Below are positions 1 to 64,000 of a DNA stretch of 64,000 nt, piece by piece. How positions within the stretch are numbered: position 1 is the first letter of the stretch; every line of letters begins with the position of its first letter. The notes below the pieces were generated by a model that was given only the letters and a program-made list of their open reading frames with translations, had not been told where the DNA came from and did not search any database. The translations under genes and the position numbers were made by a program. The DNA comes from a bacterium. Its GTDB lineage: Bacteria; Bacteroidota; Bacteroidia; Cytophagales; Cyclobacteriaceae. The stretch covers positions 1 to 64,000 of the forward strand of contig JANSWY010000018.1 of the NCBI GenBank assembly GCA_024743255.1. The letters are read 5' to 3'.

Positions 1-907
1 AATAGGAGAGTCCTCTTGCAAGACTGGCATCAAAAGTAAGATGTAAATTATCTCTCCCTGATGATTTTAGAATTGATTCGATTTCTTCTACTTCTTGAAG
101 TCCTAATAAACCATCTTCAGACTTCTTCAATAATTCTTTAAGGACTTCTATTTGTTCTGCTCCTTTACCAGTGAGGATTGGTTCCAATGTTTTTAACGAA
201 CCTTCAGGGCAGCCCTTTGAAACTAATTCCTCAAAAACCTTTTCAATTCCAATTTTGTCAAGTTTATCAATTGCAACGCAGAATTCAGTCTCCTTTCCAG
301 CCATTCCAATCGCTTCACTGATTCCGGATAGTATTTTCCTGTGATTAAATACAATGTTATAGTCCTGAAATTCCAATGAATCGAATACATCGTTTATCAT
401 CAATATAATTTCAGTTTCCTGCACCAATGATTTTGATCCGATCATATCAGCATCGCACTGATAAAATTCTCTGTACCTTCCTTTTTGAGGTCTGTCTGCA
501 CGCCAAACAGGTTGCACTTGAAATCTCTTGAACGGAAATGTTATATCATTCCTGTTCATTACAACAAAACGTGCGAAAGGAACTGTCAAATCATATTTTA
601 GGCCTTTTTCACTGATTTTGGAAGTGAGGTGTTTTGATCCTTTGTTCAAATCTTCAACTTCAACCTTATTATTCTTGGCGTTTAAATAGTCACCACTGTT
701 CAGAATTTTAAAAAGTAGTTGATCTCCTTCGTCACCATATTTGCCAGTTAGCACCGATAATTGTTCCAGTGCCGGTGTTTCAATTTGAGCAAAGCCATAG
801 AGTCTGAACACTGACTTAATTTTATCAATGATATAGTTTCTTTTGGCCATTTGAATCGGCCCAAAATCTCTGGTTCCTTTTGGAAGTGAAGGTTTTTCCT
901 TAGACAT
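1..907 (-). CDS. hisS: Histidyl-tRNA synthetase, 3' part cut by window edge
   Basis: Charges tRNA-His with histidine using ATP in the cytoplasm. The frame opens with ATG at 907 (protein starts MSKEKPSLPKGTRDF) and stays open to base 1, giving about 302 residues; the C-terminal third, including the anticodon-binding domain, lies outside the window. Class II synthetase motif 2 is readable as WRADRPQKGRYREFYQ followed by CDADMIG, and the histidine-binding loop begins at the window edge as LARGLSY. The N-terminal PKGTRDF stretch is typical of HisRS. It is transcribed divergently from the Lys/Ala-rich gene at 990, with a Bacteroidota -7 element (TAGTTTTG on the minus strand, 925-932) 17 bases before the start. 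Identification is secure from the motifs; only completeness is lacking. Confidence 0.95.
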   Translation of the reverse strand, partial: MSKEKPSLPKGTRDFGPIQMAKRNYIIDKIKSVFRLYGFAQIETPALEQLSVLTGKYGDEGDQLLFKILNSGDYLNAKNNKVEVEDLNKGSKHLTSKISEKGLKYDLTVPFARFVVMNRNDITFPFKRFQVQPVWRADRPQKGRYREFYQCDADMIGSKSLVQETEIILMINDVFDSLEFQDYNIVFNHRKILSGISEAIGMAGKETEFCVAIDKLDKIGIEKVFEELVSKGCPEGSLKTLEPILTGKGAEQIEVLKELLKKSEDGLLGLQEVEEIESILKSSGRDNLHLTFDASLARGLSY

Positions 908-917
908 TATAAATAAA

Positions 918-950
918 TTTTGCACAAAACTACTTAATCCTGTAAATTTG
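918..950 (+). promoter_or_regulatory. Promoter of the Lys/Ala-rich gene
   Basis: A TTTG (919-922), 20 bases, then TAAATTTG (943-950) matches the Bacteroidota sigma consensus TTTG-N17-23-TAnnTTTG exactly. The expected start of transcription is just downstream, about 35 bases before the ATG at 990. Confidence 0.6.
925..932 (-). promoter_or_regulatory. -7 promoter element for hisS
   Basis: The minus strand reads TAGTTTTG, a full match to TAnnTTTG, 17 bases from the hisS ATG. No clear TTG lies at -33. It sits inside the spacer of the opposite promoter (918-950), so the two divergent promoters overlap physically. Confidence 0.45.
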
Positions 951-989
951 CACCTCGTTTGAAAAAAATCATTTGAATAAGAATACGAA

Positions 990-1358
990 ATGGCTGTTAC
1001 AAGATTAGAAAGAAAAGGTAGAAAGAATAAAGCTGTCTCTAAAAAGAGAACTCAGAAAATGAAGCTTTTGAATGCTACTCCAGTTATCAAAAAAGTTGAT
1101 ATTGAGAAGCTAAAAGAAGAATTCAAAGCAAAGGCGTCTGCAAAGAAAGCTGCTCCTAAAGCTAAAAAAGAGGAAGCTCCTAAGGAAGAAGCTGCTAAAG
1201 TAGAAGCTACTGCTGAAGTAACTGAAGAGCCTAAGAAAGAAGCTAAGCCTAAGAAAGCTCCTGCAAAAGCAAAAGCGAAAGCAGAAGATGGCGAAAAGGC
1301 TGAAAAGAAGCCTGCAGCAAAGAAAAAGCCAGCTGCTAAGAAAAAAGAAGAAGAGTAA
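990..1358 (+). CDS. Lys/Ala-rich basic protein, histone H1-like tail
   Basis: Unknown function. The first ~45 residues (MAVTRLERKGRKNKAVSKKR onward) are basic and non-repetitive and look like a conserved head; residues ~46-122 are a low-complexity tail of Lys, Ala, Glu and Pro with repeated AKKAAPKAKK / KKPAAKKK units, like histone H1 or the Hc1-type chromatin proteins of bacteria. No signal peptide or membrane segment. A nucleic-acid-binding role is inference from composition only; a ribosome-associated role is equally possible. It has its own good promoter and a strong terminator, so it is a single-gene unit divergent from hisS. The tail is AAG/GCT-rich at DNA level and likely varies in length between strains. 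Confidence 0.8.
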   Translation: MAVTRLERKGRKNKAVSKKRTQKMKLLNATPVIKKVDIEKLKEEFKAKASAKKAAPKAKKEEAPKEEAAKVEATAEVTEEPKKEAKPKKAPAKAKAKAEDGEKAEKKPAAKKKPAAKKKEEE

Positions 1359-1384
1359 AAACAGTCTTTCTAAAGAATATATGA

Positions 1385-1412
1385 GCCATTCAGTATTACT
1401 GAGTGGCTTTTT
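1385..1412 (+). terminator. Rho-independent terminator after the Lys/Ala-rich gene
   Basis: A 9-bp stem (GCCATTCAG / CTGAGTGGC, one G-U pair) with loop TATTA is followed by five T. It lies 26 bases after the stop at 1358 and ends exactly where the convergent gene's stop codon begins at 1413. Confidence 0.8.
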
Positions 1413-2171
1413 CTATATGTACCCTTTCCATTTATAAGCTGCAACCCCAATTACCTCTTTGATAATAATATTCCAAAATTGAAAAGCCTTGATACTCGGA
1501 ATTAACCAGGTGTCTGGAGTCCAGGATATGGGATTTGAGTAGAGGTCTGTTGGGAACATATCTACATCTTTATCCAACTTGGTAAAACACATTTTTGCTC
1601 TTCTGCTATGGAAGGCACTGGTTACAACCAATAGTTTGGAGCTCTCATCAACCATTTGTACAGTATAGAGTGCATTCTCTGCAGTATTTCTGGCTTTGTT
1701 TTCCAAAATCACATCAGCAGCGGGCACACCGGATTGAATGGCGAAATATCTTAGTTTATCACTTTCTATTAGTGTTGTGTCGGTTAAAGTCCCCGAACCA
1801 CCGGTTATTATAACCTTGGGTGCATGACCTCTTTTGTACAAATCAATCGCATGAACAATACGGTCAGCGCCTTTATTGAAATGAATTCTATCCATTGGCT
1901 CTTGCTGGGGGTTTGCAACGCCTGACAAGACAACTATGTAATCATAGTCCTTATCCGTTTCCTCGTATGACCGTGTAGGCATTTCCCATTGCTTCATTAC
2001 GATATTTGCAATCAATGGATTTGAAAAAAATAGTAATAGACCAATTGCTGTTCTTCTACTTATTCTTTTCCATCTTGGCTGTTTTGCTAAAATGCTAATT
2101 ACAACCAGTAGAACTATCCATGTAAGAGGAAGTACTAGCGTATAAAGAATTTTAGAAAGTGCAAAAAACAT
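1413..2171 (-). CDS. YdcF/DUF218 family membrane-anchored protein (ElyC/SanA-like)
   Basis: Member of the DUF218 (YdcF/SanA/ElyC) family, linked in other bacteria to envelope maintenance; biochemical activity is not settled. Two hydrophobic segments at the N-terminus (about residues 5-28 and 38-58) are followed by the soluble domain with family landmarks YIVVLSG, VIITGGSG, an ARNTAENA motif and VVTSAFHSRRA. Length 252 residues fits the ElyC-like subfamily. The ATG at 2171 directly abuts the stop of the ABC transporter gene (stop codon 2172-2174), so the two are almost surely co-transcribed. Function in this organism is inference. Confidence 0.8.
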   Translation of the reverse strand: MFFALSKILYTLVLPLTWIVLLVVISILAKQPRWKRISRRTAIGLLLFFSNPLIANIVMKQWEMPTRSYEETDKDYDYIVVLSGVANPQQEPMDRIHFNKGADRIVHAIDLYKRGHAPKVIITGGSGTLTDTTLIESDKLRYFAIQSGVPAADVILENKARNTAENALYTVQMVDESSKLLVVTSAFHSRRAKMCFTKLDKDVDMFPTDLYSNPISWTPDTWLIPSIKAFQFWNIIIKEVIGVAAYKWKGYI

Positions 2172-5100
2172 TTATGCCACACCTTTTCCAGAGACTATTC
2201 TTCTCAGTACATCGAAATACAAAGCTGCAACCAATAAAAGGGTCATAACCCAAATTACAGTGATATTAAACCAGAGTGTATCAACAGTCATCCCAAAAAT
2301 TGCCTTGTTTGGCTGGTAGAACTGGCCTCTAAAGTCCAAACTATTACTTGGATTTGCGTCCATGTAAATTGGGTAAATCTTTTGCACCAATTCGCCATCC
2401 TCTTCAAGCATTCTTATAGCAGTGGAGGTGTTTTTCAAGGTAAATGCAATACGATCATTGAAGTAATCATCTTTCACTTGAAGCAGGTCAGTTTCGGCTC
2501 TTAATTGCTTGGTAAGTTGTTCTTTTTGATCACTTGCTTCATTCGACTTGTTGTTATAAAAGGTCTTAATGGTTTTTAACAATCTGTCTGTCTCAGAATA
2601 AACGCTTTCGCTGAACTCATCTGAGTTTAGTTGGTTAACAAAACTATAATTGGTATTCACTGCATCGTCACCAATTTCATTTCTGATTGTATTCTGAATT
2701 AGGTTCAGGTTATAATTGATTTTATCAAGTACTTCCTCTCCTTCATTACCATTGTGTAAATGACAATATTCAAGCTTCTTTACAAGGTTGGGCAGCATAT
2801 ATACAACTTTGTATTCTGAAGTTGCTATCTGCTTGTCAAACTCATAGAATTGTTTTTCATAGGCATTGTCTTTGAACTGTGTAACAGCTAGTGCCTCATA
2901 AGCCCATCTGGAAGCCATAATTTCTCCAATCAGCGGAACCTTATCTTGAGTTGAAATAGAAGGATTAAGCTTATCAAAACTTACCACCACACCACTAAGA
3001 ATTAACTGTGGAATTATAAGTAGTGGAATTAGTATATAAATAGTTACGACTGATTTAAACGCTGAAGATATATTGAGCCCAAGTACATTGGCAAAGAATG
3101 ATACACTTAGTAACACTAACCAATATGATACTGTCATGCCCTTTATTCCCAGAATCAGATCTCCAACTATTACGAAACTTAGCGTCTGGATAGCTGATAA
3201 AATGAAGAGTATAATCAGTTTGGACAATATATAACTACCTCTACTCAGATTCAGAAACGATTCTCTTTTGAGTATTTTCTGATCTTTAATAATTTCTTCA
3301 GCACTTACTGTAAGCCCCATGAACAAGGCGACAATTACACTCATGAAGAAGTATACCGGAAGGTTCTCATTCAATCTAAATATGTAACCATCTTGGTTTG
3401 CCGGAATATATCTCACAATAAAAGCGAGCAAAAAGGCCAGGAGAGGGGCTTCAAGAAAGTTGATTACCAAATATTGCCTGTTACTCAATTTACCCAATAC
3501 ATCCCTGATTGTGAATGTTACTGCTTGTTTTAGCTTGTTCGGGATTTTTAAGGTCTTGTTTGGTTCATCAGTAATTTCCTTAACACGAGGTATTTGTATG
3601 TGCTTTTTGAAGTTTTCATACCATTGTTCTGGTACTACCTTTCTGTTTTTGGTAAAGTGCCCATACTCATTTACAACCTTCGCCTCAACGATATTAAATA
3701 TTTGCTCCGGATTTGGTACCGCGTTTTGATCTTTCAGGTTTACTATATCCTTGAAATAGCTTATACCTTCTAGCGGATTTCCATAATAGATTTGATAACC
3801 TCCAACATCAAGGATGATGAGTTTGTCAAACATTTTGAAGATGTCAAGTGATGGCTGATGGATTACCACAAAGATCATTTTTCCTTTTAATGAGAGATCT
3901 CTTAAAAGGTCCATGATGTTTTCACTGTCACGAGAAGATAATCCACTTGTCGGCTCATCTACATAAAGAACGGAAGGTTCTCTTAGTAACTCTAAACCAA
4001 TATTTAGTCTTTTTCTTTGTCCACCGCTAATCGTTTTTTCAAGCGGACTTCCAACTTTTAAATTTCTTGTTTCTGTAAGTCCCAGTGACTCCAATGTGTC
4101 TTCTACCAGCTGGACTAATTGATTCTTTTTATAATCCTTAAAGCAGAGTTTTGCAGCGTAATAGAGGTTTTGAAAAACAGTAAGGTCTTCCATGAGTAGG
4201 TCATCCTGAGGCACATAACCTATAACCCCTTCTATTTCTTTCTTATTCGTGTGGATATCAATTCCGTTGATACGAACACTCCCGGATGTTGGAGATTCGT
4301 TTCCGTTTAATACGTTAAGAAGAGTAGACTTTCCTGATCCACTTGCTCCCATCAAACCGATGAGTCGTCCTCCAGATTCGGCGATTTGGACATTTCTAAG
4401 ACCAATGTTGCCATTTTTGAACTTGTAGGATAGATTGTCTGCTAAAAATGAAAGTTTAGTTGTCTGTTCTTCACTTTTGAAGGAATTAACTACATCACTG
4501 TAGTATACAGAATTAATCACATCCCCTCTAATTGAGCTTCCAGATGAGAACGTGTAAATTTTGTTTGATCTAAGTGGGTCACCGTTCAGTGTAAGATGCT
4601 GGGTTCCCAAATATTTTAGAAAGTAAATCTCAGAATCTGGAATCCTTAAGAAGAATAAGAATCCTTCCAGGTTAGCATTTTTAATGTGCTTAGATTTACC
4701 AGGAGATTCAAAGGTACCATTGTCGATTATCAGGATGTGCGAACTGATAAGCTTACTTCTATCAGTATAGACAACAAATGCCTTTAGATAATCAATAAGA
4801 TTTTTTGAAATATTGATCTGGTCTCCAATGAAATAAAGAAGATCTCTTTCCCGATCAGTAATCTTTCCATCGGCAATGATTAGGATAATGAGATTTAGCA
4901 TTACTGCAGTTTTTTGTCTGCTCGTAAGCTCCTTATTCATTTGCTGGCAAATGATACCAATTTCATTGTGGTCTTGCTCTATGGTTTTCTTACCCTTCTT
5001 TGTGAGCTCATTTGAAACTCGATCAAAGATTTTCATATAAGCCTCGGCTTCAGATTGGCTAAGGTTTTCTAATAAAAAGTTTTCAATCGTTGCTCTTTCG

Positions 5101-5174
5101 TCAGCAGTTACATCATCTTCCGTTGCAACAATTGCCAGTAGCTGGATCAGGGCTTTTAAAAGTTCTTCGCTCAT
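2172..5174 (-). CDS. ABCG-type ABC transporter fused to a TerB-like N-terminal domain
   Basis: A 1000-residue single-chain half-transporter. Residues ~1-130 are a helical TerB-like (tellurite-resistance type) domain; ~140-225 is a beta-rich stretch resembling a degenerate FHA domain; ~240-470 is the nucleotide-binding domain with Walker A GASGSGKST (276-284), signature SGGQRKR (383-389), Walker B VLYVDEPTSG and the H-loop His at 439. The C-terminal ABC2 membrane domain has about five helices between 565 and 735, then a ~200-residue extracytoplasmic region rich in charged residues, and a last helix near 970-990. Domain order NBD-TMD and the VIHQPS H-loop are typical of the ABCG/White family. 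The substrate is unknown. It directly precedes the YdcF gene. The TerB fusion is unusual; the FHA reading is by eye only. Confidence 0.85.
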   Translation of the reverse strand: MSEELLKALIQLLAIVATEDDVTADERATIENFLLENLSQSEAEAYMKIFDRVSNELTKKGKKTIEQDHNEIGIICQQMNKELTSRQKTAVMLNLIILIIADGKITDRERDLLYFIGDQINISKNLIDYLKAFVVYTDRSKLISSHILIIDNGTFESPGKSKHIKNANLEGFLFFLRIPDSEIYFLKYLGTQHLTLNGDPLRSNKIYTFSSGSSIRGDVINSVYYSDVVNSFKSEEQTTKLSFLADNLSYKFKNGNIGLRNVQIAESGGRLIGLMGASGSGKSTLLNVLNGNESPTSGSVRINGIDIHTNKKEIEGVIGYVPQDDLLMEDLTVFQNLYYAAKLCFKDYKKNQLVQLVEDTLESLGLTETRNLKVGSPLEKTISGGQRKRLNIGLELLREPSVLYVDEPTSGLSSRDSENIMDLLRDLSLKGKMIFVVIHQPSLDIFKMFDKLIILDVGGYQIYYGNPLEGISYFKDIVNLKDQNAVPNPEQIFNIVEAKVVNEYGHFTKNRKVVPEQWYENFKKHIQIPRVKEITDEPNKTLKIPNKLKQAVTFTIRDVLGKLSNRQYLVINFLEAPLLAFLLAFIVRYIPANQDGYIFRLNENLPVYFFMSVIVALFMGLTVSAEEIIKDQKILKRESFLNLSRGSYILSKLIILFILSAIQTLSFVIVGDLILGIKGMTVSYWLVLLSVSFFANVLGLNISSAFKSVVTIYILIPLLIIPQLILSGVVVSFDKLNPSISTQDKVPLIGEIMASRWAYEALAVTQFKDNAYEKQFYEFDKQIATSEYKVVYMLPNLVKKLEYCHLHNGNEGEEVLDKINYNLNLIQNTIRNEIGDDAVNTNYSFVNQLNSDEFSESVYSETDRLLKTIKTFYNNKSNEASDQKEQLTKQLRAETDLLQVKDDYFNDRIAFTLKNTSTAIRMLEEDGELVQKIYPIYMDANPSNSLDFRGQFYQPNKAIFGMTVDTLWFNITVIWVMTLLLVAALYFDVLRRIVSGKGVA

Positions 5175-5202
5175 TTGGTTAGGTAAGAATTTTTGTCAAT
5201 AT

Positions 5203-5234
5203 AAAAAAAAAGCATTGAAAACTAATCCAATGCT
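5203..5234 (-). terminator. Terminator after the lipoprotein gene
   Basis: On the minus strand AGCATTG ... CAATGCT forms a 7-bp stem with a 10-base loop followed by a run of T. It lies about 30 bases past the lipoprotein stop at 5265 and about 30 bases before the ABC transporter start, separating the two genes. Confidence 0.75.
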
Positions 5235-5264
5235 TCTTTATAGTAAAGTTGATCTGGTTTAATA

Positions 5265-6173
5265 TTACTCACTAGTCTTCACAATATCTCCGCGAATTCT
5301 AGCTACTTCGATAATAATATCTTTCAACATTGAAGGCTGTAATTGAAAATCCCCTTTGTTTTCATCGATTTGTTGCTCAATTGCAGCTAAGTCATCCTGG
5401 TAAAGAATTCTTAATACACTTAGTTCAGCAATCATGTGATCGATGATTTCGTCTTCTGGGAGATCTTTCATTAAAGCAATAACATCAAGAAGAGGTTGCT
5501 CCTGCTCAATTACAACTCTAACTAGAGGTTGCAATACCTGTCCTCTAACTTCTTCCGGAAGATCATCCGGATAGTTATCAATTACTTGAGTAGCAAGATA
5601 CATTCCTTCGATGTATGAACCTACAAGTGTCAAAGCAACGCTAGTAAGTTTATCACTATTTTCAAGGTTAGTTTCAGCGCTAGCCATTACATCATTAACA
5701 ATTGAGATTAATGAATCAGGAGTTGAAAGATTTCTTTCAAATCTACCCATCAATTCTACATTGAAAACTGATCCCGCACCAATTGATTCCGCCAGCTTTT
5801 GGCATGCTTCCAAATAACTAAGAGCGTTCTCTACCTGCTCGTAAGAAGAAAGGTATCCAATGTCAGTTGCGTACACACCTGCATTAAGGGCAGCCTTGTC
5901 TCTTGTTGTTGAGTGATTTTCAACATTTGCTAAATCATTGATAAGCGACTCGTCGAAATCAGCACCAGTTTTCTTTAATAAGAATGGCACTTCAGTTGGA
6001 GGTGGCATATCATGAATAACTTTATCTATCTCCTCAACGATTTTCTTTTCGCTTTCAGAAAGTTCATTTGTTTCGATGGAACCCTTCTTTTGTTCTCCAC
6101 CACAAGCCATAAAAAAGGCGGCAATCATTGTTAATCCAGCCAGCCCTGTAAGTTTACTAAGGTTTATTTTCAT
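5265..6173 (-). CDS. Lipoprotein of unknown function, mostly helical
   Basis: Not recognised. The protein (302 residues from the ATG at 6173) opens with a lipoprotein signal peptide, MKINLSKLTGLAGLTMIAAF then FMAC, so the mature N-terminal Cys is at about residue 24. The rest is rich in Glu, Asp and Leu and predicted helical, without Cys clusters or catalytic motifs. The frame can be extended ten codons upstream to 6203, but the extension begins with an alternative start in front of the natural signal peptide and was not used. It has its own terminator (5203-5234) and is likely a single-gene unit. Cell-envelope location is inferred from the lipobox. Confidence 0.8.
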   Translation of the reverse strand: MKINLSKLTGLAGLTMIAAFFMACGGEQKKGSIETNELSESEKKIVEEIDKVIHDMPPPTEVPFLLKKTGADFDESLINDLANVENHSTTRDKAALNAGVYATDIGYLSSYEQVENALSYLEACQKLAESIGAGSVFNVELMGRFERNLSTPDSLISIVNDVMASAETNLENSDKLTSVALTLVGSYIEGMYLATQVIDNYPDDLPEEVRGQVLQPLVRVVIEQEQPLLDVIALMKDLPEDEIIDHMIAELSVLRILYQDDLAAIEQQIDENKGDFQLQPSMLKDIIIEVARIRGDIVKTSE

Positions 6174-6311
6174 AGTTATTAGGTTGATCCTTGTAAAAAC
6201 CAAGCCAATTTTAACACATTTTTGAAGGAATCGGAATTAAATTGCTAAATAAATGATTTAAAAGGGTAGACATTTAGTTGTCAACATATAGCATAACATT
6301 ATTTGTGATTT

Positions 6312-6515
6312 ATGAAGGGGCTGGCATTCAATAGCATGAGGTACGGAAAGCGCTATCGGCTAATAAATTTTGGGGAAAAGTATGAATTTGAAGTGGTTGA
6401 TATTAAAGTAGGGGATGAGTTTACCCTGAAAGATCTTTTCACCCTTGAAGAATATAATATGTCTGATTTAACCCGCTTTGGGAAAGGTGAGGATTTTGAA
6501 ATTAGAGAGATTTAG
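6312..6515 (+). CDS. Small protein of unknown function (67 aa)
   Basis: Short acidic/aromatic protein with a balanced composition (YGKRYRLINFGEKYEFEVVD in its first half, MSDLTRFGKGEDFEIREI at its end) and a normal ATG, so it looks like a real gene rather than a chance frame. No signal peptide, no membrane segment; the sequence looks like a small beta-barrel or SH3-like fold, but that is a guess. It lies in the otherwise empty gap between the divergent lipoprotein and the convergent gltD; a strong hairpin begins one base after its stop. Confidence 0.65.
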   Translation: MKGLAFNSMRYGKRYRLINFGEKYEFEVVDIKVGDEFTLKDLFTLEEYNMSDLTRFGKGEDFEIREI

Positions 6516-6542
6516 AGAGATGCTTAACTCATAAGCATCTCT
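6516..6542. terminator. Hairpin between the convergent small gene and gltD
   Basis: An 11-bp perfect inverted repeat, AGAGATGCTTA / TAAGCATCTCT with a 5-base loop, starts one base after the small gene's stop and covers the last codons of gltD. There is no T-run on either side, so termination is likely weak or factor-assisted; the role as a shared terminator is inference. Confidence 0.4.
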
Positions 6543-7978
6543 GAACTGTCTTTTGCTTCCAGTTTACTCTCACCGAGAATGTATTCTTCAATTGCTTTAG
6601 CGGCTTCACGACCCTCGCTAATCGCCCAAACTACTAGTGATTGACCTCTGTGAACATCTCCAGCTGCAAATACACCAGGTACATTTGTTTGCCATCCTGA
6701 GACTTTTACATTGCCTCTCAGATCAAGATCAACACCCAGGTATTCTAACAAGCCCTCTTTCTTTGGGTGAGCATAACCTATCGCAAGCATCGCTAGATCA
6801 CATGGTAATACTTTTTCCGATCCCGGAATTTCTATGTACTCGGATTTACTGACCCATTCTAATTCTACAATTTTAAGACCAGTAACTTTCCCTGATTCGT
6901 CTCCAACAAACTCTTTAGTCAGAATTGACCAGTTTCTATCACAACCTTCTTCATGCGAAGAACTAGTGGTAAGCGTCATTGGCCACTCCGGCCAGGGATT
7001 TGATTTACCTCTGGTCTCTGATGGTTTTGTTCTATATTGAAGTTGAGCTACACTTTTGGCACCTTGTCTGTTGGCTGTACCAACACAATCGGAACCTGTA
7101 TCACCACCTCCAATTACGATAACGTGCTTGTTATCTGCCAGCAACTCTTCGCTCTTGTCTATTTTATCACCGGCAACACGTTTGTTTTGCTGAGTAAGAT
7201 ATTCCATTGCATAATGAATTCCTTCCAATTTTCTCCCAGGTATTGGAAGATCCCTTGGGACAATTGATCCTGTGCATAGTAAGATGGCATCAAATTCATT
7301 ACGCAATTCAACAGCAGAAATATCTTTTCCAGCTTCGACGTTTGTGATGAACTCAATTCCTTCCTCTTTCATGATTTCAAGCCTTCTGTCAAGAACCCAT
7401 TTTTCCATTTTGAAATCTGGGATTCCGTATCTTAAAAGACCTCCAATTCGATCATCTTTTTCATATACAGTTACAGAATGACCAGTTTTGTTTAGTTGTG
7501 CAGCGGCAGCAAGCCCTGCAGGACCTGATCCTATTATCGCTATTTTTCTACCCGTTCTTTGTTTTGGAATTTGGGGTTTGATCCAACCCATCTCAAAAGC
7601 CTTTTCAATTACAGACTTCTCTATGTGTTCGATAGTAACAGCTGGCTTATTGATTGAAAGAACACAACTTGCTTCACATGGAGCTGGGCAAATTCTTCCG
7701 GTGAACTCAGGGAAATTATTAGTAGAAAGCAGTACCTGAATGGCTCTTTCCCAGTCATTTTCAAATACAGCGTCATTGAATTCAGGAATCTGGTTTCCCA
7801 ATGGACATCCATTATGACAAAACGGAACACCACAGTCCATACATCTTGCAGCCTGATCTCTTGTTTTAGATTCTTCAAAAGGCTCATAGATTTCTTTTGA
7901 GTCTTTAATTCTATCATCAGTATTCCTCGAATTAGGAAGCTGTCTATCAATTTTTAAAAATCCATCTATCTTTCCCAT
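6524..7978 (-). CDS. gltD: Glutamate synthase (NADPH) small subunit
   Basis: Supplies electrons from NADPH to the large subunit for making two glutamates from glutamine and 2-oxoglutarate. Length 484 is normal. The N-terminal [4Fe-4S] region shows C46, C49, C54, C58 (CMDCGVPFCHNGC) and a second Cys group RICPAPCEASC; the FAD-binding Rossmann motif is IGSGPAGLAAAAQ and the NADPH site is IGGGDTGSDCVG. A C-terminal GVFAAGDVHRGQSLVVWAIS stretch is the usual FAD-contact motif. The start lies one base after the gltB stop, so it is the second gene of a gltBD operon. Cytoplasmic. Identification is secure. Confidence 0.96.
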   Translation of the reverse strand: MGKIDGFLKIDRQLPNSRNTDDRIKDSKEIYEPFEESKTRDQAARCMDCGVPFCHNGCPLGNQIPEFNDAVFENDWERAIQVLLSTNNFPEFTGRICPAPCEASCVLSINKPAVTIEHIEKSVIEKAFEMGWIKPQIPKQRTGRKIAIIGSGPAGLAAAAQLNKTGHSVTVYEKDDRIGGLLRYGIPDFKMEKWVLDRRLEIMKEEGIEFITNVEAGKDISAVELRNEFDAILLCTGSIVPRDLPIPGRKLEGIHYAMEYLTQQNKRVAGDKIDKSEELLADNKHVIVIGGGDTGSDCVGTANRQGAKSVAQLQYRTKPSETRGKSNPWPEWPMTLTTSSSHEEGCDRNWSILTKEFVGDESGKVTGLKIVELEWVSKSEYIEIPGSEKVLPCDLAMLAIGYAHPKKEGLLEYLGVDLDLRGNVKVSGWQTNVPGVFAAGDVHRGQSLVVWAISEGREAAKAIEEYILGESKLEAKDSSEMLMS

Positions 7979-7979
7979 A

Positions 7980-10900
7980 CTAAACTGCTACTTTAAGTGA
8001 CTTTCTTTTTTCTAAAACCGCTTTATAATCATGCGGCATTACTTTGATGAATTTCTTCACCTCATTATCCCAGTTTTGAAGAATATTCTGTGCTTTTTTA
8101 CTTGAAGTGAGATCAGAATGCTTTTGAATCATCGCTCTTAATTGAGTGATGTCCTCTTCATCAAGGCTCTCCAGACCGATCATTCCCATATTACACAGCT
8201 CACTGAAAGATTGCTTTTCATCAAGAACGTATGCTATTCCTCCGCTCATTCCTGCGCCAAAGTTTTTACCGGTTTCTCCTAAGACCACAACCACACCACC
8301 AGTCATATACTCGCAAGCATGATCACCTACACCTTCAACCACTGTCTTTACTCCGGAATTTCTTACTGCAAATCGCTCGCCAGCCATTCCATTGATATAG
8401 GCCTCTCCAGAAGTTCCTCCGTAAAATGCAACATTACCAATTATGATATTTTCATCTGCTTGATAACCTTCAACTTTAGGAGGGTAAACAATCATTTTAC
8501 CTCCTGAAATACCTTTTCCAAAGTAGTCATTTGATTCACCTTCAAGCTCGAGAGTAATTCCCTTGTTGAGGAATGCTCCAAAGCTTTGTCCAGCTGAGCC
8601 TTTGAAATTGAAATGAATGAAATCATCAGGCAATCCGTGACTTCCGAATCTTTTGCTTACCTCATATGATAACATAGTCCCTGTAGAACGATCTACATTT
8701 GTGATCTTCTCTGTCTTAGAAACAGGCTCGTGATTCTTTAATGCTGGATAAGAAATTTTGATCATATCCTTATCTATCACATGATCTATCTCATGGTCCT
8801 GGCCAACTTGCTTGAATCTACCATGTTGACTCAACTCGTGATCGTAATGCAAAATTGGTTCAAGGTTTAGTTTGTGCAGTTTCCAATGTGCTAATTCATC
8901 CCTTGATTTAAGGAAGTCTGCTCTACCTACCATTTCATTAATTGAATGGAATCCTAATGAAGCCATTATTTCTCTTAGCTCAGTGGCCATGAATGTGAAA
9001 AGATTGACAACATGATCCGGGTCTCCCGTGAAAAGGTTTCTTAAATCAGGGTTTTGAGTTGCAATTCCGACAGGGCATGTATTTAAATGACATTTTCTCA
9101 TCATAATACATCCTTCAACAATCAGTGCCGCTGTGGCTACTCCCCATTCTTCAGCACCTAATAATGTAGCAATAGCAATATCTCTAGCGGTGAGGATCTT
9201 TCCATCGGTTTGTAATGTAACCTTGTTACGAAGTTGATTCATTAATAAGGTCTGATGCGCCTCTGCTAACCCAATCTCCCAAGGTAAACCTGCATGTCTG
9301 ATTGAACTTAGTGGAGATGCTCCGGTTCCACCGTCTGCACCAGAAATCATGATTACATCAGCTTTTGCTTTTGCAACACCCGCTGCAATTGTTCCAACCC
9401 CTGCCTCTGATACCAACTTTACATTGATTCTTGCAAACCGGTTGGCGTTCTTAAGATCGTATATTAGTTGTTTTAAATCTTCAATCGAATAAATGTCGTG
9501 GTGAGGTGGGGGAGAGATTAACCCTACACCAGGAGTAGAATGTCTTACTTTTCCTATCCAATCATCCACTTTATGACCCGGAAGCTGACCTCCTTCTCCA
9601 GGTTTCGCACCCTGGGCCATTTTGATTTGTATTTCATCAGCATTGGCCAGGTAATGAGATGTTACACCAAATCTACCTGATGCAACTTGCTTAACTGCTG
9701 ATCTTTGACTGTCCCCATTAACTAATGTTTTATACCTTGCTTCATCTTCTCCACCTTCTCCGGAGTTACTTTTTCCTCCAATTCGGTTCATTGCTACCGC
9801 AAGAGTAGAGTGTGCCTCATGAGATAATGATCCAAACGACATAGCACCAGTAGCAAACCTTTTAAGAATACTCTCTATTGGTTCTACCTCTTCTATTTGA
9901 ATTGGTTTTCTGTTTTTCTTGAACTTCAGAAGACTTCTCAAAGTAATGTGAGCATCACTTTGGCTATTTACCAGTTTGGTGTATTTCTTATACAAGTCGT
10001 AATCTCCTAAACTGGTACTTTTTTGGAGCAGATGAATTACATCAGGAGTAAGTAAGTGTTTTTCACCTCTTCTTTTCCATTGATAGTAACCACCAATATC
10101 CAATATAGGAGAATCAGCAGTTTCAAATGGAAATGCAATCCTAAATGGAGTGATGGCTTCTCGAGCAATATCCTGGAAGTTTAGTCCTCCCATTCTACTT
10201 ATGGTGCCTTTGAAACACTTCTCAATTACCTTATCTCCTAATCCCACACATTCGAATATCTGAGAAGATTGATATGACTGAAGGGTACTGATCCCCATTT
10301 TTGACATGATCTTTAATAGACCATAACCAACTGCTTTGATGTAATTGGCGGTTGCAGTCTCTAAATCCAATCCATCCGATAATCTTTTGGATGCTTCAAG
10401 ATTTTTTATTGTATCTAAAGCCAGGTATGGATAAACTGCACTTGCTCCATAACCAATAATTGTAGCGAAATGATGGGTTTCCCAAACATCTCCACCTTCA
10501 ACAATAAGTCCAGCTTTAGTTCTTAGATTTTTCTTTACTAAATGATGGTGAACCGCTCCTATGGCAATTAATGAAGGGATAGGTGCCTCACTTTCTCCAA
10601 TATTTCTGTTGGAGATAATTATGATTTTATTGTTAGCTACAATTGCTTGTTCCGCCTCAGCACAAATTTTGTCAATAGCCTTCTCAAGGTTTTCTGGTCG
10701 GTCGGGATTGAAAACAGAGTTAATTGTGGCGTATGTAAATCCTTCGTCTTCCAGATTTTTAAGTTTGGCAAAGGTTTTTTCTGTCAATACAGGTTGCGAA
10801 ATGTGAATCTGCCTTGTGTGCTCTGGAGTTTCCTCCAATATATTCAAACTTTCACCTACTCTGGTAAATAAAGACATCACCATTCTTTCCCTGATGGGGT

Positions 10901-12491
10901 CGATTGGTGGGTTACTTACCTGCGCAAAATACTGTTTGAAATAGCTACTAACATGTTGACTTCTTTTCGAAAGAATAGCCAATGGTGCATCCGCTCCCAT
11001 TGAGCCAACTGGTTCAGTAGCTTTTTCGGCCATAGGTTTGATGATGAGCTTGACATCTTCATAGCTATAGCCATATGCAATCTGTTTTGTTTTCAGCTCT
11101 TCCGAATCGATTGTGGTTTCTGGAATTTCTGGAACTGCTCGGTCTCTGAGTTTAATTCTTTGTTGCTTGATCCAATCAAAATATGGTTTGTTACTGCAAA
11201 CTTCTTTTTTGACCTCATCGTCAAATAATATTGTTTTCTTCTCCAGGTCTGCGATTAGCATCTTGCCTGGTTCCAAACGTCCTTTTTTGACAACATCATT
11301 AGGATCTACCTCCAATACTCCAGCTTCAGAAGCCATTATTAGTTTACCAGATTTGGTTATGCAAAATCTGGACGGTCTTAAACCATTTCTATCAAGTGTA
11401 GCTCCGATTTGCTTTCCATTTGTGAAAAATAGTGCGGCCGGACCATCCCAAGGTTCCATTAGAGAAGCATGGTACTTGTAAAATGCTTTCCGTTCCGAAT
11501 CCATCATTTTATTATCCTGCCAGGCTTCCGGAACGAGCATCATCATCACGTGGGCAAGAGGTCTGCCTCCCATTACAAGCAACTCTACCAAGGCGTCAAG
11601 GTTTGCTGAATCTGAGTGCGCAGGGTCAGTTACAGGTAGTAGCATCTTAAGCTCTTCCTCTGAAAACAGAGTGGTTCTCATCAATGCTTCTTTGGATTTC
11701 ATCTTGTTTAGATTTCCTCGAATCGTATTGATTTCTCCATTGTGAGCGATAAACCTAAAAGGTTGAGCCAGTTTCCAGTTTGGGAATGTATTGGTGGAAA
11801 AACGGCTATGAACCATAGCCAGAGCTGATTTAGTTCTGGTGTCTTGAAGATCGTAATAGAACTGTCTTACCTGGTCGGTTCTTAATTGACCTTTGTAGAC
11901 TACAATTCTTGAAGAAAAACTGGAAATGTAAAATCTACCGTTATTACCAGGAACAAAATGTCCAATAAAATGAGTGGTGTAATTTCTTAAGACGAAAAGC
12001 TTACGCTCCAAAGTGTCTCCGGTTAGTCCGTCTTTATGCTTTACAAAGACCTGCTCAATTACAGGTTGCGTATCTTTTGCTGCCTGACCAGGAATATCGG
12101 TATCCACCGGAACTTTACGGTATCCCAGTAGTTCGAATCCCATTTCTTCCATATGAGATTTAAATACCTTTTTACATTCCTTTCTAATGCTGTCTTCCTT
12201 TGGGAAAAAGATCATTCCAAGGCCATAAGAACCTTTTTCGGGAAGATCGATATCGGAAAGCTTACATTCCTCAGCTAAAAAATCATGAGGTATATTAAAA
12301 AGAATTCCAGCCCCGTCTCCGGTTTCAGGATCACTACCTGTTGCTCCTCGGTGTTCCATGTTTTCCAACATGTTGATAGCGTCATTGATGATGCTATATG
12401 ATGGGGATCCATCAATGTTGACCACACACCCGATTCCGCAATTATCCTTCTCCTGCTGGGGTACATATAAGTTGTCCCGTGTTTTCTTCAT
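7980..12491 (-). CDS. gltB: Glutamate synthase large subunit
   Basis: Catalyses glutamine hydrolysis and transfer of ammonia to 2-oxoglutarate. The 1503-residue chain has the class II (Ntn-type) glutaminase domain at the start with the nucleophile Cys18 (NCGIGCV) after a 17-residue leader that is normally removed; the central and FMN-binding synthase domains contain ISGADGGTGASPLSSIRHAG and the [3Fe-4S] cluster motif CIMMRKCHLNTCPVG; the C-terminal beta-helix (GXGXG repeats such as GAGMSGGIAYVLD) closes the protein. Together with gltD it forms the main ammonium assimilation route with glutamine synthetase. First gene of the operon; the 469-base gap upstream holds its promoter region. Identification is secure. 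Confidence 0.97.
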   Translation of the reverse strand: MKKTRDNLYVPQQEKDNCGIGCVVNIDGSPSYSIINDAINMLENMEHRGATGSDPETGDGAGILFNIPHDFLAEECKLSDIDLPEKGSYGLGMIFFPKEDSIRKECKKVFKSHMEEMGFELLGYRKVPVDTDIPGQAAKDTQPVIEQVFVKHKDGLTGDTLERKLFVLRNYTTHFIGHFVPGNNGRFYISSFSSRIVVYKGQLRTDQVRQFYYDLQDTRTKSALAMVHSRFSTNTFPNWKLAQPFRFIAHNGEINTIRGNLNKMKSKEALMRTTLFSEEELKMLLPVTDPAHSDSANLDALVELLVMGGRPLAHVMMMLVPEAWQDNKMMDSERKAFYKYHASLMEPWDGPAALFFTNGKQIGATLDRNGLRPSRFCITKSGKLIMASEAGVLEVDPNDVVKKGRLEPGKMLIADLEKKTILFDDEVKKEVCSNKPYFDWIKQQRIKLRDRAVPEIPETTIDSEELKTKQIAYGYSYEDVKLIIKPMAEKATEPVGSMGADAPLAILSKRSQHVSSYFKQYFAQVSNPPIDPIRERMVMSLFTRVGESLNILEETPEHTRQIHISQPVLTEKTFAKLKNLEDEGFTYATINSVFNPDRPENLEKAIDKICAEAEQAIVANNKIIIISNRNIGESEAPIPSLIAIGAVHHHLVKKNLRTKAGLIVEGGDVWETHHFATIIGYGASAVYPYLALDTIKNLEASKRLSDGLDLETATANYIKAVGYGLLKIMSKMGISTLQSYQSSQIFECVGLGDKVIEKCFKGTISRMGGLNFQDIAREAITPFRIAFPFETADSPILDIGGYYQWKRRGEKHLLTPDVIHLLQKSTSLGDYDLYKKYTKLVNSQSDAHITLRSLLKFKKNRKPIQIEEVEPIESILKRFATGAMSFGSLSHEAHSTLAVAMNRIGGKSNSGEGGEDEARYKTLVNGDSQRSAVKQVASGRFGVTSHYLANADEIQIKMAQGAKPGEGGQLPGHKVDDWIGKVRHSTPGVGLISPPPHHDIYSIEDLKQLIYDLKNANRFARINVKLVSEAGVGTIAAGVAKAKADVIMISGADGGTGASPLSSIRHAGLPWEIGLAEAHQTLLMNQLRNKVTLQTDGKILTARDIAIATLLGAEEWGVATAALIVEGCIMMRKCHLNTCPVGIATQNPDLRNLFTGDPDHVVNLFTFMATELREIMASLGFHSINEMVGRADFLKSRDELAHWKLHKLNLEPILHYDHELSQHGRFKQVGQDHEIDHVIDKDMIKISYPALKNHEPVSKTEKITNVDRSTGTMLSYEVSKRFGSHGLPDDFIHFNFKGSAGQSFGAFLNKGITLELEGESNDYFGKGISGGKMIVYPPKVEGYQADENIIIGNVAFYGGTSGEAYINGMAGERFAVRNSGVKTVVEGVGDHACEYMTGGVVVVLGETGKNFGAGMSGGIAYVLDEKQSFSELCNMGMIGLESLDEEDITQLRAMIQKHSDLTSSKKAQNILQNWDNEVKKFIKVMPHDYKAVLEKRKSLKVAV

Positions 12492-12960
12492 AGGTCTCTT
12501 TTATCTTTTTTCGTTTTTAGATGTGCTAAAAACAGGTCTGTTTGTGATGTAAACGAAATAGCAAATTAATAAAGAATTGTCTAATAAAACAGCGCTAATT
12601 TTGATGATGATCTAATGAAATTGAATTATTGTTAAATAATTTTCAAAATATTTCAATAATATTTAGATCTATTCAATTGGGGGTGGCTGGGGAGAATTTA
12701 AATTGTGAGAATTAAAAAAATGAGGCCTTGAAATAAAAATTTATTAACAGGACAAGAATGCAATGAAAAATTGGAATTGTTCAAGTAATGCCAAACATAA
12801 ATTGGTAATTGGCCTAAATAGTGATATTCAGAGGTTTAACTTAAAGCCCATTATATTTGTAATCCTGTAGCGAATCAATTAACTTTTGATTTGTAGGCTT
12901 GGGAAAATAGAATAATCAACACAGTTTTAGTTTTTGATTAGGAAAGATAAGGACACATCT
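12492..12960. other. AT-rich intergenic region between gltB and a response regulator
   Basis: 469 bases without a convincing gene. The gltB-proximal part has a possible -7 element (TTAATTTG on the minus strand, about 12562-12569, seven of eight positions). The far part holds TATATTTG at 12852-12859 on the plus strand, a full -7 match about 100 bases before the response-regulator start, but without a TTG at -33. The middle (12600-12800) is AT-rich and shows nothing I can name. Confidence 0.5.
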
Positions 12961-13353
12961 ATGAAAAAAGGATTAATCTTAGCAGTAGACGATGAACCAT
13001 ATATTCTTCAAACAATGAAGGCAATGTTCAGAAGAGACTTCAAAGATTACTATCTGGAATTTGCAACCAGCGGAGAAGAAGCGTTGACCATTTTGAATAG
13101 CTACCTCGAGAAAAACATAAAGGTTTCTGTAATCATTTCAGACTTTTTGATGCCTGGAATGAAGGGAGATGAGTTTTTGGGGAAAGCAAATAAACTTACT
13201 CCTGGATCAGCTAAGTTTTTACTTTCAGGTATGATCAATAAGGATACTTCGGATGGATTAATAGAAGAAGCTGGTATCAACAAGGTAATACATAAGCCTT
13301 GGGAAAATAAGGAACTACTGGATGATGTGAAAAATGCGGTGGAAGCAGTTTAG
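12961..13353 (+). CDS. Single-domain response regulator
   Basis: A stand-alone CheY-like receiver of 130 residues. The acidic pocket reads AVDDEP, the phosphoacceptor Asp is in VIISDFLMPGMKG, the conserved Ser is in LLSGMIN and the Lys in HKPWENKEL. There is no output domain, so it acts by protein contact or passes phosphate on. The KPW form is common in receivers paired with PAS/HD-GYP or cyclic-nucleotide kinases. The longer frame begins at a TTG (12934); the ATG at 12961, in front of the natural beta-strand KKGLILAVDD, is the better start. No kinase gene is adjacent, so it is an orphan. It resembles the receiver at 52270. Confidence 0.88.
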   Translation: MKKGLILAVDDEPYILQTMKAMFRRDFKDYYLEFATSGEEALTILNSYLEKNIKVSVIISDFLMPGMKGDEFLGKANKLTPGSAKFLLSGMINKDTSDGLIEEAGINKVIHKPWENKELLDDVKNAVEAV

Positions 13354-13361
13354 ACTTCCTT

Positions 13362-13541
13362 CTAAGCGGTAAATTCAGCTATTGTAGGGAAAGTTTTAGT
13401 AACAGACTTTTTGATTCCTTTCTTGATTTTAATTCTCACAATACTTTTAGCGGAAATTGTTTTTGTTTCTTCCATCGATATAGCCATTAAATTGAGGCTG
13501 GAAACCGAGGTAAGAACAAAAATTAGAATCATCTTTTTCAT
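13362..13541 (-). CDS. Small secreted protein (59 aa), likely short paralog of the next gene
   Basis: A 59-residue frame: ATG at 13541, stop TAG at 13362. It begins with a hydrophobic signal-like segment (MKKMILIFVLTSVSSLNLMA) and continues with TISAKSIVRIKIKKG, which lines up with VVSVNKVVRIKISDD of the 107-residue protein encoded at 13722-14045. The two genes are on the same strand and 180 bases apart, which points to tandem duplication, with this copy shortened after the shared strand. Its end is convergent with the response regulator (8 bases between stops). Whether it is expressed or a decaying remnant cannot be told from sequence. Confidence 0.55.
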   Translation of the reverse strand: MKKMILIFVLTSVSSLNLMAISMEETKTISAKSIVRIKIKKGIKKSVTKTFPTIAEFTA

Positions 13542-13653
13542 AGCTGCTGACTGTTATATTAAGCTATATCACTTTCTATTCTATTGAAAAAAAGCTTTAG
13601 TGGTCATGAGATAAATGTTTCCAGAAGGAATTTTTTGAGTTAAGGTTTTGCAT

Positions 13654-13682
13654 AAAAAAAGGAATCATGAGATTCCTTTTTT
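13654..13682 (-). terminator. Terminator after the 107-aa secreted protein
   Basis: GGAATC-ATGA-GATTCC with A-runs on one side and T-runs on the other, so it can work in both directions. It lies about 40 bases past the stop at 13722 and separates this gene from the 59-residue one. Confidence 0.7.
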
Positions 13683-13721
13683 GGTGAAGATGTAATCTTC
13701 TCTTTTAACAAACTATGTAAA

Positions 13722-14045
13722 CTATTCTGTTTTGAATGTCTTTTTAAATATTGTGTTTCCTGATTGCGTTACTTCAATCGTATATGCTTTTAAATCTAAA
13801 TCTGCTGGTACCTGAAACTCAATTGTTCTTGATCTTGAGTTTTCCCAAAACTTGTAATTCAGCTGATTTCCTTTCTTATCGAATAAAAAAACACTTAATG
13901 GGTCGTTAAGGTCATCGCTAATTTTAATTCTAACCACTTTATTGACAGATACTACTTTAATGTCGTCTTTTCCATTAATCTCGGTTGCGAATAGATTGTT
14001 TCCTAATAATAAAACTAGAACGAGTGATAGTGTTAAATTTTTCAT
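13722..14045 (-). CDS. Small secreted protein of unknown function (107 aa)
   Basis: ATG at 14045; signal peptide MKNLTLSLVLVLLLGNNLFA, then about 85 residues of alternating beta-strand pattern (VVSVNKVVRIKISDD, LSVFLFDKKGNQL, RTIEFQVPADLDLKAYTIEV) ending in FKKTFKTE. The layout is reminiscent of small Bacteroidota secreted proteins with a single immunoglobulin-like or T9SS-tail-like beta domain, but the classical sorting-tail PNP motif is absent. No catalytic residues seen. Preceded by a 14-bp palindrome (14074-14087) that may be an operator, and followed by its own terminator. Probably a periplasmic or surface protein; role unknown. Confidence 0.7.
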   Translation of the reverse strand: MKNLTLSLVLVLLLGNNLFATEINGKDDIKVVSVNKVVRIKISDDLNDPLSVFLFDKKGNQLNYKFWENSRSRTIEFQVPADLDLKAYTIEVTQSGNTIFKKTFKTE

Positions 14046-14073
14046 AGTACTGGTGCTTTAATGTAACACTAAG

Positions 14074-14087
14074 GTATGCATGCATAC
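14074..14087. promoter_or_regulatory. Perfect 14-bp palindrome upstream of the secreted-protein gene
   Basis: GTATGCATGCATAC is its own reverse complement and starts 29 bases before the ATG at 14045. This is the size and place expected of a dimeric repressor or activator site; the binding protein is unknown. Confidence 0.35.
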
Positions 14088-14273
14088 TAAATTTACCTAT
14101 TTATGGGCTTTAATCGAGGTTTTTGCATGTTGAACTGGTAATATTTGAGGTTGAACCGTATTGATAAGTGTAGAAATTACTCTTATTTCTGTTTTGCTTC
14201 TTTGCAATTATTTATTGGATAAATGGCATTTTCCAATCCTTATGTTTTGACTATTTATCAGTATTAGGTATTA

Positions 14274-14302
14274 TTGCGCTCCCAAAAAATGAAGTATCTT
14301 TA
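14274..14302 (+). promoter_or_regulatory. Promoter of the tRNA gene
   Basis: TTG (14274-14276), 18 bases, TATCTTTA (14295-14302): seven of eight positions of the Bacteroidota -7 element at the right spacing, ending 15 bases before the tRNA 5' end. Confidence 0.5.
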
Positions 14303-14317
14303 ATTGATATTTTCATT

Positions 14318-14391
14318 GGGCCTATAGCTCAGCTGGTTAGAGCACTTGACTCATAATCAAGGGGTCCCTGGTTCGAGCCCAGGTGGGCCCA
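14318..14391 (+). tRNA. tRNA with CAU anticodon (tRNA-Ile2 or elongator tRNA-Met)
   Basis: A full 74-base cloverleaf: acceptor GGGCCTA / TGGGCCC (one U-G pair), D-stem GCTC/GAGC, anticodon stem CTTGA/TCAAG with loop CTCATAA (anticodon CAT at 14352-14354), five-base variable loop, T-stem CCTGG/CCAGG with TTCGAGC, discriminator A. The G1-C72 pair excludes the initiator tRNA. The CCA end is not encoded. The GGGCC acceptor resembles isoleucine tRNAs, favouring the lysidine-modified Ile2 species read by TilS, but elongator Met cannot be excluded by eye. Confidence 0.93.
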
Positions 14392-14400
14392 CATCTTGAA

Positions 14401-14427
14401 AGCATCCTAAAACTTGGGATGCTTTTT
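14401..14427 (+). terminator. Terminator after the tRNA
   Basis: AGCATCC ... GGATGCT stem of 7 bp with a 9-base loop followed by TTTT, beginning 10 bases after the tRNA. Confidence 0.8.
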
Positions 14428-14503
14428 CATTTTTGTACTTTTCTGGCTAATCTTTTAAAACGAATTGGAATTACATGTCCTATTACGATTTTATATTCGT
14501 GGC

Positions 14504-15136
14504 ATGGATAGGAACCCCACAGAGGCTATTATTTTCGATTTAGGTCGAGTTGTTATACACCTGGACGAAACAAAGACGTCAAATGAATTTCTCAAAATCT
14601 CATCATTCGATGAGTCTGATCTTCAGAATGCATTGCAGGCAGAACCTTACTTTAATCAGTTTGAACGTGGGGAGATTGAGGCAGAGGAATTTAGAAGAAA
14701 TGTATCCCGGACATTAGGTTTTGCAGGTGACGGGTCTGAAATAGATATTGCCTGGAATGCAATGCTGGGAGGTATCGATAAACCTTTAATAGATAGTATC
14801 ATTGGTTTGGGTGAGAAATTGAAAATATTTGTTCTAAGCAATACCAATATCATTCATGAGATTGCTTTCAATAAGATATTAAAAGACTCAACTGGTCACA
14901 ATAACCTTCATGAGATCTTTCATAAAGTCTACTTTTCTCATGAGATAGGTGCAAGGAAGCCTGAATTGAATTCCTGGGAGATGATTTTACAAGAACAGAG
15001 CCTGGATCCTCAAAGGGTTCTTTTCCTGGATGATAGATTGGATAATATTGAAGCAGCAGCATCTCTTAGAATGAATGTGTTGCAAATTACTGATCCTTAC
15101 CACACCTATGAGGTAATTAAGCCTTATTTAAGTTAA
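14504..15136 (+). CDS. HAD-superfamily hydrolase (YihX-like phosphatase)
   Basis: Haloacid-dehalogenase-type phosphatase of 210 residues, substrate unknown. Motif I is IIFDLGRVVI, in which the usual second Asp is replaced as in the YihX-like subgroup; motif II is FVLSNTN, the motif III Lys lies in GARKPELNSWE, and motif IV is VLFLDDRLDNIEAA. A helical cap lies between motifs I and II. The open frame extends 13 codons upstream to a TTG at 14465; the ATG at 14504 directly precedes the first conserved strand and is preferred. Cytoplasmic. It is followed at 55 bases by the site-2 protease gene on the same strand, so co-transcription is possible. Confidence 0.85.
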   Translation: MDRNPTEAIIFDLGRVVIHLDETKTSNEFLKISSFDESDLQNALQAEPYFNQFERGEIEAEEFRRNVSRTLGFAGDGSEIDIAWNAMLGGIDKPLIDSIIGLGEKLKIFVLSNTNIIHEIAFNKILKDSTGHNNLHEIFHKVYFSHEIGARKPELNSWEMILQEQSLDPQRVLFLDDRLDNIEAAASLRMNVLQITDPYHTYEVIKPYLS

Positions 15137-15190
15137 AGTGCTTCAAGATCGTGTTTTTAATCAATAGGGGGCTTAATTTGGGGCCAGATT

Positions 15191-16426
15191 ATGGAGCCGA
15201 ACAAGGAAAGGAAAAGGAGATTTATTCAATTAGGTTTATTTGTACTAACATTTGTATGTACTACAATTGCTGGTGCAGAGTGGCGGTACAATAAGTCATT
15301 TTATGGGGACGAGCCTTTATTGTTTAGTCATTTATTGGGAGGATTATCATTTTCGCTTTCATTTCTGGCTATACTTACCTTTCATGAATTTGGACACTAC
15401 TTTACTGCCAAATACCATTCTGTTAAAGTGTCCTTACCTTATTATATTCCATTATGGCTAGGCTTTTTACCTTTTGGTTTTCCCTCTGTGGGGACGATGG
15501 GAGCAGTTATCAGAATAAGGGAGAAAATTCAATCCAGGAAGCTGTATTTTGATATAGGAGTTGCAGGACCTTTGGCTGGTTTTGTGGTGGCTGTTTTAGT
15601 GATTGTTTATGGTTTTTATAATTTGCCCCCACTGGATTACATATTTGAAATTCATCCTGAATATGCCAAGCATGGTCGTGATTATGCAGAGGAAGCATTC
15701 AAGAATAAAAATGGGCTTGTGTTAAGATTTGGGCCAAATTTACTTTTTTGGATTTTGGAGAATGTACTTCCAATAGACAAGTCATTACTTCCTCATCCAA
15801 ATGAAGTAATTCACTACCCGTATTTTCTGGCAGGTTATCTTGCTTTGTTCTTTACCTCTCTAAATCTTTTTCCAATAGGTCAATTGGATGGAGGGCATGT
15901 GCTATACGGTGTTTTGGGTGCTAAAACCCATCGAATAATTGCACCTGTTTTTTATGTTGCTGCACTTTTTTATGCGGGGTTAGGTATGTTAAATCCCCTG
16001 GAACCTGATTTGGACTTTTTCGCTTGGTCAATGTTGTACTTGTATTTCCTCTATTTCTGTTTATACAGCATACATCCCAATAAAAGGGTTAGGTGGGTTT
16101 TGGCGATTGCTATTTATCTATCCCAAAGCATTGTGGTAATAATTTTCCCTAAAGTAGAAGGATATATGGGATGGTTGTTGTTTTTGTTTTTGGTTGGTCG
16201 CTTTCTTGGTATTCATCATCCCGGGGTAATTGATGATAGACCTCTAAGTCCAACAAGGAAGATTGTCGGGTGGTTGGCTATTGTTGTTTTTATTCTATGC
16301 TTTAGTCCCAAGCCTTTTATCTTCGAAGAAACAAATGTTGTCCAAAAACCCAATATTGAACAAAAGAATAATTCAAAGGATGATGAGAGTGACCAGTCGA
16401 AGGTTACTGCTTTACGAAGCGAATAG
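15191..16426 (+). CDS. Site-2 protease family (M50) membrane metalloprotease
   Basis: Polytopic intramembrane zinc protease of 411 residues. The zinc site HEFGHY is near residue 65 inside the second hydrophobic segment, and the third ligand motif NLFPIGQLDGGH is near residue 230. A conserved GVAGPLAGF segment lies between them. The architecture (short N-terminus, no PDZ domain, six to eight membrane helices, hydrophilic Lys/Asn-rich tail) resembles the plant EGY / bacterial S2P-like group rather than RseP. Substrate unknown; regulated proteolysis of a membrane-anchored factor is family knowledge. Its last 23 bases overlap the convergent T9SS gene at 16404. Confidence 0.88.
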   Translation: MEPNKERKRRFIQLGLFVLTFVCTTIAGAEWRYNKSFYGDEPLLFSHLLGGLSFSLSFLAILTFHEFGHYFTAKYHSVKVSLPYYIPLWLGFLPFGFPSVGTMGAVIRIREKIQSRKLYFDIGVAGPLAGFVVAVLVIVYGFYNLPPLDYIFEIHPEYAKHGRDYAEEAFKNKNGLVLRFGPNLLFWILENVLPIDKSLLPHPNEVIHYPYFLAGYLALFFTSLNLFPIGQLDGGHVLYGVLGAKTHRIIAPVFYVAALFYAGLGMLNPLEPDLDFFAWSMLYLYFLYFCLYSIHPNKRVRWVLAIAIYLSQSIVVIIFPKVEGYMGWLLFLFLVGRFLGIHHPGVIDDRPLSPTRKIVGWLAIVVFILCFSPKPFIFEETNVVQKPNIEQKNNSKDDESDQSKVTALRSE

Positions 16427-18272
16427 TTCTAATTTCCTCCGAAGTGGTGAAAACCGCAATGTAGATTCCACTTGAAAAGTAACTAATATCGATCTGATTA
16501 CCTTGTTGTTGAACCACTTGCTCTATTCCTCTTAAATCATAAATTTTGACCTCATCAAACTGCCCATTAACGGTAATTAAAGAACTGGCAGGGTTAGGGT
16601 ATAAGCTAATGGACTCAAAAACTGGGTTTTGAACTGATACTGGTAGAAATGGAGTTCCAAATACAGGTCTGATCATTAAGGTGCCAGGAACACTTAAATT
16701 TTGCTCCCATTCTTCATCAATTCTTGTGTAGACTCTTCTGCTGAAATCGGTGTTTTTGTCAAGCCCAACAGGTACATATCGATTTACTTTTTGCTCAAAC
16801 CCGATGTATATGGTATCCTCTACAATTGGTTGCTTTTTTAGCTTTATTCTTGTGAATTGATTAATAGTAGCAGCCTGACTTATTTTGAAGTCCTCCTGAA
16901 TTACCAGTTCACTTTCTTCAGAACCCGACAAATCTTTCAATACCAATATATCTAACTGATCTCCCTGTTCACCCGGTACAATCTGAGGGAAGTTTATATC
17001 AATATGTGTAAGTGTATCTCGGGAGTGAATAGGGTAGGCAATTACTAATCGGCCCTCACTGATGCTTATGCCTGCAGCAAACTCAGCTGTACCATCATCA
17101 TATGCATAATAACGTTCCATTGTATATTGATGGGAGATGGTGTCATTATAACGATATGAGTAATAGGAAGAATTAGCATTTGGGATATTTAAACTATCCT
17201 GAGTATCCAGATATGCTTTAATCTCAAAGGTCAAGGTATCATCAAACGTAAAATAATCGTCGATCCTAATTTCATTTGATTCAAATTGGTTTCGTGCGTT
17301 ATTAGAAATACCCGCAACTTCAGTGTCAATATTTACCTGGTCAACAACTGTTCCTGTTGAATCAATTACCTCCACATAGTAGTTTAAGGGATCAGGAATA
17401 CCTGGTCTTACAAGTGTGAATGATTCCATATCTATGGTACCTGCAAATAATTCCGCTGTATCCAGGAAATGATCAAAAGGGATAGCGTAGAACTCACCAA
17501 ACGGTGACGAAGGTGGTTTAGTCATCGCTCTGTCCTCATAAAACAAAGAGTCTGGTCCTCTGTCATAATTTACATAAACATAATCGATAAGCCAGGAATC
17601 AAAAGGGCCTTGTGAGCTTCCGTAGTTTTGGAATTTTATTCTGAAATTATCATGATGGTATTCTTCGTTAGTGATAGGAACAATTAATTGTTGAAACACT
17701 AACTGTGTTGTGTCTTCAGAATCATAATTGAGTGCCTCTTCGCCTCCTACTAATCCATGTTTAAGAAGGTCATCCGGATACAAGTCCTGATTAATCCATA
17801 CGCTATCGCTATTGAGAAAGTGTAATGTCAATGAGTCTGCAGGGTCTGGCATTTCTCCTAAACCTTTTGCTTGCCAGAAGAAGCTGAGATAGATCGAGTT
17901 TCTTTTATTAACCGGAACCTGAGACATGGCAATAGGAAAGGTGATTAAGCTATCTGTTGCTGTAGTAATAAAGTTATTATCGTTATAAGGAGCACCAAGC
18001 TCATTTACTCCATCAAAAACTGCCACATTAATTGTTGGAGGATTAATCCCTGCGGAAGGACTTACAAGAACAGTACCCCCAAACTCCCAAACATTTGGAT
18101 CTGGAGTAGAGTATCTTGAGAAGTCATCATAAATGGGTAAAGTGATTGTTGTATCAGTTAATTGCCTTGATTGACTTTCTTTATTCGACTTTTGTAAGGG
18201 CTTTACAATCAATTGGGCATTTAGTCCCAGACTGAAAGAAGTTAATAAAATGAATAAAAGAGGTCTAATCAT
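16404..18272 (-). CDS. Secreted protein with type IX secretion sorting tail
   Basis: A 622-residue exported protein. N-terminal signal peptide (MIRPLLFILLTSFSLGLNAQ), a long beta-rich middle without recognised catalytic motif, and a C-terminal Por sorting domain of about 75 residues starting LYPNPASSLITVNG and ending IRTIRFVKQ, the type IX secretion signal. It is therefore expected on the cell surface or in the medium. The start overlaps the stop of the PASTA gene by 8 bases, so the two are translationally coupled. The 3' end overlaps the convergent site-2 protease gene by 23 bases. Function of the middle region is not recognised. Confidence 0.85.
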   Translation of the reverse strand: MIRPLLFILLTSFSLGLNAQLIVKPLQKSNKESQSRQLTDTTITLPIYDDFSRYSTPDPNVWEFGGTVLVSPSAGINPPTINVAVFDGVNELGAPYNDNNFITTATDSLITFPIAMSQVPVNKRNSIYLSFFWQAKGLGEMPDPADSLTLHFLNSDSVWINQDLYPDDLLKHGLVGGEEALNYDSEDTTQLVFQQLIVPITNEEYHHDNFRIKFQNYGSSQGPFDSWLIDYVYVNYDRGPDSLFYEDRAMTKPPSSPFGEFYAIPFDHFLDTAELFAGTIDMESFTLVRPGIPDPLNYYVEVIDSTGTVVDQVNIDTEVAGISNNARNQFESNEIRIDDYFTFDDTLTFEIKAYLDTQDSLNIPNANSSYYSYRYNDTISHQYTMERYYAYDDGTAEFAAGISISEGRLVIAYPIHSRDTLTHIDINFPQIVPGEQGDQLDILVLKDLSGSEESELVIQEDFKISQAATINQFTRIKLKKQPIVEDTIYIGFEQKVNRYVPVGLDKNTDFSRRVYTRIDEEWEQNLSVPGTLMIRPVFGTPFLPVSVQNPVFESISLYPNPASSLITVNGQFDEVKIYDLRGIEQVVQQQGNQIDISYFSSGIYIAVFTTSEEIRTIRFVKQ

Positions 18273-19074
18273 TGTTATTCAAAGACGAATTTACTGATTC
18301 AAGCGAGTCAAGTGTAGAAACAGTTAGGTTTACCAGCTGACCAACTTTTACAATATTTGGAGAAGCAGGAATTTGATCAACAATGAGACCAGGTAAGCTG
18401 TCTACTTCCTGATAGCTTATTTCTCCGATTTCCAATCCTGCACCTCTGAGTGCTATTTCGGCACTTTCAAAGTCTTGACCTATAACGTCAGGAATTCTAA
18501 AAGATTGCTTGCCTTTTCCGGTTCCAAGTAACAAATCAATTTTTGAACCTTTCGGTATATAATCTCCTGCAGCTACCTTTTTACCATTCAATAAGAAGTC
18601 ACCAACAACATTGTGCTTAAGGTGATCCAATTTGTATTCCTTTTTTCCAACCTTCAGTCCTAATGCGCTGAATTGCAGCTCAACATTCTTGAAAGATCTG
18701 CTTTCAGGAAAATCAGGGAATTTTACCAGTGGAGCTTTCTTGGAGTTTAATGTAACATAAATCTTTCGATCTTCCTTAACCGATGTGTTTGGTTTTGGGA
18801 ACTGAATAAGTACAGTATGGGGCTCCATGTCAGCATTATAACCTGAATCCTGGGTTACAACATATTTTAGTCTTTTGCTATCCAGAAAATCTGGAAGCTC
18901 CTCTATATTCATACCAATGACATCAGGAACTGATATGCTTTCACCATGATTAGTTTTGATCGGAAGGAATACATAAAAGACGCTGAGTATAAAAAGGACG
19001 ATCAATACACTTGCAAGTAAAAAATGTATGATTAGATCTTTCCAGGATTCTGCTTTGAGGAATTTAAATAACAT
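18265..19074 (-). CDS. PASTA-domain membrane protein without kinase
   Basis: 269 residues: a short cytoplasmic N-terminus, one membrane helix at about 15-38, and three PASTA repeats outside (first VPDVIGMNIEELPDFLDSKR, third IPDVIGQDFESAEIALRGAG). PASTA domains in other bacteria bind peptidoglycan fragments or beta-lactams and are usually attached to a Ser/Thr kinase or a penicillin-binding protein; here the kinase is absent. Stand-alone PASTA proteins of this size are common in Bacteroidota, with unknown role. Overlaps the following T9SS gene by 8 bases and lies 64 bases after the M43 protease gene. Confidence 0.88.
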   Translation of the reverse strand: MLFKFLKAESWKDLIIHFLLASVLIVLFILSVFYVFLPIKTNHGESISVPDVIGMNIEELPDFLDSKRLKYVVTQDSGYNADMEPHTVLIQFPKPNTSVKEDRKIYVTLNSKKAPLVKFPDFPESRSFKNVELQFSALGLKVGKKEYKLDHLKHNVVGDFLLNGKKVAAGDYIPKGSKIDLLLGTGKGKQSFRIPDVIGQDFESAEIALRGAGLEIGEISYQEVDSLPGLIVDQIPASPNIVKVGQLVNLTVSTLDSLESVNSSLNNND

Positions 19075-19138
19075 ATTCAGTAAACCGAATTTTACGAAAG
19101 CTCAATATTAATAGTTTTCTAACTAATTGATATCAAGA

Positions 19139-22126
19139 TTATCTATTGATTAATACCCTTCTTGAAATTTCCAGATCGTCTCCAACTAAAAACAGAAAGT
19201 AAATACCTCCTAATCCTTCAGTCTCTATTATGAAATTCTGGTTAAGAACATTTGTCTGAATTGACTCAAAGACGACTTTTCCCATGATGTCGGTCAATAG
19301 AATTTTAACATCTTCTTTCTTATCCAGGTTCATACTAACATTGAATGATCCACTCGTAGGGTTTGGGTATACGAGTACCTCTTCTTCGAAAGAATTCAAG
19401 TTTGGAGTGGAAGTGTTGTAAATCTCAATATCATCAAGATAAATGTTATTCCCATTTCCATTTGTTGCAACAAATGCTATTCGCATTGTTTCAAGGGGAT
19501 TCTCAGGTAAATATTCACTTAGGTCTATGAACTCTGTTCTCCAATCATCCTCTTCTACAGGAACCCACTCAGTATTTGAACTCTCAACTGCCAGGATAGA
19601 ACCTTGTTTGTTATAAAGGACATTGTCCCATGATTGACCACAATTATTACTAAGTAGCACTTTTAATCCATCTACCCGCTCTAACCTTTGAGCATATGAT
19701 ACCTTGAAAGTCATACTGGCTTCTGTCATTCCTTCCGATAACAGAACAGGGCTAACCAGCCAGTTTTCAACACCAAGTTCTTCAAGATTGAAACCTGGCA
19801 TTAGTAATGATTTATTGAAACTATCATCATATACCTCCCAATTGGAAGCTCCTTCGTTGTTTATTAAGGACCAATCTACGGTGCTTTCAAAGCGCTCTCG
19901 AACAGGTATGGATTCGTCTGTAGCGTTGATAGTAATATTTGTAGAAAATGAATTATTACTTTCATCCTCATCATTTAATCCATTGATAGAAATAATTTCA
20001 AGATCCAATACTGAACTGGAGTTATCAATAGCATTATCAGGGAGTGACAGCTTTCCACTTTTTCCTGAACTAATATTGATATTATCAAAACTGGCGGTGT
20101 TATAACTGCCAGTTGGTCGCGATCGATAATTGATCTCCAGATTGGTGATTGTTTCAGAACCAAAATTCTTTACTTCTACCAAAGGTGTAAACTCTCCTAT
20201 ACAAGACAAAATACTGATGTTTGATACTTCTCCAATTCCCACATCTAATTGAAATTGATTAGAAGGCTGAATCTGGATGTTATCCAAAAATAGATTGTTT
20301 CCTCCTCCGTTAACGCCAATAAACGCAATTCTTACATTTTCTTCGTCACTATAATCACTGAGATCGATCAGCTCAGTTCGCCAATCATTTTCTGAAATAG
20401 GAATGAATTCCTGGTTTAGGGATGAAGAGCTCGCTAACTGGTTTCCATACTTTTCAAATAAGTAGTTTTCACGTAGAAAGGTTTCTCCACAATCAGTACT
20501 GACCGCTACAATTAGCCCATCTGTAAAAAATCCAGGTCTTGGAGCATATGCATAGTCAAATTCCAAAGATGTGTTGCTAAATGAACTCAAATCCAACACC
20601 GGAGTGATTAGGTAATCAAAATTTCCATAAACATTATCGGAGGTGGAATAGTACGGAACTTTATAAGCTTGATTCGACACTGTGGTCTGAGGAGCAATAC
20701 TTTGCTGCCAATAAGGATTCTCAACTGGGAAATTCGTCTGATTCCAGGACGTTAATGAATTTTCAAAATCTTCAGAAAGAGGTAAATCTATTTTGTTAGA
20801 GGTGAAGAATTCTTTAGTCAACCGATTGTTAGATCCATTTGGGTCTCCCTGGCCGTTTACCTCCTTGATTTCAAAGGAAAGAGTGTAGTTTGTATTCAAA
20901 GAGGTTGTAATCTGAGGAAAAGAAACGGATACCAAATCACCAGTCTCAAGATGTTGGTAAAACAATTCTTCAGATACCAGAGACCCATTTAGTGTCATTT
21001 CAATTTTAAAAGAATCAATTTCCACTGCTCCGTGGTTTCTGATCTGAACCTGAGGAGTGATTGAACTATTGCATATACTTAAATCTGCATCTACGTCTAT
21101 TTCTTTGATCCCTAAATCAAAAGAGAAGATTTGTGGCGCAATGAGAGCTGACGAGTTGAGAAGACTTTTTCTTCTGGGACTGTTTTCCATTACAATCCGC
21201 ATTCGTTCTTTTTGACAAACCGTAAAAAGGTTCATGCACTCATCATTGGTGTAGTCCATGAAATTCTCAATCATGTCTCGAGTTCCACAAGTAGTTTTGT
21301 CCGTCGGACAACCATCAGTGTCATCATTTGAAAAGGGTGTGTCATCACAATAGTCGTCCACAGAGCATCCTCCGTCACCCCAAATATGTCTTAACCCCAA
21401 ATAGTGACCTATTTCATGAGTCGCTGTTCTACCGAAGCTATCAAAACTATTAGTATCATCGTTGATGCCTACATATTTGTAATCTAAGGCTACACCATCT
21501 GTTAATCTTTCGGTATCAAATTCACCATCTAAGCCATCAAGATTCATGACAGGAAACTGGGCCCAGCCTAAAAAGCTTTGTAAATCAGCAATGTAAATAT
21601 TCATGTAGTCCTCAGCAGGCCAATAGATATGAGATTTCAGGATGGCATCCTCAGAAAATTTGAACCTTTCCATGGTGCCACGGGTACGAGTGATCCCTGT
21701 TGTAGGTAAGCCCTCTGGATCTCTAACGGCAAGAACAAACTCAATTTCGACATCAGCGGTCACGCTTGAATATTCTGAAGGAGTGTTGATGGCATCATCG
21801 TTTGTTCTTCTAAAGTCTTTATTGAGGAGCCCAATTTGCTCTATTATTTTCTCATCAGGAAGGTTAACACCGGTTCCAACTTCTTCACCATTGTGAATAA
21901 CATGAACTACAACTGGTATCCTGTAAACTTCATTTTCCGAGTCCACGCTGAATTTACGTTCAGCTCGTTTTTCAGCGATCCAGTGTTCGAACTTATGTTC
22001 ATCAAATTTTTCGGGGAAAGATCTGTTTAGTCGGGATTGTAGGATAGTGGTTGCACATCGGTGTTGGGCATAGCTTGATCCTCCAAGCAGCAATAGCAGT
22101 AAGATTATGGTTGGTATACGGTTCAC
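19139..22126 (-). CDS. Secreted M43 (pappalysin-type) metalloprotease with T9SS tail
   Basis: A 995-residue exported zinc protease. Signal peptide MNRIPTIILLLLLLGGSSYA; catalytic motif HEIGHYLGLRH at 236-246 (HExxHxxGxxH, metzincin type), with the downstream Met-turn in ENFMDYTNDECMN. After the protease domain come two copies of a beta module about 260 residues apart, each ending in NNxxLDxIxI (FLDNIQIQPSN and YLDDIEIYNTS) and resembling MAM/CARDB-like adhesion domains, then a Por sorting domain from YPNPTSGSFNVSMN to the end. It should be exported by type IX secretion and act outside the cell on proteins. Located 13 bases after the nifU-like gene; same strand. Confidence 0.92.
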   Translation of the reverse strand: MNRIPTIILLLLLLGGSSYAQHRCATTILQSRLNRSFPEKFDEHKFEHWIAEKRAERKFSVDSENEVYRIPVVVHVIHNGEEVGTGVNLPDEKIIEQIGLLNKDFRRTNDDAINTPSEYSSVTADVEIEFVLAVRDPEGLPTTGITRTRGTMERFKFSEDAILKSHIYWPAEDYMNIYIADLQSFLGWAQFPVMNLDGLDGEFDTERLTDGVALDYKYVGINDDTNSFDSFGRTATHEIGHYLGLRHIWGDGGCSVDDYCDDTPFSNDDTDGCPTDKTTCGTRDMIENFMDYTNDECMNLFTVCQKERMRIVMENSPRRKSLLNSSALIAPQIFSFDLGIKEIDVDADLSICNSSITPQVQIRNHGAVEIDSFKIEMTLNGSLVSEELFYQHLETGDLVSVSFPQITTSLNTNYTLSFEIKEVNGQGDPNGSNNRLTKEFFTSNKIDLPLSEDFENSLTSWNQTNFPVENPYWQQSIAPQTTVSNQAYKVPYYSTSDNVYGNFDYLITPVLDLSSFSNTSLEFDYAYAPRPGFFTDGLIVAVSTDCGETFLRENYLFEKYGNQLASSSSLNQEFIPISENDWRTELIDLSDYSDEENVRIAFIGVNGGGNNLFLDNIQIQPSNQFQLDVGIGEVSNISILSCIGEFTPLVEVKNFGSETITNLEINYRSRPTGSYNTASFDNINISSGKSGKLSLPDNAIDNSSSVLDLEIISINGLNDEDESNNSFSTNITINATDESIPVRERFESTVDWSLINNEGASNWEVYDDSFNKSLLMPGFNLEELGVENWLVSPVLLSEGMTEASMTFKVSYAQRLERVDGLKVLLSNNCGQSWDNVLYNKQGSILAVESSNTEWVPVEEDDWRTEFIDLSEYLPENPLETMRIAFVATNGNGNNIYLDDIEIYNTSTPNLNSFEEEVLVYPNPTSGSFNVSMNLDKKEDVKILLTDIMGKVVFESIQTNVLNQNFIIETEGLGGIYFLFLVGDDLEISRRVLINR

Positions 22127-22139
22127 ATTATAGGTTTTA

Positions 22140-22430
22140 CTACGCTAGTGTTCCAGGCATTTTAGCATTCGGATCATCGGGTGATGTGATATTAACCGCC
22201 TCTACTCCTTCAATTTGTGGTACAGCTCTTTTAATTGCTTCTTCAACTCCTGCTTTCAATGTCATTGTAGACATAGGGCAGGTACCACAAGCACCAAGAA
22301 GTTCCAACTTCACAATATTATTTTCAATATCCAGAATCTTCACATTTCCTCCATCAGCAACCAGATATGGCCTAATGGAATCCAAAGCTGTCTCGACCTG
22401 ATCTATTAAACGTATATTTTCTTCTGGCAT
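22140..22430 (-). CDS. NifU C-terminal-domain iron-sulfur scaffold protein
   Basis: 96-residue Nfu-type protein that carries an Fe-S cluster for delivery to target enzymes. The CxxC motif is C48-C51 in GACGTCPMS, preceded by the typical IRPYLVADGGNV. Length and absence of extra domains fit the short Nfu/NifU-like group. It starts 4 bases after the stop of the Mrp-family ATPase gene, another Fe-S carrier family, which supports a shared role in cluster delivery. Confidence 0.93.
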   Translation of the reverse strand: MPEENIRLIDQVETALDSIRPYLVADGGNVKILDIENNIVKLELLGACGTCPMSTMTLKAGVEEAIKRAVPQIEGVEAVNITSPDDPNAKMPGTLA

Positions 22431-22434
22431 TATA

Positions 22435-23532
22435 TTATGCTTTTATTTCTACAACTTTAGTTTTGTCTTGGTTGGCATTCCTGATAGCAACTTGCTGAGC
22501 TAATGACTCTGCTAATTCACTAAATGAGGCTGCAGTGACATCATCCTTTAATACCGCAGGATAGCCATTATCCCCACTTTCCCGTATTGATTGCACAATT
22601 GGAATCTGACCTAAGAAAGGAACATCAAATTTCTCTGCAAGATTCCTTCCGCCACCTTCTCCAAAGATATAATATTTATTGTTAGGCAATTCTTCGGGTG
22701 TGAAGTAAGCCATGTTTTCAACTATACCAAGTACAGGAACATTAATTTGAGGTTGCTTAAACATTGCAACTCCCTTTTGAGCATCAATCAAAGCTACTTT
22801 TTGTGGTGTACTTACAACCACCGCTCCGGTTACAGGAACTGACTGAACAAGTGTCAGATGAATATCGCTGGTACCTGGAGGAAGATCTATAAGCAGGTAG
22901 TCTAATTCTCCCCAGACTGTATCACTCAAAAATTGCTTCAGAGCTGAGCTTGCCATAGGTCCTCTCCATACAACTGCATTGTCAGCAGGCGCTAGAAACC
23001 CTATGGATATCAGTTTTACACCATATTGCTGAATAGGAACTATCATGTTCTTACCCATTCTCTCAACAACACCTGGCTGCTCATGCTCACAATTGAACAT
23101 AGTAGGAACTGAAGGACCAAAGATATCCGCATCAATCAAACCAACTTTAGCTCCTTTTTTAGCCAAAGAAACAGCTAGGTTGGCAGCAACCGTAGATTTT
23201 CCAACTCCTCCTTTTCCTGAAGCAACTGCGATAATATTTTTCACACTAGGAAGGAGTGGGGCATTGTCTCTTATTGTGGTCACATTGGATGTCATGAAAA
23301 TATCTGAATCGATATCTTCAGAGACCTGTTCGAATAATGCGTTTTCGCAATTTCTTTTGATTATTTCTTTCAGAGGACAAGCAGGAGTGGTTAGTACCAC
23401 ACTGAAGGATACCTTATTCCCATCAATTTTTAAATCCTCAATCATTCCCAGCGATACCAGATCTTTCTTTAAATCCGGATCTTCTACCGTTGATAGCGCT
23501 TTAAGTACTAATTCTTTTGTGATTTCTGCCAT
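22435..23532 (-). CDS. Mrp/ApbC-family P-loop ATPase (Fe-S carrier)
   Basis: 365 residues. An N-terminal MIP18/DUF59 domain (residues ~1-85) is fused to a Mrp-type ATPase: deviant Walker A SGKGGVGKS at 105-113, DADIFGPSVPTM, and DYLLIDLPPGTSD. Family members bind and transfer Fe-S clusters. In most the cluster is held by a CxxC pair after the VENM motif; here that place reads ENMAYFTPEELPNNKYYIFG, without Cys, so cluster binding, if any, must use other residues. First gene of a minus-strand run with the nifU-like gene; divergent from dnaG. Confidence 0.92.
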   Translation of the reverse strand: MAEITKELVLKALSTVEDPDLKKDLVSLGMIEDLKIDGNKVSFSVVLTTPACPLKEIIKRNCENALFEQVSEDIDSDIFMTSNVTTIRDNAPLLPSVKNIIAVASGKGGVGKSTVAANLAVSLAKKGAKVGLIDADIFGPSVPTMFNCEHEQPGVVERMGKNMIVPIQQYGVKLISIGFLAPADNAVVWRGPMASSALKQFLSDTVWGELDYLLIDLPPGTSDIHLTLVQSVPVTGAVVVSTPQKVALIDAQKGVAMFKQPQINVPVLGIVENMAYFTPEELPNNKYYIFGEGGGRNLAEKFDVPFLGQIPIVQSIRESGDNGYPAVLKDDVTAASFSELAESLAQQVAIRNANQDKTKVVEIKA

Positions 23533-23607
23533 TATTCCTCCAAATCTTCTTTCAGTTGCAAATTACATTGAATCCATTTCAATCAACAAATAATCTGGGA
23601 AATAAGT

Positions 23608-23615
23608 TAGCTTTG
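23608..23615 (+). promoter_or_regulatory. -7 promoter element for the dnaG operon
   Basis: TAGCTTTG is a full match to TAnnTTTG, 25 bases before the GTG start of dnaG. No TTG is seen at -33. Confidence 0.4.
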
Positions 23616-23640
23616 TGGCTCCATTAGCAATTGGAAGACA

Positions 23641-25560
23641 GTGATAGATCAGACCACCATAGATGAATTAAAATCCCGTATCGATATAGTCGAAGTGGTG
23701 GGTGATTTTGTGACTTTAAAAAGATCTGGTCAGAATTATAAAGCGCTAAGCCCTTTCAATAACGAAAAGACACCTTCATTTTATGTTGTTCCTTCCAAAG
23801 GGATCTTTAAAGACTTTAGTAGCGGTAAAGGTGGTGATGCAATCACATTTGTGATGGAAGTGGACGGCCTAAGTTACATCGAGGCTCTAAAGTACCTGGC
23901 AAAAAAGTATGGTGTTGAAGTAATAGAGGAAATTCCAGACGATGAATATCAGGCTGCTCAAAATGAAAGAGAGAGTTTGTTTATTGTCCTGGGTTTTGCT
24001 CAGCAGTATTTTGAAGATCTACTTTGGAAAGATGATGAAGGTCGATCCATTGGACTATCTTACTTTAAGGAACGAGCATTTTCTGAAGAAACAATAAAGG
24101 AATTTGGTCTTGGTTATAGTCTGGAGGCCTGGGATGGCTTAATTAAAGCCGCCGATAAAAAGGGTTATAAACAAGAGTACCTTGAAAAAGCTGGACTTAA
24201 GGTTGTAAAGGAAGGCAAGGAGTATGACCGTTTCAGGGGAAGGGTAATATTTCCAATACACAATATCACCGGGAAAGTAGTTGCATTTGGCGCCAGGATT
24301 CTCAAAAAGGATAAAAAACAACCTAAGTACCTCAACTCACCAGAGACTGAGTTGTACCAGAAGAGTAAAATCCTTTATGGATTATACCAGGCCAAACAGG
24401 ATATCAGAAAGGAAGATAACTGTTATCTGGTTGAAGGTTATACCGATGTTATTTCTCTTCATCAGGCTGGAGTAAAGAATGTAGTTTCAAGCTCCGGTAC
24501 AGCACTTACTGAAGATCAGATTAAGCTTATTGGTCGGTATACCAAGAACATAACAGTACTTTTTGATGGGGATGCTGCTGGAATAAAAGCAGCTACAAGA
24601 GGTATTGACATGATTCTGGAGGGTGGTTTGGATGTGAAAGCCATAGCATTTCCTGAAGGAGAAGACCCTGACAGCTACGCTAAACAACTTGGTACCTCAG
24701 CATTTAGAAATTTTCTGGATACCGAAGCTACCGATTTCATAAAGTTTAAGACTTCTTTTCTGGTAGAGGAAGCAAGTTCAGATCCTCTGAAAAAGGCAAG
24801 CACTATAAAGGAAATCGTCAACAGTATTGCCAAAATACCAGATCCTATTAAACGCACCGTTTATCTGAAGGAGTGTAGTGGTTTATTAGATATTAGTGAA
24901 GCAGTTTTGGTTGCAGAGCTTAATAAACTACTCATTAGTGCAAGCAGGGATAAGAAAAACGCTCCACCAGAGCAAACCATTCCAATCCCAGAGGAGTTTC
25001 AGGAGGAAGAGGTCAAAGAATTTAATATCGATGATCTTGTTGATGCCTGGGAAAGGGAGAGTTTGAAGATGCTGGTCAATTTTGCAACTACGGTTGTGAA
25101 AGACGCTTCGGAAGACGAACAGTATTTAATAGCTTATTTTTTCTCAGAAACTGAGGATGTAGAATACAAAAACCCTGTTTACAAGAAAATACTTAACTTA
25201 TATCAAGAGAGATTTCATGAAGGTGAAATCATTACACCAGAATATTTGTTGGGACTAGATGATCAGGAGATCAAGAGTGTGGTGATCGATTTGATTACTG
25301 AAAAGTACGATGTAAGCGAATTGTGGTGGGAAAAATATCAAATAGCAATCAACAGGCAAGAAGATGAGCCAAGAGATGCAACATTTTTAAATATTGCCAG
25401 GTTGAAGTTTAGAATCATCCAAAAGATGATTGAAGACAATAAAAAAGATTTAGAAAAATCTGAGGATATAGAAAGTATCAGTAAGTTTCAGGAAAAGCAC
25501 CTGAAACTAAAACAAAAGGGAATGCAGATAGCGAAGATCCTTGGAAACGTAACAACATAG
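23641..25560 (+). CDS. dnaG: DNA primase with ligand-less CHC2 finger
   Basis: Makes RNA primers for replication with DnaB helicase. 639 residues: N-terminal CHC2-type domain (~1-95), catalytic core with TOPRIM motifs VEGYTDVISLHQAG and VLFDGDAAG, and a helical C-terminal DnaB-contact domain. Start is GTG at 23641; no in-frame ATG exists upstream before a stop. The zinc-finger positions corresponding to E. coli C40, H43, C61 and C64 are S37, N40, D58 and S61 with identical spacing, so the finger cannot bind zinc, although flanking residues (PFxNEKTPSF, GxGGDAI) are kept. First of four same-strand genes (ribBA, unknown, surE) with gaps of 8-18 bases. Confidence 0.96.
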   Translation: MIDQTTIDELKSRIDIVEVVGDFVTLKRSGQNYKALSPFNNEKTPSFYVVPSKGIFKDFSSGKGGDAITFVMEVDGLSYIEALKYLAKKYGVEVIEEIPDDEYQAAQNERESLFIVLGFAQQYFEDLLWKDDEGRSIGLSYFKERAFSEETIKEFGLGYSLEAWDGLIKAADKKGYKQEYLEKAGLKVVKEGKEYDRFRGRVIFPIHNITGKVVAFGARILKKDKKQPKYLNSPETELYQKSKILYGLYQAKQDIRKEDNCYLVEGYTDVISLHQAGVKNVVSSSGTALTEDQIKLIGRYTKNITVLFDGDAAGIKAATRGIDMILEGGLDVKAIAFPEGEDPDSYAKQLGTSAFRNFLDTEATDFIKFKTSFLVEEASSDPLKKASTIKEIVNSIAKIPDPIKRTVYLKECSGLLDISEAVLVAELNKLLISASRDKKNAPPEQTIPIPEEFQEEEVKEFNIDDLVDAWERESLKMLVNFATTVVKDASEDEQYLIAYFFSETEDVEYKNPVYKKILNLYQERFHEGEIITPEYLLGLDDQEIKSVVIDLITEKYDVSELWWEKYQIAINRQEDEPRDATFLNIARLKFRIIQKMIEDNKKDLEKSEDIESISKFQEKHLKLKQKGMQIAKILGNVTT

Positions 25561-25578
25561 ATTAACCCGAGAACAACA

Positions 25579-26811
25579 ATGTCAGAAAGTAATATGCTTG
25601 ATAGTATTGAGGAAGCTATTGAAGCGGTAAAGCGTGGAGAAATAATAGTGGTAGTGGATGATGAAGACAGAGAGAATGAAGGAGACTTCATTTGTGCAGC
25701 AGAAGCTGTAACTCCTGAAATCATCAATTTCATGTCAAAAGAGGGGAGGGGATTGATTTGTGCTCCTATAATTGAGGAAAGGTGTGAGGAGTTGGAACTT
25801 GACCTAATGGTGGGAAAGAATACCGCAGCATTTGAGACTCCTTTTACAGTTTCAATTGATTTAATTGGATATGGCACTACAACAGGAATATCTACCTCCG
25901 ACAGAGCTAAGACAATCAAAGCTTTAGTTAATCCAGAAACTAAACCAGAAGAGCTTGGTAAACCAGGTCATATATTTCCTCTTAAAGCCAAAAAAGGTGG
26001 AGTGCTGAGAAGAGCTGGTCACACTGAAGCGGCCATAGATTTTGCCAGACTAGCGGGTTTTTACCCAGCTGGCGTATTGGTGGAAATTCTGAATGAAGAT
26101 GGAACCATGGCAAGATTACCAGATTGCCGTAAAGTTGCTGATAAGTTTAACTTAAAGTTAGTTTCAATAAAGGATCTAATTGCCTACCGAGTTGAGAAGG
26201 AGTCACTTATCGAGAAAGAGATTGATGTGAAGATGCCAACAAACTATGGTGATTTTCAATTAACTGCTTTTAAACAAACAAATACCGGTGAAACTCATTT
26301 AGCACTTTCCAAAGGTACCTGGACTGAAGATGAGCCAATACTTGTGAGAGTTCACTCTTCGTGTGTCACTGGGGATATTTTCCATTCTTTCAGGTGCGAT
26401 TGCGGGGACCAACTTCATGCAGCCATGGAAATGGTCGAAAAAGAAGGAAAGGGACTTGTATTGTACATGAATCAGGAGGGAAGAGGAATTGGCCTTATCA
26501 ATAAATTACGAGCCTACAAGCTTCAGGAAGAAGGCTATGATACAGTTGAAGCAAATCAAAAACTGGGGTTCCAACCTGATCAAAGAGATTATGGTGTTGG
26601 GGCACAGATTTTAAGGGCAATGAACGTAGGGAAGATAAAATTAATCTCTAATAATCCTAAGAAAAGAGTGGGGTTAATGGGTTATGGCCTGGAAATTGTT
26701 GATAATGTACCAATTGAAGTTAAACCTAATGAGCACAACCAAAAATATCTTGAAACTAAGAGAGATAAATTTGGACATGAAATTCTAGGACACTTCAATA
26801 AACAAGGTTAA
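25579..26811 (+). CDS. ribBA: Bifunctional riboflavin enzyme RibBA
   Basis: Fusion of 3,4-dihydroxy-2-butanone-4-phosphate synthase (residues ~1-205; [16 protein letters not shown] and [14 protein letters not shown]) and GTP cyclohydrolase II (~210-400), the two first steps of riboflavin synthesis. The cyclohydrolase zinc ligands are visible as [17 protein letters not shown], and its catalytic region as [11 protein letters not shown]. Length 410 is normal for the fusion. Starts 18 bases after dnaG. Both halves keep their catalytic residues, so both activities are expected. Confidence 0.96.
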
Positions 26812-26821
26812 ATTATTGATT

Positions 26822-27424
26822 ATGTATCGATGTTTGTTATCGGTTGTTTTTGCAACTATATTTTTCTCAAACCTGGATGCCCAACAGTTTCCATCTCAAA
26901 TCTGGCATTCAGGTTATGTTATAAGTCTTCAGGCTGATACTGTGAAGGGAAAAGTGAAATATGACATGGAGACCAACTCAGTACAGGTAGATGTTGGTAA
27001 CAAAATAATGTCATTTTCAAGTCACAATACACGATACGTCAGGATATTTGATCAGGTAGCGGATAACTACAGGGAGTTTTATTCCATTCCGTACAGGTTA
27101 AAAAGTCAATATCGAACGAAGGTCTTTTTTGAAGTGCTTTATGAAGGACCTTTGAGTTTATTGAGTAGAGAAGAAATAACCCAGGAAACGGTACCTAGTA
27201 CTTCGATATATGGGAGTGCATATGTGAGAGAGCGACTTGCTTACAGCTTCTACTTTCTGGATAATAAAGGAAATATCACTTTCTATAATGGTAAGAGATC
27301 CGATCTTTACATAATTATGGGCAAGAAGCAAAAACAGATTAAGGAGTTTGTCAAAACCAATAGATTAAAGACTGATGAACTAAGAGATCTGGTCAGAATA
27401 ACAGCATTTTATAATTCGATTTAA
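26822..27424 (+). CDS. Secreted protein of unknown function (200 aa)
   Basis: Not recognised. Signal peptide MYRCLLSVVFATIFFSNLDA, then about 180 residues beginning with the beta-rich SGYVISLQADTVKGKVKYD, a pattern seen in several Bacteroidota exported proteins of unknown role, and ending in a basic helical stretch (KKQKQIKEFVKTNRLKTDEL). The frame can start at a TTG (26816), but the ATG two codons later is preferred. It sits 10 bases after ribBA and 8 bases before surE, so it belongs to the same operon; this context gives no clear functional clue. Confidence 0.8.
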   Translation: MYRCLLSVVFATIFFSNLDAQQFPSQIWHSGYVISLQADTVKGKVKYDMETNSVQVDVGNKIMSFSSHNTRYVRIFDQVADNYREFYSIPYRLKSQYRTKVFFEVLYEGPLSLLSREEITQETVPSTSIYGSAYVRERLAYSFYFLDNKGNITFYNGKRSDLYIIMGKKQKQIKEFVKTNRLKTDELRDLVRITAFYNSI

Positions 27425-27432
27425 ACATCAAC

Positions 27433-28209
27433 ATGTCAAAACCACTAATATTAGTGTCTAACGATGATGGAATCACATCAAGGGGCATCAGAAAACTTGT
27501 AGAATTAATGACTCAACTGGGAGAAGTGCTAGTTGTGGCTCCAGATAGTCCTCAATCAGGAATGGGGCACGCAATCACAGTTGGAGATACACTTAGACTG
27601 ACGCCAAGTAAAATATTTGAAGATATTTCTGTGGAGGCCTACGAGTGCTCTGGTACACCGGCAGATTGTATCAAATTAGCGAAACATCATGTATTAAAGG
27701 ATAGAAAGGCTGATTTGGTAGTAAGTGGCATAAACCATGGATCAAACTCCTCTATCAGTGTTCTTTATTCTGGTACTATGAGTGCTGCGATTGAAGGAGC
27801 TATCGAAGGAACACCTGCTATTGGATACTCGCTCTGTGATTATAGCCCTCAAGGTGATCTTTCTCATGTTGATGAATATGTTTTAAAGATAGCGTCGGAG
27901 ACTTTAGAAAAAGGAATTCCAAAAGGAGTAGCACTCAACGTTAACATACCACCAATTCAAAACCAGAAAATACAGGGAATAAAAATATGCCGACAGGCAA
28001 ACGCATGGTGGGAAGAGGATTTTGAACAAAGAATCGACCCGTATGGTAGAAAGTATTTTTGGATGGTAGGAAACCTGGTGAATCATGATAAAGGGCAGGA
28101 TAACGATGAGTGGGCAATTGCGCAAAATTATGTTTCTGTAGTGCCTTGTCAATTTGATCTTACGGGGCACCATGCAATTAGCATCATAAACGATGATTGG
28201 GATATCTGA
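27433..28209 (+). CDS. surE: 5'/3'-nucleotidase SurE
   Basis: Divalent-metal-dependent phosphatase that removes phosphate from nucleoside monophosphates and other substrates. The N-terminal metal site is VSNDDGITSRGI (Asp-Asp pair) and the second conserved motif is VSGINHGSN. 258 residues is normal. Last of the four genes that start with dnaG; 8 bases after the previous stop. Cytoplasmic; identification is secure. Confidence 0.95.
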   Translation: MSKPLILVSNDDGITSRGIRKLVELMTQLGEVLVVAPDSPQSGMGHAITVGDTLRLTPSKIFEDISVEAYECSGTPADCIKLAKHHVLKDRKADLVVSGINHGSNSSISVLYSGTMSAAIEGAIEGTPAIGYSLCDYSPQGDLSHVDEYVLKIASETLEKGIPKGVALNVNIPPIQNQKIQGIKICRQANAWWEEDFEQRIDPYGRKYFWMVGNLVNHDKGQDNDEWAIAQNYVSVVPCQFDLTGHHAISIINDDWDI

Positions 28210-28399
28210 CCCCAACCATAGAAAAACTTCATTTTACTTATAATTTCAGCTGATATTTATGATCTTTATAGGGTTAAGCTATGAACTGGTATGAATAATC
28301 AGCTTTGGATCACATCAGTGCATGCTTCTTGGAAATGTCTGAATAAGATATTTTAAAACACAGCTACCGTTAAGGAAATAGGACCGATGGAAGTGTAAT

Positions 28400-31300
28400 A
28401 TGCTAACTATGAGTTGGTCTCAAAGATTATGGGTATTAATCCTCGGTGTGTTATGTTTGACCAGCAATGTGCATTCACAAATTGGAACACCACATTTCAA
28501 ATATTTCTCACCCCAGGACTACAAAGAAGGAAATCGTAATTGGGCGATCGCATCAGACGCGAAAGGCGTTATCTATGTAGGTAACGACGATGGTATATTG
28601 CGTTTTGATGGCATCTCCTGGGAGCTCATCCCACTCCCACAAAATCAAATTGCTTATTGGCTGGAAAAAGGAGAGGATGGGAATATCTACGTAGGAGCCA
28701 ATGGTGAAATAGGCATGCTAATTTCCGATCTGAATGGAAAAGTTTCTTATAAGTCCTTTCTGCCCTTTATTCCAGAACCTTATCTGGATTTTAATGTAGT
28801 TTGGGAAATAGGAGTGGATCAAAATGGTGTTTTATTCAGATCGAAAAAATACTCTTACTTCCATCCATATGGCTCAGATAAAGTCGTACCACTTGTTGCT
28901 CCGAAAGGAGGAAGGTCCTTCGATTGTGCATTTGCCGCCAGAGATACTGTATACAGCAGGGTATATGGTTTGGGACTACATTACTTAAATGAGAATGGCG
29001 TCCATCTTCTCCCTAATTCCGAATTTTTTGCTGAAAGAAAGGTCAATGGAATATACGCATACGGAGATGATGAACTTCTCGTAGCTACCAGGTTTGAAGG
29101 ATTATTTATATACAACAAAGAGACTGGAGTAAGGAGGTTTAATACTACTTGTGATCAATATCTAATTGACTACAAAATCTATGATGGCCAATTATTGTCA
29201 GATGGAAACTATGCCATTTCAACAATGGGGAATGGAATAGTAGTAATAGATCCTTCAGGACAGGAAGTGTTTCGATTCGATTCCTCGAATGGTCTTGGTA
29301 AACATAGGCCTCTTTTCATAATAGAAATTGAAGACCAATTGTGGGTTGGTATGAAGAATGGAATTTATGTACTCTCATACAACTCACCATATAGGTTTAT
29401 AAAGCAGGAATATGGGATTACTGGACAGATCAAAGATATTCTTCGTCACAAAGACGATTTATATGTGACATGCAATGATGGTTTATATAAGTTGAACGAT
29501 CGGAATTTGCCAAAGTTTGAACCCCTTAATCAAGATTTAATTGTTGATTGTATAGATCTATTTGAGATCAACGATAAATTATGGGTAACCAGCCTTGAGG
29601 GTGTTCATCAATATGATGATAATACTGGATCAATTAAGAAGCTTTTTAAATTAATTTCCAGGGAATTAGTACAGACAGAGTATAAAAATATTGTGGTGTC
29701 TGCGGGCTTTTATTTTGGAGCTTCCATCATATTTCTAGGCGATGAACCTGTGAATTTTGAAATTGAGAATATTGAGAGAGGCGTTACTCAAGTGATCAAA
29801 AAAAGCCCGTTGAATTACTTATTTAAAACAGAAGCAAATCAGTTATTTGATGTTGTTATTGAGCCAGCAAAGAAATCGGCCTATATAAAAAACCAGTTTC
29901 AATTACCTGAAAATGGTCATTTGGTTCAGTTTGGGAATTCTACATATGTAGTTACAAGTGAAGAAGTATTTGATCTTACTGATGACGGTGTTGAGAAGTC
30001 GAATCAGAAGTTAGGATTTTCATTTAAAGCCAAAGAGATAGTGTTGGTGGAAAAACAGAAAGATGAAACCTGTTTTGTATGCTATAAGGATGAGTTGAGC
30101 AATTATTATTGTGATCTCACAAAACTTGCGGATGGTAAATTGGTAACCACTGGTTCCTACTTTTATTCTGAGTTTAAACCGGAAGTGATTTACAATGATG
30201 ATGAGTCCATATTTCTTGGAGGTATAACAGGAATCAAAGTAATTGATCAGCACAATCAGTCAAATAAAGGTAGTGCGAATGAGAAAGTATTTATTCGAAA
30301 AGTAAAAGCATCGGGAACGGCTGTAATCTATTCCCCGGATCAAAATCAGGTTGTTCAACTTGGTTCAAAACTGGACAATATCGAATTTGATTTTTCATCT
30401 AATGGTGCATTGTCTGACAAAGCTTATTACCAGTATAGGTTGATGGGGCTATCAGATGCCTGGTCAGAGTGGAATGAAAGAAAAACTACTAATTATAGCG
30501 GTTTACCTCCAGGTTACTATACGTTTCAGGTAAGAGGAGTTTCGCTGAACGGTTCATATAGCGATATAGCAAATTTTAGTTTTGTGGTTGCTACACCATG
30601 GTATGTGTCATGGTATGCATACCTGATTTATGTAGCAGTTTTTGCTCTGGTGGTATATGTAGTCTATCAAAGACGAATAAGGTTCCTTAAATGGAAACAA
30701 CAACAGTTGCAGGAATTGATAGATGACCAAACTAAGGAATTGAGTCATGCCAATGAACAGCTCGAGGAGAAAGCTCAAAAACTGGAGCAGCTTGATAATT
30801 TCAAAAGCCGTTTTTTTGCCAATATATCTCATGATTTAAGAACTCCGATTACACTTCTATCAGGAAGAATAAAGCAAATCAAGGAAGACGAAAATTCATT
30901 TTATTCCTCATCGACTGAGAAGTATCTGGGAAGTATGGATAAGGTCTCTCAAAAGTTGGTTTCTATGGTCAATGATATCAGCGAATTGGTTGCAATGGAG
31001 GAGGGTAATCTAAAATTGGAGAAGCATCCAGTTCAATTGAGTGGTTATATAGCTTTAGTATCAGGATTGTTCCAGTCCGCGGCTGATATAAGAAATATAG
31101 AACTATCTGTAAAAAGCACTATTTCTGGTGATTTCAAGGTAATGCTGGACACGGAGAAATTTGATAGAGTGATGTTCAATCTTATTTCCAATGCACTTAA
31201 GTTCACAAATGCACAAGGGAAAATACTAATTGAAGTTCTTGAAAAGAATGGTGCTGCTCATATCAAAGTGTCTGATGATGGTATTGGCATTCCATCTAAT

Positions 31301-32341
31301 CACATCTCCAATATTTTTGACAGGAACTTCCAGGCCAGCAATAACAGTAAGGCCAAAGAAGGAATGGGAATAGGGCTAAGTGTAGCAAAGGAAATTGTTG
31401 AATTGCATGGTGGGCAAATTACTGTACAAAGTATTCCTGATAAAGGTGCGACATTTGATATTGTGCTTCCAAAGCATATTGAGACCAATGGGCAATCTTT
31501 TAAAGAACTTTCACCAAGTGAGTTTATTATTGATAGAGAGAAGCAATTCAGAGATGAGCTTATTGCCATTGAAAAGGTACCTTCTAATGTCACCCTGGAT
31601 TTAGGAGATAAGTCGCTGAAGAAGATCCTACTGGTTGAAGACCATCCCGAAGTTAGGGAATATATGGTTGAGCTTCTGGCACCAACTTATGAGGTAATTA
31701 CAGCCTCTAATGGAGCTCAAGCGCTAAGTAAGATGGAGAAATTAGATGTTGATTTAGTCATTACTGACTTGATGATGCCAGTAATGGATGGATTTGAATT
31801 CATTGATGGAATTAAACAGAGTTCGTCTTATCAGAATATTCCAATTATGGTGGTAAGTGCAAGGAGCTCAAGAGATGATAAGTTTAAAGTACTATCCAAA
31901 GGTGTAACAGAAATCTTAAGTAAACCATTTGATAAAGACGAACTCATTTTAAGAATTAATCAGCTGATTACTAGTCAGCCTGTTGATGACGGTTTAAAGA
32001 ATGCTGTCAACAACCACGAAAGCTATGAGAATCTACAGTTACAAAAGTTGAATAATATCATTCTCAGTGAAATAGAAAACTCCAATGTGACAGCACTCTT
32101 AATCGCTGATCAATTGAATACTACGGAAAGAAGTTTATACCGATTAGTAAAGAAAATTACTGGCAAAACGCCGAATGAATACGTAAAAGATATCAAATTT
32201 CAATTTGCGTATGACTTGATCCAAGCCAAAAAAGTCAATTCCGTTAAACAAGCTGCCTCGAAAATTGGAATGTCCAACAGCACCAACTTTAATAAGCAAT
32301 TCCTAAAAAGATTTGGCAAAAGAGCGGAGGAGTTATTTTGA
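28400..32341 (+). CDS. Hybrid two-component system protein (sensor kinase/AraC regulator)
   Basis: 1313 residues in one chain: signal peptide (1-27), a periplasmic beta-propeller of two-component-regulator repeats (~30-650), Y_Y_Y domain (~670-735), one membrane helix (~745-765), short coiled coil, HisKA with FFANISHDLRTPITLL (~815), HATPase (NLISNALKF, VSDDGIGIP, GMGIGLSVAKEIV), receiver with LLVEDHP / VITDLMMP / SARSS / KPF (~1075-1190), and a C-terminal AraC-type helix-turn-helix. All phospho-relay residues are present. This is the HTCS layout that usually controls polysaccharide utilisation loci, yet no SusC/SusD or glycoside hydrolase gene is nearby, so the signal and targets are unknown. 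Start: ATG at 28400; a second ATG three codons later is possible. Confidence 0.93.
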   Translation: MLTMSWSQRLWVLILGVLCLTSNVHSQIGTPHFKYFSPQDYKEGNRNWAIASDAKGVIYVGNDDGILRFDGISWELIPLPQNQIAYWLEKGEDGNIYVGANGEIGMLISDLNGKVSYKSFLPFIPEPYLDFNVVWEIGVDQNGVLFRSKKYSYFHPYGSDKVVPLVAPKGGRSFDCAFAARDTVYSRVYGLGLHYLNENGVHLLPNSEFFAERKVNGIYAYGDDELLVATRFEGLFIYNKETGVRRFNTTCDQYLIDYKIYDGQLLSDGNYAISTMGNGIVVIDPSGQEVFRFDSSNGLGKHRPLFIIEIEDQLWVGMKNGIYVLSYNSPYRFIKQEYGITGQIKDILRHKDDLYVTCNDGLYKLNDRNLPKFEPLNQDLIVDCIDLFEINDKLWVTSLEGVHQYDDNTGSIKKLFKLISRELVQTEYKNIVVSAGFYFGASIIFLGDEPVNFEIENIERGVTQVIKKSPLNYLFKTEANQLFDVVIEPAKKSAYIKNQFQLPENGHLVQFGNSTYVVTSEEVFDLTDDGVEKSNQKLGFSFKAKEIVLVEKQKDETCFVCYKDELSNYYCDLTKLADGKLVTTGSYFYSEFKPEVIYNDDESIFLGGITGIKVIDQHNQSNKGSANEKVFIRKVKASGTAVIYSPDQNQVVQLGSKLDNIEFDFSSNGALSDKAYYQYRLMGLSDAWSEWNERKTTNYSGLPPGYYTFQVRGVSLNGSYSDIANFSFVVATPWYVSWYAYLIYVAVFALVVYVVYQRRIRFLKWKQQQLQELIDDQTKELSHANEQLEEKAQKLEQLDNFKSRFFANISHDLRTPITLLSGRIKQIKEDENSFYSSSTEKYLGSMDKVSQKLVSMVNDISELVAMEEGNLKLEKHPVQLSGYIALVSGLFQSAADIRNIELSVKSTISGDFKVMLDTEKFDRVMFNLISNALKFTNAQGKILIEVLEKNGAAHIKVSDDGIGIPSNHISNIFDRNFQASNNSKAKEGMGIGLSVAKEIVELHGGQITVQSIPDKGATFDIVLPKHIETNGQSFKELSPSEFIIDREKQFRDELIAIEKVPSNVTLDLGDKSLKKILLVEDHPEVREYMVELLAPTYEVITASNGAQALSKMEKLDVDLVITDLMMPVMDGFEFIDGIKQSSSYQNIPIMVVSARSSRDDKFKVLSKGVTEILSKPFDKDELILRINQLITSQPVDDGLKNAVNNHESYENLQLQKLNNIILSEIENSNVTALLIADQLNTTERSLYRLVKKITGKTPNEYVKDIKFQFAYDLIQAKKVNSVKQAASKIGMSNSTNFNKQFLKRFGKRAEELF

Positions 32342-32351
32342 ATTGACTCGA

Positions 32352-32383
32352 ATTTAGTATTTCAGGATTAGGATTTAGTATTT
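32352..32383. repeat. Direct repeat of ATTTAGTATTT
   Basis: An 11-base unit occurs at 32352-32362 and 32373-32383, separated by TCAGGATTAGG. The second copy includes the stop region of the DUF1684 gene. The GGATTTAG core recurs in the spacer at 62.5-62.75 kb. Confidence 0.45.
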
Positions 32384-32986
32384 AATTATTGGTTCCTTCA
32401 CGCCCGCTAATATTTTTATTGGAAGATGATTTTCGCTAGGAGGAATAGGACAAGAATAGTTTACATTGTAAGCACAATATGGATTATATGCCTGGTTGAA
32501 ATCTAATATTGTAGTTTCACCATTTGGAATCCAAAATTCAATATATCTACCTCCGCCATAAGTTGTATCACCAGTGGTCAAATCTGTAAATGGCAGAAAT
32601 AAGTAATCTCTGTATTCTGCAGTGTTAGTAAGTGCCAGGTTTTGATATAATGTCAATTGAAATTGCTGACCTTCAATTTGAAAATGAAGCAAGCCATACT
32701 TTCTATATTCACCCTGAACGGCACCAGTCGCAGGCATTTTGAAAGTCTCCTGATTGAAAAGTGGTTCAAAAGTCGCTTCTACTCTGAGAGAGAGGTTAAT
32801 TTCGAAGAAGTCGTGTCCAGTAAAGTTTTTTCTGTCTTTCTTAGATAGAGGAGAGGTTTTGGAATCACGATATTCTGCATTCAGATCCTGTTGAAACTTT
32901 TTGATTTCTTCAATTGGAGATTGAGCTTGTAATATGAAACAAAGACACAATAATAGCGATGCTGCAAAACCCTTAATCAAAATCAA
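32375..32986 (-). CDS. DUF1684 family exported protein
   Basis: About 203 residues from a TTG at 32986: signal-like segment (LILIKGFAASLLLCLCFILQ), then the DUF1684 domain with EYRKYGLLHFQIEGQQF, the GGGRYIEFWIPNGE stretch and the Cys/Asn-rich motif DFNQAYNPYCAYN. Family function is not known; copies are found in many bacteria, often near nucleotide or redox genes. An ATG further upstream (33058) would place 24 extra residues in front of the signal segment and overlap the preceding gene by 86 bases, so a TTG start (32986 or 32980, overlapping by 14 or 8 bases) is more natural. Translational coupling to that gene is likely. Confidence 0.75.
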   Translation of the reverse strand: MILIKGFAASLLLCLCFILQAQSPIEEIKKFQQDLNAEYRDSKTSPLSKKDRKNFTGHDFFEINLSLRVEATFEPLFNQETFKMPATGAVQGEYRKYGLLHFQIEGQQFQLTLYQNLALTNTAEYRDYLFLPFTDLTTGDTTYGGGRYIEFWIPNGETTILDFNQAYNPYCAYNVNYSCPIPPSENHLPIKILAGVKEPIIKY

Positions 32987-33770
32987 GTCTATATTTAATG
33001 AATAGGTTAAATGCCGGAACAGTTTTATCTCCTGTTCTTCCGAAACCAGGAATTGCATAAATATCTAAGGCGTCTTCTGCCGGATCCACTGCATCATAGT
33101 CAAGATTAAACCGGACCCTGATATTTCCTCCAATGTATAAATTATCCAAATACTTATAGATTTTCGAATCCTCTTCTGGATTGTAGATTTTGAAAAGCTT
33201 TCCTTCCGTTATGATAATAGCTTCCCACCATGTAGCCGATTGATTAGTTCTGGCAAAGCTTCTGGTATAGTCCTCGAATATTTCGCTTTCACTTTCAATT
33301 TGGACCAATCCTTCATCAGAAAAGTTCCCAGCACCGTATCTCATACCAATGCTTATATTATTCTTGGCATCAATAGATCTTGAGTAATCCAGTCCAAGCC
33401 TGTAATAATCGCCATCTACTTTGTAATTTCCATTTTTGTAAGCACCATTTGGTTTAAGCTTGCCGATTCCATACTCTCCGGAAATCTGTATCTGCTGTGC
33501 CGGTTTCAACTCGGATCTTTGCCATTTGATAATTGATAGGTGTCCTGTGAATTCAAGCTTGCTTTCGAATTCTGAGAATCCTACAACCAGCTTACCATAA
33601 TCAAAAGTTGCGCTAATACCGGTTAAGTACTTTGTTGGTGGTCGAGGGATCGTGTCGGTTTCAACGACAACTTCAACAACAATACTGTCCTGGACTATAA
33701 GAGAATCCGCTTCCTGAGCTAAAATAAGGGAGCTCGCAAAACATAATAATATGGCAAAATAAATCTTCAC
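32973..33770 (-). CDS. Outer-membrane beta-barrel-like protein (DUF6048-like)
   Basis: 265 residues with signal peptide MKIYFAILLCFASSLILA and regularly spaced beta strands ending in an aromatic C-terminal strand (PAFNLFIKYRLDFD), the pattern of a small outer-membrane barrel. It resembles DUF6048-type proteins of Bacteroidota, but this match is from memory and uncertain. An acidic, Val-rich stretch follows the signal peptide. Cotranscribed with the DUF1684 gene. Confidence 0.65.
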   Translation of the reverse strand: MKIYFAILLCFASSLILAQEADSLIVQDSIVVEVVVETDTIPRPPTKYLTGISATFDYGKLVVGFSEFESKLEFTGHLSIIKWQRSELKPAQQIQISGEYGIGKLKPNGAYKNGNYKVDGDYYRLGLDYSRSIDAKNNISIGMRYGAGNFSDEGLVQIESESEIFEDYTRSFARTNQSATWWEAIIITEGKLFKIYNPEEDSKIYKYLDNLYIGGNIRVRFNLDYDAVDPAEDALDIYAIPGFGRTGDKTVPAFNLFIKYRLDFD

Positions 33771-33821
33771 AGAATCGCTTTCAAATTAGAACTCAAAATA
33801 GGGGATAATCTTTCACAATTC

Positions 33822-33856
33822 ACAAAAAAAATAGGCTTGAGCGTTCAAGCCTATTT
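33822..33856 (-). terminator. Strong terminator upstream of the DUF6048-like gene
   Basis: An 11-bp perfect stem (AATAGGCTTGA / TCAAGCCTATT) with a 4-base loop, followed on the minus strand by a run of eight T. It is nearly 190 bases past the lipoprotein stop at 34046, leaving room for a short separate transcript in between. Confidence 0.75.
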
Positions 33857-34045
33857 GGATCCATAGCTAATTGCTTAAATATGCCTTAGCCATTCTAGCT
33901 TTGTAGATTCAATTTAATCATTTGGGTTACTGTTGTTGCGCATAGTTTAATTATGAATTTGGCCTACGAATGAGGTTTTCATAATAACACTTATATACGT
34001 AACAACCTTTATAGAGTCTGAGATTAATGTAGAAAATATTCGAAA

Positions 34046-34681
34046 CTAGAATTCAAATTGATAAACAGGTCCGTCTAAGGTGATGAGTGAATCAAAGGTC
34101 ATCGTTGATTCATTAACCGTGAAATTTGATATTTCCAGATCAATTTCTCCCAATACATCTAAAGATTCCTGCGCTTCGAAACTAACATCCAAAAAGTAAG
34201 ATTCGCCAAGGATAACAAACTCAAAGCTTGCATTATTGGTACCTTCTCCTAGCGGTAATGGAATGTCATAAAGGTTGGTGGTATCTGGCTGATAGCTTTC
34301 ACCATTGTCTCTGTTTATTATCTCTGAAATAATCAGATATCCTTGAGAAACAGAATCCATATTATTTCTAACGGAGGTGATTTGGTCGTCTACAATGGTT
34401 TTCAATGCTGTGTAATCAGCTTGAGCAATTGTGTAGCTCGTTATACTATCAGGGTCTTCTAGCGTTGCTATAAAGTCTACAAACCAATCGATCGTGTCTT
34501 CCAGAACGCCTTGCTCAGTACTTAAAGCCTCAAGTATTAATTCCAATTGGTCAACACTATCAGTATTCACAAACTGCGCCTCGAATGTTGGGTTGAATAC
34601 TATTGGTCCACAGTCCTCACATTCGCAAGCGGCGATTAGGATTACAAATGCAATAAATGAAAAGAATATGCCTTTTTTCAT
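34046..34681 (-). CDS. Lipoprotein of unknown function
   Basis: 211 residues. Lipoprotein signal MKKGIFFSFIAFVILIAAC; the mature N-terminus is unusually Cys-rich (CECEDCG), after which the protein is acidic with a helical first half and a beta-rich second half. No known domain. The longer frame starts with TTG three codons upstream; the ATG at 34681 fits the signal peptide better. A full -7 element (TATATTTG on the minus strand, 34688-34695) lies only 6 bases before the ATG, implying a very short leader. It lies downstream of priA but probably has its own promoter. Confidence 0.75.
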   Translation of the reverse strand: MKKGIFFSFIAFVILIAACECEDCGPIVFNPTFEAQFVNTDSVDQLELILEALSTEQGVLEDTIDWFVDFIATLEDPDSITSYTIAQADYTALKTIVDDQITSVRNNMDSVSQGYLIISEIINRDNGESYQPDTTNLYDIPLPLGEGTNNASFEFVILGESYFLDVSFEAQESLDVLGEIDLEISNFTVNESTMTFDSLITLDGPVYQFEF

Positions 34682-34687
34682 CGAGCG

Positions 34688-34695
34688 CAAATATA
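34688..34695 (-). promoter_or_regulatory. -7 element for the lipoprotein gene
   Basis: TATATTTG on the minus strand matches TAnnTTTG in all fixed positions. Only six bases separate it from the ATG, so the transcript would be almost leaderless. Confidence 0.35.
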
Positions 34696-34737
34696 TAGTA
34701 GATTCGAAATGAATTGATACATCTGACCTGGAATTAC

Positions 34738-37260
34738 TTAATAAGGATCAACGTCAAAAACGACACGAACTGATTTAAATTGCTTCATTCCCTCCAGTGC
34801 CATTAACTTTTCCAATAATAGCCTTTTGACAGCAGCCAGATTGATTTTATCACGTTCCAGCCTTACGATCAATTCGGTCAGGAACTGGTTTCTGATTTTT
34901 CCAATAATAGGTTCTGCTGGTCCTTTGATTCGTTGTTTTCCCAGCTCACTCTTTACCAAATTCATGTAGGTCTGAGCTGCGTCCCAACTCACCTGCCTAT
35001 CCCGGTCCTTGAATGTTATCTGAATTAATCTGAAAAATGGTGGATAGTGATATTTTTCGCGTTCAAGGATTTCGGATTGATAAAATCCTTTGAAATCATA
35101 ATTGGCTACTCTTTGAATCACATATTGCTCAGTATCATTTGTTTGTAGAATAACCTTACCAGGCTTATCTCTTCTACCAGCTCTTCCACTTACCTGAGTT
35201 ATTAATTGAAATGCCCTTTCATGAGACCTAAAATTTGGGAAGTGTATGATACCATCTGCATCTAGAATTCCAACTTTAGTTACTTTATCAAAATCCAGCC
35301 CTTTTGTTATCATTTGAGTCCCCACCAGAATATCGATTTGTCCATTTTCAAAATCTTCGATCATCTGTTGGTAACTGTACTTTTTTCTGGTGGTATCCAA
35401 ATCCATTCTTTGGATCCTGGCCTCAGGTAACATAGTCTTCAACTCTTCTTCAATTCTTTCTGTACCAATTCCCACAGTTCTGATTCGATTAGAATTACAG
35501 GAATCACAGTGAGTAGGAGAGGGCTCTTTATATCCACAATAATGACACTTCAGGTTATTTTGGTACATGTGATATGTAAGGCTCACGGCACAGTTGGGGC
35601 ACTTTGGAATATGTCCACAATCGTCACATGTCAGGAACGGAGCGTAACCTCTTCTGTTTTGAAAGATTATAGCTTGTTCGTTTTTCTCCAAGGTCTCTTT
35701 GAGCTCTTCGAATAACACTGATGAGAAATCTCCTTTGGCAAGCTTCTTCTTTCGCTGTGCCCTCATATCCGTTGGATGGATTTTAGGTACTTCTACATTA
35801 CCATATCTGGTATTTAGTTCTACAAGTCCATACCTATCATGTAAAGCGTTATAATAGCTTTCCAAAGATGGAGTAGCTGTACCCAGTAATACTTTTGCAT
35901 GATGAATCTGAGCTAATACAATGGAAGAGTCCCTTGCATGGAATCTTGGGTTTCTATCATATTGCTTAAAAGTTGTTTCATGCTCTTCATCAACAATAAT
36001 CAATGACAGATTATCAAAAGGTAGAAAAATCGCACTTCTAACACCGATTACAAAACTATATCTCTGAGAAATGATGCCGTTATAGACTTCTACACGCTCG
36101 CTATCTGAGTATTTTGAATGGAAGACTCCAAGGCTATCACCAAAGTGTTTTCTTAGTCTTCTGATGATCTGAGTAGTCAAAGCAATTTCAGGTACCAGAT
36201 ACAAAACTTGTCCACCTTCCTGAAGCGCCTGTTCAATCAGTTTGATATAGATTTCAGTCTTTCCACTTCCAGTAATACCCTGGAATAGCACAGTGTCATG
36301 CTTTTCAAATTGATCAATAATTTCATTGTAAGCTCTTTCCTGATCTGAAGAAAGTGTGAATTGGTATTGTTCTTCGTCATTAGAAAAGTCTACACGAGGA
36401 ATGACTACCTGAAATTCCTCGAAAACACCATTCTTGGTCAAAGTTTTTAAGGATGAATCCGATATGCCAGCTTTAGTCAGTTCTGCTTTCTGGGCACCCT
36501 TTGGATTCAGTTGTTGAAGTTCCATCACGGGAACAATCTGTAGGAACTTCAATAAAACATCAATTTGCTTAGGTTTCTTATCAAGGATCTGAAATAACTC
36601 CTCCAGTGCTTCTTCACCATAAGTGTATTGGCTAGCAAGTCTTATCCGCTTTTCATACTTGGGTTTAAACTTCTCCTTCAACTCTTCGAAAAGTAATATA
36701 ATGTCCTTCTGTAGTAGACTCTTTATGGTCGCTGATATTGATTTTATACCCAGTAGCTCTTCTATCTGTATATAACTCAATTGTTGATTATTGATCAGGT
36801 GATTAATAATCATTTCCTCACGATCAGATATCTCATCACCTTCGTATTCATTGATATCAAAAGTGGGATTGAGTTGTATGTAAGATTCACTCGAAAGCTT
36901 TAAACCAGATGGAATAGCGGCATTCATTACATCTCCAAGTGAGCTCATATAATAAGCGGAAATCCAACCGAAGAATTTCAACTGTTGTTCATTGATAATC
37001 GGTTCGGGATCAAGGCTGTCGAGAATGGACTTTGCTTCGTATTTTTCTGGTGGGTTTGTGTGAATTTTATAAATAATACCAGTCAGTATCTTCTTTCTTC
37101 CAAATTGCACAACCACCCTGGAACCCACCATAAGTAGGTCCACTAGATTGAATGGAATACGATATGTAAAAGTACCGTGAAGTGGCAGAGGGAGAATAAT
37201 CTCTGCGAAATAGGTAGTTTTTTCTCTATGTTCAGAAGGATTAAGATTCAGCTGACTCAA
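34738..37260 (-). CDS. priA: Primosomal protein N' (replication restart helicase)
   Basis: Restarts stalled replication forks by loading the replicative helicase. 840 residues: N-terminal 3'-DNA-binding domain, winged helix, DEAH-type helicase with Walker [13 protein letters not shown] and Walker [15 protein letters not shown], and the zinc-binding insertion with cysteines in [13 protein letters not shown] and [17 protein letters not shown]. Here the zinc ligands are intact, unlike in this organism's DnaG. The start is TTG at 37260, overlapping the previous stop as TTGA; the next Met (near residue 43) would remove part of the first domain. Last gene of the GSCFA-YyaL-priA run. Confidence 0.95.
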
Positions 37261-39281
37261 ATGCGACTTTCTATTTGTTCAACAACGGAATTTACATCAA
37301 ATACCGGCATTTTGCAGGTTTTGTTGAAGCAAACATAAAAAGTTGTTTTGTCTTCAATGGCTGGTTTATTCATTGCTAATGGCAACTCCTCATTTTTACC
37401 AGCTTGTAGCTTGATTGAATTGGGGATAAACCTTGAATCCAAGTCTTTGATTGAGCTCAATTGATCCGCCGCAACCACTATTTCTGCAGTCGGAAAAGAT
37501 TGATCAATAAGTAGGCACCCCCAATAAGATAAGTACTCCGGCTCCTTCTGAATAAGTGGAATCATCGAAGCAACCATATCCTTTGAGATCGATGTATATC
37601 TTTCATCCTGGAAAGCTAGTCCAAGTCGGTATAACGCATTTGCAATTCCTGCATTTGAAGATGGGATAACATTATCGAAGATCTCCTTTTTTCTAGCTAT
37701 TAACTCTTCTCCTGAGTTGCTTGTGAAGTGAAAGAACTTTTCTTCTTCATCATAGAAGTTGTCAATTGTGAAATCGGCCAATTCTTTAGCTTCTTTGAGC
37801 CATTTGAAATCAAAAGTGATTTCGTATAATCCATGCAGTGCGTCAATCACCCAGCAGTAATCTTCCAGGTAAGCATCTATACTGGCTTTTCCCTCTTTGT
37901 AAGTTCGAAACAGCCCTTTCACATTTTTGAGATTTTGGATGATGAATTCACCATTCTTCAATGCCAGATCAAGTATTTTATCATTTCCAATCGCTGAATA
38001 AGCATCGACTAAGCCACGGAGCATTAACCCATTCCATGAGGTCAGAATTTTATCATCTAATCCGGGTCTGACTCTTTCGCTACGGATGGCTTTTGCCTTT
38101 ATCTCAAAAGATGAAATCTTTTCTCTTAATACTTCAACTGTGATGTCAAACTGCTTAGCAATGTGTTCTTCTGGCTGAAGCATTCTTAGAACATTCTTGC
38201 CTTCTTCCCAATTACCAATTGGTAAGACATTGTAATAGGCAGCAACCACTTCAAAATCATCACCTGAAATAGTTTTAATTTCTTCTTCTGTCCACACATA
38301 GAATTTACCTTCTTCGCCTTCACTATCAGCGTCCAGAGCAGAGCAGAAGCCACCTTCACTTGTTGTTAATTCTTCTTTTAACCAATTGATGGTTTGCTCA
38401 ATGACTTTTTTGAAAAGTGGTTCAGGGCTTATTTTATATGCTTCTGCATAAAGGCTTAGTAGCTGACCATTATCATATAGCATTTTCTCGAAGTGAGGTA
38501 CATGCCATTCACCGTCTACAGAATACCTCGCGAATCCTCCAGCTATGTGATCATAAATGCCACCAGAAGCAATCTTACTCAGTGTGAAGAGGTTGTGTTC
38601 CAACGCGACATTGTTTTCGCTGATATAATGATATCTATTCAGGAATCTCCATATTGAGGGCATTGGAAATTTTGGAGCCTTTTTTATTCCTCCCCACTCA
38701 TGATCAAAACGCGTTGATAGAATTTTAAAAACTTCATCAAACTGTTTTAAATCAAAACCAGTAGTGTTTGATCCTATGCCGTATTTTTTAAGTTCGCTCT
38801 CATTTAGATGTTCAGTAAACTTAACTGCCGACTCTTCCAACTTCTCTCTATTATTTTGGAATGCATCACCAACACTTGCAAGTAATTGCATCCAGCCATT
38901 AGGAGGAAAGTAAGTTCCTCCATAGAAAGGCTTTTGCTCTGGGGTAAGAAATACATTGAGTGGCCATCCTCCCTGAAGTCCCATCGCTTGCACCGCATCC
39001 ATATAAACCTGGTCTACATCTGGTCTTTCTTCACGGTCAACTTTGATGCAGACAAATAAACTGTTCATCAATTTAGCAATGTTCTCATTTTCAAAAGACT
39101 GATGCTCCATCACATGACACCAGTGACAAGCTGAGTAGCCAATTGAAACGATGATCGGTTTATCTTCATCTTTGGCTTTCTGTAAGGCTTCTTCTCCCCA
39201 AGGATACCAGTCTACCGGGTTGTAAGCATGTTGCAATAAGTATGGGCTGGTACTGTTAATCAGGCGATTTGAGTTTTTCAT
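37257..39281 (-). CDS. YyaL/SSP411-like thioredoxin-domain protein (DUF255)
   Basis: 674 residues. N-terminal thioredoxin-like domain with the CxxC motif in [18 protein letters not shown], followed by a long helical region like six-hairpin glycosidases ([32 protein letters not shown]). Family members (YyaL, human SPATA20) are widespread but the reaction is unproven; a role in redox or sugar-related chemistry is only suggested. The start and stop overlap the neighbours by 4 bases each (ATGA with the GSCFA gene, TTGA with priA), so the three are translationally coupled. Confidence 0.9.
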
Positions 39282-40243
39282 TTTAATTGATTTCTTACCG
39301 ATTCGATCTCAGCTACAACATTCACACGATCAGAAAGGTTTTCCAATTTTTGAATGAGTTTTCTTAAAAACTTTTGATGCCCCTCAGACTCTGGTTGAAA
39401 GGGTTTGTGATTCAAATCGTTTTGAATGGATTGCCAGTTTTTTACAAAGGTCTTAGTGGAATCATCAAAGTAAGAATCCCTGAAAAGACCCCAGATATAG
39501 TCTTCTGCAAATGGTGTAGGGTGGATTAAATCTTCTTTGTAAAAGCGATAATCTCTGAGATCATCCATCATTACTTCATAGCTAGGAAAGTACTGAACTT
39601 GCTGAAATTGATCTGAAATCTCATGGCATGCAGCTATAAGTAATGCCTTGCTTCGGCTATTAACAGGAATTGAATCCTTGATATGCCTCACCGGACTAAC
39701 AGTTAGGATTATTTCACAGCCACTGTTGATGGCATTTATCTTTTCAATTGTTTCAGATAATGCGTTTGTAATTTCCTTAGATGTAAGAATTCTTTTATTG
39801 AAATTGCTTTGTGGTAGTTTATGACAGTTTGATATCACTTTTCCAGCCAATTCATATACGACAGCAGTTCCAAGTGTAATGATGAGAAAATCAGCCTTTT
39901 GAATTGTTTGTTTGACTTCTTTTAGAGAATTATTGATTCTATCCTCCAATTTCTCTTTTGATAATTCTCTAAAGTCAGAATGATAATTGTGGTGTAGCCA
40001 GACCGAGTCTCTTTCTAAAAAATAATCTTCTAAGTTGTGATCTCCAATGGATTGAACTATCAAATTCTTGATTGATACGGGATTATAAACCGTGCCGAAA
40101 GGATTGTTTAGTACATTGAACTTGCATTGCTCCAGCCTTGTTCCCATCGCGGTGGAGAAACAAGATCCAATGGTCAGTACTGTAGAATCTAAATCTATTT
40201 TCTTCTCAGAAATCTCAGGTGTAAATGAGGTTCGAAACTCCAT
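39278..40243 (-). CDS. GSCFA-domain protein
   Basis: 321 residues from the ATG at 40243. The family signature GSCFSTAMG is near residue 27, with [11 protein letters not shown] and [11 protein letters not shown] further on and [20 protein letters not shown] near the end; the set resembles SGNH/GDSL esterases (Ser in GSCFS, Asp-x-x-His in DLIHP). The domain is named after its motif and has no proven activity; an esterase or acetyl-transfer role is inference. A TTG two codons upstream is the alternative start. Coupled by ATGA overlap to the YyaL-like gene. Confidence 0.88.
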
Positions 40244-40261
40244 TTTCAAAGATAGTAATAC

Positions 40262-41299
40262 CTATGGAACCATCTTATTGAAAAATGCACTCACTGTTTT
40301 GTTCCAAAAGTCAAGCATTTTAGCCTTCTCCTGATCGTTTTTTTGCATAATCTGATTGATGCTATTAATTGAGGCATTGTATTCATTTACCGCTTTATTA
40401 TAAGCGTCAATCTCTTCTTTAGTCAAGTCTTTTTGTTTTTTACTTTGGATGATTCCATCCAGTCTTTCAAATTTTTCTTTTTTGAGAAGAAACTCTGTCA
40501 TTTTTGGTGTGACATTGGTTGTTTGTCTTTTGTAGAATTGAAGTGCTTTAATTGTGGCTAACTTTAAAGTTGCATCTGAATTGTATCTTGGGATTGTGTC
40601 AATAGTAGCCAGATTCTCCTCCACAATTGTCTTCATTGTTTCGTTGTTTTGTTCAATGCCATTGATGTCGTTATTTTGGATGGCTGCTGAGATATAAGTA
40701 TCCTGTACAAAAGCTTTAAAAAATAACAGATAGATATCATTATAATAGGAATTAACTTCCCCTGCGACTTTGAGTTTCTTTTCTTTTTTTGAGCTTTCAC
40801 CACTAATTAGAGTTACTCCATTTGATTCAGCGAAATTTGTCTGTGCCAAAACCAATTCTCCAAATGCCATTGCACCTTTTTCCTCAGCTGCCTCTTTTGC
40901 TTTAATGTAGGCTTCCATTGCATCAAAAGATTCCTCCGCGATTTCTTCCAGATCGACAAGATTTGCATAGTCCTCCGTAAGTATTTTGTACTTGTAATCG
41001 AGATAATTCACTACTGCATCTCTATATGAAAAATCACCACTGTATCCCGGGAGCTTCTTAACTGAAATCTTGGCAGATTGAATTGTGTTAATAAGTTCAT
41101 TTCTTTTTCTCTCAATTTTTCTCAAACTTTTAGAGTGAGCTGAAGCCTTTGTATAACTCCAGAAGTCATTTGTGATTTGCTCATGACTTGCCCCAATTGC
41201 ACTCATGTATTCACCAGCACTGGAAAATGTCTGCGCAAATAGCAGGTTGGTAATTATTGAGAAGCAGATGATTAAAATGGATTGTCTAATTTTTTTCAT
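40262..41299 (-). CDS. Exported helical protein (LIC11966-like)
   Basis: 345 residues: signal peptide MKKIRQSILIICFSIITNLL, then nearly all alpha-helix with Lys/Glu/Asn-rich amphipathic segments, without cysteines or catalytic motifs. It resembles the LIC11966-type surface proteins, from memory and with limited certainty. Its start overlaps the stop of the S41 protease by 14 bases, a strong hint that the two are made together; being a substrate, adaptor or inhibitor of that protease is a reasonable but untested inference. Confidence 0.7.
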   Translation of the reverse strand: MKKIRQSILIICFSIITNLLFAQTFSSAGEYMSAIGASHEQITNDFWSYTKASAHSKSLRKIERKRNELINTIQSAKISVKKLPGYSGDFSYRDAVVNYLDYKYKILTEDYANLVDLEEIAEESFDAMEAYIKAKEAAEEKGAMAFGELVLAQTNFAESNGVTLISGESSKKEKKLKVAGEVNSYYNDIYLLFFKAFVQDTYISAAIQNNDINGIEQNNETMKTIVEENLATIDTIPRYNSDATLKLATIKALQFYKRQTTNVTPKMTEFLLKKEKFERLDGIIQSKKQKDLTKEEIDAYNKAVNEYNASINSINQIMQKNDQEKAKMLDFWNKTVSAFFNKMVP

Positions 41300-43262
41300 T
41301 TTGTTGATATGTTATCCAGTCGGAGATGATTTGATAAGATTCGACTATTTGATTGTCTGATTCGACATCAGATTTGTCTAAATTAAAATTTTCTTTTTCT
41401 TCTTTTATCAATGAAATGATATCGGAATCATAGGATGTTGGTGTCACATCAAATATTGGTTCTGAAACCTGTTGAAGACTTTTTGACAGTCCAATGAATT
41501 TGTTATACCATTCAATGTATTCATATGCGTTTAGGGGTATCACATTGTATATAGACAATAAGGAATCCATTGTAAGGCCACTATCCTGAGTTCTTTCTAA
41601 TGATAGGTTTTTAAGGTGATCTGCAGGTATCATTGATTTAATTTCTATTGGATTTACGTCAATTCTGTCTGATGAGATTGGAAATGGATAGCTGGCTTCT
41701 GATCTTGATGATTTTAAGTTGGGAAGTTTTATATCTGGCTTTTGTCCTGTTTTTTGGAATGACTCCCCATGTAAGTTATAAAGTTGAATATCGGTAGTGA
41801 TTAAATAGGCCATTTGATCCTCAACAAATGCCTCTCTCGCAGATTGTCCAATATATTTCCCAAATGTCTGATCGCCAACCAAGACAGCAACCCCACTTTC
41901 ACGTAAAATAGTAGCCAGCACTTCTGCTGCAGACGCACTTGATTCATTGATCATTATAACCAAAGGCTTATCGAATATTCGGCCTTTATTAAAATCTTTC
42001 ATTGGTTCCACACCTCCTTCTTTACTCCTTATATATGCTAGCTTACCATAATTAATAAATATACCGGCAAGACCAATAGCTTCCCTTAGAGACCCTCCGT
42101 CGTTATCCCTCAGATCAAGAATGAGTCCTTCAATACCATCTCTTTTCATTTTAACTAATTCAGCAGCTACATCGTTTGCGCATCCATCTTTGGTTAGATT
42201 CTCAGTATCAGTATAGAAGTTGTGAAGTCTGAAATAGCCTATTTTCTTATCGCCATTTAAAAGCATGGAGATATAGGCATCATCACGAATGTTATATTCT
42301 TCCTTTAATAATTCGTTACGCTCAGTTTTATCATCCCTTTTGGTGATAATCGTTATTTCTGTTACTTCTGGATTCGTTAATTCGTTATTGAGATCATAAA
42401 GGTCCAGACATCTGCTTAGTAATGATTTTCCATCCTGAATTATATCTATTATTTTTTCTCCGGAACGTATACCTGCTCTCCATGCGGGACTGTTTTTGTC
42501 TACTTCAGCTGCTCTAAGGGATTCAAATCCCTGATAAACCAGAAATCCAAAACTTGTTTTGGTCTTTGAGATTTCAGATATAAAATTCTCGTAATCCTTT
42601 AATCTCAAATAGTTAGTATGAGGATCATAAGCATTGGCTATACTTTGTAGCAGTAACTTATGCAGGTAATCCTTACTTTCAATTTTTCGACGGATCCTTT
42701 CCAGGTCACAAATTGCTTTCTGCCAGACATCATTGATTATTGATTCAGGAATAGTTGTGTATTCTTCCTCTCTGAAAGAAGAGTCACTTTTATTCATATG
42801 TTGAGCTAGAATTTTGGTCTTCAGAATTTCCACCATTGCACCATCCAGATTATCAGTTCTTTTTCTGTTTAACCGATATAAAGTGTCTTTTTGGGTAAAG
42901 TCTAAGTTACTTTTTTTGAGGTTTCTGGCTTCAATTATGCGTCTTTCAAGGCTAAGTTGAAGAAATTCATACAGTGAATCAGTGCCTGTACATTGAGAAC
43001 TTAAAAGTTTTTGAATTTCCTTTTCTGCAGTTAGCTGATCTTTTGAAGAAAGATAGATGCCATAGGGGTCAATTTTTTGTAGCAGTATTTTGGCAGTCCG
43101 GAATGAAAGAATGGAATCTGATTCGACGGGGGATAGGTGCCTTTCGTTGAGTAACTCAATCAGTTTCTTCTGGGACTTGCAGTATTGGTTCCCCTGAGCA
43201 AACAGATTAGTAACAGACAGAATAGATAAAAAGAGAATTGTAGTTTTAAATATAGTGTGCAT
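41286..43262 (-). CDS. S41 family C-terminal processing peptidase
   Basis: 658-residue exported Ser/Lys protease. Signal peptide at 1-22; a helical N-terminal domain (with PYGIYLSSKDQL, the tail-specific protease lead-in); PDZ domain (~225-310; SFGFLVYQGFESLRAAEVD, PAWRAGIRSGEKII); protease core with LDLRDNDGGSLREA, the nucleophile in INESSASAAEVLA, and the general-base Lys in GDQTFGKYIGQ. Prc-type enzymes trim C-termini of periplasmic proteins. C-terminal extension of about 130 residues. Followed by the helical exported protein with 14 bases of overlap; upstream is the terminator of the ribosomal operon, so it has its own promoter. Confidence 0.92.
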   Translation of the reverse strand: MHTIFKTTILFLSILSVTNLFAQGNQYCKSQKKLIELLNERHLSPVESDSILSFRTAKILLQKIDPYGIYLSSKDQLTAEKEIQKLLSSQCTGTDSLYEFLQLSLERRIIEARNLKKSNLDFTQKDTLYRLNRKRTDNLDGAMVEILKTKILAQHMNKSDSSFREEEYTTIPESIINDVWQKAICDLERIRRKIESKDYLHKLLLQSIANAYDPHTNYLRLKDYENFISEISKTKTSFGFLVYQGFESLRAAEVDKNSPAWRAGIRSGEKIIDIIQDGKSLLSRCLDLYDLNNELTNPEVTEITIITKRDDKTERNELLKEEYNIRDDAYISMLLNGDKKIGYFRLHNFYTDTENLTKDGCANDVAAELVKMKRDGIEGLILDLRDNDGGSLREAIGLAGIFINYGKLAYIRSKEGGVEPMKDFNKGRIFDKPLVIMINESSASAAEVLATILRESGVAVLVGDQTFGKYIGQSAREAFVEDQMAYLITTDIQLYNLHGESFQKTGQKPDIKLPNLKSSRSEASYPFPISSDRIDVNPIEIKSMIPADHLKNLSLERTQDSGLTMDSLLSIYNVIPLNAYEYIEWYNKFIGLSKSLQQVSEPIFDVTPTSYDSDIISLIKEEKENFNLDKSDVESDNQIVESYQIISDWITYQQNEKN

Positions 43263-43310
43263 TAGATCCCTACATGGTCGAATATGATGTAAACTTATGA
43301 AAAAATGACC

Positions 43311-43343
43311 AAAAAAAACGCCTTGAATTTCTCCAAGGCGTTT
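43311..43343 (-). terminator. Terminator of the rpsF-rpsR-rplI operon
   Basis: AACGCCTTG ... CAAGGCGTT on the minus strand followed by a run of eight T, 24 bases past the rplI stop. Confidence 0.85.
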
Positions 43344-43366
43344 CTTTAATTTCTGTGAAACTGAGA

Positions 43367-43810
43367 TTACTCAGCAACCACGTTTAAAGTGATTTCATGA
43401 TGTACTTCCTTGTGCAAGTCAAGAGTTACAGTGTGCTCACCAAGCTCTTTGATATTGCTTTTGAAAGTAACGTTCTTTCTATCTACCTCAAAACCTTTAG
43501 CAGCAAGAACATCAGCAACCTGAAGTGCAGTAACAGCACCAAAGATTTTTCCGCTTTCACCAGCTTTAGTTTTGATTTCAAGAACTGTATCTCCAATTTT
43601 TTGAGCTAACGCTTCAGCATCTTTCTTAAGCTTCTCAGCTTTGTGAGCAGCTTGCCTTACGTTCTCCTCAATCATTTTTCTGTTAGACTTGTTTGCAAGA
43701 ATAGCAAGACCTTGTGGAATCAAATAGTTTCTTCCGTATCCAGGTTTTACACTTACAACATCATTCTTATAACCAAGTCCTTTTATATCTTCTCTTAATA
43801 TAATTTCCAT
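43367..43810 (-). CDS. rplI: 50S ribosomal protein L9
   Basis: 147 residues, normal length. The N-terminal RNA-binding domain carries the L9 signature (GYKNDVVSVKPGYGRNYLIP, then QGLAILA), followed by the long connecting helix (KMIEENVRQAAHKAEKLKKD) and the C-terminal domain. Binds 23S rRNA at the base of the L1 stalk. Third gene of rpsF-rpsR-rplI, 13 bases after rpsR. Confidence 0.97.
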   Translation of the reverse strand: MEIILREDIKGLGYKNDVVSVKPGYGRNYLIPQGLAILANKSNRKMIEENVRQAAHKAEKLKKDAEALAQKIGDTVLEIKTKAGESGKIFGAVTALQVADVLAAKGFEVDRKNVTFKSNIKELGEHTVTLDLHKEVHHEITLNVVAE

Positions 43811-43823
43811 CTCTCTAACTTGA

Positions 43824-44075
43824 TTATTTTAATGAATCAGTCACATAAGGAAGTAAAGCAATGTGTCTTGCTCTTTTAACTGCCTGTGCAACTTTTTTCT
43901 GATATTTTTGGCTAGTACCAGTAATTCTTCTTGGAAGAATTTTACCTTGCTCATTCACAAATTTCAAAAGGAAGTTAGCGTCTTTGTAATCGATATACTT
44001 GATGCCGTTCTTTTTGAATCTGCAGTACTTTTTCTTCTGTTGTTCCCTGTTAACAGGTTCGTTCATTAATGTCAT
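43824..44075 (-). CDS. rpsR: 30S ribosomal protein S18
   Basis: 83 residues; typical S18 core with [20 protein letters not shown] and [20 protein letters not shown]. Binds 16S rRNA as a pair with S6. Start ATG overlaps the rpsF stop (ATGA). A second Met three residues later is an alternative start. Confidence 0.97.
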
Positions 44076-44431
44076 GCTGCAGCCTCCTTATCTTTTTTGT
44101 TAAACGCTCCACTTTTTCTCTTTTCGTTGTAAGCCAACGCGTGCTTATCCAATACCGTAGTAAGGAATCTCATTACTTTCTCGTCCCTTTTAAATTCTGT
44201 CTCAAGAGCAGCGATAGAAGTAGGCTCAGCCGAAAATTCAAGTAGTTGGTAAAAACCAGTGGTTTTGTGTTGGATCTCATAAGCCAACTTTTTCAAACCC
44301 CAATTCTCCTCATTGGTAACAGTGCCACCATTGTCGGTAAGAATCTTTTTGAACTTTTCGACAGCATCCTTCATCTGTGAGTCAGACAAAACGGGAGTTA
44401 AAATGAATACCGTCTCGTAGTTTTTTGTCAT
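44072..44431 (-). CDS. rpsF: 30S ribosomal protein S6
   Basis: 119 residues from the ATG at 44431: [20 protein letters not shown] is the usual S6 opening. The open frame extends 11 codons upstream to a TTG at 44464, but that extension overlaps the promoter and is not part of S6. The core has [20 protein letters not shown] and the tail ends in a Lys-rich stretch. First gene of the operon with rpsR and rplI. Confidence 0.97.
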
Positions 44432-44461
44432 CTTAATTGATTGTTTATAAAATTCGAGGTG

Positions 44462-44469
44462 CAAAGGTA
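44462..44469 (-). promoter_or_regulatory. -7 element for rpsF-rpsR-rplI
   Basis: TACCTTTG on the minus strand is a full match to TAnnTTTG and continues as CACC. It leaves a leader of about 26 bases before the rpsF ATG. No TTG stands out at -33. Confidence 0.5.
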
Positions 44470-44528
44470 GGTAAATACTTTATAAGTTCCTAGTCACCAG
44501 TTTTTAAGTTTAAAACCAGGAACTAAAG

Positions 44529-45506
44529 CTATTTTACCGTAAACGATCCTCTACCCATCAAGTAGGCATCAGTATAGATTTCTACTTTATAAAGTCCTTT
44601 CACGTATTCACTTCCCTTATCGTAAGTGAACAGTACTTGCTTTTTGGTTCTATCGTAAAGAATTTCTTGTTTCGCAGTGTAAAACATCTCTCTTCCTTCA
44701 AAAATGAATGTTCCAGAACCAGTAGCCACATCGAATAATACATTATTATCAGTACCAATGATTTTTAGCAAGATATCTTTTCCTTCAATAGGAGCAACCT
44801 TGTTTTCTGTGATGTAGAATTGAACTCTTAGTTTGTCGATATTTCTACTTCTGAATTCATTTTTATATTCTTTACCTCTTTTATTGATCGCCACTACTTC
44901 CATTCCCTCAGTTTTCAACTGAGAAGCTGTTGCAACTTTTTCCTGTAGTTGCGACTTTTCATCATTTAGAGAGGTGATTGTTTGATTGAGACTGTTTCTC
45001 TCTGTCTTTAAATCTGTATTTTCCGACAAGAGCTCTTCATTAAGTACTTTAAGTCTCGCAATTTCCTCATCTTGTTGCAATAATAATTCCTGGTATCCAC
45101 CCACTCGATCCTTCAGATTTCTGATTTGACGAGACTGTGAATTTTGAGTTTTTCTTAATTGTGCCTTCTCGGCTTCCAGTTGGTCTCTGATTGCAATCAA
45201 GGTATCAACCTGTCCACCTAGTTGAGAGATGGTAAGAATTTTATCATTCAGTTGAGTGCTAATAGAATCTAATTGGTAATAGGTTTGATCAAGCTCTGCT
45301 TTCTGTTGTTCCAGTTCTTCAGCTTGGGATGAACTTCTAACAAAATAAAAAATAGCCGCAGCAGCGAAGATTACAGCAATGAAAACTACCAACATGGTAA
45401 TTGGCTTTTTCTTTTTGATCTCTTCGTTGTAAGAAACTGGTGCTACATCATCACTTGATGTATTTTGATTTGCCGGCTTGTTAGGATTTTCTGAATTGTT
45501 TTCCAT
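44529..45506 (-). CDS. Membrane-anchored coiled-coil protein of unknown function
   Basis: About 325 residues: an Asn/Pro-rich cytoplasmic start (MENNSENPNKPANQN), one membrane helix (~residues 36-56, ITMLVVFIAVIFAAAAIFYF), a long coiled coil (~60-200, heptad Leu/Ile with many Gln and Glu), then a beta-rich C-terminal domain (DKLRVQFYITENK ... LYKVEIYTDAYLMGRG). The shape suggests a periplasmic scaffold or envelope-linking protein; this is inference. Two ATGs are possible (45521 and 45506); the promoter at 45535-45564 would leave almost no leader for the first, so the second is preferred. Divergent from the methyltransferase gene. Confidence 0.75.
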   Translation of the reverse strand: MENNSENPNKPANQNTSSDDVAPVSYNEEIKKKKPITMLVVFIAVIFAAAAIFYFVRSSSQAEELEQQKAELDQTYYQLDSISTQLNDKILTISQLGGQVDTLIAIRDQLEAEKAQLRKTQNSQSRQIRNLKDRVGGYQELLLQQDEEIARLKVLNEELLSENTDLKTERNSLNQTITSLNDEKSQLQEKVATASQLKTEGMEVVAINKRGKEYKNEFRSRNIDKLRVQFYITENKVAPIEGKDILLKIIGTDNNVLFDVATGSGTFIFEGREMFYTAKQEILYDRTKKQVLFTYDKGSEYVKGLYKVEIYTDAYLMGRGSFTVK

Positions 45507-45534
45507 TTTGGTCACTACCATTTAAATTTCGGTG

Positions 45535-45564
45535 CAAAAATACGTTAATGTTTCAGCTAATCAA
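45535..45564 (-). promoter_or_regulatory. Promoter of the coiled-coil protein gene
   Basis: On the minus strand TTG (45564-45562), 19 bases, TATTTTTG (45542-45535), an exact match to the Bacteroidota consensus, followed by CACC as at the rpsF promoter. Confidence 0.6.
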
Positions 45565-45576
45565 GTAATTGAGTGT

Positions 45577-46155
45577 ATGATGTTAGATAAAGCTTATTGG
45601 TCAGGTCGTTACCAAACTGAACAAACAGGATGGGATGCTGGTGGTATAACGACTCCTCTGAAAGTATATTTTGATCAATTGGAGGATAAATCTCTCAAAA
45701 TCTTAATCCCAGGAGCTGGTAATGCCTACGAGGCTGGGTATTTACATTCTCAGGGATTTGAAAATGTGTTTGTATGTGATTTTGCTAAAGAACCACTTCT
45801 CAATTTCCAGAAGAGTTATCCTGATTTTAATTCAAATCATCTTTTAGAAAGTGATTATTTCGATTTGGGAGGTGAATATGACTTGATTGTAGAACAGACA
45901 TTTTTTTGCGCCATAGATAGGAGACAAAGGAACCAGTATGTTACTAAGACTCATGAATTATTGAGACAAGGAGGTAAGTTGGTTGGATTGCTCTGGAAAG
46001 ATGAATTTAACGGAGGTCCTCCGTTTGGTGGGAGTGAAGAGGAATATAGAAGAATATTTGAACCTCAGTTTGAAATAGAATCGATGGAGCTGAGTTATAA
46101 TTCTATCAAACCGAGAGCTGGAAGAGAGTTGTTTATTAAACTAGTAAGGAAGTGA
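45577..46155 (+). CDS. SAM-dependent methyltransferase, thiopurine-methyltransferase-like
   Basis: 192-residue class I methyltransferase of the TPMT type. The SAM-binding glycine loop reads ILIPGAGNAYEAGYL, the family-typical YWSGRYQTEQTGWDAGG lies at the N-terminus, and the acidic/aromatic motif LIVEQTFFCAID follows. The true substrate in Bacteroidota is unknown; TPMT relatives methylate small sulfur, selenium or halide compounds. The frame extends 15 codons upstream to a GTG inside the divergent promoter; the ATG at 45577 (or 45580) is chosen. Overlaps the next gene by 4 bases (GTGA). Confidence 0.85.
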   Translation: MMLDKAYWSGRYQTEQTGWDAGGITTPLKVYFDQLEDKSLKILIPGAGNAYEAGYLHSQGFENVFVCDFAKEPLLNFQKSYPDFNSNHLLESDYFDLGGEYDLIVEQTFFCAIDRRQRNQYVTKTHELLRQGGKLVGLLWKDEFNGGPPFGGSEEEYRRIFEPQFEIESMELSYNSIKPRAGRELFIKLVRK

Positions 46156-46877
46156 TCAAAAGATTAATTGTTTGTGTATCAATCGTTTTTCTATTTACTA
46201 ATCTCTACTCACAAGAAGGTTACAAAATTGATACTTCAAGAATTTTATGTCATGTAATTGATTTGGGTAAAGACCAACTAGATTTCTATTGGAAGGATGA
46301 TTCTGGTAATATTTATGGAAGTCTTGGCAATCTGAGATCTGAACTCCTTCAAAACGGAAAAGAATTAGTATTTGCAATGAATGGAGGTATGTATAATGCT
46401 GATCAATCTGCACAAGGGTTATACATCGAAGAAGGGAAGATTATTTCTCCATTGGACAAAAAGAAAAAAGGATATGGCAATTTCTATTTGCAACCAAATG
46501 GGGTGTTTTATATTGATAAAAACGCTCAAGCATTCGTCACAGAGACTAAGAGCTTTCCCTATCAATCAGATATAAAGTATGCTACCCAATCTGGTCCAAT
46601 GCTCGTGATAAACGGAGCAATTCATCCTGTTTTTAAAAAGAATTCCAAACACTTTAATATTAGAAATGGTGTGGGCATTCTACCCGATGGTAAGATCTTG
46701 TTTGCAATTTCAAAAGCAGAAATTACATTATATGATTTTGCTACTTACTTTAAGCAGATGGGGTGTGCGAACGCTCTTTACCTGGATGGGTTTGTATCAA
46801 AAATGTACTTACCCTCAAAAGGCAGAAAGGACCTTGGAGGAGGGTTCGGAGTAATTATTGTGCAAATAAAGAACTGA
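46152..46877 (+). CDS. Phosphodiester glycosidase family exported protein
   Basis: 241 residues: signal peptide MIKRLIVCVSIVFLFTNLYS followed by a NAGPA/DUF2233 domain, recognised by FAMNGGMYNADQSAQGLYIE, TQSGPMLVINGAIHP, IRNGVGILPDGKILF and ALYLDGFVSKMYLP. Family members such as human N-acetylglucosamine-1-phosphodiester glycosidase remove a sugar from phosphodiesters; the bacterial substrate is probably cell-envelope or exopolysaccharide material. Start is GTG overlapping the methyltransferase stop as GTGA, so the two are coupled. Convergent with the next gene, 2 bases between stops. Confidence 0.88.
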   Translation: MIKRLIVCVSIVFLFTNLYSQEGYKIDTSRILCHVIDLGKDQLDFYWKDDSGNIYGSLGNLRSELLQNGKELVFAMNGGMYNADQSAQGLYIEEGKIISPLDKKKKGYGNFYLQPNGVFYIDKNAQAFVTETKSFPYQSDIKYATQSGPMLVINGAIHPVFKKNSKHFNIRNGVGILPDGKILFAISKAEITLYDFATYFKQMGCANALYLDGFVSKMYLPSKGRKDLGGGFGVIIVQIKN

Positions 46878-46879
46878 AC

Positions 46880-47419
46880 CTAATTCTCAAATTCCAGATC
46901 TGCTTTCAATTCGCCTTCAACATGCTCATTTGTTTCAGATTTATAAAGCCAACATTCATCCAGTACAGAGCAGTATTGCACAACCACTGTTATGTCTCCA
47001 AAGTTTTTCACCATTTCACGAGTTTCATCTGTCCAAGGCATATTAAAAATGACACGTCTTTCACCAGGTTTCATCACCGTGTTGTTCAGGCTTTTCATTT
47101 TGATATAGTCATATCCAATCTCTCGATCCGGCTTGATTAGGTCTAGAAGTTCGTCATAGTTTTTAACTGGCAACCCATTTCGCCTGATTTCCATGGATTT
47201 TATGATTGCAGGACCAGTTCCATTATTTGTGGAAACAAAACTAAATCCATCACCAGAATACGAAGGTTCTACTGATAAATATGGCCAGATAAGTGCCTTT
47301 TGTTGTGCTTTCAGAAGATTGGCTTCATATATCGATACAACAAGTGCAGACACACTAATAATTAGTGCCATTGCTGTTCCAACTGTTTGAAACTGCATAG
47401 TTCTTTTTTTCTTGGCCAT
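46880..47419 (-). CDS. Membrane protein of unknown function (179 aa)
   Basis: Not recognised. Short basic start (MAKKKRTMQFQTVGTAMALI), one membrane helix (~residues 14-31), then a beta-rich domain with VSTNNGTGPAIIKSMEIRRN, a pattern found in small Bacteroidota proteins with an immunoglobulin-like fold, and an acidic tail (EHVEGELKADLEFEN). No signal cleavage site. Lies 7 bases after the methyltransferase gene at 47427-48206, so the two are cotranscribed. Confidence 0.7.
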   Translation of the reverse strand: MAKKKRTMQFQTVGTAMALIISVSALVVSIYEANLLKAQQKALIWPYLSVEPSYSGDGFSFVSTNNGTGPAIIKSMEIRRNGLPVKNYDELLDLIKPDREIGYDYIKMKSLNNTVMKPGERRVIFNMPWTDETREMVKNFGDITVVVQYCSVLDECWLYKSETNEHVEGELKADLEFEN

Positions 47420-47426
47420 TGATAGT

Positions 47427-48206
47427 TTAGAATTTTATGGTGTAATGACTTTTGGTCAATCCTGATTTGAAAAATAATAAACCAGCATCAAATATGTCAA
47501 TACTTAGAGAAACTTCTTTTCTTGAGCACAGCTCTTTCCATGCTTTGTACATTCCATCAGACCAGTGAATGTCATCTACAATCAGAATTGATGAATCTGT
47601 TAGAAACGGTTGAATTTGGTTGAAGTAGGAGATAGTGGCGTCAAATGTGTGATTAGCATCTATGTAAACCAAATCCAATGGGGCGATTTCTGATAAAACC
47701 ACTGGAAGCACATTATCAATATTAGCCTGAACTAGTTTGATGTTATTGAATTTTAACTTTTGAAAGTTGTTCAAAGCTACCGCAGCAATCTCCTGACTTC
47801 CTTCAATGGTGGTAACCTGAGCATCTTTTTTATTGGCTAGATAAGAGGTGTTTAACCCAAATGAGGTGCCAAGCTCAAGTATGTTTTTAGCATCAATATA
47901 GTCAGCGACTCTTTTTAGAAAGCAGCTAAATTTTACAGAGCTGCTACTGGTTCTGGCGATATAATTGATTGATCGATTAGTGTTCTTATTCAAAACTGAC
48001 CCTGCTCCAAAATCCTGGATTGATATAAGCTCCTCGTTTTGAAGTAATTCTTTTCTGATTTCTTCGATGGATTGAATGGGAGCAGGCTTCTGATTGATTA
48101 CTTCATTAAAGAATTGAAAAACTGTAGGAGGTTGCAAAGAGTGCTTATCCACCTGTATGAGCCAATACTTTAGCCATTGAATAGCTTGAAATACTCTCTG
48201 GTTCAA
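47427..48206 (-). CDS. SAM-dependent O-methyltransferase
   Basis: 259 residues. Class I methyltransferase fold with SAM loop ILELGTSFGLNTSYLA, VTTIEGSQEIAAVAL, the metal/acidic motif LDLVYIDANHTF and LIVDDIHWSDGMYKAW; the pattern resembles the catechol-type O-methyltransferases (MTF24 family). The start is TTG at 48206: the frame has no ATG before the upstream stop, and the first internal Met is deep inside. Substrate unknown. Neighbours give no hint of the pathway. Confidence 0.8.
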   Translation of the reverse strand: MNQRVFQAIQWLKYWLIQVDKHSLQPPTVFQFFNEVINQKPAPIQSIEEIRKELLQNEELISIQDFGAGSVLNKNTNRSINYIARTSSSSVKFSCFLKRVADYIDAKNILELGTSFGLNTSYLANKKDAQVTTIEGSQEIAAVALNNFQKLKFNNIKLVQANIDNVLPVVLSEIAPLDLVYIDANHTFDATISYFNQIQPFLTDSSILIVDDIHWSDGMYKAWKELCSRKEVSLSIDIFDAGLLFFKSGLTKSHYTIKF

Positions 48207-48231
48207 AATGTGATATCTAGAAAGCTAAGGC

Positions 48232-48618
48232 TTAATTTAATTTGAAAGGAACAACCATAGTAAATTCCGGTATAGCTACATCAAATTGATGACCGTCAAT
48301 TACTCTTTCCATCAGGTAGCGACCCTTCATCTTTCCCATTCCAGATTTTAAGTTGCATCCAGAAACGTATTGGTGATTTTGCCCCGGCTCCAGAATAGGT
48401 TGTTTACCAACCACACCTTCACCATCAACTTGTCTGTTCGAATGAGTCACGTCGGAAATGTCCCAATGTCTGCGAAGTAATTGAATTGTATTCTCTGATT
48501 GGTTTTCGATTGTGATCCTGTAGGTGAAAACAAAGTGCATCTGAGCGGGAGAGGAGTACTCCTGCTGATATTCAGTCTCAACGCTGATTTTTATTCCATT
48601 TGTGGTTGCGGTGGTCAT
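48232..48618 (-). CDS. apaG: ApaG-like protein
   Basis: 128 residues; single fibronectin-type beta domain of the ApaG family (LRRHWDISDVTHSNRQVDGE, VVGKQPILEPGQNHQYVSGC, MKGRYLME). ApaG proteins bind nucleotides or pyrophosphate and influence Co/Mg resistance in enteric bacteria; the exact role here is unknown. ATG at 48618 chosen over a TTG four codons upstream. A near-consensus -7 element (TGTATTTG, 48622-48629 minus) lies just before it. Divergent from ung. Confidence 0.93.
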   Translation of the reverse strand: MTTATTNGIKISVETEYQQEYSSPAQMHFVFTYRITIENQSENTIQLLRRHWDISDVTHSNRQVDGEGVVGKQPILEPGQNHQYVSGCNLKSGMGKMKGRYLMERVIDGHQFDVAIPEFTMVVPFKLN

Positions 48619-48714
48619 ATGCAAATACAACGTTTGATTTCAAGAATCAATATTACCTAAGATATAATAATTTCTTGCTAATTTCCCAATTTAATTCGAA
48701 AAATATTGCCCTAA

Positions 48715-49377
48715 ATGGATGTAAAGATTGAATCTTCCTGGAGAGAAGTCTTAAACGAGGAATTTACAAAGCCTTATTTCACTGAACTCGTAGAATTTGT
48801 TAAGTCTGAGTACACAAATCATAAAGTGTACCCGCCTGGAAAGCAGATCTTTAGTGCGTTTGATCATTGTTCTTTTGACTCTGTGAAAGTGGTGATAATT
48901 GGTCAGGATCCTTACCATGGCCCGGGGCAGGCAAATGGTCTTTGTTTTTCCGTTGCGGAGGGTGTTCGGATGCCTCCATCATTGGTGAATATATTTAAAG
49001 AAATAAAGGATGATATCGGTTCCGAAATTCCACCTCATGGAAGTCTGGAAAGATGGGCTGATCAGGGAGTGTTATTACTAAATGCCACACTTACAGTTCG
49101 TGCTGCCACAGCGGGCTCACACCAAGGCAAAGGTTGGGAACAATTTACGGATGCAGTCATCCAAAAGGTATCTGAAGCCAAGGAGAATGTTGTCTTCCTG
49201 TTGTGGGGAGCATACGCACAACGAAAAGGCGAGATCATTGACCGTACCAGACACCATGTGCTTGAATCTGCGCACCCATCTCCATTTGCAGCACATCGTG
49301 GATTTTTTGGCAATAAACATTTTAGTAGAACCAATGAATATTTGAAAAAACAAGGCCTGGAATTGATTGATTGGTAA
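48715..49377 (+). CDS. ung: Uracil-DNA glycosylase
   Basis: Removes uracil from DNA in base-excision repair. 220 residues, family 1: catalytic Asp65 in VIIGQDPYHGPGQANGLCFS, and the second motif HPSPFAAHRGFFGNKHFSRT, where the usual LSAHRGF reads FAAHRGF, a conservative change. Single gene between apaG and the SLC13 operon. Confidence 0.97.
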   Translation: MDVKIESSWREVLNEEFTKPYFTELVEFVKSEYTNHKVYPPGKQIFSAFDHCSFDSVKVVIIGQDPYHGPGQANGLCFSVAEGVRMPPSLVNIFKEIKDDIGSEIPPHGSLERWADQGVLLLNATLTVRAATAGSHQGKGWEQFTDAVIQKVSEAKENVVFLLWGAYAQRKGEIIDRTRHHVLESAHPSPFAAHRGFFGNKHFSRTNEYLKKQGLELIDW

Positions 49378-49444
49378 TTCTATTCCTTTGCATTTTAGCC
49401 CAAATTGCCATATTCGTAAAGCTTGATTAGTGTTTGTGCAAGAC

Positions 49445-49458
49445 CTGACAAAAGTCAG
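49445..49458. promoter_or_regulatory. Inverted repeat CTGAC-AAAA-GTCAG upstream of the SLC13 operon
   Basis: A 5-bp perfect inverted repeat with a 4-base spacer lies 55 bases before the transporter ATG, upstream of a possible -7 element TACTTTTA (49489-49496, seven of eight positions). It could be an operator; short arms make it weak evidence. Confidence 0.25.
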
Positions 49459-49512
49459 TTAAACCCTATTGCGAGGTAGTACTTTTACCACAGCAAAAAG
49501 CACAAACGAACC

Positions 49513-50916
49513 ATGAAGTGGCTAAAAAATCTTCTTGTATTTTTAATTCCTGCTGCAGTTCTCATACTTCCTCAATACTTATTTTTTTCAGATGGTATCA
49601 CAGCTGTTGAACAAAGGGTAATTGCGATATTTCTATTTGCTGCTCTATCATGGATTTTGGAGCCCATTCCAATCTATGCTACTTCTATAATAGTAATCTT
49701 ACTGGAATTGGTTCTTATTTCTGATAAAGGGCTGGTTCTATTTAGAGAAGGAGAAAATCTTGGCAACCTACTTAGTTACAAAGAACTAATCGGGACTTTT
49801 GCTTCCCCAATTATAATCCTATTTCTGGGAGGGTTTTTCCTGGCCCTGGCTGCTTCTAAATATAAGGTGGACCAAAGTCTGGCTCAAATCTTATTGAAGC
49901 CATTTGGAAGTAATCCTAAGCTTATATTATTGGGTTTGATATTGATCACTGCCGTCTTTAGTATGTTCATGAGCAACACCGCTACAACCGCTATGATGCT
50001 TTCTATCGTGGCGCCAGTGCTGGCGTTATTCGATATGCAAGACAAGGGTAGAATTGCATTTGCATTGGCGATTCCTTTAGGTGCAAATATCGGTGGTATG
50101 GGATCTCCAATTGGGACACCACCAAACGCCATAGCCTTAAAATACTTCTCTGCAGACAATATGATCACATTTGGAGAGTGGATGATGTTTGCATTACCCT
50201 ATGTGATTGTCATGCTCATAATCGGTTGGTTTTTATTGATGTATCTATTTCCCATTCAAAAGACTACCCTCAGTTTCAATTTCAAGGGAAGTCGAAAAAT
50301 GAATAACAAAATATTAATTGTTTACATCACCTTTATTTTAACAATACTGCTTTGGGTAACAGATTTTATTCACGGTATGAATGCTTACATCGTAGCGTTG
50401 TATCCTGTTGGCATTTTCTTATCTCTCAATATTGTCAACAAAGAAGATCTTAAGTTCATAAGTTGGGACGTACTTTGGCTGGTGGCTGGTGGCATAGCTT
50501 TGGGTTTAGCTCTTGATAAGAGTGGTTTGGCTGTGCATCTTGTGAATAGCCTTTCTTTTGACGGTTTAATGGGTTACGTGATTGTTATCTTGGTAATGCT
50601 GCTCTCAGCATTGATGGCGAATTTCATGAGTAATACAGCCACCGCCAATTTACTTATTCCAATTGTAGCAGTGATGGGTACAGCAATACCCGGACTGCTT
50701 GATGTAGGTGGCAGTAATACCATCATATTGGCAACTGCCTTAGCAGCAAGCATGGGATTGTGCTTGCCAATTAGTACACCTCCAAATGCACTTGCTTTTG
50801 CAACTGGGTTTATTCAAACAAAGTTCATGGTGAGATTTGGACTGATCATGTGCCTAATCGGACTGATCTTAATATTGGGATTGATTGTGGTACTTAGAAA
50901 CATAAACTTCCTATGA
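49513..50916 (+). CDS. SLC13/DASS-family sodium-coupled anion transporter
   Basis: 467 residues with about 11-12 membrane helices. The two inverted-repeat signature loops of the family, SNTATTAMM (~residue 157) and SNTATANLLIP (~residue 376), and the partner motifs GSPIGTPPNAIAL and LPISTPPNALAF are all present; these bind sodium and the carboxylate or sulfate substrate. Imports dicarboxylates, citrate or sulfate; which one cannot be told. First gene of four: the next starts inside its stop (ATGA). Confidence 0.92.
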   Translation: MKWLKNLLVFLIPAAVLILPQYLFFSDGITAVEQRVIAIFLFAALSWILEPIPIYATSIIVILLELVLISDKGLVLFREGENLGNLLSYKELIGTFASPIIILFLGGFFLALAASKYKVDQSLAQILLKPFGSNPKLILLGLILITAVFSMFMSNTATTAMMLSIVAPVLALFDMQDKGRIAFALAIPLGANIGGMGSPIGTPPNAIALKYFSADNMITFGEWMMFALPYVIVMLIIGWFLLMYLFPIQKTTLSFNFKGSRKMNNKILIVYITFILTILLWVTDFIHGMNAYIVALYPVGIFLSLNIVNKEDLKFISWDVLWLVAGGIALGLALDKSGLAVHLVNSLSFDGLMGYVIVILVMLLSALMANFMSNTATANLLIPIVAVMGTAIPGLLDVGGSNTIILATALAASMGLCLPISTPPNALAFATGFIQTKFMVRFGLIMCLIGLILILGLIVVLRNINFL

Positions 50917-52277
50917 CAATCAACGGAACATATCAATCTAAAGAGTCTCTCTTCAATCGAATAAAAGAGCAATTCTTCTCAAATACAGAGGTGTTGAACC
51001 TCAAAAAGGGAGATGTTTTGCTCCATGAAGGAAAATCAAATGATAGGCTATTTCTGGTGCTTCAAGGAAGCCTAAAAGGTGTCATAAAGCATAATGATGA
51101 ATCTATTGAACTGTTTCATTGCGAAAAAGACATGTTTGTTGGAGTTTATAGCTTCTTCTCTGATTCTGGTAATAGCTACACAACTGTAATCGCTCAAGAA
51201 CCTACCAAACTTGCATTTATTTCAAAGGGGCAGTTAAAAGAGCTCGATTTGGATTTAGTTGAGTTTCATGAGTGCTTTTTGCCCATAATTGTTAATGAAT
51301 TACATCACAGACAACAGGATGCTCAGCGTTACTATGAAATAAAAGAAGGAGCACTTAAAAAACTGGTGGTTCAAGAGAAATTGGCCGCCCTGGGACAGTT
51401 ATCTGCTGGGTTAGCACACGAATTAAATAATGCTGTTGCAGTTCTCAATCAAAAGATAGAGAGTTTCAATTCCAGATTAGAGGTGACTTTAAAAAGTAAA
51501 GGAGATCAATACATTGAACTTCTTCAAAAGACGTCTACTCAGCATAGCTTTGAAAGTTCTAAAGAGAAGAGGCAACAAGTAGGGTATTTACTGAAACAGC
51601 ATAAAAGTATCACCAGACCACAAGCTAAAAAACTGGCATGCATTCTGTCCGATGAGCAAATTAAGGATAAGACAATAGTGCAAAATACTTTGGGTCAAAT
51701 CGATGCATTGTTTGAAGCATGGAGTTTTGGGAGGGATTTGCATGATATGAAAGTGGCTACTGATCATGCTTCTCATATTATCAGTTCAGTAAAGACTCTT
51801 GCTGCGCCTAATAGAGATAAAGAGATGGTGGATATCAAGTTCACAATTCTTAAGGCTCTGACTTTAGTTCAGCATCAAATCAAAAATCTGGATTTGGTGA
51901 CTTCACTGGAATTAGGACTAGAGACTTTAGCGGGTGAAGGGGACTTAGTTCAGGTTTGGGTAAACCTGATCAAAAATGCTGCGGAAGCCATGACAAATGC
52001 TGGTACAAAAGACCCTAGAATTGAAGTGAATCTAACTTCTGAAAATAATCAAATAGTTGTGACTGTTAGAGACAATGGTCCGGGTATTCCTCAGGAAAAA
52101 CAGAAGTCAATATTTGCACCGGATTATACCACCAAAAAGGGTGGGCTCACATTTGGACTGGGTTTAGGGCTTTCAATAGTGGAAAACCTGGTACATAAGT
52201 ATGATGGAACTGTAGATCTGTCTAGCGTTCCTGGCCAAACAAATTTTACAATTAAACTACCAATCAATCATGGATAA
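50913..52277 (+). CDS. Histidine kinase with cyclic-nucleotide-binding-like domain
   Basis: 454 residues, soluble. Residues ~15-135 form a Crp-type nucleotide-binding fold (LKKGDVLLHEGKSNDRLFLV, QGSLKGVI); then a HisKA helix pair with phospho-acceptor His in GLAHELNNAVAVLNQ, an unusually long spacer (~190-310), and an HATPase domain with N-box VWVNLIKNAAEAM, DNGPGIP and FGLGLGLSIVENL. No membrane helix, so the signal is cytoplasmic: a cyclic nucleotide or another small molecule. Overlaps the transporter by 4 bases and the response regulator by 8, which suggests a transporter-linked sensor. Its cognate regulator is almost surely the next gene. Confidence 0.88.
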   Translation: MTINGTYQSKESLFNRIKEQFFSNTEVLNLKKGDVLLHEGKSNDRLFLVLQGSLKGVIKHNDESIELFHCEKDMFVGVYSFFSDSGNSYTTVIAQEPTKLAFISKGQLKELDLDLVEFHECFLPIIVNELHHRQQDAQRYYEIKEGALKKLVVQEKLAALGQLSAGLAHELNNAVAVLNQKIESFNSRLEVTLKSKGDQYIELLQKTSTQHSFESSKEKRQQVGYLLKQHKSITRPQAKKLACILSDEQIKDKTIVQNTLGQIDALFEAWSFGRDLHDMKVATDHASHIISSVKTLAAPNRDKEMVDIKFTILKALTLVQHQIKNLDLVTSLELGLETLAGEGDLVQVWVNLIKNAAEAMTNAGTKDPRIEVNLTSENNQIVVTVRDNGPGIPQEKQKSIFAPDYTTKKGGLTFGLGLGLSIVENLVHKYDGTVDLSSVPGQTNFTIKLPINHG

Positions 52278-52752
52278 GATTTATATCATTTGTGTTGACG
52301 ATCAGCCGGAAGTTTTGAATTCCGTGTTGGAGGACATTGGCTCTCTGGAAGAGAAATTCTTCATAGAGGGATGTGAATCTGCTGAAGAAGCAGAGGAATT
52401 GATGCAGGAAATTGATGCTAAGGGAAATCTTGTAGGACTGGTAATTTCTGATCATGTCATGCCCAATAAAAACGGAGTGGAATTTCTCACCGATGTAAAG
52501 GAGTCCGATATGTATCCGAATCTTAAGAAAATTTTACTGACCGGGCTTGCTACTCATGAAGATACAATAAGAGCAATTAATAAGGCAGAAATAGATTACT
52601 ATTTCGCTAAACCTTGGGAAAAGCATGATTTGCTTCTCAAAGTAAAACATTTAATGACAGCCTTTATTTTGGATACTGGATTAGACTATCAGGATTACAT
52701 GATCTACATGGACCAGCAATTGTTATATAGAAGACTTAAAGAAAGGGTATAA
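52270..52752 (+). CDS. Response regulator receiver protein
   Basis: 160 residues: receiver with ICVDDQPEVLNSV, phospho-acceptor Asp in VISDHVMPNKNGVEF, Thr in ILLTGLATHEDT and Lys in FAKPWEKHDLL, then a ~35-residue helical tail (DYQDYMIYMDQQLLYRRLKE) instead of a DNA-binding domain. It must therefore act by protein contact. Starts 8 bases inside the kinase gene and its stop abuts the porin ATG, so the set is one transcript. Similar to the orphan receiver at 12961. Confidence 0.9.
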   Translation: MDKIYIICVDDQPEVLNSVLEDIGSLEEKFFIEGCESAEEAEELMQEIDAKGNLVGLVISDHVMPNKNGVEFLTDVKESDMYPNLKKILLTGLATHEDTIRAINKAEIDYYFAKPWEKHDLLLKVKHLMTAFILDTGLDYQDYMIYMDQQLLYRRLKERV

Positions 52753-53997
52753 ATGATTCTCAGAGGATTCATAACGATCGTTTTTTTAGCACTTCAAGTT
52801 GTCGCATTTGGACAGGGCGTAAGTGAGCTGAAATTCAATGCTAGTACTCAGGTATGGTTACGATATTCCCAATTGAATGCTGGCTCTCAGATTGAAGGTG
52901 AGTCAGTCGATCAGGTATTTGATATCAGTATGCGGAGAGTGAGACTATCAGCAAAGGGATATGTAGCACCAAAAACGTACTTCTATGTCTCTCTTGGGGA
53001 CAACAACCTGAATTATTTGAACCGAAGTAAAATTGGCATTAATCTGCTTGATGCAGTTGTGACTTACCAGTTCTATGATTTCTTTCATCTTGGTGCAGGA
53101 AAAACCGGTTGGACTGGTTTGTCTCGATATTCTTCTCCTAGCACTAGCAATGCACTTGGTGTTGATATTCCAATTTTTGTGTTGCCGACCATTAATAAAT
53201 CAGATCACTTTCTGAGAAAATTAAGTATTTTCTCTACAGGGAATATTGGTAAATGGAATTATAGATTGGTGGCTTCTAAACCATATTTGGTGGCAAATAG
53301 TGATCCCGGGATTGAAATGGCGGACTTTGCTATTGGAAATCCTAAATTACAGACTTCTGGTTATGTGAAATATCAACTATTGGATAAAGAGCAGGTCAAT
53401 TCTCCATATCAAAGAGGTACCTATCTGGGAAAGAAGAAAATAATCAATGTTGGGTTTGGTTATCAGTTTCAACCAGATGCAATGCAAAGTTTGACAATCG
53501 CAGGAGATACGCTACAGCATGCATTGGATTTAAAGGCTGTTGATTTGTTCATTGACTTACCTTTTTATAGCAGTGCATTGACCTATTACATTGGATATTT
53601 CAACTATAATATGGGACCAAATTATATTAGGAATATAGGCGTAAACAATCCGGTCAATGGTGAAGTAGGGGAGTCTTTTAATGGAGTTGGGACCAGATTT
53701 CCAACTATCGGAACTGGCCAAATTTTATACACTGAAGTTGGATGGCTTCTAAGCGATAATATTGTTCCGCAAAGCATTGGAGATATTCAAATCTATGCGA
53801 ACCTCCAGAGTGCGGATTTTGATGCTCTTGATGATCCATTGATGAAGTTTGGAGGAGGATTTAATTATTACATCAATCCCAAAATCAAATTAACTGGAGG
53901 AGTTAATGTTTGGCCTGAATACATGGATACCGAATCTGGCATCATTCAGAATAATTATAATTCTGAAGTGATTGTTATGATTCAGGCCAAATTGTAG
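52753..53997 (+). CDS. Outer-membrane porin, phosphate-selective-porin-like
   Basis: 414 residues: signal peptide MILRGFITIVFLALQVVAFG, then alternating beta strands of an outer-membrane barrel, ending with the expected aromatic/hydrophobic strand (EVIVMIQAKL). Early landmarks DISMRRVRLSAKGYVAPKTY and LLDAVVTYQFYDFFHLGAGK resemble OprO/OprP-type porins (Pfam Porin_O_P). With the SLC13 transporter it would carry the same solute across both membranes. ATG directly abuts the regulator stop; ends 2 bases before the convergent lepB. Confidence 0.82.
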   Translation: MILRGFITIVFLALQVVAFGQGVSELKFNASTQVWLRYSQLNAGSQIEGESVDQVFDISMRRVRLSAKGYVAPKTYFYVSLGDNNLNYLNRSKIGINLLDAVVTYQFYDFFHLGAGKTGWTGLSRYSSPSTSNALGVDIPIFVLPTINKSDHFLRKLSIFSTGNIGKWNYRLVASKPYLVANSDPGIEMADFAIGNPKLQTSGYVKYQLLDKEQVNSPYQRGTYLGKKKIINVGFGYQFQPDAMQSLTIAGDTLQHALDLKAVDLFIDLPFYSSALTYYIGYFNYNMGPNYIRNIGVNNPVNGEVGESFNGVGTRFPTIGTGQILYTEVGWLLSDNIVPQSIGDIQIYANLQSADFDALDDPLMKFGGGFNYYINPKIKLTGGVNVWPEYMDTESGIIQNNYNSEVIVMIQAKL

Positions 53998-53999
53998 TC

Positions 54000-55466
54000 T
54001 TAATCGATTCCGTTAAAAAGTCTATTCCAACGTATCTTGCTCAAGAAGCTCTTGTTAGGGTCTAATGAAAGCCAGATAAATGCGGCTTCTCCAACTACAT
54101 ATTCCTCCGGAACAAATCCCCAATATCTGGAATCCAAAGAATTGTGTCTGTTGTCTCCCATCATGAAGTAATAATTCTGTTGGAAAGTGTATTCCTTGAA
54201 TTCAACACCACCAATTAACATCTTATCTTTTGTGAATTGAAGATCTTCAATTCCTTCATAATCTGTAATTGTTGATTGGTATAAACTGATGTTTTCTGGA
54301 GTCATTTGAATAGTTACATCTCTACCCGGAATTAACAGTGGACCATAGTTATCGTTATTCCAGTTTCTTGTCACATCTCCATAGTCAATTGGGAATATTC
54401 TAGCTTCTTTATTTCCGGCAGACTTCATATTAAGTTGAACAGCCTTAACGAAATCATATGATTCCAGAATCTCAGCATTTTTAGGAGTAGTGTGAATGAA
54501 GTAAGTTACACCATTTTCATTATTTGATATGATGCTGTATTCAGATATGTTAAGCTTTTCAAAGTTCCTATCTCTGATTGTACTTGAAGCAAACACTGTG
54601 TAGCTAAATTGCATCAACTCCGGGTTTTCACCTTTTTCTCCATTGATATAAATCTGGGTGTCCTTAATTTCTAAAACATCACCAGGTACAGCAACACATC
54701 TTTTGATATAATGAGTTTTTAAATCGGCAGGGTGGAAGTCGCCATCATTCCTGCGATTAAACCCATCATCCACCGGATAGTTAAATACCACAACATCGTT
54801 TCTTTCAACAAAACCAAATCCAGGGAATCTGTACTGAGGAAGTTGAATGGCTGTGCTGTAAGAATTCCAATCTGTTCCCCATACTTTTTGATGAGTAAGA
54901 GGGAACTGTAATGGTGTTTGAGGAGTTCTTGGGCCGTAATTGATTTTACTAACAAATAGGAAGTCTCCAACAAGTAAGGAGTTTTCCATAGATGGAGTTG
55001 GAATCGTGAACGCTTCCATAAATGCCCATCTGATTAATGTAGCAGCAAATATTGCGAAAGAGATTGCCTCAATCCATTCTCTTGAACTACTTTTCTTCAA
55101 TTCTGGTAAGGAATCAAGAGTGCCCAGATAAGTCACGTCTTTTTTGAATCCTATATAAGGCAAGTAGATGAATGAAAACGTCAATCCCAGTGTGTAGTCC
55201 TTAAGCTTTGATTTCCCGAAACACCTTAACAAATCCACATAGATTCCAACTGAAATGATTAAACCAATCACTGGAACAAATAGTAGAAGGAACCACCATG
55301 ATGGTCTCCCAGTGATCTTCATCATTACATAAAGATTTAAATAAGGTACGAAAGCTTGCCATGCTGGCATTTCGGCCTTTTTAAATAACATGTACAGACC
55401 AATAGTCTGAGCAATGTAAAATGGAAAGGTAATTACGAATAAGTATAAGAAATATATTTCGTCCAT
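54000..55466 (-). CDS. lepB: Signal peptidase I with N-terminal membrane domain
   Basis: 488 residues, long for the family. Residues ~1-115 form a DUF5684-like membrane domain ([20 protein letters not shown]); then the S26 protease: nucleophile Ser159 in [16 protein letters not shown], general-base Lys255 in [15 protein letters not shown], box E in [16 protein letters not shown] large insertion (~300-410) lies between the two catalytic boxes. Cleaves signal peptides of exported proteins. Upstream neighbours dapB, DUF5683 and parB follow the order usual in Bacteroidota. Confidence 0.95.
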
Positions 55467-55504
55467 TGCTTAATGAATTTTGCGCAATTTAAGATTTTAT
55501 TTGA

Positions 55505-56224
55505 TTAATCCAGCTGCAAGAAGTCTTGCATGGTTAAAATACCTTTTTGGTTGCTTACCCACTCTGCTACAACCACAGCACCAAGAGCAAAACTATCCCT
55601 GGTATGAGCAGTATGTTTGATCTCAATTTCATCCATCTCCGATTTGTATTTTACGGTATGAGTGCCTGGTACTTCTCCTTCTCTGAAACTGATGATTTCT
55701 AACTCCTCATCATTATTCTTGGTTTCGTTTACCCAGCTTTTTTTGAGATCATTATTATCGATAACTCCTTCTGCCAATGTAATAGCCGTGCCGGAAGGAG
55801 AGTCTAATTTATGAGTGTGATGAATCTCTTCCATTATAGGCTCATAGCTTTTATGTGGATTCATCATTCTGGCAAGTCTCCGGTTCAATTCAAAGAAAAG
55901 ATTTACGCCAAGACTGTAATTTGAAGCATACAGAAACGTACCGTCATTTTGTTTGCATAACTCCACAAGCTCATCAAATTTATCTAACCAGCCTGTAGTA
56001 CCAGATATCACTTTTATACCTTTTTCAATACATATTTTAAGATTGTCAAAAGCTGATTCTGGTCTTGTGAATTCTATTGCGACATCTACTTCAGAAGCGT
56101 CCACATTAGATAATTCTGCCATATTCTGCACATCAATTTTACCGACAATCTGATGGCCTCTCTCAGTAGCTAATCTTTCTATGGCTTGACCCATTCTGCC
56201 ATATCCGATCAAAAGAATTTTCAT
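55505..56224 (-). CDS. dapB: 4-hydroxy-tetrahydrodipicolinate reductase
   Basis: Second step of the diaminopimelate/lysine pathway. 239 residues from the ATG at 56224 (MKILLIGYGRMGQAIERLAT, the NAD(P)-binding loop); a longer frame reaches into the DUF5683 gene and is not needed. Core motifs ISGTTGW, NYSLGVNLFFELN, EEIHHTHKLDSPSGTA. Starts 10 bases after the preceding stop. Confidence 0.96.
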   Translation of the reverse strand: MKILLIGYGRMGQAIERLATERGHQIVGKIDVQNMAELSNVDASEVDVAIEFTRPESAFDNLKICIEKGIKVISGTTGWLDKFDELVELCKQNDGTFLYASNYSLGVNLFFELNRRLARMMNPHKSYEPIMEEIHHTHKLDSPSGTAITLAEGVIDNNDLKKSWVNETKNNDEELEIISFREGEVPGTHTVKYKSEMDEIEIKHTAHTRDSFALGAVVVAEWVSNQKGILTMQDFLQLD

Positions 56225-56234
56225 AAAAGAATAT

Positions 56235-56822
56235 TTAGAACTTAAGTGAAAGAGATAGTCCAACATTGTTGGCTCCAGTTGGCATCTCCTGCATTGAAGG
56301 GCGTAAACTTAGCGACAGTTCTTCATTAATTGCAAATTCTTCCAAATGTGCCGAAATATGAGCATCTGCTATGTTGAGCAAATACGCGACAGCCGCAATG
56401 ATTATCAGGAAGTCTCTGTCTCTTCTGAACCGTTCTTGTCTAGATTCTAATGTTGTTTCTGATAAATTTTCAAACCGATTAATGGTTGCATCATTGCCAT
56501 CTGTTGCAGCAATCAGTGAGTTTCTTAAGCTTTGGTAGTAGCTGTGGTTGTAATTGATATAGTATCCAATTGTAAAACCTGCTCCAAAAATGATAGGTAG
56601 CTTCCAATACTGCTTATTATAAACTTGTCCCAACCCAGGTAAAATCGCAGACATCAAAGCAGCCTTATCCGGATCTAAAGTAGAGATTTCAGTGAACAGT
56701 TCAGGTTCATCACCATACTCAGAAGGGTAGAGGGAGTCTAATTCCAACGTTTGTCCGAAACTGGAAAAACCACTTAATAAACAAATTACAATGCTAAATG
56801 CTAATAACTTTATTGATTTCAT
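56235..56822 (-). CDS. DUF5683 family membrane protein
   Basis: 195 residues: signal peptide (1-23), motif SAILPGLGQVYNKQYWKLPI with two short hydrophobic segments, then a helical/acidic tail. The family is confined to Bacteroidota and regularly sits between parB and dapB; function unknown. Its start ATG overlaps the parB stop by one base. Confidence 0.88.
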   Translation of the reverse strand: MKSIKLLAFSIVICLLSGFSSFGQTLELDSLYPSEYGDEPELFTEISTLDPDKAALMSAILPGLGQVYNKQYWKLPIIFGAGFTIGYYINYNHSYYQSLRNSLIAATDGNDATINRFENLSETTLESRQERFRRDRDFLIIIAAVAYLLNIADAHISAHLEEFAINEELSLSLRPSMQEMPTGANNVGLSLSLKF

Positions 56823-57706
56823 TACATCTCTAGAATGTCAAGAATTCTATTTAGGTCGTCTGTAGAAATAAATGGGATCTTAATTTCGCCCTTGTTATTA
56901 ACGTCTGAATTGATTTTTATTTTAGTGCCAAAGTGAGAAGACAACTTATCCTGAAGTTTGATAATCTCGTAAGATGGTTCTTGCTTAGGTTTAGCAGGTG
57001 TTGCCGGCTTAACCATTTGTCTTACAAGCTCCTCTACCTTCCTCACAGAAAGATCATTTTCAATAATCTGTTTTGCGATATCTAATTGTAGATCCACATT
57101 GTCGATATTGATAATAGCTCTTGCATGGCCCATAGATAGTTTTCCATCTCTTAGCGCAATTTGGATATCCGGTGGTAGCTTAAGTAGTCTTAGATAATTG
57201 TTTACTGTAGCTCTTTTCTTACCAACTCTGTCTCCTAGTTCTTCCTGCTTTAGATCACATTCTGCAAGTAGTCTTTGATAACTAAGTGCAATTTCAATGG
57301 CATTAAGATTCTCTCTTTGGATATTCTCTATCAGTGCCATTTCCAACATCTGCTGGTCATCGGCTTTTCTGATATATGCAGGAATTTTTTCAAGACCAGC
57401 AAGTTTTGATGCCTGAGTTCTTCTCTCTCCTGATATTAACTGATAGCTATTTTCACTCAGCTGCCTTACAGTAATAGGCTGAATGATACCTTGTACTTTG
57501 ATAGATTCGCTAAGTTCCTCCAGAGCTTCCTGATTGAAGTCCGTACGAGGTTGGAATGGATTCACCTCAATTGATGAAACCGGTATTTCGTTGATACCAC
57601 CTTTTGGAGCTGCACCAACTCCGCTTATTTTTTCTGGCTTGGAACTCCCTTGTTCGTCTAATAATGCACCTAACCCTCTTCCTAATCCAGTTCTCTTCTT
57701 TGCCAT
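56822..57706 (-). CDS. parB: Chromosome-partitioning protein ParB
   Basis: 294 residues: N-terminal ParA-contact peptide (KKRTGLGRGLGALL), CTP-binding domain with NPFQPRTDFNQEALEEL, GERR in LISGERRTQASKLAG, and ENIQREN; helix-turn-helix (GDRVGKKRATVNNYLRLLKL), and a C-terminal dimer domain. Binds parS, spreads with CTP and helps segregate origins. All CTP-contact motifs are intact. A parS site was looked for and not found in this window. Confidence 0.96.
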   Translation of the reverse strand: MAKKRTGLGRGLGALLDEQGSSKPEKISGVGAAPKGGINEIPVSSIEVNPFQPRTDFNQEALEELSESIKVQGIIQPITVRQLSENSYQLISGERRTQASKLAGLEKIPAYIRKADDQQMLEMALIENIQRENLNAIEIALSYQRLLAECDLKQEELGDRVGKKRATVNNYLRLLKLPPDIQIALRDGKLSMGHARAIINIDNVDLQLDIAKQIIENDLSVRKVEELVRQMVKPATPAKPKQEPSYEIIKLQDKLSSHFGTKIKINSDVNNKGEIKIPFISTDDLNRILDILEM

Positions 57707-57722
57707 AAATTAAATTCCTTTC

Positions 57723-58496
57723 TTATGCTTTTACCTCGTTTCTCTCCAATAGCTCTTTGGCAAGATTCAGGTAACTAATTGCCCCTTTACTGTCTGCATC
57801 ATGTGCAATGGCTGGCATACCAAAACTAGGGGATTCACTCAATTTGATATTTCTTGGGATCAGAGTCTTGAATACCATTGATTTGAAATGAGTATTGATT
57901 TCCTCTACAACCTGATTTGAAAGGTTAAGTCTCAAATCGTACATTGTAAGAAGAATTCCTTCGATCTCAAGATCTGGATTCAATCTTCCCTGAATGATTT
58001 TAATCGTGTTAAGGAGCTTACCAAGTCCTTCCAATGCAAAATACTCACACTGTACAGGAATGATGACCGAATTAGACGCTGTTAGTGCGTTAATGGTGAT
58101 AAGTCCAAGTGAAGGTGAGCAATCAATAATGATGTAGTCATATTGATCTGAAACTTTTGCAAGCACCTGCTTCATTTTCTCCTCCCGGTTCTCAATGTTA
58201 ACCATCTCGATCTCAGCACCAACAAGGTCGATGTGGGAGGGGATAATATCAAGGTATTCCAATTCAGAATTTACAATGCAGTCTTCAACATCCACTCCAT
58301 CTACCATGCATTCGTAAATACTGTTTTCTACTTCTTTCGGGTTTAGACCTAAACCAGAAGTTGCGTTTGCCTGTGGATCAGCATCAACAACTAAAGTTTT
58401 CATTTCTAAAGCTGCTAATGAAGCACCAAGATTAATCGAAGATGTTGTTTTACCTACACCACCTTTTTGATTTGCTATTGAAATTATTTTGCCCAT
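57723..58496 (-). CDS. parA: Chromosome-partitioning ATPase ParA (Soj)
   Basis: 257 residues: deviant Walker A ANQKGGVGKTTSSINLG, VVDADPQANATSGLG, DYIIIDCSPSLGL. Non-specific DNA-binding ATPase that moves ParB-bound origins. Start ATG at 58496; strong -7 element at 58550-58557. 16 bases before parB. Confidence 0.96.
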   Translation of the reverse strand: MGKIISIANQKGGVGKTTSSINLGASLAALEMKTLVVDADPQANATSGLGLNPKEVENSIYECMVDGVDVEDCIVNSELEYLDIIPSHIDLVGAEIEMVNIENREEKMKQVLAKVSDQYDYIIIDCSPSLGLITINALTASNSVIIPVQCEYFALEGLGKLLNTIKIIQGRLNPDLEIEGILLTMYDLRLNLSNQVVEEINTHFKSMVFKTLIPRNIKLSESPSFGMPAIAHDADSKGAISYLNLAKELLERNEVKA

Positions 58497-58549
58497 ACTG
58501 ATCTAACAATAATTGTATTCAAAAGTAACTCACTTTTTTTTCAGAATGA

Positions 58550-58557
58550 CAAATATA
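58550..58557 (-). promoter_or_regulatory. -7 promoter element for parA-parB
   Basis: TATATTTG on the minus strand is a full match to TAnnTTTG, 53 bases before the parA ATG. A TTG is present further upstream but at a longer distance than usual. Confidence 0.45.
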
Positions 58558-58604
58558 TGTTTTTAAATATAGAATTTGTACTGCAAAATTCAGATGCCAC
58601 CAAA

Positions 58605-58640
58605 TGTGCAAAACTTGTGCACAACCTGAAGTTATACACA
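58605..58640. other. Cluster of DnaA-box-like 9-mers, candidate origin
   Basis: Within 36 bases: TTATACACA (58632-58640, plus, full match to TTATNCACA), TTTTGCACA (58613-58605, minus, full match to TTWTNCACA), and the palindrome TTGTGCACAA (58615-58624), which gives TTGTGCACA on both strands with one mismatch. The surroundings are AT-rich. Candidate oriC or DnaA-responsive promoter. Confidence 0.4.
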
Positions 58641-58732
58641 TATTGAAACTAATTCATTGCATATAGCTAAATATTGGAAATTTCAATAAAGAGGGACTTC
58701 TACTGACAGATTGATTGGAATATCACTAATTG

Positions 58733-58812
58733 TAGTTCTTAGTTTATGGTTTTTAGTTCATAGTTCTTAGTTATTGCTAATTGTAAACTAAGAACTATGA
58801 ACCAAGAACTAT
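58733..58812. repeat. TAGTTCTTAGTT repeat cluster with 17-bp inverted repeat
   Basis: GTTCATAGTTCTTAGTT (58756-58772) and its exact reverse complement (58786-58802) flank a 13-base loop; further copies of the core occur at 58733 (plus) and about 58803-58812 (minus). It follows the yidC stop and may fold as a terminator-like hairpin in the yidC transcript, although no T-run follows. Confidence 0.65.
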
Positions 58813-58813
58813 T

Positions 58814-60646
58814 TTACTTTTTCTTTTTCTCTTTTCTAGCTTGCTCACTAGCTTTCATCGCCTCTTCAAGCCTTGACTGAAATTTAGACTTTTTCTTGTT
58901 GGCGTTCTTTTTCTTATTCTCTTCCATGATCGCTCGGATCTTGCCTTCATCAACAAACTTTCTGAATAACGCTATTTGTCCGAATGAAACGATGTTTGAA
59001 ACAAAATAATAGAATGTCAAACCTGAAGAGTAGCTGTTCAGGAAGAACAAGAACATAATTGGCATCACATATTGCATTGTCTTCATAGGTCCGGTTACTG
59101 AAGAGACCTGGCTATTCGACCATGTGTAAAGTATGGTTGAAGCTGTCATCAGAAGCGTGAAAAGACTCACGTGGTTACCATAGAACGAGCTTAACAATGG
59201 GATCTCAGCAGTCCATGAGAATATTGCATCATAGGTTGAAAGGTCATGTGCCCATAGGAACCCTTCTTGCCTTAACTCGATTGAGTTAGGGAAGAAATAG
59301 AACATAGAGAATAGAACTGGCATCTGAAGCACCATTGGAATACATCCACTCAAAGGATTGATTCCTGCTTTCTTATAAAGCTCCATGGTAGCTGCCTGAG
59401 TCTTTTGCATGTCTCCGTCATTGGCCTCTTTAATTTCGTCCAATTCAGGTTTTAAAACTCTCATTTTGGCCATCGACATGTGAGATTTATATGTCAATGG
59501 AGAAAGTAGCAATTTGATAAAAATCACCATGATGAAGATGATCAAACCGTAGCTTGAAATAAACCTTTCAAGGAATTGGAAGATTTCGATAATTAGGAAT
59601 CTATTGATGATCTTCAAAATACTCCATCCAAGGTCTACGTTTTCTCTAAATCCCGGAGCTACGTCCTTCAGGACTTTAAAGTTGTTTGGACCAAAGAAGA
59701 ACTTTCCGTCAAAACCGGTTCCTACAAAGTCATTTACAGGAAGGATCAATTTTGCTGTCATTGTTTTCACCGTAGTGGTGTCAGCTTCGTCAGTGGATTG
59801 GCTAATTGATCCTCCTTTGAATTTTGTATTTGCGATAATTCCGGATGTGAAGAATTTCTGGCTGAAAGAAACCCAATCAACTGATTGCTCAAACGTTTTA
59901 TCTTCGTTGTTGCTTCTGGAACCAAGGTCATCTACATCACCTTGCTCAGAGAATACAACAGTAGTTTTGTTTCTTGCCTGAGGTAGATCTTGTTCTACTT
60001 TTCTTAATTTGTCAAGCCAATTGAATTCCAAATCCTGAGGATCAATCAGGTTTGACATTCCAACTGCTTTTAGATTGTAACCAATCTCATAGCCGTTCTT
60101 GATTGTATAGATCTGCTGAATGCTTCTGTTTTCATCAAGTGCAGCGGTAAATATGATTGTTGTAGAGTCACCTTCAGTGATAGTTTTTGATGTGCTATTA
60201 GTAGCAAAATTCAGATTGTTTAAAGAAATTCTTCTTCCTGAGTGTCTGAATGCAACATCAATATTACTGCTCTCATCATTTACGAGAATCAATGGCTTCT
60301 GATCAAAGGTCTTAAACTCTTTCAATTCAACCTCTTTGATTTGACCACCTTTTGATCCAAATTGGATGGAGATGACATCATTGTCAATAGTAAGTGTCTT
60401 TTCTTCTTGTTCTAATGTAAGTGGTGCAAATACTCCGAATTGCGCATACGCCTCTGCTGATTTTACAGAATCTGGAACTTCAACCGGTTCCGTAATTACA
60501 TTAGTATTAACCTGGGGATCAACCAATGTTGTATCTTGATTTCCTCCAAGTGCTTCAGGTGGTGCTGGTTCTTCCACAAAAAATTGGAAATATACGGTCA
60601 ATAAGACCAACATAAGTACCAACCCAAATATCTGATTTCTATCCAT
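58814..60646 (-). CDS. yidC: Membrane protein insertase YidC
   Basis: Inserts and folds inner-membrane proteins, alone or with Sec. 610 residues: N-terminal membrane anchor (MDRNQIFGLVLMLVLLTVYF), large periplasmic beta domain (~75-340), then the conserved helical core with LLLSPLTYKSHMSMAKMRVL, INPLSGCIPMVLQMPVLFSM and a last helix SGLTFYYFVSNIVSFGQIAL; the tail is strongly basic, as in ribosome-binding YidC forms. 24 bases after pyrG; cotranscribed. Confidence 0.96.
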   Translation of the reverse strand: MDRNQIFGLVLMLVLLTVYFQFFVEEPAPPEALGGNQDTTLVDPQVNTNVITEPVEVPDSVKSAEAYAQFGVFAPLTLEQEEKTLTIDNDVISIQFGSKGGQIKEVELKEFKTFDQKPLILVNDESSNIDVAFRHSGRRISLNNLNFATNSTSKTITEGDSTTIIFTAALDENRSIQQIYTIKNGYEIGYNLKAVGMSNLIDPQDLEFNWLDKLRKVEQDLPQARNKTTVVFSEQGDVDDLGSRSNNEDKTFEQSVDWVSFSQKFFTSGIIANTKFKGGSISQSTDEADTTTVKTMTAKLILPVNDFVGTGFDGKFFFGPNNFKVLKDVAPGFRENVDLGWSILKIINRFLIIEIFQFLERFISSYGLIIFIMVIFIKLLLSPLTYKSHMSMAKMRVLKPELDEIKEANDGDMQKTQAATMELYKKAGINPLSGCIPMVLQMPVLFSMFYFFPNSIELRQEGFLWAHDLSTYDAIFSWTAEIPLLSSFYGNHVSLFTLLMTASTILYTWSNSQVSSVTGPMKTMQYVMPIMFLFFLNSYSSGLTFYYFVSNIVSFGQIALFRKFVDEGKIRAIMEENKKKNANKKKSKFQSRLEEAMKASEQARKEKKKK

Positions 60647-60670
60647 TTCTAAATAATTCTTTCTTCTTCT

Positions 60671-62296
60671 CTAGTCGTTAACCTTCTGTTTCTTTTGATC
60701 CATAGCTGCCTTGATGAATTTCACAAATAAAGGATGAGGATTCAATACCGTACTTTTTAATTCAGGATGGTATTGGGTTCCTACAAACCAAGGGTGATCC
60801 TTTAACTCAATGATTTCCACCAAATTAGTATCTGGATTTTTTCCGGATGCAATCATACCAGCTTTTTCAAACTGCTCCAAATACTTATTGTTAAATTCGT
60901 ATCTATGCCTGTGTCTTTCTTGAATTTTTGAGTGATTATACGCTGAATAAGCCTTTGATCCTTTAGCTAACTCACATGTATAGGCTCCTAATCTCATTGT
61001 ACCACCCATAGCAGTGATATTCTTTTGGTCCTCCATCATGTCGATAACAGGATTAGGAGATTCCGTATCAATTTCTGTAGAACAAGCATCTTCCAGTCCA
61101 AGAACGTTTCTGGCAAATTCTATACTTGCGCATTGCATTCCCAAACAAATCCCAAAGAATGGAATCTTATTCTCACGCACATATTTAACTGCGGTGATCT
61201 TACCTTCAATTCCTCTTTCACCAAATCCTGGAGCTACTAATACTCCATTCATCTCACCAAGTAATTTGTCTACATTGGTTTCATCAATCTCTTCTGACTG
61301 AATCCATGTAAGATGAACTTTGCACTCATTTGCTGCACCAGCGTGAATAAATGATTCTGCAATGGACTTATAGGCATCTTTTAACTCAACATATTTACCA
61401 ACAAGAGCAATTTTTACATCGTTAGTTGGGTTTTTGAGTTTACCTAAGAATCCTTTCCAGTTATCAATGATTGGCTCTTTCTTGTGAGATATTTTAAGCT
61501 TGGAAAGAACTCTTTCATCCAGCTTTTCTTTTCTCATTAAAAGAGGAACATCATATATGGTTTCTGCATCTTTCGCTTCAATTACCGAGTTCATTGGAAC
61601 GTTGCAGAATAGTGCTAATTTCTTTCTTATGTCATTTGGTAGAGGCATTTCTGATCTACAAACCAAAATATCTGGTTGAATACCTGCTTCCAAAAGTTGT
61701 TTTACTGAATGCTGAGTTGGTTTAGTTTTTAGCTCACCCGCTGCTGCAAGGTAAGGAACAAGTGTAAGGTGAATTGAAACGAAGTTATTTGGTCCCAATT
61801 CAAATCTCGCCTGTCTTACTGCTTCTACAAATGGTAGTGACTCAATATCACCAACGCAACCACCAATCTCCGTAATGACAAAATCATACTCTCCAGTTTC
61901 CCCAAGTTTGTAGAAACTCTTTTTGATTTCATCTGTGATATGTGGCACAACCTGAACCGTTTTTCCCAGAAACTCACCCTGACGTTCCTTGGTAATTACA
62001 TTATAATAGATTCGTCCTGTTGTGACGTTATTAGCCTGAGAAGTAGGAATGTTCAAAAACCGTTCATAATGTCCCAGGTCAAGATCAGTTTCAGCTCCGT
62101 CATCCGTTACATAGCATTCGCCATGTTCATATGGATTTAGAGTTCCTGGATCTATGTTGATGTAAGGGTCAAATTTCTGGATTGTCACTGAATATCCGCG
62201 AGCCTGAATAAGCTTAGCCAGTGATGCTGATATGATTCCTTTTCCAAGTGAAGATGTTACACCGCCCGTAACAAAGATGTATTTTGTAGAAGCCAT
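60671..62296 (-). CDS. pyrG: CTP synthase
   Basis: Makes CTP from UTP with glutamine. 541 residues: synthase domain ([32 protein letters not shown]) and class I glutaminase domain with nucleophile Cys in [18 protein letters not shown] and the His/Glu pair in [10 protein letters not shown]. First gene of pyrG-yidC. Next to parAB, whose ParB uses CTP as cofactor; the adjacency may be coincidental. Confidence 0.97.
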
Positions 62297-62755
62297 TAAT
62301 TAGGTAATATTTCTTTGATATACGGGATGCAAAGTTAGAGATATAAATACTAAATCGTACTAACCAGACGGAATTAAATTGAGAAATATTTTATTGGTTG
62401 GAGTGAGTTGCGGGTTGCGGGTTTGCGAGTTGAGAGTTTTGAGTTAGGAATTGGGTTGAATGACCCGTTTGTTTGGGTGGTTTTTGTGACTGTTGTCAGT
62501 TGACAGTAAACAGTTGGTCAGTGGACAAGTTTAGGATTTAGATATTCCGATTTAGGGTTTTATAAGCGAGTTACGGGTTGCGAGTTAGGGTATTTAGTTG
62601 CTTTCGATGGGTGAGCATTTGTAAATCTGTTGAAGCAGCTGTTGGCGGCTGATAGTTTTTGGGGTAGGGTTGTAGAAGTTAGCAGTTGACTGTTGACAGT
62701 TTGTACAGTTGTGGTAGTTTAGGATTTAGTTATTCTGATTTAGGGTTTGTAATAA
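62297..62755. repeat. Repeat-rich spacer between pyrG and the next gene
   Basis: 459 bases, no gene. Near pyrG is its promoter (62330-62337). From about 62400 on the sequence is made of degenerate direct repeats: a 32-base unit GTTTAGGATTTAG.. at 62529-62560 and 62717-62748 (2 differences), each preceded by a GACTGTTG/ACAGTTG element (62488 and 62688), and GTTGCGGGTTTGCGAGTT-like units at about 62408-62435 and 62568-62592. Confidence 0.6.
62330..62337 (-). promoter_or_regulatory. -7 promoter element for pyrG-yidC
   Basis: TAACTTTG on the minus strand matches all fixed positions of TAnnTTTG, 33 bases before the pyrG ATG; a TTTAG sits near -33 instead of TTG. Confidence 0.45.
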
Positions 62756-63883
62756 CTAGTTCTTGATTGGAATAGAATAAGAGAGATTGATACCAAAGAA
62801 TCCTGTGTTTTCAATGTCAAAGGAGATGGTTCTATTGGTTTCATTTATTGTGTCGATAACATCCCTGAGACGATCGTATTGCTCTGCAAGTGTAGTTATT
62901 GGTTCCTCAAATTCACTGATTGTCCCCAAGACAAGATTCTCTGGGATAATGTAAGTGTAACTCAGGGTGACATTAAATTGATCACTGAACTCAAGAATGA
63001 TAGGTAGTGAAAATGCTGTACTTGTAAGACCAAAAGTTGTGTTCTCCACAAAATCAACACCTTCTAAAATGGTTCTTGCAAGGATTATCCTATCTCCGTC
63101 ATAATATTCATCTGCAATTTCCTGAGGTACTCGTCTTCCAAAAATGGCCAGTCTTTCAATCTCAGTTAGGTTAACCAGGGCTTCTTGATACCAAATGCTT
63201 TTAATGTAAGTCTCTGAAAAACCTGAGTACAAAAGATTGGGATTTGCGTAGCTTAAACTGATGATGGGAAATATGGATACTGATTTAAAGAATAGGAAAT
63301 CCGGTTTAGTGAGGAACATTGAGATGGAAGGCATCAACATGTTAGATGATTGGTCGCCAAAGTAACGACTATAGGAAAGGCTTGCCGAAAATCTTTTGAT
63401 ATTGTAAGTCCCTGAAAAATTTAGTGAGTTCTCTAAAGGATTTTCCGTGTCCACATAAATTTGTCTCATGTAGGAGGCTGAATAATTCCACTTGGTTCCA
63501 ATATTTCCCATATAGCCAAGAGATAAATTATGAAGAAAGTATTGTGGGTCTGAGTCGCTACTGAAATAACCGGTGTAATTAGCAAATGCTCCTGATTTGT
63601 GATAGAAACTTAGAGATGGGTTTAATCCATATTGATCAATGCCTAATGTTTGCCCTGCAGTCACAACCTGGCTAGTGTAACCAAATCCTATATTGATTTC
63701 TGTTTGGGGTTCATCGAGTTGCAACAAGCTATCCAGGAGCTCTTCATCAAGCAAATCCATTATTCCGAAGGAGTCAAGCTGCATTTCCAGTGCAGCTAGT
63801 TCAGCTTCTAGTTCTTCCAGGGTTTGGGAGTAGGAGATGCTGGAGGTGAAAATTAGTGCTATGTAAAATAGCCTTTTGAGCAT
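62756..63883 (-). CDS. Outer-membrane beta-barrel protein of unknown function
   Basis: 375 residues. Signal peptide MLKRLFYIALIFTSSISYSQ, then an acidic Leu/Glu-rich coiled segment (LEELEAELAALEMQLDSFGI) and 12-16 amphipathic beta strands with Tyr/Asn-rich turns, ending in the typical terminal strand GINLSYSIPIKN. No enzyme motif. Similar barrel proteins of Cytophagales have no assigned role. It stands alone between the repeat-rich spacer and the window end. Confidence 0.75.
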   Translation of the reverse strand: MLKRLFYIALIFTSSISYSQTLEELEAELAALEMQLDSFGIMDLLDEELLDSLLQLDEPQTEINIGFGYTSQVVTAGQTLGIDQYGLNPSLSFYHKSGAFANYTGYFSSDSDPQYFLHNLSLGYMGNIGTKWNYSASYMRQIYVDTENPLENSLNFSGTYNIKRFSASLSYSRYFGDQSSNMLMPSISMFLTKPDFLFFKSVSIFPIISLSYANPNLLYSGFSETYIKSIWYQEALVNLTEIERLAIFGRRVPQEIADEYYDGDRIILARTILEGVDFVENTTFGLTSTAFSLPIILEFSDQFNVTLSYTYIIPENLVLGTISEFEEPITTLAEQYDRLRDVIDTINETNRTISFDIENTGFFGINLSYSIPIKN

Positions 63884-63910
63884 AGTGTTGGTTTAATCTT
63901 TAAACGGGAA

Positions 63911-63936
63911 ATTCAAACCTGTGTAGAAGTTTGAAT
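63911..63936. promoter_or_regulatory. Inverted repeat ATTCAAAC / GTTTGAAT upstream of the barrel gene
   Basis: Two 8-base arms separated by 10 bases, 28 bases before the ATG at 63883; a possible operator. A related TTTCAAATGAAGTTTGA stretch follows at about 63942-63958. Confidence 0.3.
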
Positions 63937-64000
63937 TATCATTTCAAATGAAGTTTGATTTCCCTTTCCCTATTTCACTTTAACCTATTAATTGTTCCTT

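Follow-up and report, generated by a model that had tools for sequence, protein, structure and literature searches.

Replacement of all four zinc ligands in the N-terminal domain of a Cyclobacteriaceae DNA primase points to a recurrent, probably metal-free domain type

The DnaG primase encoded in the window (the whole stretch of DNA analyzed here, 64,000 nucleotides) has none of the four zinc ligands of its CHC2-type N-terminal domain, and a like replacement is seen in 90 of 227 DnaGs compared across the phylum. The replacement is real and recurrent, and these primases probably carry a working variant of a textbook zinc domain that does without the metal. In DnaGs of the zinc type, a pair of hairpins is pinned by the metal, and the domain is regarded as the reader of the priming trinucleotide.

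Results

The dnaG gene of the window and its N-terminal domain

The product of dnaG (Table 1) scores 455.6 bits against the bacterial DnaG family TIGR01391 (cut-off 283.6) and lies above the cut-offs of the Toprim families and of the helicase-binding family PF10410. Residues E265, D269, D309, D311, D342, and D344, as well as R145, R201, and K229 of the core motif, are present and do not vary across an alignment of 76 zinc-type and zinc-less DnaGs; we take these to be the catalytic residues of the enzyme. By these matches, the catalytic core and the helicase-binding part of the protein are ordinary. The genome that holds the window (6.6 Mb, 100% complete) was also searched for a second dnaG with an intact CHC2 domain, a check proposed in the initial annotation of this DNA; none was found in the whole genome, as PF01807 (Zn_ribbon_DnaG) gives a single match at E ≤ 10.

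Alignment with the CHC2 domain of the Aquifex aeolicus primase (2au3) places the C, H, C, and C of that finger on window residues 37, 40, 58, and 61, which bears out the initial claim that the four ligands have become S37, N40, D58, and S61. The register is constant, with residues 1–98 of the predicted model matching residues 4–101 of the Bacillus stearothermophilus domain (1d0q; 98 aligned) at an offset of three. The C-x2-H … C-x2-C ligand pattern of PF01807 is thus missing. Residues 1–95 contain no Cys at all, and the framework of the domain is kept, both as originally described; the PF01807 score is far above the cut-off (Table 1). By its sequence, the window domain is a PF01807 homologue but, judged by its ligands, no zinc finger.

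Ligand loss here is due neither to chance nor to error, because a genome of the same genus (G342), with S-G-D-S at the ligand positions, and the other zinc-less DnaGs show like replacement. A sequencing or assembly fault has a negligible probability, although the initial annotation had named a sequencing error as one of two things that could refute its reading: no point in its favor was found, the frame is open, and the zinc-less relatives have different sequences. Two other zinc proteins of the window keep their motifs. PriA retains four CxxC pairs, and the ribBA product, encoded next to dnaG, retains C-x10-C-x-C, presumably the GTP cyclohydrolase II zinc motif. In these two proteins, there is no sign of general zinc shedding, in agreement with what had been concluded earlier from PriA.

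Table 1. Features of the window discussed in the text (residues in the numbering of the window DnaG; counts refer to 90 zinc-less DnaGs).
Feature	Position	Strand	Codon	Evidence
dnaG, DNA primase	23641..25560	+	GTG (start)	639 aa, open frame
N-terminal CHC2-type domain, zinc-less type, residues 1–95	23641..23925	+		PF01807, residues 3–95, 107.5 bits (cut-off 24.9)
Ser37, for zinc ligand 1 (Cys)	23749..23751	+	AGC	S in 90/90
Asn40, for zinc ligand 2 (His)	23758..23760	+	AAT	alignment with 2au3
Lys57, just before ligand position 3	23809..23811	+		K in 90/90
Asp58, for zinc ligand 3 (Cys)	23812..23814	+	GAC	D in 62, C in 28
Ser60, co-changes with ligand loss	23818..23820	+		S in 90/90
Ser61, for zinc ligand 4 (Cys)	23821..23823	+	AGC	S in 73, T in 17
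Catalytic core	24046..24696	+		DNAG_N match 136–252, Toprim matches 262–352
DnaB-helicase binding region, residues 380–420	24778..24900	+		PF10410, 34.6 bits (cut-off 20.6)
ribBA	25579..26811			
PriA	34738..37260	-		

Predicted fold of the zinc-less domain

AlphaFold modeling of residues 1–440 with 76 homologues of both states gave a mean pLDDT of 90.8; with 88 zinc-less sequences only, block means for residues 11–90 were 92–97. Superposed on the zinc-bound domain from Bacillus (1d0q_A), either model gave an rmsd of 1.0 Å over 91 columns. In VIA-align comparisons, the zinc-less-only model matched 1d0q (Z 17.0, 98 aligned, 1.2 Å), followed by the 2au3 and T4 primase chains and then by human Twinkle (Z 5.8–5.9, 2.2 Å, 61 residues). 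The predicted model has the zinc-ribbon fold of PF01807, and the zinc-less domain is thus predicted to keep the fold of its zinc-bound relatives. This supports the earlier suggestion that the domain probably folds without metal as far as the fold is concerned, the absence of metal itself being a prediction. Because AlphaFold frequently renders metal sites well even when no metal is present, a confident model gives weak evidence that the domain is stable without one.

A shared signature of zinc-less DnaGs

The 227 DnaGs were not sampled at random. Thirty loci were the top scorers with PF01807 in the phylum, which favors the zinc type, another 30 were the best matches to the window, which favors the zinc-less type, and the remainder were taken singly or in small numbers from each genus or family; hence, 90 of 227 does not give the frequency in the population. 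Excluded before the count were two duplicates of the window (L001 and L032), L062 (the same as L136), a partial second copy (L241, SVCS at the ligand positions), a locus at a contig end (L007, CHCC), one with a broken frame (L189, CHCC), three mobile-type primases (L232, L238, and L239, all CHCC), and six loci without a DnaG hit (L233–L237 and L240).

The distribution of ligands is all or nothing. All four are present in 137 sequences, none in 60, and one in 30 (the third Cys in 28 and the His in two), and no sequence has two or three; the sequences with none or one make up the zinc-less set of 90. Throughout this set, S37, P38, F39, E42, S46, F47, K57, F59, S60, [ST]61, G62, and G65 are invariant. 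Residue 40 varies, the five commonest being T (55), S (16), N (8), A (5), and V (2). Position 60, always Ser here and in the window, is Gly in 129 of the 137 zinc-type sequences, and Lys57 is found in 104 of them. Most zinc-less sequences also have Lys or Arg at position 34 and a larger residue at 48; sites that co-change within Cyclobacteriaceae include 29, 33, 34, 36, 48, 50, 56, and 64.

Within Cyclobacteriaceae, the zinc-less sequences have a mean identity of 73% in the domain and 64% in the core (1770 pairs), compared with 71% and 64% for the zinc-type sequences (990 pairs). The zinc-less domain is therefore conserved at least as tightly as the zinc-type one. An all-or-nothing switch to one common substitute pattern suggests that zinc is dispensable to a replication domain that is ordinarily built around it.

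Distribution of the two states

Among 49 families (coded f1, f2, and so on), 38 had zinc-type sequences only, eight had zinc-less sequences only, and three (f1, f4, and f32) were mixed. Cyclobacteriaceae (f1), read as one genome per genus, had 40 of 77 genera zinc-type and 37 of 77 zinc-less, the state of each genus being judged from that single genome and one genus (g175) holding both states; seven further genomes among G296–G375 gave no usable sequence. All 11 sequences of families f15, f17, f28, and f49 were zinc-less. We take these families to be green sulfur bacteria because all 11 genomes encode the FMO bacteriochlorophyll protein, which is absent from four genomes of f12 and f32. Families f6, f7, and f9, which look like Flavobacteriales, were zinc-less in 15 of 15 sequences; f5 (9/9) and f8 (5/5) were zinc-type. 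Genus g23 of f4, with a match in 74 of 80 genomes, was zinc-less in all 30 loci read, with SADS in 18 and SADT in 12 at the ligand positions (G099 and G214 included). The initial annotation had pointed to similar metal-free primases in some Bacteroidota and had suggested that the N-terminal domains be aligned and ligand loss be mapped on a tree; the 90 zinc-less DnaGs show that the window is not unique, and the mapping is given below. On core trees, the zinc-less state changes repeatedly and is not fixed by lineage.

Of the 230 phage and 205 plasmid matches, six records were read. Three phage primases (L250, L251, and L252; Flavobacterium and Cellulophaga) have SVDS, SVCS, and STDS at the ligand positions and carry only part of the cellular zinc-less signature. 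The other three, a Bacteroides record, a Persicobacter plasmid, and a gut phage record, have the ligands. The Bacteroides record (L253, NZ_OY725947.1), filed as a Bacteroides finegoldii plasmid, may stem from a chromosome because its dnaG adjoins aromatic amino acid genes.

Some genomes stood out in other ways. G298 encodes a zinc-less DnaG of chromosomal type (L144, STDS) and a separate, distant primase-like protein with CHCC (L232); their coexistence indicates that this cell does not avoid zinc primases altogether. Seven genomes that are 91–100% complete (G308, G395, G551, G636, G649, G056, and G153), and likewise G396 (88% complete), gave no DnaG match at E ≤ 1e-5 when searched with the full-length DnaG of the window, for which assembly gaps or strong divergence could account. 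Two near-equal matches to the zinc-less domain in G418 (C135:8271-8543 and C125:2459-2731) represent a duplicate or a mixed assembly.

Phylogeny of the core and of the domain

We mapped the two states on trees of the DnaG core. A FastTree tree of all 227 sequences requires 17 state changes, at least 4 of them forced, and a quick IQ-TREE tree of 92 sequences requires 12, at least 3 of them forced. A careful tree of 53 sequences, chosen by hand from the 227, requires 12 changes (11–13 across bootstrap trees), at least 6 being forced by starred branches. Placing all 24 zinc-less sequences of this set in one clade was rejected (p-AU 5e-44). For Cyclobacteriaceae alone, a single zinc-less clade gave p-AU 0.002 with genome G562 and, in a 28-sequence set without it, a marginal 0.028.

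The tree of the domain itself, built from 75 columns after removal of the ligand shell (111 sequences; 7 of 108 inner branches starred), needs only 4 changes and groups the zinc-less sequences by lineage: Cyclobacteriaceae; f6, f7, and f9; and green sulfur bacteria, with f4 and f10 apart. The f32 sequence G109 joins the green sulfur bacteria on a long branch. Together, the core and domain trees indicate that the zinc-less domain probably had several origins and that, within Cyclobacteriaceae, the history of the domain is simpler than that of the core.

Identity outside the ligand shell was then compared at similar core divergence (core identity 68–78%). Pairs of the same state share 82% of domain residues (130 and 212 pairs, mean core 73%) and pairs of opposite state share 62% (20 pairs with a mean core identity of 70%). 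This contrast exceeds a handful of point changes, although compensatory changes arising in a burst might produce it as well. The same pattern is seen in f4, where the zinc-type pair G080–G122 has 78% domain identity at 83% core identity, and the zinc-less G099 has 55–61% domain identity to both at 81–84% core identity.

A mosaic dnaG gene

G562 belongs to genus g175, whose other 14 genomes appear to be of the zinc type, four of them from their sequences and ten from the score alone. Compared with its sister G530 and with a zinc-less sequence from G429, its DnaG is 81% and 59% identical, respectively, in residues 2–28, 53% and 97% in residues 29–60, and 63% and 91% in residues 61–95; in four blocks spanning residues 201–360, the values return to 82–95% and 55–75%. 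With the four ligand sites excluded, 39 of 43 informative sites in residues 23–149 agree with the zinc-less donor, compared with 11 of 92 in the rest of the sequence. The permutation p value was 1e-5, the floor of 100,000 permutations; the donor was picked after seeing the data, and the contrast is large. The genome is in about 400 contigs, but an assembly fault would have had to join such dissimilar sequences twice within a single gene, which is not likely. The dnaG of G562 thus looks like an intragenic mosaic, which would mean that the domain also moves by recombination. Silent sites in this comparison are near saturation, so the exchange was not recent.

A triplet scan of 105 sequences of the family listed 18 candidate children, several with p < 0.01, but the donor was again chosen after seeing the domain, so that small p values are inflated; all candidates except G562 are weak. 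Three control triplets gave p values of 0.82, 0.19, and 0.26. G099 (f4, g23) initially appeared as a second mosaic (p 1e-5) and was withdrawn after 30 g23 loci had been compared: 27 other g23 cores are 87–96% identical to that of G099, one locus was too short, and G214, which had served as the domain parent, itself has the odd core. The G214 sequence (L174/L278) combines a normal zinc-less domain with a core only 59% identical to that of G099 of its own genus.

Discussion

We consider it likely that the template-recognition domain of the window DnaG is functional and metal-free, with a cluster of Ser, Thr, and Asp (or Cys) standing in for zinc, and that this is a stable alternative domain type that arose several times in the phylum and has also been exchanged by intragenic recombination in Cyclobacteriaceae. 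In such a domain, Ser37, residue 40 (here Asn), Asp58, Ser60, and Ser61 would pin the two ligand hairpins without metal, probably through hydrogen bonds and tighter packing, for example by the larger residue at position 48. The Ser37/Ser60/Ser61/Asp58 cluster and the new packing would leave the template-reading surface in place, and priming and template choice would be retained. An excerpt of PMC5204125 supports a role of the DnaG zinc domain in reading the trinucleotide and describes K70 of the Clostridioides difficile primase, near the zinc ribbon, as affecting the preference for d(CCC) versus d(CTA), the corresponding residue in Geobacillus stearothermophilus being a histidine. By way of the alignment with Aquifex, Lys57 appears equivalent in position to K70, and because it is fixed in the zinc-less set, a CCC-type trinucleotide choice is predicted.

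Two other readings concern the state of the domain. One is that zinc or another ion is still bound through Ser/Thr, Asp, Asn, or a residue elsewhere; Asp and Asn can ligate metals, and position 58 is always Asp or a retained Cys. We judge this very unlikely given that position 40 varies, that position 58 alternates between D and C, that 55 of the 90 zinc-less sequences have no Cys or His in residues 25–71, and that sequences with two or three ligands, expected of a weakened metal site, do not occur. The other is that the domain is decaying and no longer recognizes the template, with the core and the helicase left to carry out priming. Such a loss of function can be envisaged because the zinc finger of human PrimPol was reported, in an excerpt of PMC4027207, to be essential for primase activity and because the inactive primase module of animal Twinkle, whose human chains match our model, suggests that such an arrangement is possible. 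We nevertheless regard decay as unlikely. The zinc-less domain is conserved like the zinc-type one and more strongly than the core, its signature (with Lys57) is fixed, the catalytic residues are intact, and only one dnaG was found in the genome.

A further reading concerns history: each switch could have arisen by parallel point substitution in place, with no exchange of domains, the discordance between domain and core coming from compensatory change. To this we give somewhat less than an even chance. The domain tree, grouping zinc-less sequences by lineage first, fits this course of events, as do residues 66–71, which follow lineage (e.g., DAITFV versus NVFTFV); silent sites are near saturation, so that DNA gives little proof of transfer. 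The identity gaps between states, overall and in f4, argue against it, with the proviso on compensatory bursts given above. So does G562, whose residues 2–28 and 201–360 resemble its own zinc-type genus, whereas residues 29–165 are zinc-less. Beyond the preferred reading, with its domain exchange in Cyclobacteriaceae, a broader scheme may be put forward tentatively, and we think it rather doubtful: two interchangeable N-terminal types of DnaG, zinc-bound and metal-free, would exist in the phylum and be swapped as a cassette by recombination inside dnaG, and with the metal-free type, chromosome replication would no longer depend on the zinc supply, possibly as zinc sparing in marine and sulfidic habitats.

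The N-terminal module of animal Twinkle has lost its zinc ligands. This primase-type module (7t8b/7t8c; PMC3610141, in part), whose fold matches our model, is without an active primase, described as inactive in an excerpt of PMC10557236. The window DnaG, by contrast, has intact catalytic residues and is the only DnaG found in its genome. The nearest precedent found is the D8–D9 region of Escherichia coli topoisomerase I (PF08272), which, according to an excerpt of PMC9369019, is zinc ribbon-like without cysteines and seems to preserve its DNA-binding mode. This region and the window DnaG domain are both zinc ribbons that lost their cysteines. In topoisomerase I, however, the ribbons form a repeat tail, whereas the DnaG domain is the single recognition domain of a primase, which has lost its ligands repeatedly and shows one case of domain exchange. 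The CHC2 domains of Bacillus and Aquifex are a close comparison as well: they share the PF01807 family, the predicted fold, the conserved framework, and the position in DnaG with the window domain and, for 2au3, the Lys before ligand 3, but differ in keeping all four ligands. Among the literature matches listed, from a search whose coverage leaves out most subscription journals, we found no published description of a zinc-less DnaG.

A widespread metal-free version of this domain would separate its fold and its reading function from the metal. Zinc-type and zinc-less relatives, together with a natural mosaic, provide natural pairs with which to probe the role of zinc, and the metal-free version bears on primase inhibitors aimed at the N-terminal domain. 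In Cyclobacteriaceae, a replication gene is seen to change its domain type repeatedly inside one family.
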